DNA of 35,006 nt. It comes from a virus. The stretch is taken from positions 1 to 35,006 of the IMG/VR virus record IMGVR_UViG_3300035204_002189. One strand, written 5' to 3'. The position numbers and the translations under genes were made by a program. Below, in pieces: positions 1-35,006 of the stretch. The notes under the pieces are model-generated. The model was given only the letters and a program-made list of their open reading frames with translations. It searched no databases and was not told where the DNA came from. The stretch's first letter is position 1. Every line of letters starts with the position of its first letter.

Positions 1-281
1 CGTCGATAAGCAAGCCAAGAGACAACGCCATTAAAACGAGAGAGAGTAGCCAGAGTTGCAGCAGAACTAAATCCTGTTCGAAAAGATTGTAAAGACTGTT
101 CAATAAAGATCTGTAGCGGTTGTTGATCCATCTCATTAAAGTATTCTAATACCTTTTCACTTTTTATAAAAAAGTTCCTGTGTTTTCTCAGATCGATATG
201 ATCACACAAAATGATCTCCCCATCCAAACTAAGTAGTGTTACTCCGGTTATTGAGGTACTTATATCTAAACCTAATATCAT
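1..281 (-). CDS. RuvC-like Holliday junction resolvase, N-terminal part (cut by window edge)
   Basis: The first 93 residues are present; the 3' end lies beyond base 1. The reading begins MILGLDISTS, the usual first strand of the RNase H/RuvC fold with its catalytic Asp at residue 6. A second acidic motif, IFIEQSL, places Glu at about residue 61, followed by a helix (FSSAATLATLSRFNGVVSWL) typical of phage RuvC-like nucleases. Such enzymes resolve branched DNA, for example before packaging. The ATG at 281 is preceded directly by an in-frame TAA, so no earlier start is possible. No Shine-Dalgarno sequence is visible. A TATAAT-like box (288-293) sits inside a palindrome just upstream, so this gene may have its own promoter. 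The fold assignment is fairly secure; the exact substrate is inferred. Confidence 0.8.
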   Translation of the reverse strand, partial: MILGLDISTSITGVTLLSLDGEIILCDHIDLRKHRNFFIKSEKVLEYFNEMDQQPLQIFIEQSLQSFRTGFSSAATLATLSRFNGVVSWLAYR

Positions 282-285
282 TTAA

Positions 286-304
286 ATATTATATCATATA
301 ATAT
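286..304. repeat. AT-only palindrome between structural genes and the RuvC-like gene
   Basis: A perfect 9-bp inverted repeat surrounds a single central base (295): ATATTATAT-C-ATATAATAT. It nearly fills the 24-bp gap between the last structural gene and the RuvC-like gene. On the minus strand it includes TATAAT at 293-288. The stem has no G or C and no following T tract, so it does not look like an intrinsic terminator. It could be an operator or promoter, or simply AT-rich sequence. Confidence 0.4.
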
Positions 305-305
305 A

Positions 306-1454
306 TTAGATATCAAGCTTAAGTTTGAAGGTAAGATCTCTTGATTCAGTCTTTTTAATTGGACGTGACAAAGAAGCAATGCCTAATAAGTTCTTATCGT
401 CATCATAAATACCTATTTTTGAGATATAGGTAGTTTTTTCAAAAGATGCAGAAGGTGTTTGATAAGATGCGGATGTAATATTTTTTATTGTTCGTATTGG
501 TTCAATAAATTGTTGTGTCCCAAAAGTATAATCCGCAAATGTTGTCTTATCTAAAAAGGTGGGGTTTAAAGAGTAGTTTAACTCGCCACGCGGGGCTGTG
601 CAAAACATTATCTTTGTATTGACATCGGAAGTGCCTTCAAAGTGCAGACGGTAGGATGAGCTTGGAAGGGATGTACTCGAATAGTCCTCGTTTCCTTGGA
701 TTCCAGCCATAAAGTAATACCACTTAAATGGCTCGGTGCCGGCTGACACATCATAATTATCAATATTACCGCTTGTTACATTCCACGAACCGGTAATTAA
801 AATAGCGCCATAGTTGTTCAACACCACGCCAGCCACAGAGCCACTATTTAAGTCTTGTGGCAACGTTTGGACCAATTCTCCTCTACTGTTTTCTTTTAAT
901 TGACCATGTAAAGTTCCAGTTACATAAAAATCTAATATAGTTGTTTCAGTGTTTATTTTTGAACCAAAGAAGATCGAGGGTACATCAATTAGTGCGATGG
1001 TTTGTAGTGCTTTATCTCCTAAAGAGGAAGAGAAAGCATAATTCGGTGACAATGTCTGCCGATTAAGGGGATTCCTTAAAGCTGCAATAAAAGATCTCGA
1101 AGATCCGGTATAAAACAAACGCTTGATACTCCCCGAGAAGGGGTAGGAGCCGACTATGGTGTCCCCATAGGCAAAAGCATTAAAAGAAGCGGCAGAGACT
1201 GTACTTAAATTATCCAGTGAAGAACCTTTCTCCACAAAGGGATAAATCAAGTTTCCAGCGTTTCGATCAACATTCATCTCGTACAACGAAAGAAAGCCGG
1301 ATGGCACACTGTTAATGCTAGTACCCAGACTGGCTGAGCTGTTAGAAAAGGTGCTAACGAATACTCTTTTATTGTTCGCAAAGAAAGAACACGATGGGTT
1401 TGTCGTCCGAAACTGGTTGACTACATCGTTATTTTGGAACTCATAGTATTTCAT
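306..1454 (-). CDS. Virion structural protein (382 aa), paralog of the 340-aa upstream neighbour
   Basis: This is a beta-rich protein with many Ser, Thr and Gly residues and no signal peptide or membrane segment. Its last ~100 residues match the C-terminus of the neighbouring 340-aa protein. Both contain a phrase like FC-x-A, then E-x-NYS-x-NPT, then Y-[IV]-[ST]-x-[IV]-G-[IL]-Y, then LL-[GA]-[IV]-A-x-LS-x-P-[IL]-KK, and both end in a K/R-L-K/R-LD motif. I recall this C-terminal signature from structural proteins of uncultured marine myoviruses. A tail or baseplate-periphery role is inferred from that and from position. The start at 1454 follows the neighbour's stop by 6 bp, and the gap is filled by part of a 16-bp palindrome instead of a recognisable ribosome-binding site. 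Confidence 0.72.
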   Translation of the reverse strand: MKYYEFQNNDVVNQFRTTNPSCSFFANNKRVFVSTFSNSSASLGTSINSVPSGFLSLYEMNVDRNAGNLIYPFVEKGSSLDNLSTVSAASFNAFAYGDTIVGSYPFSGSIKRLFYTGSSRSFIAALRNPLNRQTLSPNYAFSSSLGDKALQTIALIDVPSIFFGSKINTETTILDFYVTGTLHGQLKENSRGELVQTLPQDLNSGSVAGVVLNNYGAILITGSWNVTSGNIDNYDVSAGTEPFKWYYFMAGIQGNEDYSSTSLPSSSYRLHFEGTSDVNTKIMFCTAPRGELNYSLNPTFLDKTTFADYTFGTQQFIEPIRTIKNITSASYQTPSASFEKTTYISKIGIYDDDKNLLGIASLSRPIKKTESRDLTFKLKLDI

Positions 1455-1470
1455 GGATTATTAATAATCC
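1455..1470. repeat. 16-bp perfect palindrome at a gene junction
   Basis: GGATTATTAATAATCC is fully self-complementary. It covers the stop codon of the 340-aa gene and ends directly before the ATG of the 382-aa gene, where a Shine-Dalgarno sequence would be expected. Possible roles are a translational-coupling hairpin, a protein-binding site, or chance. Confidence 0.45.
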
Positions 1471-2483
1471 AGTCTGACTCTTAAAGTAAGTTCGTTGGTC
1501 GGGTCTTTCTTAAGCGGCTCAGAGAGTTTTGCAACAGCTAGAAGCTCATTGTCGGCTGAATATAGACCAACTGTCGTAACATAAGAAGCTGGAATGTCCG
1601 TGCGGAAGTTTTTCATCACAATCTGTGAACTGCTTAAATAAGTTGGATTGCCAGAATAGTTGAACTCATTAGAAGAGGCTCGACAAAAATACACTGTAGA
1701 ATTTAATTCTGTTGTATTGTTAAACTGCAAGTTTTTAATCCTATGTCTTAAACCATCGGCGGCGCCGGTAATATTGGATGCCGTCATCGCATCTTCTATA
1801 GTGAATCCAACATCAGTATTATCGGGTTCTTGGAAATTAAGGAACACGGAGGCAGTAATAACTGCAATCCCCGCTTGGTAATATATATGGCCCACAGCGG
1901 GATCACCCCCTGCAGAACTAGTATAGAGCAACCCATACTCGCCGGCTGGGGAATTAACCTTGTAGCCAGTAGTCGCCCCGGCATCATACAAGGTCAAAGG
2001 GTCAGAAGTGGTCGGCCATGCGCCGCCAGTCAAAAAAGTAAGTTGTACGGAACCTTTCTTTATTTCGTCCTTTACAAGAAGTCGAGAAAAAGGTAAGAAG
2101 ATACACTCCTTCATTTTCGTCCCGCCGCCAGATATGTCTCCGTCTGTATCGAAATTCTGAATATTGCCGGTAACATCAATGTCCACCAGGACTTTAGCAA
2201 ATTCATTATAAATATTTATTTTCTTTTCATTCTGTGTACTTGCTGAAGATGAATAGCCTGAATTGCTTGAATAACCAACTGTGATATCAAATATATGGTT
2301 CGCAGACGAACTCAAATAGGGATAGTCATATACCGACTGGAACATGGCGTGGGAATAGTTTTTAATATTATTATCACTATATGTTCCGGATACAATAGTT
2401 CCCGTGATGGGTATCACTTCATGTAAGTTGGTTGTAGTTGTTGCTTTATCATCAGGCGAAAAAGTCTTAAAAATTGATGCCAT
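1461..2483 (-). CDS. Virion structural protein (340 aa), paralog of the 382-aa protein
   Basis: A beta-rich structural protein. Residues ~262-340 align with the C-terminus of the 382-aa protein (FNYSGNPTYL, VTTVGLYSADNELLAVAKL, a C-terminal RVRLDY). The N-terminal halves differ clearly in sequence, which suggests a conserved attachment or folding module at the C-terminus and a divergent functional part before it. The ATG at 2483 has a weak purine-rich AGAGAG upstream. The family is known to me only as virion structural protein; the position after the baseplate and adhesin genes points to a tail-associated part. The paralogy is seen directly; the location in the virion is inferred. Confidence 0.75.
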   Translation of the reverse strand: MASIFKTFSPDDKATTTTNLHEVIPITGTIVSGTYSDNNIKNYSHAMFQSVYDYPYLSSSANHIFDITVGYSSNSGYSSSASTQNEKKINIYNEFAKVLVDIDVTGNIQNFDTDGDISGGGTKMKECIFLPFSRLLVKDEIKKGSVQLTFLTGGAWPTTSDPLTLYDAGATTGYKVNSPAGEYGLLYTSSAGGDPAVGHIYYQAGIAVITASVFLNFQEPDNTDVGFTIEDAMTASNITGAADGLRHRIKNLQFNNTTELNSTVYFCRASSNEFNYSGNPTYLSSSQIVMKNFRTDIPASYVTTVGLYSADNELLAVAKLSEPLKKDPTNELTLRVRLDY

Positions 2484-2508
2484 GTTTATTCTCTCTAAAT
2501 TTTATTTG

Positions 2509-3465
2509 TTAAGCAGTCTTCTTAAAGTAACGGATAGGAACTTGAACCGTATAGCCAGTGCTAGCACCATAGATTGTTACAGTAGTGTCAATAAATTTCA
2601 CTGTATTGATCGCAGGAAAGTCGCTTCCTATGTTCGCATTGGTAGCAGTTGAGCCAAACAATCCGAAATAGTAATCAGAATCAGCTAATTCTTGTTTAGA
2701 TCTAATTTTAAATTCCAGCGTGTTTCCACGCGGGCCGGCTAGTGTCTGATCTCCGCTTCCTCCCGGATCTGTTGTATTGTCGTCCTCGCTAACAAAAGCG
2801 CTGTCGACACCAAGGGAAACAATGTAAGTAGCCACACTATCATCATCGATATTGGATGGTGCCTTGGCCGTCGAGCCGGCGTGGCCGATCAGCTTCCCTA
2901 ATCGATCATCCATCTCTACAACAAAAGTATCTTCTCTAAGATCTGCCGGCAAGCCGACAGCAATCGAAATTGAATTAGTATCCAGTCCCTGATCGAGTCG
3001 GATAGTTGCTCCTACGACGTTACCTCCCGAATCGGCATCCCCAAACATAACTCCATCGGGGGCGCCGGTGCCCGTGAAGGCATCGCGAGTTGTCTTGTCT
3101 GCTGTAATCAAAAATGTATTAACACCAAAGTTTGCTTGCCTTCTCTTATTTCCACCGAGCATCTCATTCAACTTAATAACCGGAAGATATAAAAGATTGG
3201 GATCGGTAATGGTTAATATTTTTGATTTCAGTGAAGACGCATTGTTTGTAAAGGCTTCAAAGATTGGAGTTTGTAAAATGGATAAATCATAATAAGCCGA
3301 TCCGCTAGCATTGTTCTTGTCATAAGAACCATAATTAATTTCATCATCACCCAAAGCAAATTTGGATATCCTAAATTTACCTTCCCCCTCCGCTAAACGT
3401 CGTCGACCAGCGTCGGTCAAAACCGCGTCTAATATAATATCACCTGAATTGTCTAAAAAAGCCAT
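2509..3465 (-). CDS. Virion structural protein (318 aa) with conserved N-terminal module
   Basis: The N-terminus (MAFLDNSGDIILDAVLTDAG, then a stretch with FALGDDEINYG) is a signature I recall from marine myovirus structural proteins. A related but diverged version opens the 337-aa protein at 9864-10877: both have D-x-(5-7)-LT-x-x-G-(x4)-L-x-x-G, then DDE-[IV]-x-Y. The rest is rich in Asp, Gly and Thr and ends in a beta-like segment (VTIYG...VQVPIRYF). There is a clear Shine-Dalgarno AAGGAGT at 3477-3471, 5 bases before the ATG. The 60-bp gap in front, the largest in the window, carries an AT-rich motif also seen elsewhere, so a separate transcription start is possible. Function beyond virion part is unknown. 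Confidence 0.75.
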   Translation of the reverse strand: MAFLDNSGDIILDAVLTDAGRRRLAEGEGKFRISKFALGDDEINYGSYDKNNASGSAYYDLSILQTPIFEAFTNNASSLKSKILTITDPNLLYLPVIKLNEMLGGNKRRQANFGVNTFLITADKTTRDAFTGTGAPDGVMFGDADSGGNVVGATIRLDQGLDTNSISIAVGLPADLREDTFVVEMDDRLGKLIGHAGSTAKAPSNIDDDSVATYIVSLGVDSAFVSEDDNTTDPGGSGDQTLAGPRGNTLEFKIRSKQELADSDYYFGLFGSTATNANIGSDFPAINTVKFIDTTVTIYGASTGYTVQVPIRYFKKTA

Positions 3466-3476
3466 ATTTCACTCCT

Positions 3477-3494
3477 TACTAAAATAAATAGTTA
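3477..3494 (-). promoter_or_regulatory. AT-rich motif upstream of the 318-aa gene (possible promoter element)
   Basis: The plus-strand sequence TACTAAAATAAATAGTTA lies next to, and slightly overlaps, the Shine-Dalgarno of the 318-aa gene. The same 18 bases recur exactly at 24457-24474 within the 1889-aa gene, about 105 nt before the gp25-like start. A version with one mismatch over 14 bases lies at 34132-34145 before the muramidase gene. All three have the same orientation relative to transcription. It does not match the T4 late consensus TATAAATA on the coding strand, so the promoter role is only a suggestion. Confidence 0.3.
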
Positions 3495-3525
3495 GCTATC
3501 AAATTTATTCCTTTTATTCATTAAC

Positions 3526-6500
3526 TTAATAACTTTTTCCCGTTTTGAGAACCGGTGGTGCGGCAGGGGTTGGTTCGGATGCGGAAAAACTATCCCTGGC
3601 AACGCGGCGAGTTGGATCCACTGTCAAAGTTCTTGAACTGGGCGCGTTAGGATCAGGGGTACCCGGGAGGCGATTGCCGGGGGTATATGCAATCTTGCCG
3701 CCGCGGCGAGGTGGTGGGATGCGCTCCTGACGGCGTGCGGGTCGTATCTCGCGCTGTGGATCTGTAACGGCTTCGACATTAGCGTCGCTAACTTGGCGCG
3801 GAGCGGAGATCGAACTATCCAATAAACTATTATTGGGATTATAATTAACTTCTAAATAAAGAATTTTACCAGTATTCTTCGATCTTATTTCAATCAAAAA
3901 GTTAGTATCAAGTACGGATTTATTCTGAATGCCCGTTTCTGCACCCTGCTCCAACACAGAGCCCACTCCATACCTCAAAGATGTTATATCTGCTGAGGAT
4001 TTATTTCTAAACTGATTTCGCCCAAGTTGTTTTTGCCTCAAGCTCGGCTGCAATTGCAAAAACTTGCGGAAAGGCTTTGTAACGTTCCGATTCTCACCTA
4101 TTTGACTCAACGGGATGGTATCCAACAGCGGGATCAGGGCGCCCTCTTGGTTTGAGAGTGTAAATTTAAAAATCTCTGTGGGATTTGAAATGTTGCCATG
4201 ATTATCTAAAGTTCTAAAAAGATAATAATAGTCTACATTCGGAACGACAGTGTCAGCCACCAGAACACCGTTGGTTAATAAATTCTCAGTAGCGCAAAGA
4301 ACGGTTCTTTTAGTGGGTGCAAAATCGCGCACATCGCGAGGCATCTCTGTGAGACGATAAACTTCAAACGCTAAAGGCAACTCATCTGTTCTGAAAAAGA
4401 TTTTGCCGTCTTGCCTCTTTTGAGTTCTTTGTATTCTATTGAAAATCTCTCGGTCGTCCCGGTTAATCTCGATTGGTTTTACTATTTCAGTTCCGCCCAT
4501 AGAAGAAAGTCTAATGCGAATCTCAGATTTGGAATCTTTCAATGGGAAAAACTCTACTGAGGGTTTAATGGGGGGCGCGTCGACAGTAACAGAGTTTTCG
4601 AAAACTACAGGAATTTCTAGAATCTGAAGATCTTCGCTCATTCTAACGTCTGTACAGAAGTGAAGATAAGATTGTGGGTTCGAGCCCTCAGATTCGCCTA
4701 GGTCAGAAGTGACATAACGATATGCGTGACCGAACACTAGTGCGTATGCATAGGCTTCGTAAGTGTACTCTTGACCGTATTTAATTTGAGAATCAACAAA
4801 CTGATTCATTTGGCCCGGGGTATTAGTCAAAAAGAAATTTTGAGATCTCCCCGTTTTTAAGTTTGTCTTTTTAATTTTATATGCAATAATTTCTTTATAA
4901 TTTTTACGACTCAATAAAAGATCTTTAATACTAAAATTATATGCTTCGGATTTCGTACGAATCATAGTAAAAAGAGAAGTTAAAAAAGAAATTGCATCAG
5001 CAAGATCTGCGTTGCTATTGGATATTTCTTCAAAAGTAAATGGATTTTCGGTGCGTGCGGTGTATTGTCTGAATTGTTCTTCGACTAATTCTTGTTGGTG
5101 GCGCCGTTTAAACTCCAAGTTATCTCCAGGGAGTGCATTGAAAACAATATTTGTATTTGTTAATAGAGAAGAAAGAAAAACATCATAAGGAATTAATTTC
5201 AATTCGTGTTCCGATACGTTTGCAGGGTCGTCGGCATATGAATCTTCTATCGCAAAATGTTGAAATCTTAAATGGTTCCCTGAACTCCTTAGCCAGCCCG
5301 GGCGATCATAACGAGTGGCAAGAGAGATTTCTGTTTCCATTTCTTCCATGGTGGATCCATCACTAAGAGAGGCTAGCCTCAAGGAAGCTCTAGGAAACAG
5401 AAAAGACTTACCTGGATCGGTCAGATCTCTCGTAATAAATCCCACATTCGTTCTTCCTGCATCTACTAACGTAATTTCATTAAAAAATGGAAATTGGCTT
5501 TTATTAGGATTGTTATTAACCACTGTGGTGTCAACAATTACATTTCGCATTTTATCAATTAATGGCTGTAATTCTTCCAATACAGCATCTGTAAATCCGG
5601 TCTTTACGAATAAAGAATAATCATTAAAGTAGCGGTGTGTCAGACTGGATTGGCCAATGGTGATATCATCATCTATATTATTGTTTAAATCGAAATTCCG
5701 CATGAAAGACAGGGCGCGGGCGCCAATGGTTCTTCGCTCTTCAGGATCTGTTGTGTTTTCCCACATGTCGGCTAGCTTCATCAAACACGAAAGCCCATAA
5801 GAGGAAGGTAATAAGACGTCTGGCAACAAATCAAATTCTTTGTTTGCGGGTGAGCGTACGCTCTGTTCATAGTTCTCTATAAAGAAGTTATAATCTTCCC
5901 CAATCAAAAACTTCATTGTACTTACTTCATCTCCCTTTCTCCGAATCAAGGTTTCCGATACGGGGGCTTCAGTATCGACAGAAAATTGTTTAATCCGGTA
6001 AGAAGAATGAGGTGCGACTGTTCGACCAGGAAGGGGGTATTTGGTTTGCATCCAGGGCATCCCCATTTCCTTCATTGTGTTTTCCGCGTGCATCGAGACG
6101 CGGCGCTCTCGATCTCCCGCCCAATCTCTAGTTTCCTGAATGGCAGCAGAGATAAAAGGCCCTTCCAGAGTTCCTCGTCTAAAAAACTCTTTTACTGTAT
6201 CTTGGCTAAAAAATACATGAAGCCAATCTAAATCCCAGAAATGCACCTCTATCCTGGCGTTCGTTCTTCGTATAATATCAGCACTACTCGATGTGACTTC
6301 CTCGTTGTCGATAAGAATTCTACTAAAGGGAATGCGATATTTTTGGCGCGCCGATAAATTAATTGCTATGGTGTCGTTTCCAAAAAGTTTCCCAATCGTG
6401 AAATCTGCAGGGTCTATCTCAAAAGCATTTTGAAGTTTAGTAGATTGCTCAGGGCCGCGGGGAGAACTTATTATTTTCTCAACTTTATGCATGAATGCGC

Positions 6501-6717
6501 CCATCATATACCTAAAAAGGTCTATAGGTTCTGCATTCCTCTCTGCGATGAATTCCCCTCCTTCTTCTTCACCGACTGTCATAATCCTCTCTTCGGTGAA
6601 CCGTGACCGGAGTGCTTCCAGCTGTCCTACTCCAAGTATCCTACCCTTCTTCCTCTCTTCCAGAGAGGCCACTTGAGATACTGATTCTATTTTTAGTTTT
6701 CTTTTTGATATAATCAT
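3526..6717 (-). CDS. Large virion structural protein (1063 aa) of unknown role
   Basis: I do not recognise a catalytic domain. The N-terminal ~60 residues are charged and helical. The middle is mixed alpha/beta, and a segment near residues 820-860 (VPNVDYYYLFRTLDNHGNIS) looks like a fibronectin-type-III strand pair. The last ~83 residues (DNA 3529-3780) are rich in Arg and Pro, probably disordered and more GC-rich than the body; they include RRGGKIAYTPG and end VLKTGKSY. The gene lies 3 bp after the 1047-aa gene, which has a similar size and also a disordered tail, so the two may form one sub-assembly. Tail or adhesin location is inferred from context only. The ribosome-binding site is weak (GGGACAATAGAAA). 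Confidence 0.7.
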   Translation of the reverse strand: MIISKRKLKIESVSQVASLEERKKGRILGVGQLEALRSRFTEERIMTVGEEEGGEFIAERNAEPIDLFRYMMGAFMHKVEKIISSPRGPEQSTKLQNAFEIDPADFTIGKLFGNDTIAINLSARQKYRIPFSRILIDNEEVTSSSADIIRRTNARIEVHFWDLDWLHVFFSQDTVKEFFRRGTLEGPFISAAIQETRDWAGDRERRVSMHAENTMKEMGMPWMQTKYPLPGRTVAPHSSYRIKQFSVDTEAPVSETLIRRKGDEVSTMKFLIGEDYNFFIENYEQSVRSPANKEFDLLPDVLLPSSYGLSCLMKLADMWENTTDPEERRTIGARALSFMRNFDLNNNIDDDITIGQSSLTHRYFNDYSLFVKTGFTDAVLEELQPLIDKMRNVIVDTTVVNNNPNKSQFPFFNEITLVDAGRTNVGFITRDLTDPGKSFLFPRASLRLASLSDGSTMEEMETEISLATRYDRPGWLRSSGNHLRFQHFAIEDSYADDPANVSEHELKLIPYDVFLSSLLTNTNIVFNALPGDNLEFKRRHQQELVEEQFRQYTARTENPFTFEEISNSNADLADAISFLTSLFTMIRTKSEAYNFSIKDLLLSRKNYKEIIAYKIKKTNLKTGRSQNFFLTNTPGQMNQFVDSQIKYGQEYTYEAYAYALVFGHAYRYVTSDLGESEGSNPQSYLHFCTDVRMSEDLQILEIPVVFENSVTVDAPPIKPSVEFFPLKDSKSEIRIRLSSMGGTEIVKPIEINRDDREIFNRIQRTQKRQDGKIFFRTDELPLAFEVYRLTEMPRDVRDFAPTKRTVLCATENLLTNGVLVADTVVPNVDYYYLFRTLDNHGNISNPTEIFKFTLSNQEGALIPLLDTIPLSQIGENRNVTKPFRKFLQLQPSLRQKQLGRNQFRNKSSADITSLRYGVGSVLEQGAETGIQNKSVLDTNFLIEIRSKNTGKILYLEVNYNPNNSLLDSSISAPRQVSDANVEAVTDPQREIRPARRQERIPPPRRGGKIAYTPGNRLPGTPDPNAPSSRTLTVDPTRRVARDSFSASEPTPAAPPVLKTGKSY

Positions 6718-6720
6718 TTT

Positions 6721-9700
6721 CTATTGTCCCGTATATATACCGCCAGATCGAATACCGCGAGAAAGGGGATCCTCGGTCGCGGCCCGGGCAGGAGCGCGAT
6801 CTGGGGGTCGCGTCGGGGGCTGCGCATCAGGCGGTCGGCTCCCACCTGTTTGGCCGAGTGTAATCGGACTTTCGGATGTGCGCTGGTCGCCTAAGCCACG
6901 TCGAACGCCGGGGGCGCCCCTGCCACTAGTCGCCTCTCGTTCGGCGGCACTCTCCGTGGCCCTTTCGGCGGCGCCGTCTGCGCCGGCCGCGGCGTTTTGG
7001 GCAGCTTGTTCCCTCAGCGATGGGCCAAATGGACGAAAGTTTAGAGTCTCACCGGTCAAAAAGACCCTATTTTGACTATCCATGTCAACGGTGTCCATTA
7101 TAAAAGTTTCACTTTCGAAAGTAGAGGAAAGCAAGTTGCTATTATTGAGGTACCATGCATCTTTGTAGTTATTGAAATTGTAATTTTTTAGTCTACATAA
7201 AAACTTGGCTTGCTCGAAAGCCGGGTTGTTCAAAATTCCTTCGAAATCGAATTCTTGATAAATAGGACGAGCAAGATTTAGACTACCATCGCGATATGTA
7301 TCAAAGCCAATAAATCTCTCCATTTTAACAATGTTGGCAAAATTTAATCGCATTGTTGGAATATTAAGAGGGTTTTCAAACACTCTTCGCTCATTCCAGT
7401 TAAAATTTGTCTGACGGATAAAAGCTGTGGTTGTTGTAGCTCCTAGGGGAACCGTGTTTTCATATAAGGCATAAAGCGGATAAGGGAGAGTACTAGTCCT
7501 GCTCAACTCCAGTTCTTCTCCTGTGATCGGGTCGTTCGTTAGGAGAGGATCTGCTTTTTCCACTCCTCGATCTAAAAACAGATCTCTTAACACCTTGGTT
7601 GTACGTCTACTAATTTTATAGTTATTTAAATTATGAGGATAGTTTTCAATATAATCATCAAGTAAATCTAAAAAGACATTCACAAAACTAGGAGTTTCTT
7701 CGGGGCGCGTGGTATCAAGGGCCCCCTCCAGCTCGCTTCGTTCATCTGCGCTGGGGCTTGAAGTAGTGGAGTCATTTAAGGGATAGGTAAAAAGTGAATC
7801 AAAGTGGCCAAACCCTAAAATAGATTCCCCTCGGATAGATAAAGAATTAATAACTTCTTTTAAATTTTGACGGATCTGATTTCGTAGTTCCAGTTCAGAG
7901 GGGCTTGGAAACTTTCGAAAAACCTTAAATAAAACAATTTCCAATGCAAAGTCTAAAAATCTATCAGGATCCCAACCAAAATTAACAGACAAATCAACCA
8001 CACTACGGTTCGCAATTTTAATTGCCTGGGCGTTTAAAAAGTTGGACCGGTCTAAAGTAATTGCTGTGCCATTAGATAACTCGTATGAAGCAAGGGTTTC
8101 GTTGGTAACAGGGGCATCTGTAATAAAATACTTTCGCATGTTGCCTTTTAAGAGGGACGCGTAATCATTCAGGGTTCTAAATGAAAGTGTCCGTTGCTCA
8201 GAAGAGGCTCGCGGGGTGCCCTTTTCAAAGTGAGAGTAACGCATTAAGTAATCCCCGGGTCGGAAGATATAATTAAAATCATGTCTAATTCTTATTATTT
8301 GATTCTCCAGGCTGCCACCGGCTCCAGTCTTATTCCTGGTGGAGAGCAACAGTGAATATCCGGTAGTTAAAAGAATATTATTTAAAATTTCTTTTACTGA
8401 GTCGTAAACACTAAAAAATAAATTAAACGTATTTTTATCTGTGGATTGTTCTGGGCGTAAACTAATTGATCGTTTCATTTGTTCGAGGGCGATCATGGTT
8501 AAGGGTAAATTCTCTGGATCGACAAACTCTTTTATGGAAAAAATCATATTCTCAAGCAGTTTGACGTAATAAGAGGCAATATCAAGTTCGGAAAATATTT
8601 CATCGTCGTCCAAGTCCTCGGTTCCCGGAGGCATTGGCGCCGAGGGGACTGAGCTATTCTCAATATTTTTATTTTGTTCTACTATTCTTTTCCTCAACAA
8701 AGGCAATGAATTATGTATAAAATAATCATTAACAGCATCATAAAACAGGGGGCGCCCATAAATATCTTTCATGAAAGACCGGAGCGTATCAATTTCCACT
8801 ATACTTTGTTGAAGGTTTTCAACGGCTGCAGTGATTCCATTTTTTAGCGTCAAGTCAATCTCATATTGATATAAAAGATTAGATTCATAATCATTTATGT
8901 CGTGCTGGCCGCTAAAAAAGTGTAAATTGGGTTGTAGATCCGAAATCTCTTCCGTTAAATCATGAAGATGTTTAATCTCTTCTTTTATAAAATCAAATTC
9001 TTGATTTCCCTCTATGTGTGTCTTAACTCTTTTCTTAAAAATACTTTTTCTAACAATTGTGGTACTTTCTAATGCTTTTTGTTTAAAATTATCTGAAAGG
9101 CTAGCGAAAGCATCTGAATTATTAGAAAGAATGGTTTCTAAATCATAAAAACAACCAAAACTAAACGTATTGTTGCGCACGGCTGGCATCAAATCCGAAA
9201 ATGCAGTTGGTTTTCTATGGATAATAGATTTTTTAGTAAAATCAGTTTTCGCATCATTAAACCTAGCCAAAAATGAACTTTGGCCTCTGAAAGTATCCAA
9301 ATAGATTACTTTATTGAACATCTCAGGGCCGAGAGTGGTTTCAGATTCACCAAAAGGAAAAAATCTATTATTTTCCTTAAGATTAAAAACACTAACAGTC
9401 AACGTTGAAGAAAGAATATTCTGGACATCTTCGCTGGGGCGTAGGATTGTTGCTCCGACAAGCATATGTTTTGTATTATACATGTCGGCCGTACGTGGAA
9501 GGGTATAAGTACCTATCTTATAATAGTCAAATTCGGATCCATCGGCTTCTGCCCGAGTGTATTGAGGTTCTTTGATCAGGGTCGGATCAAAACTTGTATC
9601 CAAATGAACCCACAGATCGGCCTTCTTTTGTTCAACGCTGGATTTCAATGCATTATCAGCATTTTCTTTCAGTGCTGAATGCTTTGACCCCCGGCGCGTC

Positions 9701-9864
9701 CCTATCGCAAATAAACGAATATTATTTGAAACAAAATCTAACTTTTCTTTAGAAAGTGAATTATGAGCAACTTTCAATGACAGAGAAAGAGAGAGGGTTT
9801 CGTCCTCTTTGATAATCTTTTCAATATATAATTCAGGATATAAACCTTCAGCAACAATGTACAT
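6721..9864 (-). CDS. Large virion structural protein (1047 aa) of unknown role, Arg/Ala-rich tail
   Basis: No known enzyme motif is visible. The protein opens with MYIVAEGLYPELYIEKIIKE and has long helical sections at ~250-500 with several hydrophobic heptad-like stretches, then a more beta-rich part. The last ~95 residues (DNA 6724-7010) are low-complexity, rich in Ala, Arg, Pro and Gly. This tail contains ERATESAAEREATSG, closely related to ERATTSAAEEDATSG in the tail of the 3226-aa protein, and ends SGGIYTGQ, comparable with that protein's PGFFTGE. The start overlaps the stop of the 337-aa gene by one base (TAATG), with GGAGAA about 12 nt upstream. A tail-peripheral role is inferred from neighbours. 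Confidence 0.7.
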   Translation of the reverse strand: MYIVAEGLYPELYIEKIIKEDETLSLSLSLKVAHNSLSKEKLDFVSNNIRLFAIGTRRGSKHSALKENADNALKSSVEQKKADLWVHLDTSFDPTLIKEPQYTRAEADGSEFDYYKIGTYTLPRTADMYNTKHMLVGATILRPSEDVQNILSSTLTVSVFNLKENNRFFPFGESETTLGPEMFNKVIYLDTFRGQSSFLARFNDAKTDFTKKSIIHRKPTAFSDLMPAVRNNTFSFGCFYDLETILSNNSDAFASLSDNFKQKALESTTIVRKSIFKKRVKTHIEGNQEFDFIKEEIKHLHDLTEEISDLQPNLHFFSGQHDINDYESNLLYQYEIDLTLKNGITAAVENLQQSIVEIDTLRSFMKDIYGRPLFYDAVNDYFIHNSLPLLRKRIVEQNKNIENSSVPSAPMPPGTEDLDDDEIFSELDIASYYVKLLENMIFSIKEFVDPENLPLTMIALEQMKRSISLRPEQSTDKNTFNLFFSVYDSVKEILNNILLTTGYSLLLSTRNKTGAGGSLENQIIRIRHDFNYIFRPGDYLMRYSHFEKGTPRASSEQRTLSFRTLNDYASLLKGNMRKYFITDAPVTNETLASYELSNGTAITLDRSNFLNAQAIKIANRSVVDLSVNFGWDPDRFLDFALEIVLFKVFRKFPSPSELELRNQIRQNLKEVINSLSIRGESILGFGHFDSLFTYPLNDSTTSSPSADERSELEGALDTTRPEETPSFVNVFLDLLDDYIENYPHNLNNYKISRRTTKVLRDLFLDRGVEKADPLLTNDPITGEELELSRTSTLPYPLYALYENTVPLGATTTTAFIRQTNFNWNERRVFENPLNIPTMRLNFANIVKMERFIGFDTYRDGSLNLARPIYQEFDFEGILNNPAFEQAKFLCRLKNYNFNNYKDAWYLNNSNLLSSTFESETFIMDTVDMDSQNRVFLTGETLNFRPFGPSLREQAAQNAAAGADGAAERATESAAEREATSGRGAPGVRRGLGDQRTSESPITLGQTGGSRPPDAQPPTRPPDRAPARAATEDPLSRGIRSGGIYTGQ
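6724..7010 (-). other. GC-rich segment encoding a disordered Arg/Ala/Pro tail
   Basis: This is the 3' end of the 1047-aa gene. The encoded residues are nearly all Ala, Arg, Gly, Glu, Pro, Ser and Thr, and the DNA is visibly more GC-rich than the gene body. It shares the ERAT-x-SAAE-x-x-ATSG motif with the tail of the giant protein, so the two tails probably have a common origin. Confidence 0.6.
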
Positions 9865-10877
9865 TAGCAGGGTTCTCCGTCATTTGTGCTCTTATCACTC
9901 TTAACAAACGAAACTCTTGTTCGGTCTGAAACAATGGTTTTAATCAACGGATCTTTAATAATAGGTGTTCCTAGAATGTCTCTAGGTACCCTACTACTAA
10001 GTAGTTCTGCGTTTATTTCTTCATCTGTGAGAATATTAAAATAGAACTCTACATTGTCAGCAGTTATCTCTACCGGAGGCAATTCTTCAGGATCGATCAG
10101 AAAACCATCTTCATTTACCAAATCTTGCTTCACATTAGCAAAGGCTAGTTTCTGGTATTCTTGTTCACCAGCAGCATTTTTATTAATCTTATGAACAGTT
10201 ACTTCAAAATTATTATAGTTGTAGGCCGCATTCTCTTCGCTAAAGTATACTAATAAATCCTCAACATCTACTCTGATGTATTTATTATCGCTCAAGACAG
10301 GGGATACAATGGGGGGATTCACACTATCTGGATCAACCAACTCAGGCGGGATAGTTAAATCTCCATCTGGGCCGTCTTTAATCGAAGCCTTAAATTCCAA
10401 TGGTTTTAAAACAATCTTTGGCCTCTTTATGTCAAAAGCGTTTTTATTATCAAATTTATAAAGAGAGCCCGTAATGGCGACGCTACTGATTTCAGCTGTG
10501 CCTAAAAATCGAGTATCAATGTAAGATCCGGTTATCTCTCCCAGCTTCGCATTTCCTAGAGGGTATTTGAGAAGAGTTTCTGTTTCATAAGAAGTTATCT
10601 TGGAAACAATCTTTTGATTTACATTTTGTTTACTAAGTTTGATCTCACTCCCCAATAATGAGTATTGGGTTTTCAAATAAGGGGTATCAGTTCTGATTCT
10701 GCCATCAGCTACCCCATTGGCACCAGTTGAACCGGAAGCGTAAGCTGCATCATACAATACCTCATCGTCAAAAAAAGCATAAAATGCCGGTTTGAAGTTT
10801 CCACCGGATAACACCTTCTTACCGTGCGAAGTAAGTTGTATGTCGAAAATTTCTTGTTTTGAATCAAATATACTCAT
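9864..10877 (-). CDS. Virion structural protein (337 aa) with conserved N-terminal module
   Basis: The N-terminus (FDSKQEIFDIQLTSHGKKVL, then FYAFFDDEVLYD) is a signature I recall from marine myovirus tail proteins. It is a distant match to the N-terminus of the 318-aa protein. The remainder shows no enzyme motif; residues ~195-300 are acidic and beta-like. The gene sits between the giant 3226-aa gene (3-bp gap) and the 1047-aa gene (one-base overlap), so it is probably made in step with both and may connect them. A connector role is inference; virion membership is well supported by context. Confidence 0.75.
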   Translation of the reverse strand: MSIFDSKQEIFDIQLTSHGKKVLSGGNFKPAFYAFFDDEVLYDAAYASGSTGANGVADGRIRTDTPYLKTQYSLLGSEIKLSKQNVNQKIVSKITSYETETLLKYPLGNAKLGEITGSYIDTRFLGTAEISSVAITGSLYKFDNKNAFDIKRPKIVLKPLEFKASIKDGPDGDLTIPPELVDPDSVNPPIVSPVLSDNKYIRVDVEDLLVYFSEENAAYNYNNFEVTVHKINKNAAGEQEYQKLAFANVKQDLVNEDGFLIDPEELPPVEITADNVEFYFNILTDEEINAELLSSRVPRDILGTPIIKDPLIKTIVSDRTRVSFVKSDKSTNDGEPC

Positions 10878-10880
10878 TTT

Positions 10881-13800
10881 TTATTCACCAGTAAAGAAAC
10901 CAGGCCCCCTTCCCCTTGATGCGTCCACGCCGGCCGGTGGAGCGCCTGATGTTGCATCCTCTTCGGCATCGGTTCTTGTTGCCCTCTCCCTCGCATCCCT
11001 GGAGCGGCGGCGGGCTTCTTCGGCGGCCCTTTCGCGTCTGCGGTTTCGGCGCTGGGATCTACTAGGCTTGGAGCCACCAGTAAAGAAATCGCCTCCTCTT
11101 CCTCGGGATGCGTCCGCGCCGGCCGGTGGGGCGCCTGATGTTGCATCCTCTTCGGCCGCGGACGTCGTAGCTCGCTCCATTCCTCTTTCCGGTCCCCTAG
11201 CTGCCTCTTCACGAGCGCGGTCGCGCAAAGATGGTGCAGGGTCTTCCCCTAGTTTAACCTCGGCAGTTGTTTTTGCTAATTCAACAAATGAGAAGAAATC
11301 ATAAGGCCAATTGTAGCTATAAGTCGGGTTGACAAATGCACCAAGCGGCTCTAGTTCGCTTGTTTTTCCTTTCGCTAGCGAGGATTTTCTAAGTTGTTCA
11401 AAATAATCATAGGCGGCGCGTTGCTTAACTTTGAAAACCATCCATCGTGTGCCTTCGGGAATTCCTTCAGGGAACCATGAATCTTCTGTACCATAAGAGA
11501 CTTCAAATGAACTTTCTTCTTTCTCGAATCTCGAATTAAGCTGCTTCTTGCCTACGTTAGAGGTTGGCGGTAAGTTTTGCCAGATATCTGCTAGATCTTG
11601 TTCGTCAAGTTCCATTCCAAACTCAAATATAAACATCGCGAAGGGGTTTACTCTATTGGTTCGATTGTAGAAATCCATTCTTGGTGGGAATACGTAGTTC
11701 TTCATTTTCTCGGCTAGATTTCTAAAATCTGCGGGCATTTCAGAACGAGCAGAGGGAGAACCGAAAGCTGCTAGGCGGAAACTTCTTTCATCTATCTTGA
11801 AGAACTTCTTCTCATTGTCGACAACAGTATAAGGCACCGCAACTATCGCCTCTCTGACAATTGTGTTGTTCAGCTGACCAAGCTTCACAGGGAGCTTGCT
11901 GAGGCTCAGTGCGTCGGCTAGCGAGCCTGTCAAGGACCGATCGGAAGTAGGCACATCTTTTATTTGTAATTTTATACCCTGCGAGCCGGTTGGGATCCGG
12001 CCGTATTGATGCCACATTCCGACATAATAGTTGTCTGCAACCGAAGAATCATCATAAAAACCAGACCCATTTGCAGTTGTAAGGGAGTAGGCGGACGCGT
12101 CCGTTGCACTTATGGAGGAAATCAGATTTGGCAATTCTCCTGGAGCTTTAAAGCCCAAAGAGAGTTTAGGCGATGCTGCAACTTTATTACAATTAAAATC
12201 CAAAGTGAGAGCCTCGGAATATGTCGTTGAGCCTGAATCGATGATGGTGGAAAGATTAGCTATGAACTCCGAAGCGGAGGCGCCTATTCTAAATTGACCT
12301 GCTGAGTGTACGATGGGGCCGGTGTTGGCAATTACCGTAAAGGGAACTCCAATTTGGCCATCACCTAAAGTTATAACATCACCAACAGTAGCTTTGCTAT
12401 GATCCAAGATGTTGAAGATGTGTGCTGAGGCCGAATTCGCGACGTCGATCGATGCGCTCCTGTGTGAAAAGTCCAAAATAGGTGTTTCAAATTTTGGCTG
12501 TATAGAAATAGCAAACTCCGGAGCGGCAGTGGCTCCTTCGGCGCGCGAGTTATCCACTCCTGTTTTAACTGTGCGATATTCAATAGTATCAGTTAATTTT
12601 GAGCGCGCATCAATAGCATACGAGACGCCAGGAGCCACGATACTATCGATAAAGTAAGACTGTGTTATCGTGTTTAATATCTCGTCGACAGTAGGTCTTT
12701 CTTTCGTTGGTCGGAAGGTTAATCTGACCCCTTCCTCCACTCCGAAAGCCTTGATGTCGTAGGGGGGAAGATAGGGCAAGAAGGAAGCGGAATTCCCAAT
12801 TCCGGAGCGGTTTGAGACCGGGGGCCCAAACGACCGATCACCATCATACATGCTCAAACCATCCTCAAATAACCTTATGTCCATTCGATACTCTTTACTG
12901 GTATCAAATCTAAATGCATTTTCTCCTGACGAAACTATAGACGAAACAGAATTATTCTTTAAAAATAAATTCATAGTCTCAGCAAGAAAGTTATTAACAG
13001 CATAGCGATATTTATCCGAGCCGGCAGAACTAGAATCATAACTAGCAGTACTATAAAGTATTGCATTTTCATCAGGCTCTGCATCGATTATTGTAGTAAT
13101 ATAAGAAAGGGGATCTGTTACGGATTCGAATGGTAATCTGACGCTGTAACTAGCCGAAATTCTTGCTCCAAATCGATCCCAGTTACTATTGCCGCCGGCG
13201 TTGTTAATATACGTGCCTGTAACGTCCGCTATGGAATCAAAGCTGCTCGTAAAGATGGGGTATCCCAAAGCCACTCCGGATTTAATGGTATTACACAAAA
13301 TCCCCGGGGCGAAAAATGGTATAATCGCAGTTCTAAGAGAACCCCCTTCATTAATACCATTTGGTCTTAAGGGGTGGCCCGACCCGGTTATTGTTATAAT
13401 ATCACCATAAGACTGACTAAATAAAGCTCCTATTTGATCAACTCTCTGTGCCGGATAAAAACCTTCATATGGTAAAAATCTCTTAAGAGCATTACAGGAA
13501 AGCTTTAAAGTACCTAGACTTTCTATATCAGCTTCGGAATGTTTATTCTCAATAATATTAAAATATTTTAAGAAATCTGAATTGACAAATTCAGTATAAA
13601 AGGATTCATTTGTATCATTCGGATAAAACGCACCGGTGATATCAAAGGTTGGATTCAATACCGTATTTGAACCCGAAGGTCCATCAATAATATCTGCAAT
13701 AGCCTCACTTATTCTAAACTCTGGAATCACAGAATATTCTTTTCCGGCAGTTCGCATGTCTAAAACATAATCATTATAGTTTTTATAATAGAACGGCTCC

Positions 13801-16800
13801 TTGCCGGCTTCGGCGCCGGCGGACCATGGTACCCCTCCAACATTTTGCACAGGAACAAATGCCGGGGTGCCGGCGCCACTACCGGTCATAGAGAAAAGTA
13901 AACTAGATCCGGTATTTATAGTAAAGGGCCTTGCGTATAGAACAGATGGTTTTATTCTAGACTCCACCATAACACCCTCCCACTCGGTCAATTCCCATCC
14001 ATTCGCCAAAGACGCGGAAGAGTCAACACCAACAACGGCATAATTAAACATACAATCATTGTCTAGCTCGCCGGCTCCGAACACATATTTTTTACTATAT
14101 TCATCAGAAGAGCTGGAAACATAAGGCTCGAATAAGTTTCGAGGCTGACTACCGGTGGCCAGAACTCCATCAATCACCCATACGGATTGGCTGGTGACAG
14201 TATTTCCTAGGGAATTAACAACGCTCCCTTTGTTCCTACTAATTCTAGAGCTGTTCCACCAATCAATAGTAAATTGTGTTCTTTGTCTGTTTTCTTGCCT
14301 ATAAGCAAACTGGCTCTTCGGCCAAATATTTTGCTTATAAGCTAGCTTATCATATTCTACCGATACTCCATTTGGTTGAGGATCTACATACAAACTAGAA
14401 ACAAAATTAAATGTTGTTTTTCTTTGTTCTTTTGTTTTATCTAAACCCGAAATAGCATATAAGATTCTTTCAGTAGACGTGTTGAGTGGATAGAATTCAT
14501 ACTCATTACCAAATGTGTATTTCATCTCCATCTCAACGTCATCTACTGTTGTGATACTGTGTTTAAGAGGATAACTCTCAACAACTGGAGACATATTGAT
14601 GTTTCTTACAATATAATCTCGCGGTGATCCGCCAGGGATGGGGGGAAGCTTGAAGCGATAGGAGAAAGCATTATTCTCCTTCATTGAGCGCGCTTGGCGA
14701 GTATCACCACCTCTGGTTTGAGCGAATGAGGTATATCCAAAAAGATTATTATTAATAGCATCTGTATAAACAATAAAGTCTGAAGGCCCGATGCCGGCCG
14801 ATCTTGTTGAAAGAGTATTTTGAATCTCCGTGGAACCTACATCTGTCATTGATGCATAAAAAGAAGAAGTAATCTGAGCGCCGGGAAGCGGCAAGTACTT
14901 GGATTCTGTCAAGTTAATATTAGTTATTGCCCAGTTGTCATAAGATTGCCCCGGGTAGCCGCCGTAGGTCATTTTATATGCCAGTTGCGCCCAGCGAATT
15001 CGATAAGGCTCCCCGGTCGATGAACCTGATGGGCCTGCGAATGCTAGCGAGCCGGTTAGCCAGCCAACGGTGTCTCCCTTCGTCGCTAGCGAGGCCGTGA
15101 TCACCAATATGTCCATCCAGGCCGTCCCGGTGGGCTCGTCCACGGACGACGTAGCATATTGTAGTCTCAAAGCATATGCGTCGTCTGAGACGGGGACCGT
15201 GTCGAGGTTGAACTTGTTGAAGGCGCTAGCGTCGATGTCATTGCCACTATAATCTTCGAAGGCGCCTTGGCTATAGAGAAAACTTCCGGTCAACGTTCCG
15301 GTTAACCATGTTGTTAGTTTAAGCGCTCTTTCTTGGCGCAGCGCGCCGAGGTATGGGTATGTGCCCGGGCCGGTGCCACTTCCATAGCCGCCGGCAAACC
15401 GGAACGCGGTGAGGTTCGAACCGGTGTGGTGCCTTATTTCGCCGTTTGAGGTACCGGTATTGTGCGTCATATGAGCGGGAAGAACTCCCAGCGGAGAGCC
15501 GGCCCAGCTTAAGAATCCACGCGTTGCGGTAGAGAAGTCTTCAAGGAGGGTATATTCTACGGGATCCTGATCGGGGTACCCTAACGGCGACCGGTATAGT
15601 TGATCTTGCAGAGGAAACTGTTCTATCCTGGTATCCAGTGCAGCAAATGGAATCTCAATTGAAGTAGATCCCGAAGGCTCCGTGGCCGGCAGCCCACCTA
15701 GAACATACGAGAAAGATCCACTCGCTCCATTCAATGCTGATCTTACCCAGGAATATCCGGCGGGGGTGCGGGGGATCTGATGTGAAACAAAGAAGTTATC
15801 GTAGTTTATACCGGTGGACTGACTGAAAGCGTTTCTATTAACTTTTTGGTACGAACCGGTAGTGGTGTAATTATCCGCCTGGACGGCACCAAACACAGAA
15901 TCTATACCGTAGAGTGCGGAATGTCTAGATAAAAGCACTCTGAGGCCGTCATTTTGTGTAAGTATGTTTGTGTATATGTTTACTCGCGGATCTGAACCGG
16001 TAAAGTCATTATTTCCGGATCCACTTGAAAGAAGCACTCTGGTATTTCTAAATGGAAGCGCGTTGGAGGGGGAGTATTCTTCGCCGGCCGGGTTCAAGTA
16101 CCCCCGAGAAGTTATCTCCGGTCCACCAGGAGCGGCAAAGCGGTTAACAATAACTGACTTTTGCACTCCCAGTGTCGGAAGGGTCGCATTCAGATAAGGA
16201 GAAGTAGTGCCCCGGTTTAAGTTCCAAACTTCCGATTCGGTTAACGCTTGAGCACTGTTATCGTGGAACCATAAGTTATTTTCGGTGCGACCATTTGTCA
16301 TCACCACTTCGTAATTCTTTCTAAAGTTCCCCAACACAGAAGAAGCAGTTGAATATTGTATATTGCTGATATTAACCGGTCGCTTTGCTGTTATCTCACG
16401 CATCATTGCTGCACGGGGCGTTGCAGAATCATGGGTACCATCGGTCGTGTAAGTGGTTTTTACTATACCCATACTACTCGCACCATCGGGACCGGGGCCC
16501 CACAAGAGGTAAAATCCCTCTGGACGCGTTCGTTGCTGGTCCGCGCCTGTATTAAGATCGATGTGACGATATTGCCAGCCTCCTACCCACGCTTCCGTGA
16601 AGGGGCCTTGAAGGGGCGCGTTCTTGAAACGAGAATAAGTATCATCGTGAAGATTGTTTAATCCAATATTACTGGAAAAAGTCGATAAGGATTGCTGATA
16701 TCCATTATCAACAGAGGAACTCCACAATGTGAATGGCGCCAGTAGGGCGCCCTTACCATATGAATAACTTTCATTATATTCACGCGAGTTTTCTATTTTA

Positions 16801-19800
16801 AAATCTTTTCGAACTTTTAGATTTGGTTTTAGTACATCATTCGAATCTTTTTCGGCTTCAATGCTAGACGCTTGAACTAAAAGATAGTCGCGAGAAACCG
16901 ACGCAGTAAGGGGGCCCGGGCCGTCAATGTCGACGATGGCGCCGAATTCTTGAATTGCGGGCGACCAATAAGTAGCATCTCGAACATCTTTCGCAATATA
17001 TAAATCATCAACTTTAAATCTTTGTGGAGTGCTATAAGATCTGTTAACAGTGGAATAAATAACAGATCTTATTTGTTCTCGATCAAAGTCGACTTGCGGA
17101 TTTCCGGAAGTTTCGATAGAACTAGAACGATTTGCGCGTAGATACCACCAAGGAGAGTTGGTATTTTGTAATAACGGGATCGGTGCATGATTAAACTCCC
17201 AGTTAATAAGGCTCCGATTGATTGAATAGGCACTGGCGATCGGATCGGGTTGTCTGAATTCTGCTGTTGGGAACTTGTATTGATACTTATTTCTTTCCAA
17301 TACATGTGATTCGACGACAGTAAATACATCAGCATTGAATTCTGCGCTGCCGGGAATCAATTGATGCAATATTGTTTGAAGTCCTGAGTCAAGCCATCGA
17401 TAAAAGTTTAAGAATTTCTCTGTATCAACATCATTACTGACATTTCTAAAGAACTTCTCTCTCATTACTCTCAGTTCTCGGTACTGTTGTCTGTATTTGT
17501 TGACCGGATTACCAATAAGAGTCGCCAGTTCTTTTACTGAGCTGAACAATTTCAGCATCTCGTCGGTAATGCCCGCCTGGGCAGATTTTTCTACGGTAGT
17601 AACAAATGATACAAATCGTGTATTTAATCCAAACTTTTCTTTTTCTCTTTCTTTAATCTTGACTAGGTTATCAGCATCATAGTGATCAAACTCAACAGGA
17701 CTATAAGAGGTTAGGAAATCTTTATAAATTGGAGAAGTTGCTGAAGCTGATAGCTCAAAAGCAGAACCTCGATAATGATAACCAGCAACCTCATTTACAT
17801 AAGAGCCCAGGTTGCGGCGCGCTACAGAACCCGACGTCAAATCTAGTATATCAACTTGTCCGGAAGAATTTGACCCGGTAATGGTAGAAAATTGCCAATC
17901 TAAAACCCGATAATCGTCGCGGAAAAGATCGGTCCCGGTCAGCGCGGTCTCGAAATCTTGCGGAGTATTGTTATTATTGGTTATACCATGGTTAGTGATA
18001 TCTTTTGCATGACTTTGAAGCTCATCAGTCGATAAATCAGTAAGCCAAAACCGCAAATTCCCGATTTTGACGTCAGATTTATTTATTACATTCCCCACAA
18101 AACTGTTTCGGAGGCATCCTCCATAAATTTTATGATTAGATTGCACAAATGCATCTCCAATCGTTTTCGAGATCGATGATGAAACCGTGAAAGAACGCTT
18201 AACAATATCGCCGGCATAGGAATAACCACGAAAAACTAAATCATATTTTGAGCTCGAACCGGAAGCGAAAGAAGCCGCATTAGACGGGTGCATCCCAACC
18301 GATAAGTGCCACTGCTCGTCATTATAAATATCGTTGAATTTCGAGGACGTCAGCGCTGAGATTCCCACAACAGAAGAAGAAACCTCAAAAAATGTTAATT
18401 CGGGCACATACCGGTCCTTGATAGCCCTCACAAACAAAGAGGCGGTCGCCGGGGAAGTCCATGTATTGTAGGGTGCGCTCGATGTTAAAATATCGTGCAA
18501 ACCAAAAACAGAAGATGTCAAAAATGAGGGGATGCCTTCACTTTGTCTTGTGCGAGGATCGATCTTTGGAAAAACAACAGTACCTTCCATCGTAAAGCGA
18601 TCTTTGGAAGTTGATCCGGATATGTATGCTAAGTCATTGGCCGCTGCTGAGCCGGTCTGATAGATAACAGCATCCCGGTTATTAATCCGGCTAAAGTCAA
18701 TAAAGTTAACTGTGTTGGCTCCAAAGTTTTCCTCTTCTTCAACAACCAATGTTTCATTATCGTTGTATGTTCTTATCTTGACAAGGTTTTGATCCACCCC
18801 GAAAGTATGAAGTGTGTTTCGGAGAGCCTCTTTTGTACCTTTCTTTTTTACAATCTCAGTTAAATTGTTATAAATATTTTGATAAATTAAGTTTTTAAGA
18901 TCAAATAAGTCTGATTCTAAGTTGAGATTATTTGTTTTTTGTGATAATTCTTCTAGAAGATTACTCTCAATAAAAAGATTAGGCACCACCATCCCTCTTT
19001 CTGTCAACAGACGATCAGAAAATGGTTTTGGTTTATCATTGAGTTTGTCAGTTTGGCCTACATAATCAATATCTTTTAATTCTCGCAGAGATTTCACCTG
19101 CAAGTATGCGGTATCAAAATAGCTCGATATAATTTGAGCTAATTTCTTAAAATCTCCACCATATTGTACATCTTCATCAATTATATAATCTGGAAATGAA
19201 TAATAAAGATTCGAAGAGTTGTCCAAATCGTGTCTTTTCCCCTTCCCCAGCGAGTCATTTATAAAGGTGGTATAAAGAGGATTTGTTGTGCGTAGAATGG
19301 GATCTTTGAATTCAGAGGCGGCTGCAGATGATGAAACAATAGCAGAGCCTACATTTCGGGAGTTGCTGGTATATCCAGTCCACGCTCCATTAGAAATACG
19401 TCCTGAATAGTCCAGAACAACGCTATCAGTCGCTGAAACTCCGGTTATACCCTCGTTAAACTTGAAGTAAACTCCCAAATCCGTGTTAGCATCTACGGTA
19501 TTTGTTCCACCATAGACATTTGTGAACCAATTTCTTTCTATTTCTCTTTCTTCGCGGGCGATCTTCCAAAAACGAAACTCATCCAGAGAGCCTGAGAGCT
19601 TTCCGGAGCCTGTTGTGGCGGTAGAACCAGAGGGAGTGGTGATGAGGGCGCCTAGATAGGCGTTGAGAGTGCCTGAGACGTCTCCTACGGCAGTGCTGAA
19701 CGATGCAGTTGAGTCCAACTCGCCGTTGATGTAAAGTTTAGAGGATCCAGAAGTAACTGCGAAGGCATATTGTTTCCATCCCTGAGAGTTGAAAGAGGCA

Positions 19801-20561
19801 GTTGTGGTATAATCGCCTAAAAGAACTTCCTGGTTGTTGCTTCCGGACTGTAAGAGCAACCGGAATGCCTTTGAAGACGCAAAGTTGCCGGCTGATGAGG
19901 TGTTTAGCTCGATCCGGAAGCGTCCGTAACTAGTTGAGGAGCTTAATTCGTTGTTCCAGAGGTCAAAAACTACCTCTCGGGCAGTAGATCCGGTGATAAA
20001 TGCGTCTTTTTTGAGCCAAAATTCAACGGTGGCGCCACTAGAAGACACATTTAGCGCTAAATTAGAGTTCCTTTTATCAGCAGGCGAATAGATATTTCCA
20101 CCCACACGGGTATTATTTGGACCAGGATGGGGGCCTCCTTTAATATAGATGTACTCTAAAGTGGCCGGGAGGCCATATCCGCCAGTAGTTGATGTCTGTG
20201 TGCCCCACCCATCGGCCGACATAACAGCATATCCGTTACTCCGGGGGTACTCATTCTCGAAAACGTACAAATCAAAATAAGTTGAGTCATTATACCACTC
20301 AGTTACCTCCTGGCGTGAACCATCATAAGGATAATTGTTGGTTATGCGATCTGCCGCATCTTGATAGTACTGTTCCGCAAGTCCATAACGAGCAAAATTC
20401 TCTGGTTTTGAGAAATCAACATTCGGAATAAAGCGGTTGCGTTGTTCTTCTAGTTCATCTAGATATCCAAAAGATTCAAAATCGATATTTTCTTTTGATT
20501 CTAGGTTATTTAAAGTAGTTTTTTTGAGGCTTGTATTCTCAAAATACTTTTTTATACTCAT
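10881..20561 (-). CDS. Giant virion protein (3226 aa) with laminin-G-like domains, probable tail-peripheral adhesin or scaffold
   Basis: This gene takes up more than a quarter of the window. The N-terminal ~160 residues (ENFARYGLAEQYYQDA, PYDGS, ENEYPRSNGY, KGGPHPGPNN) match my memory of giant proteins of uncultured marine myoviruses. Residues ~165-350 form a laminin-G/concanavalin-like sandwich (VEFWLKKDAF, QYAFAVTSGSSKLYINGELD, GSLDEFRFWKIA). A second, weaker sandwich lies at ~650-850 and ends KIGNLRFWLTDLS. A helical part follows at ~985-1080, then a long beta-rich body including RPVNISNIQY and FAAPGGPEITSRGYLNP. Residues ~1660-1890 look like a separate GC-richer beta-sandwich. Near the end, NPFAMFIFEFGMELDEQDL also looks conserved. 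The last ~120 residues are a disordered Arg/Ala tail with a tandem repeat. Host-surface binding is inferred from the laminin-G folds. Start and stop each fit the tight operon spacing. Confidence 0.82.
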   Translation of the reverse strand: MSIKKYFENTSLKKTTLNNLESKENIDFESFGYLDELEEQRNRFIPNVDFSKPENFARYGLAEQYYQDAADRITNNYPYDGSRQEVTEWYNDSTYFDLYVFENEYPRSNGYAVMSADGWGTQTSTTGGYGLPATLEYIYIKGGPHPGPNNTRVGGNIYSPADKRNSNLALNVSSSGATVEFWLKKDAFITGSTAREVVFDLWNNELSSSTSYGRFRIELNTSSAGNFASSKAFRLLLQSGSNNQEVLLGDYTTTASFNSQGWKQYAFAVTSGSSKLYINGELDSTASFSTAVGDVSGTLNAYLGALITTPSGSTATTGSGKLSGSLDEFRFWKIAREEREIERNWFTNVYGGTNTVDANTDLGVYFKFNEGITGVSATDSVVLDYSGRISNGAWTGYTSNSRNVGSAIVSSSAAASEFKDPILRTTNPLYTTFINDSLGKGKRHDLDNSSNLYYSFPDYIIDEDVQYGGDFKKLAQIISSYFDTAYLQVKSLRELKDIDYVGQTDKLNDKPKPFSDRLLTERGMVVPNLFIESNLLEELSQKTNNLNLESDLFDLKNLIYQNIYNNLTEIVKKKGTKEALRNTLHTFGVDQNLVKIRTYNDNETLVVEEEENFGANTVNFIDFSRINNRDAVIYQTGSAAANDLAYISGSTSKDRFTMEGTVVFPKIDPRTRQSEGIPSFLTSSVFGLHDILTSSAPYNTWTSPATASLFVRAIKDRYVPELTFFEVSSSVVGISALTSSKFNDIYNDEQWHLSVGMHPSNAASFASGSSSKYDLVFRGYSYAGDIVKRSFTVSSSISKTIGDAFVQSNHKIYGGCLRNSFVGNVINKSDVKIGNLRFWLTDLSTDELQSHAKDITNHGITNNNNTPQDFETALTGTDLFRDDYRVLDWQFSTITGSNSSGQVDILDLTSGSVARRNLGSYVNEVAGYHYRGSAFELSASATSPIYKDFLTSYSPVEFDHYDADNLVKIKEREKEKFGLNTRFVSFVTTVEKSAQAGITDEMLKLFSSVKELATLIGNPVNKYRQQYRELRVMREKFFRNVSNDVDTEKFLNFYRWLDSGLQTILHQLIPGSAEFNADVFTVVESHVLERNKYQYKFPTAEFRQPDPIASAYSINRSLINWEFNHAPIPLLQNTNSPWWYLRANRSSSIETSGNPQVDFDREQIRSVIYSTVNRSYSTPQRFKVDDLYIAKDVRDATYWSPAIQEFGAIVDIDGPGPLTASVSRDYLLVQASSIEAEKDSNDVLKPNLKVRKDFKIENSREYNESYSYGKGALLAPFTLWSSSVDNGYQQSLSTFSSNIGLNNLHDDTYSRFKNAPLQGPFTEAWVGGWQYRHIDLNTGADQQRTRPEGFYLLWGPGPDGASSMGIVKTTYTTDGTHDSATPRAAMMREITAKRPVNISNIQYSTASSVLGNFRKNYEVVMTNGRTENNLWFHDNSAQALTESEVWNLNRGTTSPYLNATLPTLGVQKSVIVNRFAAPGGPEITSRGYLNPAGEEYSPSNALPFRNTRVLLSSGSGNNDFTGSDPRVNIYTNILTQNDGLRVLLSRHSALYGIDSVFGAVQADNYTTTGSYQKVNRNAFSQSTGINYDNFFVSHQIPRTPAGYSWVRSALNGASGSFSYVLGGLPATEPSGSTSIEIPFAALDTRIEQFPLQDQLYRSPLGYPDQDPVEYTLLEDFSTATRGFLSWAGSPLGVLPAHMTHNTGTSNGEIRHHTGSNLTAFRFAGGYGSGTGPGTYPYLGALRQERALKLTTWLTGTLTGSFLYSQGAFEDYSGNDIDASAFNKFNLDTVPVSDDAYALRLQYATSSVDEPTGTAWMDILVITASLATKGDTVGWLTGSLAFAGPSGSSTGEPYRIRWAQLAYKMTYGGYPGQSYDNWAITNINLTESKYLPLPGAQITSSFYASMTDVGSTEIQNTLSTRSAGIGPSDFIVYTDAINNNLFGYTSFAQTRGGDTRQARSMKENNAFSYRFKLPPIPGGSPRDYIVRNINMSPVVESYPLKHSITTVDDVEMEMKYTFGNEYEFYPLNTSTERILYAISGLDKTKEQRKTTFNFVSSLYVDPQPNGVSVEYDKLAYKQNIWPKSQFAYRQENRQRTQFTIDWWNSSRISRNKGSVVNSLGNTVTSQSVWVIDGVLATGSQPRNLFEPYVSSSSDEYSKKYVFGAGELDNDCMFNYAVVGVDSSASLANGWELTEWEGVMVESRIKPSVLYARPFTINTGSSLLFSMTGSGAGTPAFVPVQNVGGVPWSAGAEAGKEPFYYKNYNDYVLDMRTAGKEYSVIPEFRISEAIADIIDGPSGSNTVLNPTFDITGAFYPNDTNESFYTEFVNSDFLKYFNIIENKHSEADIESLGTLKLSCNALKRFLPYEGFYPAQRVDQIGALFSQSYGDIITITGSGHPLRPNGINEGGSLRTAIIPFFAPGILCNTIKSGVALGYPIFTSSFDSIADVTGTYINNAGGNSNWDRFGARISASYSVRLPFESVTDPLSYITTIIDAEPDENAILYSTASYDSSSAGSDKYRYAVNNFLAETMNLFLKNNSVSSIVSSGENAFRFDTSKEYRMDIRLFEDGLSMYDGDRSFGPPVSNRSGIGNSASFLPYLPPYDIKAFGVEEGVRLTFRPTKERPTVDEILNTITQSYFIDSIVAPGVSYAIDARSKLTDTIEYRTVKTGVDNSRAEGATAAPEFAISIQPKFETPILDFSHRSASIDVANSASAHIFNILDHSKATVGDVITLGDGQIGVPFTVIANTGPIVHSAGQFRIGASASEFIANLSTIIDSGSTTYSEALTLDFNCNKVAASPKLSLGFKAPGELPNLISSISATDASAYSLTTANGSGFYDDSSVADNYYVGMWHQYGRIPTGSQGIKLQIKDVPTSDRSLTGSLADALSLSKLPVKLGQLNNTIVREAIVAVPYTVVDNEKKFFKIDERSFRLAAFGSPSARSEMPADFRNLAEKMKNYVFPPRMDFYNRTNRVNPFAMFIFEFGMELDEQDLADIWQNLPPTSNVGKKQLNSRFEKEESSFEVSYGTEDSWFPEGIPEGTRWMVFKVKQRAAYDYFEQLRKSSLAKGKTSELEPLGAFVNPTYSYNWPYDFFSFVELAKTTAEVKLGEDPAPSLRDRAREEAARGPERGMERATTSAAEEDATSGAPPAGADASRGRGGDFFTGGSKPSRSQRRNRRRERAAEEARRRSRDARERATRTDAEEDATSGAPPAGVDASRGRGPGFFTGE
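10886..11156 (-). repeat. Tandem in-frame repeat in the tail of the giant gene
   Basis: Two copies of ~82 bp, 10886-10967 and 11075-11156, lie exactly 189 bp (63 codons) apart. They encode EEDATSGAPPAGVDASRGRG and EEDATSGAPPAGADASRGRG, each followed by a short phrase with FFTG. The unit between them is very rich in Arg (SRSQRRNRRRERAAEEARRR). Being in phase, the repeat could lengthen or shorten by recombination without breaking the frame. Confidence 0.8.
14900..15560 (-). other. GC-richer beta-sandwich module within the giant gene
   Basis: The segment encodes residues ~1660-1890 of the giant protein. It begins near YTLLEDFSTATRGFLSW and ends near YDNWAITNINLTE. It alternates short hydrophobic strands (LKLTTWLTGTLTGSFLY, WMDILVITASL, GWLTGSLAF, YRIRWAQLAY) in the manner of a carbohydrate-binding jelly roll. 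Its DNA is visibly more GC-rich than the parts on both sides. The boundaries are judged by eye, and the lectin-like fold is an inference. Confidence 0.4.
19511..20069 (-). other. Laminin-G-like domain coding segment in the giant gene
   Basis: Residues ~165-350 carry the usual order of a LamG/concanavalin-like sandwich: an opening strand with VEFWLK, a central W-K-Q-Y-AF-V strand, the LYINGELD hairpin, and a closing SLDEFRFW strand before a helix. Such domains commonly bind sugars or proteins at cell surfaces. Confidence 0.7.
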
Positions 20562-21976
20562 TAGTCTTCAACTCTAAATCTGAAACCTTCTGGGTATTCA
20601 CTATAATTAGATCCTTCTTTAATAATGAACTTGAATTCATATGCATACCCGGCCTCCAGACTAGAGAAGTCAAAATCAAAATAAGAGCCTGATGCATCAT
20701 ATGACAGAAGAGTGTATGCCACACTGCCGGTACCGTAATCGATCACATCAGTATTGTCTACTTTTCTCACTACTTTATAATACATATTATCAACAAAATA
20801 ATTTTGGATAGTATTATTTGCTACAGTATAAAGCGTTGGCGACCAATTTCGCTTACGAGTAAACAATCTTACTCTAGTACTTGTCTCCGATCGACTATAT
20901 TTATCTTCTAAGTTCGTAACGCTAAGAACAAGAGGCTCTTTTTTAGCAGTTGGTTGGGCTGTATTTGTCTTCACACTCAGTGTTCCAGTATAAAAGCAAG
21001 TACCTAAAGTCGAATCATACCACCGATCGTACACCGTTGAGGCAGTCGTATTGAGATCGAAAGAAGCAGAATATATCCCAGTGGCAGTATAGCCGCCGGT
21101 TATAGGGTAATCCACTGAGACAGATGAGGAAAGGTTGATCCCTTCGGCTACGGAGTCGAAGATCTGAACATATATAGCACCGGTATCGGGACCGGGAATG
21201 TTTTGTAGGGTTCCCCTGAAAGAGTTGTAAAGATATACCTCTTGCACATTATCTGTGCTGAGCAGTGAAGAAGAGGCATAAAAATCGCCGCGTTGATCTT
21301 TTACCGAAGAGTCCCAGCGGGCTTCGATGGTCGGCCTCTTGAAGAAGTATTCTGATGAGCGCGCAAAAAACTTTTTGGTATAGTAAGTTTGATCGTCAGT
21401 CTCGGCAGAACCCGAAAAAGATATACCCCATCCGTAATTGGCTGTAGTGCCAGCGATCCATGCCTCAACTAAATCTGTGGCATCGACATTAATGTTTTCT
21501 AGGCCAGTCTCAAGGGACGAACTTAGGGGGTAGGTGCTTAGGTAGTCGCCCCCCTCAGCGGTCCACGCGGCGGTGGTTGAAGCTGAGACCCAGTTTGACG
21601 CGCCCAGATCTTTGTATTCGTCCATATCGAGGCCGCGGCCTTCGATCCAAGACTGGGATATGGGCTGTAGAAGAAGGGTAGAGCCGGTGGGCACTGTGAG
21701 CGGGGTTCGCGCATTATATAAGTTCAAATAAAAGCTAACAGATCCAGAAGCAGGAATATCGCCGGCCGTTCTTTTGGTTGTTATATCATCTGTATCAAAC
21801 TGAATTAAAATTCTACTTTTTTCTATGGAGGAAGTTGTTATTGATCCGTACACCTTAAAGACTTCAAGTGCATCGGCTAGACCCATGTTAGATCCGGTAG
21901 CTCTTGTGGCGCCGCCAAATTTTGACGCGTCGGTTATTGTATTATCTTTTACTGCAAAAAACTTTTTAAAAGCCAT
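20561..21976 (-). CDS. Virion structural protein (471 aa) with DNRLRE/CBM-like beta domain
   Basis: The first ~250 residues follow the plan of DNRLRE (CBM-like) jelly rolls: an opening strand set (ATGSNMGLADALEVFKVYGS), RILIQFDTDDI, a strand set with SVSFYLNLYNA, then LLQPISQSWIEGRG, a Trp-rich stretch (NWVSAST, AAWTAEGGDY), INVDATDLVEAWIAGT and a closing RPTIEARWD. The second half has several short beta repeats and ends EYPEGFRFRVED. There is no signal peptide. It lies between the gp6-like wedge gene and the giant LamG-bearing gene, overlapping each by one base (TAATG), with GGAG about 10 nt before its ATG. The context suggests a link from baseplate to the adhesive periphery; a carbohydrate-binding function is possible but unproven. 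Confidence 0.72.
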   Translation of the reverse strand: MAFKKFFAVKDNTITDASKFGGATRATGSNMGLADALEVFKVYGSITTSSIEKSRILIQFDTDDITTKRTAGDIPASGSVSFYLNLYNARTPLTVPTGSTLLLQPISQSWIEGRGLDMDEYKDLGASNWVSASTTAAWTAEGGDYLSTYPLSSSLETGLENINVDATDLVEAWIAGTTANYGWGISFSGSAETDDQTYYTKKFFARSSEYFFKRPTIEARWDSSVKDQRGDFYASSSLLSTDNVQEVYLYNSFRGTLQNIPGPDTGAIYVQIFDSVAEGINLSSSVSVDYPITGGYTATGIYSASFDLNTTASTVYDRWYDSTLGTCFYTGTLSVKTNTAQPTAKKEPLVLSVTNLEDKYSRSETSTRVRLFTRKRNWSPTLYTVANNTIQNYFVDNMYYKVVRKVDNTDVIDYGTGSVAYTLLSYDASGSYFDFDFSSLEAGYAYEFKFIIKEGSNYSEYPEGFRFRVED

Positions 21977-23790
21977 TATCTCATTTCTCCATTAATGTCC
22001 TTGAAAGGAAACTTGACTTCCCAAATTACATTCTTTGGTATAAAGATTTTTCGACCATCAGCAGACATGTTATTATCGATATCAAAAGCCGTATTGGAAT
22101 AATTTGCGCCGGTTTTCTGGTCGACAGATAAAGTTAGCACATCTGCAACTCCGTCTGCTTCATTAACAGCATTTGTTAATTTAGTAATAAACAAAGGATC
22201 TCCAATATTAGCTGGATTTTCAGAAATATACTTCCTTAACGCCCTCTCCGCGCGAGTTAGTGTGGCGGCCTTATCCATCCCCTCCTCTGCTATCGCGGTA
22301 AAATCAACTTTAATATTAATTATTCGTGCATCAAAGATGTCAATAGAATCACTCAACAACTTAAATCTAGAAAGCCAAGTTTTCAAATTGTTCTTCAAAG
22401 AAGAAGTAGCAGTTGCAAAATTACCATTCCCATCCTCAGCTAAAACATATACATTGATGTTGTTTTTAAGGCTTCGGACGTCCTTATAGGCAGCTGCTCT
22501 TTTGATTCCCCCAAATGAAGAGGGCATCGTGTAACAGAGATTCTTATAATCATTTGCAGTTACGGCGCGATTTTGAGCAAAATAACTATTTGATGCTAGA
22601 ATTTTTACTTCATCTGCAGTCAGCCTAGACATGTCACCAATAATGGGTTCATCATTTGTAACTTCCAAAGAAGCAAGAACCTGTCTTTTTAAAGTCATGG
22701 ATGTTGCGGCATCTGTAAATTTCGTTTTTGCACTTGTAATAGTAGTCAATGAATTAGTAGGAATATTAACATTAGTGTCAACATTAGTGCGTACGCTGAA
22801 TGTAAGAGTTGTATTTGCGGGAGCAATCCCAAACTTACCACTCTTGAGAAGGACGTTGGGGTCAAAGGTCACATCTGAAACATAACTCTTCCCGAATAGA
22901 TCCATTGTAACCCTACTGGGTAGCACATTCTTTTCGGCCGTGTTTAGATCCACCTCGGATCCATAACCAAATTGTAGTACCATTCGGTTTGCTTCACGGG
23001 TAGTTTGAAATCTTCTCGGTGTTGATTTTGGCTGCATCAAAAATCTTACAAACTCTCGATCGGCGCCGTTATTTGGTATTTGGCGATAGACTACATCTTG
23101 TGCCAAGTTGGGAACTTCAAAATACTCACTACCATTCGAATCCGTTACTGAAATAATTTCTACTATACTATTATCGTTCAAAATTACTTTTTGGAATGGT
23201 TTATAAGCTCCAACAGCGCGGGTTAAAACGTTAAGCCTTCCGGATATTACTCGGCCGAATGCTTTAATCGCATAGTGGGTGGGCTGGCCGGTGGAGGCAT
23301 CCCGGGTGGCGACCACAACTTCGTTTCTCGTATCTGCGAAATCAACATCACTGACCAAGATAAAAGGGACGCCCCGCCTGGAGTTCAGGCGAGTTCCTTT
23401 TCCTAGAATTGGGGCATAATTTAAATTAGGCTTTGCTCCAGATTCAAAGCTAACTGATGTAGAGGCCGGGACGAGGGCATAAAAGGTAGCTAAGCCCGTC
23501 GATGTTTTATTGGGATTATATTTATAACCCATTTGTTGGGCGATTCGAATTACATTCTCGAATTCGCTAGCAGTATTCAAAAAGCTTTCATTAACTTGAT
23601 AGTCTAAGTAAAATGATAAAACATCCCCGACATACGCAACTGTATCCAACAGCATAGAACCGAAGCCGGCTTCTTGGAAGTCCTTAAAGGTATCGGGATA
23701 ATATCTTTTGGTGAAAGTAACGAGATCTCTTTTTATAGAATCAAAGTCTCGTGATGTGTATCTAATAGGTGGCTTTGTTATTTGTGCCAT
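21976..23790 (-). CDS. Baseplate wedge protein, T4 gp6-like / baseplate J family
   Basis: At 604 residues, it is close to T4 gp6 (660). The N-terminus carries the typical wedge signature: YTSRDFDSIKRDL, KDFQEAGFGSMLLDTVAYVG, LSFYLDYQVNESFL, then QQMGYKYNP. A baseplate-J-like region follows with strands around residues 300-400 (SYFAQNRAVTANDY at ~410), and the C-terminus returns to an alpha/beta fold (TLTRAERALRKYI, DPLFITKLTNAV). In contractile-tail phages this protein forms the dimeric ring of the wedges that holds the baseplate together and drives its change of shape. Its ATG abuts the stop of the gp25-like gene (TAA-ATG), with AGAGGAG just upstream, so the two are translationally linked. 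The family assignment is strong. Confidence 0.9.
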   Translation of the reverse strand: MAQITKPPIRYTSRDFDSIKRDLVTFTKRYYPDTFKDFQEAGFGSMLLDTVAYVGDVLSFYLDYQVNESFLNTASEFENVIRIAQQMGYKYNPNKTSTGLATFYALVPASTSVSFESGAKPNLNYAPILGKGTRLNSRRGVPFILVSDVDFADTRNEVVVATRDASTGQPTHYAIKAFGRVISGRLNVLTRAVGAYKPFQKVILNDNSIVEIISVTDSNGSEYFEVPNLAQDVVYRQIPNNGADREFVRFLMQPKSTPRRFQTTREANRMVLQFGYGSEVDLNTAEKNVLPSRVTMDLFGKSYVSDVTFDPNVLLKSGKFGIAPANTTLTFSVRTNVDTNVNIPTNSLTTITSAKTKFTDAATSMTLKRQVLASLEVTNDEPIIGDMSRLTADEVKILASNSYFAQNRAVTANDYKNLCYTMPSSFGGIKRAAAYKDVRSLKNNINVYVLAEDGNGNFATATSSLKNNLKTWLSRFKLLSDSIDIFDARIINIKVDFTAIAEEGMDKAATLTRAERALRKYISENPANIGDPLFITKLTNAVNEADGVADVLTLSVDQKTGANYSNTAFDIDNNMSADGRKIFIPKNVIWEVKFPFKDINGEMR

Positions 23791-24354
23791 TTAGAATGCT
23801 CCTCTGCTAATACTGAAATTGTCTTTTTCTAATGTGGGATAGTCAAAAATTGCTTGCAAGTTAAGTGGTTTTATAAAATAACTAATAGATGCTCTTAAAA
23901 CGTTTAAATTATTTTGGTCTTCTTCTCCAAATTCAATGCTTAAAATATTTATATAAGGAAGATATTTTATAGACTGAGATTTTATGCGCCCTTTTAATTG
24001 AGATGGTGTCACTTGTGTACTATTTTCAAACAAGAACTTTCGGAGGCCGACTCCAAATTCAGGATCCATCATCTTCTCACCCGGTGCGGTTAACATCAGG
24101 TTTTTAAAATTTTGTTTCACTAAGTTCTGGTATCCCCTAACCATGTCGTAACCATCAGATGATATGTTCGAACTAATTTTCTCTATTGGTAATTTAACAC
24201 TAAGGGCTGGGGAACGCGCTATGAGTGCATCCGTTGAGGGTTCATATAGATCTTCGTTGACTAGTCTAGAGCTATCTGAAATGCTATCATAAACTTGATC
24301 GTTTTCGAAAATATCAAAATCGATATTTGTATTTTTCTTACTTGTTGATGACAT
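23791..24354 (-). CDS. Baseplate wedge protein, gp25-like
   Basis: The central motif NLMLTAPGEKMMDPEFGVGL followed by RKFLFEN (residues ~85-115) is the hallmark of the gpW/gp25 family. This family contributes the wedge core and touches the sheath at the start of contraction. The protein has 187 residues against 132 in T4 gp25; the extra length is an N-terminal stretch of ~60 residues, rich in Asp, Ser and Asn. The gene overlaps the end of the 1889-aa gene by 17 bp and abuts the gp6-like gene, reproducing the gp25-gp6 pairing common to contractile systems. Despite the historical lysozyme-like label, no hydrolase activity is implied. Confidence 0.9.
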   Translation of the reverse strand: MSSTSKKNTNIDFDIFENDQVYDSISDSSRLVNEDLYEPSTDALIARSPALSVKLPIEKISSNISSDGYDMVRGYQNLVKQNFKNLMLTAPGEKMMDPEFGVGLRKFLFENSTQVTPSQLKGRIKSQSIKYLPYINILSIEFGEEDQNNLNVLRASISYFIKPLNLQAIFDYPTLEKDNFSISRGAF

Positions 24355-27300
24355 TTAGGTATCCCTTTACAAGTTCTCTGCTAGTTTCTACGTATCCGGT
24401 GGGTGCTCTTGAAATAATCCCGTCGCCTTTGGTGTTATCTATCCACTTAAATTGTCTACTAAAATAAATAGTTACTGCGTTGATAATGTCGCTAAACGGA
24501 AAACAAAGCTGGAAGAAAGTTATAAGTTCGGGATTTTGTGCTAGTTCAGACTTAATAATCCCTTCTGGCGAATTTGTGCTCATAAACTTATTAATAAAAT
24601 TATTATGAATATTTTCATAAATTTCAGAAAAGGAGAGATCGTTCTTTGATAAAAATGAACTTTGGTGTGAAATTATCTTGACCAAAGAAACCACACCCAC
24701 GACACCTTCGCCGCGAATTTCATCGGAGGGAAGAAGATAAAAATGTCCAGATTCTGAATTAAATATCTTTCTGTTATCCTCTGATAGAGCTAAAAGTTGG
24801 CGGCGGCGGGCGCCTGGGAATGGTGGAACTTCTACTGATAAAACAGTTGTAGCATAGATTTCATAAACTAATCTAATATTAAAATGAGCAAATAAGAAAT
24901 CCTCAACACTTAACGTTTCTGCCTCAGTATCAGCTTGGGCATATAAACCTTTTAGAAATGCCATAGTGCCGCGGCGCGAATCGAACACATCGGCGGCGCG
25001 CAGCCTTAAAGATGATTCACCTCTCAGGAAGTCTAGGATCAAGGGTCGTTGGCGCGATTCTATACTAAAAAATGAATTGAAAAGAGGGTTATCCTCGATA
25101 TCCTCTACAACATTTTGAATATTTGACTCACTTTTTAATGTTAATTCGAAAAGTACTGTAGATGATAAGAAAGACAGATCTTCTCTTGATCCTTGGCCGA
25201 TTTGAAGCCGCCCAAAAGAATCCTCACTTAGTTCATTAGAAAATGCTGATGGGGCTTCGAAGGGAACTATGAGATTGGAATTTGTTATAATATTAGAAAT
25301 ATTTTGTTTCGCAGCCAGATCTTCGGCAGATAGTGCTGAATTGAAAGTTTGGCTTATGTTTTCAACAGCTTTGTTGGCCGCGGCACAAAAAGCATCTGTA
25401 GGGAACATATTTCTACCATACGTAGAGAGAAAACGTTCACTTTTTATTTTTGATATTTCATATAAAATATAACTTATCATCCCCGAAGATGTTAATTCTA
25501 CGGCTTCGCGAGCATTTTCTAGACGAACAACAAAAACTTCATTATCTAAAAGAGTATTAATTCTAGTCTTAAGGACCTCTAAAAAGGTTCCCCCATAATA
25601 TTTATATATTATATCGTTTACGGTAAAAGGAGTAGTTGGTGAAATAGTATCCCCACCTCTCCCCACAGTTGTACTGGAATATGCTAGAAGAGATGGTAAG
25701 TCTGATAAGATCACGGCCTCTATAGCTGATATAAATGCTTCCTCCAGCGTTATTAACTCTGCGTCACTCAGAGATAACAATACTTTAGAGTAATCGCGCG
25801 TGTTTTCTATGAATCTCCGATAAGTATTTTCTTGTTTGAAGTCTCCATTTAGATAATTATTAACAATTTCCTCTTTTCTCTTCCCTGGAAAGATGTCAAA
25901 TTTTATCTCATCGCCTTCTCGTGGAGTCATCGAGTAAAAAGCCGACATTGATAATGTCTTTGCAAACTCCAAAAATGAGCCCGGGCGGCGCTGGCGTTTA
26001 GGATTGATTAATAGTTTTATGTTCTTTTTCTCTGGATCTCTTTCTAAGTCGATTAAAGAGGAAACATGAGCCAAAACAGAGTTCATCAACTCTTCATAGT
26101 GTGTCTCCATCACCACAAACTCTTCTTCAAGCTCAAAATTCTCTCTAAATTGTTGATTTATAAATATTTTAGCCGTCTCAAAATTTCCGATCGATGTTGC
26201 TGTGTGTTGAAGATCTGTAAAAAAGATATTAGACTGCTCACTAATTAGAGATGCTTTGTCGTAAGAGAAACTAGTATTAGAAATAAATTTGTCATTGGAG
26301 TCCACAACGGTAGAAAATGTTGCGCCGGCGCCCTCTAAGGATGTACTAATCAGGGACTCGCTGCCGGTAGCTTCAAAACCAAACATGCTTGCTTTTTCTT
26401 GGAGTTCTATATAGTCTTTTGCGTTTTCAGAAAGATCGCCGGAAAGTAAGTTGTTAGAGTTTGCCATTAAATTTAAATTCGAATTAATGATATTCAAATT
26501 CATATTCCCAAGCTCTTCCTGATCTCTCCCAACGGCAAATTGAGGTACGTCTTTTATTTTTATCGTAATAATCTGATTATCTTTTACTAATTGTGGAATG
26601 ATATTAGAAGGGTGCATTAAGTTAGGAATACTATCTTCTATTTCTGCTGCCAAGGATTCTGGATCAGCTAAATAACCAATAATTTTAAGAGAATCTTCGA
26701 GTTGTTGTCGTCTATTGTTCTCTAGAACCTCTTTAAGCTCCTGAACTAAAGCAGGGTTATCTTCTACACATAGATTCTCAAAAATATCTTCAACATTCGG
26801 ATCCTGACAAAGTTCACTAACCGTGCCTCCCAATAGGGGTTCGAAAGCCAGTAGGGAGGATTCAATCTCACCGATATCGATAATCTGACCAATCGCAGAT
26901 CCAACATCTGCTAGAGAATCTGGATCATCTGCGATCTGCGCTGATATATCAGGATTATCAGCGAAGAAGGTTTGAGCGCGTAGAAGCGTTGTTTCTGTAA
27001 GATTTCCATTTAGAAAATCAAAAAAGTCCTCAGCTGGTAGCAGCCCAGAACAAGATGCTCCCACAAAATTCATGATGCTAGATGCGGTCCTTGCCGGGAC
27101 TGCAGCGCCGGCGGCCCGGGCTATAGCGGTGCCTACCTGGGCACCGCCAAATGGCTCATAACACAGCAACTCCTCGGCGGTGAGGCCGGGGCCACCGACT
27201 CCATTAACCTTGTTGCAGAGAGTATTCCTAAGAGCGTCTTTGAAATCTTTCAAAAAATTACCCATTTTACAAATATCAAAATCAAATGTAATATCTGGAA

Positions 27301-30007
27301 TAAGGGATAAGAGAAACTGTATTATTTTCTTAAGAATAAATAATAACGCTGTGAAAATTGCTTTTAAAATTGCTTCAAATATAAATCTAAAAATATCTAA
27401 TAAATTAAGATGGGGTAAGCGGATCCTAGGGGGGAAGTTAAATTCAATCCCTGTCCTACCCGAACCATCCCCAGGAATAGAGACGACTGGCAACTGGCAA
27501 AAGTCTATATTGTTTATATCCCAGGTATTAATCCATTTTGACCAATCTTCAAAATAAGCCAAAATATCTCCTATTATGGTATTATCAATACCCAAATCAA
27601 AGATAACAAACTCCAATATTCTCTCTAACTGATCTCCATTTTCTTGAGTGTTACAATTTAGAGCGTAAATAATAACCTCTGTTAAAAGTTCTCGTTGTTC
27701 TTCCTCCAGGGCGCCCCTTATTACGCTTTCATAATACCTTCTACTAATTTCATATTCATCTCTATTGGTTACATACCATGGAGTTCCTGGAGAAGTATCG
27801 GGATCGGGGTGTCGGTCTTGTATAAATTGTCTATACCGAGATTGTACTGTGGAATCAAGATCTATGCCCGGTCGACGCAGGTCGTCAGTGGCGGACGTCG
27901 ACATGCCGTGTTCACGGAAGACCTCCATGACATCCCTGGCATGTTGTCGTTCATCTAAGACCTCCTGGCGTCCTAGGATTCGCGACGCTCGGCGGGCGGA
28001 TCGTTCGCGGTCTCGGGCTTCTCGCTCCTCGGTTTCCTCAAGCTGCGATGCGGCAGATTCCATGTGTTGAGCATACTGTCTTGCATCTCGCTGAGCTTGT
28101 TGCAGGAGATCGCGGACTCCCTCAGAATTTTCTTCCAACTGGCGCCTTTGACGTCGCAGCAGACTTCGTAATTCGGCTTTTGATAAATTTTGTATCTCTC
28201 TTCCGGTCGACGGGTCGAGTGCGGAGGAAAGTGGTGTATTGCCGGCAAAGGTGGATTCTTCCAAAAGAAAGGCATTGATTTGTGCTGCGTTTCTAAGTTC
28301 TGAAAGCTCCTGATCTTGACGTGTATTTCTTCTCTCTTCCCTCTCCTCAATGGTTAGCCACTGTCGCCTTTCTTCGTCGTCAGACTGAATCAAGGCGTCT
28401 TCTATGGTGGATAAACCAGTGTCTATTAGTGGGACTGGTCGTATAATCTGTGGTTCTGAATTGATTTTGATGAAGCCAAATTCAATGGCCAACTCTTTTA
28501 ATTTTGCAGGGGGAATTGTTAGAAAAATAGCTTTTAGTGTTTGATTATCGTTAAACTTTTTAGATATCGTCTTTATTGTGAGGCGCCTTACATAATCTTC
28601 ATCTAAAACTCCATCGACACCAAATTGTGAGGCTGCTGTGGCTGCAGCAATTGATAAAAGTTGTTGCCACGTAATTTTCCTGCTTTGCGCAACAATCTTG
28701 TCTACGGCATCGCTAGCCACTGCCCGGGGGTTGATTTCATCGAAGATCTCTTCAAACTCCCCTCTTATACTCTGTCCTCCTTCAACGCTAGTTTTTCTCA
28801 ACGCCCTACCGACTACTTCTAGATATCTGCTATCTTTTAATAGCTCGGTCTCTCTTTCTACCAACTCCAAACTCTTAATAGGGCCGGATTCATAAATGGC
28901 AATAAGTTCTTGCATGTCCTTGGACGGATTAGCAGAATCTCTTATGGAATCTTGCAATGCATCTATAATAATGGCGCCGGAATCTCTGAGAAAAGAAGAT
29001 GAAGTGGCATTTGAAGCACATGTGTTTCTTTCAATAGTCATGCCTGGGGCCAAAAACATTTCTGCGGCTTCTAGATAATTGGTTTTCCCCATTGCTGTAT
29101 TTGCTAGCGTTCTATTGAAAAGAGGCGCCAGCTCACTCACATAATAGTTTGCTCGTCGGTCACTAAATAATGGATAGATTCTATTTTTAACATCTTGTAG
29201 AGTATGCACAAAAACTATTCTTGTGGCCCCAGTCTTTGTGTTGGCAAGTTCTATTACGGAAATGAAATCAAAAGTCCTATCAATTGCGCCTCGGGAGGAT
29301 GGCGGGGCTTGTGGTGTGGGGAGGCGCCCGAAAGTTATCTTGATGGTCTCCTCCCTCTTCTTTGCGCCCCCGGGGTTTGTAGGGTCGTTAACAATATTTT
29401 TTATTTGATCCAAAAGGTTTGTAATTTTTTTCTTTCTAGCAAACTTTCGAAACTTTATACCCCTCACTATATGATTCTTTTTTGGAGTCTGCAAGAAATA
29501 AGAAAATGTTTTAAAGTACTGTTGGATAAACGCTCCTTTCTTTCTCATTCTCGGCAAATCACATATTTCAACAAACCGCGAACCAAATAATTCTGGCCTT
29601 AGATCACCATCCGGGATTTGAACAGCTTCTGTGGCAGAACCAACAAAAAGAAAGAATACTTTTTCAAATATAAGATGCTCACAGGCATCTCCGGAAGATT
29701 GTTCAAAGTGGAATATCTCTGCGGTTATTCTTTCGCCGTCGCTAGTTTCTTCAAAACCATCAACCATTTCATTGGTTGAAAAAAACTCTTCTTTGTCAAA
29801 TTCCTCAAAAGAATTCAAATTATAAAAATTAAAGAATTTATTGGCTGCAATGCGAGAAGCTTCATTACGAAGCTGATCCATATTATCTTGTAAAGTAGCT
29901 ACATCTTTTCTAAGTTGTATTAAAATAGCCTGCGCTTCGATGGCGGTGCCATCGATAATGATTTGTACTTTCTCTATACTATCTTTTTGTAATTCTTCCA
30001 ACAGCAT
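24338..30007 (-). CDS. Very large baseplate or tail structural protein (1889 aa)
   Basis: I do not recognise the family with certainty. The N-terminal ~60 residues form a helix with coiled-coil pattern. Residues ~550-700 are a highly charged coiled-coil region rich in Arg, Glu, Gln and Ala (LLRRQRRQLEENSEGVRDLL, EREARDRERSARRASR). A strongly hydrophobic stretch lies at ~866-904 (LLDIFRFIFEAILKAIFTAL, LFILKKIIQFLLSLIPDI), surrounded by several Cys residues (~820-1100). The C-terminal half is mainly helical, acidic and Asn-rich. It lies directly upstream of gp25-like and gp6-like genes and after the spike-like gene, so a baseplate or hub function is likely. A tape-measure role is another possibility because of length, coiled coil and hydrophobic helices. 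It begins one base after the spike gene's stop, with AAGG upstream. Confidence 0.7.
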   Translation of the reverse strand: MLLEELQKDSIEKVQIIIDGTAIEAQAILIQLRKDVATLQDNMDQLRNEASRIAANKFFNFYNLNSFEEFDKEEFFSTNEMVDGFEETSDGERITAEIFHFEQSSGDACEHLIFEKVFFLFVGSATEAVQIPDGDLRPELFGSRFVEICDLPRMRKKGAFIQQYFKTFSYFLQTPKKNHIVRGIKFRKFARKKKITNLLDQIKNIVNDPTNPGGAKKREETIKITFGRLPTPQAPPSSRGAIDRTFDFISVIELANTKTGATRIVFVHTLQDVKNRIYPLFSDRRANYYVSELAPLFNRTLANTAMGKTNYLEAAEMFLAPGMTIERNTCASNATSSSFLRDSGAIIIDALQDSIRDSANPSKDMQELIAIYESGPIKSLELVERETELLKDSRYLEVVGRALRKTSVEGGQSIRGEFEEIFDEINPRAVASDAVDKIVAQSRKITWQQLLSIAAATAASQFGVDGVLDEDYVRRLTIKTISKKFNDNQTLKAIFLTIPPAKLKELAIEFGFIKINSEPQIIRPVPLIDTGLSTIEDALIQSDDEERRQWLTIEEREERRNTRQDQELSELRNAAQINAFLLEESTFAGNTPLSSALDPSTGREIQNLSKAELRSLLRRQRRQLEENSEGVRDLLQQAQRDARQYAQHMESAASQLEETEEREARDRERSARRASRILGRQEVLDERQHARDVMEVFREHGMSTSATDDLRRPGIDLDSTVQSRYRQFIQDRHPDPDTSPGTPWYVTNRDEYEISRRYYESVIRGALEEEQRELLTEVIIYALNCNTQENGDQLERILEFVIFDLGIDNTIIGDILAYFEDWSKWINTWDINNIDFCQLPVVSIPGDGSGRTGIEFNFPPRIRLPHLNLLDIFRFIFEAILKAIFTALLFILKKIIQFLLSLIPDITFDFDICKMGNFLKDFKDALRNTLCNKVNGVGGPGLTAEELLCYEPFGGAQVGTAIARAAGAAVPARTASSIMNFVGASCSGLLPAEDFFDFLNGNLTETTLLRAQTFFADNPDISAQIADDPDSLADVGSAIGQIIDIGEIESSLLAFEPLLGGTVSELCQDPNVEDIFENLCVEDNPALVQELKEVLENNRRQQLEDSLKIIGYLADPESLAAEIEDSIPNLMHPSNIIPQLVKDNQIITIKIKDVPQFAVGRDQEELGNMNLNIINSNLNLMANSNNLLSGDLSENAKDYIELQEKASMFGFEATGSESLISTSLEGAGATFSTVVDSNDKFISNTSFSYDKASLISEQSNIFFTDLQHTATSIGNFETAKIFINQQFRENFELEEEFVVMETHYEELMNSVLAHVSSLIDLERDPEKKNIKLLINPKRQRRPGSFLEFAKTLSMSAFYSMTPREGDEIKFDIFPGKRKEEIVNNYLNGDFKQENTYRRFIENTRDYSKVLLSLSDAELITLEEAFISAIEAVILSDLPSLLAYSSTTVGRGGDTISPTTPFTVNDIIYKYYGGTFLEVLKTRINTLLDNEVFVVRLENAREAVELTSSGMISYILYEISKIKSERFLSTYGRNMFPTDAFCAAANKAVENISQTFNSALSAEDLAAKQNISNIITNSNLIVPFEAPSAFSNELSEDSFGRLQIGQGSREDLSFLSSTVLFELTLKSESNIQNVVEDIEDNPLFNSFFSIESRQRPLILDFLRGESSLRLRAADVFDSRRGTMAFLKGLYAQADTEAETLSVEDFLFAHFNIRLVYEIYATTVLSVEVPPFPGARRRQLLALSEDNRKIFNSESGHFYLLPSDEIRGEGVVGVVSLVKIISHQSSFLSKNDLSFSEIYENIHNNFINKFMSTNSPEGIIKSELAQNPELITFFQLCFPFSDIINAVTIYFSRQFKWIDNTKGDGIISRAPTGYVETSRELVKGYLNVINK
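24457..24474 (-). promoter_or_regulatory. Second exact copy of the AT-rich motif, upstream of the gp25-like gene
   Basis: The 18 bases TACTAAAATAAATAGTTA match 3477-3494 exactly and lie about 105 nt before the gp25-like start, inside the 3' end of the 1889-aa gene. There they encode part of VTIYFSR. The position would suit an internal promoter or processing site for the wedge genes, but a chance AT-rich match cannot be excluded. Confidence 0.25.
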
Positions 30008-30008
30008 A

Positions 30009-30908
30009 TTAGTTAACCTTGTTGTGCTCTGACAGGATGTAGTTCGTTCCTAGTGAAGAGAGAAAATTGAATTGTGTGCTGGCCAGATTGAGTTTTTGAG
30101 TTATTGTTTTGCTCATTTGCGAAATATTAGACTGCAATTTCAGGATATAAGGTCCCGGGATGACCGGGGATGGGGCCCCGGGAGGGTGGACGTGCGCTAA
30201 CATCGCGGCTTCAAACAGGTTCATCGAGGCGACTAGGGAAGTAACTACCCCGTTTATATCATTTATCTGACTTATTATATCTTTCAAACACCCTCTAAGA
30301 TTCTCTCCTTTGACCATAGACTGCAAATCTGAATCGTCATTACCTGCAATCAACTCTATACCGGAGACCTTCGGAATTATTTTATTATTAGTGTTTCTAC
30401 TATTAACCCTTGTTAACAACTTAATGCCACCCTCATCTCCAATAATCCTGATAGCATCAGCTTTTAAACCAATAGCAGAAGTATTAATAGCACTTCCATT
30501 TGATCCATCAACTATCTTAAAATTAATGTCAACATCTGTTTTTTCCGAAATGTATATGCGCGCTGCGTCGGTTGTAAATGAAGGATCCACGAACGTTCGG
30601 GCGCCCGGGGAGCCGCCGATGGCGCGGCGGCCTACAACCAAATCGATTGAGTGAGCACCAATAGCTCCCAAGCCGCCATATCCACCCATTCTCGAACCTG
30701 GTCTGTCTCTCCCTAAGACGATGTAAGAGTTAGCATTGGAAATGACACTTTCTGCGTCGGCAGCAATAAACTCCGGAATGTATTCCAGCTTTTCCGTAAG
30801 ACCCACGCCAGTACCGGCGGACCTTGGGTTTTTAAAAACATCCTTTTCTAACTCCTTATTTTGTTCATCTGTTAAATTCGGATTATAATTTAGTTTAATT
30901 TTTCCCAT
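30009..30908 (-). CDS. Spike-like baseplate protein (299 aa) with HxH motif
   Basis: Residues ~45-185 are a run of short beta strands spaced like a beta-helix or beta-prism: SYIVLGRDRPGS, AHSIDLVVGRR, AARIYISEKTDVDINF, IGLKADAIRIIGDEGGIKLL, VSGIELIAGNDDS. I recall closely related phrases in baseplate proteins of marine myoviruses. Near residue 240, AHVHPPGAPSPVIPG resembles the His-x-His plus Pro/Gly segment of phage central-spike proteins (P2 gpV and Mu gp45 types), in which such histidines help bind a metal ion. A C-terminal helical part follows. The gene lies within the baseplate section, overlapping the preceding small gene by one base. A central spike or spike-adaptor role is inferred; it could also be a different trimeric baseplate fibre. 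Confidence 0.65.
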   Translation of the reverse strand: MGKIKLNYNPNLTDEQNKELEKDVFKNPRSAGTGVGLTEKLEYIPEFIAADAESVISNANSYIVLGRDRPGSRMGGYGGLGAIGAHSIDLVVGRRAIGGSPGARTFVDPSFTTDAARIYISEKTDVDINFKIVDGSNGSAINTSAIGLKADAIRIIGDEGGIKLLTRVNSRNTNNKIIPKVSGIELIAGNDDSDLQSMVKGENLRGCLKDIISQINDINGVVTSLVASMNLFEAAMLAHVHPPGAPSPVIPGPYILKLQSNISQMSKTITQKLNLASTQFNFLSSLGTNYILSEHNKVN

Positions 30909-31210
30909 TATTCTACATCAGGATCTAGTTCTTCGTCATTTATTAAATCATAGAGTTGATTCTTATCTTCACTCGTTAACTCGAAAGAAGAAGATTTGGT
31001 TTTTTGCATTAAAGATGCTATTTTAACTAGTTGTTCATTAGATCTCTGCAGTGTTTCCACATATTTGGCAGCAATACTTCCCACTTCTCGATGCCGGTCT
31101 TCAGCGACCGCTAAATATTTCATCAAATCCTGTAACAACTCCTTTGTTACAGATCGATCTTCTTGTATGTTGTCTAAGGCGTTGTTTAATGTTTCGTCTA
31201 GGTTTTTCAT
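30908..31210 (-). CDS. Small helical protein (100 aa), baseplate context
   Basis: I chose the ATG at 31210 (MKNLDETLNNALDNIQ) because the earlier ATG at 31249 would overlap the peptidase gene by 29 bases and add 13 residues read from its end. The chosen start leaves a 10-bp gap. The protein is almost entirely predicted helix with a coiled-coil-like pattern (VAEDRHREVGSIAAKYVETL) and an acidic C-terminus (NDEELDPDVE). No membrane segment or enzyme motif is seen. It may be a chaperone or small assembly factor for the adjacent hydrolases or spike protein; this rests on location only. Its stop overlaps the spike gene's start (TAATG). Confidence 0.65.
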   Translation of the reverse strand: MKNLDETLNNALDNIQEDRSVTKELLQDLMKYLAVAEDRHREVGSIAAKYVETLQRSNEQLVKIASLMQKTKSSSFELTSEDKNQLYDLINDEELDPDVE

Positions 31211-31220
31211 TATTAAAATT

Positions 31221-32621
31221 CTAAGTATGTTGGCGCCAACTTGGCCCAAAGGCGCCGGCTCTATCAGCGCTCACTCGTGCAAAACTTCCATATAACCAGC
31301 CGCGGCGCTTGGTTTGCGAGGGGGTGTTAATGTCAAAATGAATCGTATTCAAGCCGTATCCAAGACCTAAAGCATCAAAATTTTCTGTACAGTTATATAA
31401 GGAATACATCAGTTGCTGGGCGCGTTTACTGGCGTTTGCATCAGTAAAATCTATATCCACTCCAGTCCCATATATGTGAGCGCTGTTGCCCGATCCTCCC
31501 ACGGATCGATTGTAAGCAACCGGGCGCCACCAATTCCTAAGAGTAATAGGTGATGCTACCTCATCACGCAAAAGTTGCATTATCACCACCAAGGGAATAA
31601 GACGTCCCCAAAACTCCCTATCTGGGAGAGCGTGCAAGCGTCCTCCATGGTCCACGACAGTTCCTGAAATCTGTTCCCCGCTTGAAAGATGTTGGCCCGG
31701 GCGATAAAGACCTCGGGCGGTGCCCTGATGGTTGAAACGAGTAATTTGTTCGGGAGTAAAGTTTGGTTCTGATTCTGCAGCAATTCTTACAACAGTGTTG
31801 AAGAAACGAATAAAATCATCATAAGTATTATTGTATGATGCTCTTGAGGTTGTCTGAGATGCTACATTAATTTTTTCTATAGCGTCCGTAAAGAACCTGA
31901 TATTATTACCATCTGTACAAAGCGCAGTAGTGTCACTGGTAATTCGTGGGGCGCCAATATATGCCGTGCTCCCTCCTGCACTTCCGCGGGCGATGACCGC
32001 GTTGGGTGCTTCTGCAAAGGGTGCAGCTGGGGCCATCCAAAAAAGTTGTGATGGATCGGGCTCGACAGCAATTGGCTCTAAACTATTTCTTATAGAAACG
32101 CTTAGAACTTTTGCGCCATTATAGGAATTCTGATATGGTAAATAAATTCTAACAATATCGCCGGCTCCTACAGGTCCAAATTCGGCGGCGGGGACTTGAG
32201 AAATCGCCCTTCCTTTACTTGATATAATTTTTGCCCGTGTAGTTGGATCGCTAACAGAATCGGAATCCGGTATAAATGAATCAATTTCCATTTTCAGAAA
32301 AAAAAGAAAATATTCCGGTATTATTCTAGTGCTCTCTTCTCCTACTTCTTCTGGCATTGTTGTATTTGAATTAATATATAACTCGGGATAAAGATTGGCT
32401 GCAGGTATACCGGGCTGCACAGCTAGTACCTGCGCTTCAAATATATTCCCTTGTCTCTTGAGGGAGTTTCTAGTATATCTATTAGCTATAGTGGATAGAG
32501 TTTTTCGTACGGCATTATTGCCGCGTCCCTGCCGTGGATCAATAAATCTAGTTCTAATCTCGGATGATCTAAAATCATTCAAAGAACCAAAAAACCTAGA
32601 TGGTCTTTTAGGCAATGGCAT
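31221..32621 (-). CDS. Virion-associated peptidase with M15 domain on a shared N-terminal anchor
   Basis: Residues 1-192 are nearly the same as the start of the GH25 protein encoded next upstream (about 85% identical by eye), up to EPDPSQ; then the sequences diverge abruptly. The C-terminal ~130 residues fit the M15 zinc peptidase family. SAHIYGTGVDIDF supplies the first His (382) and Asp (389) ligands and NTIHFDI the last His (428). WWRPVAYN and NALGLGYG-like segments (here FDALGLGYGL) agree with the fold. Such enzymes cut peptide bonds in peptidoglycan stems (D,D- or L,D-specificity not decided). The residues between ~195 and 330 are unassigned. Position among baseplate genes points to a virion-borne enzyme that opens the wall during infection. 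AGGAG at 32633-32629 gives a good ribosome-binding site. Confidence 0.85.
   Translation of the reverse strand: MPLPKRPSRFFGSLNDFRSSEIRTRFIDPRQGRGNNAVRKTLSTIANRYTRNSLKRQGNIFEAQVLAVQPGIPAANLYPELYINSNTTMPEEVGEESTRIIPEYFLFFLKMEIDSFIPDSDSVSDPTTRAKIISSKGRAISQVPAAEFGPVGAGDIVRIYLPYQNSYNGAKVLSVSIRNSLEPIAVEPDPSQLFWMAPAAPFAEAPNAVIARGSAGGSTAYIGAPRITSDTTALCTDGNNIRFFTDAIEKINVASQTTSRASYNNTYDDFIRFFNTVVRIAAESEPNFTPEQITRFNHQGTARGLYRPGQHLSSGEQISGTVVDHGGRLHALPDREFWGRLIPLVVIMQLLRDEVASPITLRNWWRPVAYNRSVGGSGNSAHIYGTGVDIDFTDANASKRAQQLMYSLYNCTENFDALGLGYGLNTIHFDINTPSQTKRRGWLYGSFARVSADRAGAFGPSWRQHT
32046..32621 (-). repeat. Duplicated anchor module, copy 2 (peptidase gene)
   Basis: This encodes the N-terminal ~192 residues common to the two hydrolase genes; the partner copy is at 33543-34118. 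DNA similarity is clear but with many third-position changes, so the duplication is not very recent. Confidence 0.85.
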
Positions 32622-32666
32622 ATTGCTGCTCCTGCAAAGTTAATATTTTTTCTAAATTTCTCATTC

Positions 32667-34118
32667 TTAGGTGGCTGCTGGGATAACTCTAGCAACACTA
32701 CGGCTGTTTAGGGTAAACAAACTGGGCTTGGCAACATTTATATCTATTTGATTTGGTGTGCCTCGTAGGCGCCCCGTTCCTGTAAATTGATAAATTGTCC
32801 AATCGGCATCTTTACCAGTTTTCGCCGGGCCGGCGTCTTCCCATGGAGGCGCCACTCTATTTGGGCCTTCAATAAAGTTTCTCCTAGACTGCACTGGGTA
32901 TCGAGGTTGCCATAAAGGATATTGAAGAAACTCATCTTTTTTGGCAGCAGGGAGGCTGTTAACGGCTACTATGTTTCTCATAAAATTAGATCCCACATAA
33001 ATTATAGGTGGCCCCGGGGAGGCATCCTTGATCCTGGACAGGAAATGTAACATCCAGTCAGCCATTTGTGGCCGCGTGAGGTGTGTAGCGTCTTTCTCCA
33101 TATCTAAAACCAGCGGCAAGGTCGGGGTGGGCAGACTTTCAATTGTTGATAAGAAAAAAGCAACTTCGCCTTCTGCATCAACCATGGGATCGCGAGAGCC
33201 CAAATCGGGGCGTGCGAAATGATAATAGCTAAATCTTACATTGTTTGAAACTAATTGGGCAGCATGGCCTTCGACACTCGCGTCCATCAGAGTAGCTCCC
33301 TCTGTTGCTTTTATGATAGCCCACCGGATTCCTTCTTCTTTTAGGATATCCCAATTTAAAGTTTCAGGAGGTTGGTAATTGGAAACATCAACACCGGGAA
33401 GGCGAGTGGCGCGCACCGTGGGAGAGAAAACTGTAATTTCTTCGGGGGTTGTTGCGGCGTGTGATGTGGCGCGGGCCGGATTGTAGCCTGCGACGAATCG
33501 ATTCCCTAGGGCGAGCGCTGCCCCCAGCGGAGTACCAAAAAATTGTGATGGATCAGGTTCAACAACAATTGGTTCTAAGTTATTTCTTACTGACACCCCT
33601 AAAACTTTCGCTCCGTTATAAGAGTTTTGATATGGTAAATAAACTTTAACAATGTCACCGACGCCTACGGGTCCAAATTCGGCCGCGGGGTGTTCGGAAA
33701 TTGCTCTACCTTTACTTGAAATAATTTTTGCTCTAGTATTTGGATCACTAACAGAATCAGAATCCGGTATAAAAGAGTCTAGCTCCATCTGCAAGAAAAA
33801 AAGAAAATATTCCGGTATTATTCGTGTTGACTCTTCGCCGGGAATTTCTGGCATTGTCGTGTTTGAATTAGCGTGCAGCTCCGGGTAAAGATTGGCTGCA
33901 GGTATACCGGGTTGTACAGCTAAGACTTCTGCCTCGAAGATGTTCCCCTGTCTTTCTAAGGAGTCCCGGGTATATCGAGTTGCGATAGTCGCCAAAGTGT
34001 CTCTTACCGCCGAATTACCTCTACCCTGGCGTGGGTCGATGAACCGAGTACGGATCTCCGATGACCGAAAGTCGTTCAAAGATCCGAAAAAGGTTGATGG
34101 TCTTTTAGGCAACGGCAT
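32667..34118 (-). CDS. Virion-associated muramidase with GH25 domain on a shared N-terminal anchor
   Basis: Residues 1-192 are the module shared with the M15 protein. Residues ~240-470 are a GH25 (Chalaropsis-type) lysozyme. PGVDVSNYQ has Asp at 244, AIIKATEG follows, then YYHFARP at 298, PLVLDMEKD with the catalytic Asp339/Glu341 pair, an IIYVGSNFM strand and the closing WTIYQFTGTG and QIDINV. GH25 enzymes split the glycan strand of peptidoglycan between MurNAc and GlcNAc. All expected catalytic residues are visible, so it is probably active. No signal peptide exists; the shared anchor and baseplate context indicate a virion component, not a classical endolysin, though a lysis role cannot be excluded. 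AGGAGA at 34130-34125 lies six bases before the ATG. Confidence 0.88.
   Translation of the reverse strand: MPLPKRPSTFFGSLNDFRSSEIRTRFIDPRQGRGNSAVRDTLATIATRYTRDSLERQGNIFEAEVLAVQPGIPAANLYPELHANSNTTMPEIPGEESTRIIPEYFLFFLQMELDSFIPDSDSVSDPNTRAKIISSKGRAISEHPAAEFGPVGVGDIVKVYLPYQNSYNGAKVLGVSVRNNLEPIVVEPDPSQFFGTPLGAALALGNRFVAGYNPARATSHAATTPEEITVFSPTVRATRLPGVDVSNYQPPETLNWDILKEEGIRWAIIKATEGATLMDASVEGHAAQLVSNNVRFSYYHFARPDLGSRDPMVDAEGEVAFFLSTIESLPTPTLPLVLDMEKDATHLTRPQMADWMLHFLSRIKDASPGPPIIYVGSNFMRNIVAVNSLPAAKKDEFLQYPLWQPRYPVQSRRNFIEGPNRVAPPWEDAGPAKTGKDADWTIYQFTGTGRLRGTPNQIDINVAKPSLFTLNSRSVARVIPAAT
33543..34118 (-). repeat. Duplicated anchor module, copy 1 (muramidase gene)
   Basis: This is the first copy, in transcription order, of the ~192-residue module. 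Its conserved part includes FEAEVLAVQPG, IPEYFLFFL and GDIVKVYLPYQNSYNGAKVL. The last phrase recalls an OB-fold strand pair as in gp5-type hubs; that comparison is tentative. Confidence 0.85.
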
Positions 34119-34131
34119 TAATTATCTCCTA

Positions 34132-34146
34132 TAAACTAAATAGTTT
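34132..34146 (-). promoter_or_regulatory. AT-rich motif with small palindrome before the muramidase gene
   Basis: AAACTAAATAGTTT (34133-34146) is a perfect 14-bp inverted repeat with a two-base centre. The sequence TAAACTAAATAGTT differs in one base from the motif at 3480-3493. It lies between the sigma gene stop and the muramidase ribosome-binding site, so it could be a late promoter element, an operator or a processing signal. Confidence 0.3.
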
Positions 34147-34150
34147 CTAC

Positions 34151-34882
34151 CTAAATTTCACCGTTGTCCCACTCATTTCTTACAACACGATACTTTTTGC
34201 GTATCTTTGTGAGAGAATTTGTTATTTGCTTGGTATTTAATCCAGTTATTTCACGCAGATAAACATAAATCGCTTTTTTATTGAATATTTCTATATCATC
34301 GGATGTCTCAAACAATACTTTTATTGCTTTTAAAACTTTTTGATCATTTTCTTTCTCGGAAGAAGCCTGCCACCATTCTATTTCTTCAAATAGAAAACTA
34401 AAGAACTGTTTTTTCTCTACCTCTTCCAAATAAGTGTTCTCATAAACTAGCTGTGTTTCTATTATAGAAGAGGATAGGCCGTCATAATCTACTTCTTTTT
34501 TGAGTTTCTTTTTGTTCTTCTTGGTCTCGGCAATAAACCAGTTTTTCGTGATGACCGAAAAATAAGTGAATGCTTTGTGTCCTTTATCGGGATCGAACTT
34601 GTTCAGGATCGTAACAAGAAATACTTTGCAGTCTTCTTTTAGAACTTCTGAATTGGGAAGATTATTGAACTTATAGGTGTATACAATCTTATTAACCATT
34701 TCATTGAAAGCGGGTTGAATAAGGGAAGCGTAAAGTTCCTGTCGTGTATCGCGGTTATCAGTTCTGCAGTATTTAAGGATTGCGTCCTCGTGTACCTGCG
34801 AAAAATAAATGTTTTTTCTCTTCGGGTACTTGCTGCGCCGCCTCCTCCGCTTCTTCTTCGGTGTCGTAGTCGTCAAGTTCAT
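34151..34882 (-). CDS. Late-transcription sigma factor, T4 gp55-like
   Basis: The 243-residue protein has a very basic N-terminus (PKKKRRRRRSKYPKRKNIYF), then helices (QVHEDAILKYC). A sigma region-2-like segment follows at residues 96-118 (KFDPDKGHKAFTYFSVITKN, WFI), which I recall as the signature of gp55-type sigma factors in marine myoviruses. A lysine-rich stretch and a possible C-terminal helix-turn-helix (YLREITGLNTKQITNSLTKI) complete it. T4 gp55 has 185 residues. These factors redirect host RNA polymerase to late promoters, usually with a sliding clamp and a co-activator, neither of which lies here. The ATG at 34882 follows AGGAAGGAGAAG, a strong purine-rich site inside the upstream gene, which it overlaps by 110 nt. 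No later Met lies before the conserved part. Confidence 0.85.
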   Translation of the reverse strand: MNLTTTTPKKKRRRRRSKYPKRKNIYFSQVHEDAILKYCRTDNRDTRQELYASLIQPAFNEMVNKIVYTYKFNNLPNSEVLKEDCKVFLVTILNKFDPDKGHKAFTYFSVITKNWFIAETKKNKKKLKKEVDYDGLSSSIIETQLVYENTYLEEVEKKQFFSFLFEEIEWWQASSEKENDQKVLKAIKVLFETSDDIEIFNKKAIYVYLREITGLNTKQITNSLTKIRKKYRVVRNEWDNGEI

Positions 34883-35006
34883 CTTCTCCTTCCTCTTCCT
34901 GTTCTTCCATTTCTTCGAGAACAGAAAATAATGTTGTAAAATTGGAAACCCGATCAGAAACTTCTCTTGAGTGCATCAATAAAGCTTTGAGGGTCTCATC
35001 CCCATA
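34773..35006 (-). CDS. C-terminal end of an unidentified acidic protein (cut by window edge)
   Basis: The frame is open from the right edge and gives at least 77 residues: YGDETLKALLMHSREVSDRV, a helical portion (TTLFSVLEEMEEQEEE), then an extremely acidic stretch (GEDELDDYDTEEEAEEAA) and a last part ending FAGTRGRNP. The last 110 nt overlap the sigma gene in another frame. That the frame runs off the edge without a stop and is rich in acidic residues supports a real gene end, but the N-terminus is not visible and no family is recognised. The overlapping acidic codons also supply the ribosome-binding site of the sigma gene. Confidence 0.55.
   Translation of the reverse strand, partial: YGDETLKALLMHSREVSDRVSNFTTLFSVLEEMEEQEEEGEDELDDYDTEEEAEEAAQQVPEEKKHLFFAGTRGRNP

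Follow-up and report, generated by a model that had tools for sequence, protein, structure and literature searches.

Twin phage genes with one anchor module and different cell-wall hydrolase domains suggest a gp5*-like docking unit with exchangeable enzymes

In phage T4, the OB-fold of gp5 is the adapter between gp27 and the needle and is followed by a lysozyme domain; cleavage ahead of the needle divides the protein into gp5* (OB-fold plus lysozyme) and gp5C (PMC3004832). For the VgrG spikes of type VI secretion, a heterotrimer has been proposed, and the same study concludes that what is needed is a diversity of effectors rather than the heterotrimer as such (PMC8668125). Phage endolysins and tailspikes show extensive mosaicism through domain shuffling (PMC10684548), and domain shuffling on a kept anchor is already well known in phages. 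HydH5 is a single virion-associated peptidoglycan hydrolase, a structural enzyme that assists entry (PMC3150257).

The window analyzed here is the whole of a 35-kb viral fragment from a metagenome (IMG/VR record IMGVR_UViG_3300035204_002189, 35,006 nucleotides). Two of its genes lie consecutively on the same strand, 45 nt apart, each with a GGAG-type ribosome-binding site ahead of it (Table 1). Their residues 1–192 are 88% identical without gaps (77% at the DNA level), and the tblastn match of one module to the other (E 1.3e-112) excludes chance as the source of the similarity. The similarity ends at EPDPSQ, which is residue 192 in both proteins; past this point, the following 60 codons are 31% identical in an ungapped DNA comparison, and no match was obtained between the two C-terminal domains, or heads (best E 0.08). 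An earlier note on this DNA had described about 192 common N-terminal residues, ~85% identical by eye, with an abrupt divergence just after EPDPSQ; the computed identity is slightly higher, and the break lies where it had been placed.

The same note had assigned a GH25 and an M15 head and had named six residues in them, and both assignments are borne out by Pfam, with all six residues in place. The head of gene 1 passes the curated cutoff of PF01183 (94.4 bits against 27, E 1.3e-26), and its Asp244, Asp339, and Glu341 fall in GxDVS and LDxE motifs that align to the muramidase 1jfx. The head of gene 2 passes that of PF08291 (33.4 bits against 23.2, E 5.5e-8) and has the Zn ligands of the His-x6-Asp ... 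His type; two of these, His382 and Asp389, can be aligned with the Zn-site motif of 1lbu, an M15 peptidase, and the third, His428, lies just downstream of the Pfam core. Both chains stop after the enzyme domain, and a C-terminal beta-helical needle is absent from them.

Table 1. Features of the window, with related slot proteins and their assigned heads
Feature	Position in window	Strand	Basis or remarks
Gene 1: anchor module and GH25 muramidase, 483 aa	32667..34118	(-)	ORF and Pfam
Gene 1 anchor module, residues 1-192; predicted OB-fold core ~58-180	33543..34118	(-)	
GH25 catalytic domain, residues 243-453; Asp244, Asp339, Glu341	32760..33392	(-)	Pfam
Gene 2: anchor module and M15 peptidase, 466 aa	31221..32621	(-)	ORF and Pfam
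Gene 2 anchor module, residues 1-192; 88% identical to gene 1 module	32046..32621	(-)	
Peptidase_M15_3 Pfam core, residues 343-405; Zn-ligand-like His382, Asp389	31407..31595	(-)	Pfam
Late sigma factor-like gene, upstream slot edge in relatives	34151..34882	(-)	PHROG 234, E 7e-6
Small conserved gene adjoining the slot, about 100 aa	30908..31210	(-)	conserved in relatives
Spike/hub-like gene, 299 aa, conserved in >40 relatives	30009..30908	(-)	
Very long structural ORF, 1889 aa; next after the spike gene in all close relatives	24338..30007	(-)	
gp25-like baseplate wedge protein	23791..24354	(-)	
gp6-like baseplate wedge protein	21976..23790	(-)	
Sister-phage slot proteins right after the sigma gene			L086/L169/L170 506 aa; L087/L088 780 aa; L089 830 aa
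Assigned tandem heads			L114 lysozyme + M23; L147 M15 + lysozyme-like; L094 GDSL + endolysin-like
Assigned tandem heads			L097 two lysozyme-like + GDSL; L121 M23 + GDSL + bare; L217 GDSL + muramidase + amidase

The place of the twin genes, hereafter the slot, belongs to a gene order (sigma gene, small gene, hub/spike gene, gp25, gp6) that the window has in common with Microcystis phage Mel-JY01, Flavobacterium phage immuto, and an uncultured 484-kb phage, to all three of which the gp6 homologue of the window is ~30% identical. In Mel-JY01, an enzyme of the GH19 type adjoins the hub gene, without the module; at the same place in phage immuto, no enzyme was recognizable. The 299-aa spike gene aligns weakly to the C-terminal part of the hub protein of the relatives and is without their N-terminal region. 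Could the OB domain of the relatives' hub have been moved onto the hydrolase? A profile comparison of the hub N-terminal region of cultured relatives with the module gave no homology, which leaves this idea unsupported. The ORF of the small gene as listed begins at a TTG (31249), and the gene probably starts at an in-frame ATG (31210), matching homologues that start MKNLDETL. The divergent late-sigma-like gene lies directly upstream of the slot clade-wide and is a handy marker of the locus. In the window and in L086, L087, L088, L089, L169, and L170, the sigma gene and the small gene flank the hydrolase gene, whereas in most other relatives its neighbors are the small gene and the spike gene; these differing positions indicate that the slot has shifted by one gene.

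The comparison with T4 gp5 shows both likenesses and differences. As in gp5, a (predicted) OB-fold at the N-terminus is followed by a peptidoglycan hydrolase, and, by gene order, the genes lie in a baseplate cluster with gp25 and gp6 homologues and a spike gene. The two products of gp5 cleavage, OB-fold plus lysozyme and needle, correspond to two separate genes in the window. In contrast to gp5, the module has no match to Pfam Gp5_OB (PF06714), even at E <= 10; the heads in the window are of the GH25 and M15 types instead of the lysozyme domain that gp5 has mid-chain (some relatives do have lysozyme heads); and the needle is on another gene and the hydrolase has two paralogues, not one. The OB-fold itself comes from an AF2 model of the module (mean pLDDT 70, ~85 over residues 60–180), the core of which is a five-stranded barrel of the OB type, for which structural alignment returned OB-fold proteins. 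The structural matches include baseplate proteins of phages Mu (9ki1_V, Z 7.0) and P1 (9vzk_q, Z 6.9), but ribosomal and translation proteins head the list, OB proteins in general reach the same scores, and Z 7–8 is a common background. By sequence, the module matched no solved structure, and the beta part of the spike model had no convincing match in the PDB. A virion-docking role of the module is nevertheless consistent with the predicted fold together with the baseplate gene neighborhood.

We consider it fairly probable, from these observations and from the exchange of heads described below, that the module is a docking unit resembling gp5*, with an exchangeable enzyme behind it and the needle on a separate gene. 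The 192-residue module, an N-terminal arm and an OB-fold barrel, would be the docking unit of a tail-tip wall hydrolase in an uncultured clade of T4-related phages and would act as the OB domain plus lysozyme of T4 gp5* does, the adjacent spike ORF taking the part of gp5C. Three such units would sit on the baseplate hub, each holding an enzyme beside the needle, and tail contraction would carry the docked enzymes into the periplasm, where they would open the peptidoglycan. The enzyme would be replaceable because docking depends on the module alone, and replacement would occur by recombination between the module and the next gene. Gene duplication would then place two or three different enzymes on equivalent sites; in the phage of the window, the GH25 copy would cut the glycan strand and the M15 copy the stem peptide.

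The low divergence of the two modules at the protein level stands beside a high synonymous divergence. We obtained a dN/dS of ~0.05 (0.09/1.86) for the modules of the window, ~0.05 (0.07/1.56) for those of L114, and ~0.19 for the orthologous modules of L086 and L088, all of these being rough values, with the same-genome dS near saturation. The low same-genome values would fit two copies that are held to one binding site or partner. The earlier note had also suggested gene conversion, to be looked for in the synonymous divergence along the module. This divergence is high and even (34 of the 73 four-fold sites differ, evenly spread), with no conversion tract, and we therefore reject recent conversion between the modules of the window.

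Relatives of the module are found in uncultured phages. The module is absent from 50,697 sequenced phage records, in which the spike is likewise unmatched, indicating that the clade has gone unnoticed among cultured phages; the module profile, run against 85,000 prokaryote genomes, gave no relative, and neither the single module nor the single gp6 returned anything when IMG/VR was searched directly. Relatives were reached through alignments of gp6, sigma, and spike proteins built from the window and three cultured or assembled phages. With the relatives of the sigma gene as bait, we found the module at the same place in four IMG/VR records, and a module-profile scan added two more; all six have C-termini unlike those of the window. 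The records L086 and L088 are ~91% identical in DNA through the sigma gene and on to codon 192, where the module ends, do not align across the enzyme, and are 92% identical again exactly from the next start codon (for the slot segment alone, the module-weighted value is 79%, with 98% past the break). By sequence comparison, this difference is a replacement of the catalytic domain, and its boundary coincides with that in the window. The heads of L086, L088, and L089 received no assignment in searches of Pfam, PHROGs, NCBIfam, and the PDB; by eye, that of L088 has an M15-like H..G.AAD...H.D pattern and that of L086 a lysozyme-like ESGG...GLGQ pattern.

Across the wider clade, one to three proteins of 190–1325 aa occupy the slot, which is bounded by the small gene and the spike gene; most of the surveyed loci have a single one. 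In a profile comparison, the window module matched, among others, a group of 20 members through their N-terminal modules (probability 93%, E 3e-7). One module profile, iterated within the slot proteins only and less certain for distant members than for close ones, matches 112 of the 137 non-redundant slot proteins, at a median position of residues 16–195. Against 4,425 ORFs of the loci, the profile matched 59 slot proteins and 19 others, and all 19 are close to the 5′ side of gp6 loci, the expected position of the slot; reversed-sequence decoys gave no match. The remainders behind the module range from 6 to 1106 aa, and five proteins of 190–210 aa are bare modules (L120:10938-11507, L214, L227, L234, and L237). 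In L194 and L213, the module-like part and the lysozyme- or transglycosylase-like part are separate adjoining genes, with no fusion.

Behind this diverged module family, which extends across ~100 loci, at least 15 catalytic families are represented among the slot proteins, a list pooled over these proteins rather than paired module by module, with GH25 added from the window. The Pfam families include VanY, M15_2, M15_3, M15_4, M23, M74, Amidase_2, CHAP, Phage_lysozyme, Phage_lysozyme2, the PF11860 muramidase, GH46, GH19, SLT, DUF2272, and GDSL. Modules of different groups can bear similar heads (53% identity for L126/L130, 59% for L143/L146, and 42% for L090/L147), indicating that heads move between modules. 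The earlier note had seen in the twin genes a cassette arrangement in which the catalytic head can be exchanged and the dock is kept; a search for other catalytic partners found them in the sister phages, at the same locus and with a clean swap at codon 192, and in the wider family, and the idea is accordingly well supported. Base composition gave only a weak sign of foreign heads, the median G+C difference being 0.9 points (104 proteins).

Shared modules with unrelated heads in tandem recur in eight other lineages (L094, L097, L114, L118, L121, L147, L217, and L038), four of which have sets of three proteins (L097, L118, L121 with one of them bare, and L217). The closest mirror of the window is L114, with modules that are 91% identical over 183 aa and then a tail-lysozyme head in one protein and an M23 head in the other. 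The sets usually pair cutters of glycan, peptide, or ester bonds (Table 1). Twin modules cluster by genome in the window, L094, L097, L114, and L118, although not in L147, which points either to repeated duplication or to a common constraint on the copies of one genome.

Could two or three differently armed proteins be loaded together on one particle? A mixed hub, in which near-identical modules would hold two to three wall-cutting activities (glycan, peptide, and ester) side by side, with heads taken from a common pool to which the release enzymes of the phages themselves also belong, is a reading that we put forward tentatively. Its closest precedent, by analogy, would be the proposed heterotrimeric VgrG spike. 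Alternatively, each particle or subpopulation might carry one enzyme, and duplication would then widen the range of wall types that can be breached without making a two-cut drill. Different single heads at the same place in close relatives, as if matched to hosts, and the single slot protein at most loci speak for such alternative use. Against it, the tandem sets mostly mix bond types (L217, L114, and L147), a better fit to joint action, although L097, with two lysozyme-type heads, tempers this argument; furthermore, both copies in the window have ribosome-binding sites within the same gene cluster, and a search for a switching device found no inverted repeats near the genes. We regard alternative use as rather unlikely.

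The catalytic domains are common to endolysin families, and one or both proteins might be release enzymes encoded among the tail genes, with a module that targets or regulates rather than docks. In the sister phages, a free-standing M15 protein of 231 aa with a hydrophobic N-terminus is indeed similar to the M15 head of the window (33–35% over 118 aa), as is the endolysin of Microcystis phage LMM01. However, the gene sits in a baseplate cluster and has an anchor module, and candidate release enzymes are encoded separately, the free M15 protein elsewhere in the genomes of the sister phages, besides their slot protein, and free amidases in other phages; a bare module in the same slot would make no sense for an endolysin, and spike and baseplate genes flank the slot in essentially all relatives. 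These points make the endolysin reading quite improbable. Under the docking reading, the likeness of the M15 head to the free M15 protein, and of the amidase head of a slot protein to a free amidase (39%), suggests that endolysins may be one source of heads. The remaining explanation, that the record joins two strain variants of one gene, gains something from the origin of the sequence as a metagenome fragment, for which a second copy of the phage was looked for and not found. We judge such an assembly artefact to be highly improbable, as 23% of the bases differ between the modules and the synonymous sites are saturated, and as tandem arrays occur in the eight other lineages, two of them each in two separate records of identical sequence.

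Set beside the other known systems, the docking unit that we favor resembles evolved VgrG proteins (PMC8668125) in its common base, its exchangeable C-terminal domains, and its several paralogues per genome with different extensions or none. Evolved VgrG is, however, a fused gp27-gp5 that includes the needle, whereas the base in the window is a phage module of ~190 residues and the heads are wall hydrolases; tests of the window proteins for the VgrG family, or for fused gp27-like and gp5-like domains, found none, only the 192-residue module standing before the enzyme. Shuffled endolysins and tailspikes likewise keep one part and exchange a catalytic or receptor domain for one without homology, but here the kept part is a predicted baseplate-docking OB module, what is exchanged is a wall hydrolase, and single genomes have paralogous arrays with different heads. 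The likeness to HydH5 is that of a structural hydrolase that would assist entry, and for hydrolases of this type, the literature searched holds no description of a common anchor with differently armed paralogues. Within the searches made, what is new is the combination of a baseplate OB-type anchor, many wall-hydrolase families, and repeated paralogous sets.

The locus suggests that this clade refits its tail-tip drill by swapping the cutting tool. The module would be a natural tool-holder at the phage tail tip, with one docking part, many heads, and paralogous sets that mix bond specificities. Such a series could be used to ask which wall chemistry each set of enzymes opens, and it bears on the question of heteromeric phage hubs, by analogy with the proposal for the spikes of type VI secretion. 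It also allows the exchange of domains between virion hydrolases and release enzymes to be studied.

Elsewhere in the window, the C-terminal tail (10886-11178) of a 3226-aa ORF contains a low-complexity stretch (ERAT..AEEDATSGAPPAG..ASRGRG..FFTG) in two copies of ~104 nt (81%); no tail of this kind was seen in the ORFs of the relatives, and within the window a 1047-aa ORF ends in a similar one. At 306-2483, a 382-aa ORF and a 340-aa ORF have a C-terminal domain of ~100 residues in common, of which two to four copies occur in the same part of the genomes of the relatives. Here too, an attachment domain may be shared by proteins whose partner parts vary.
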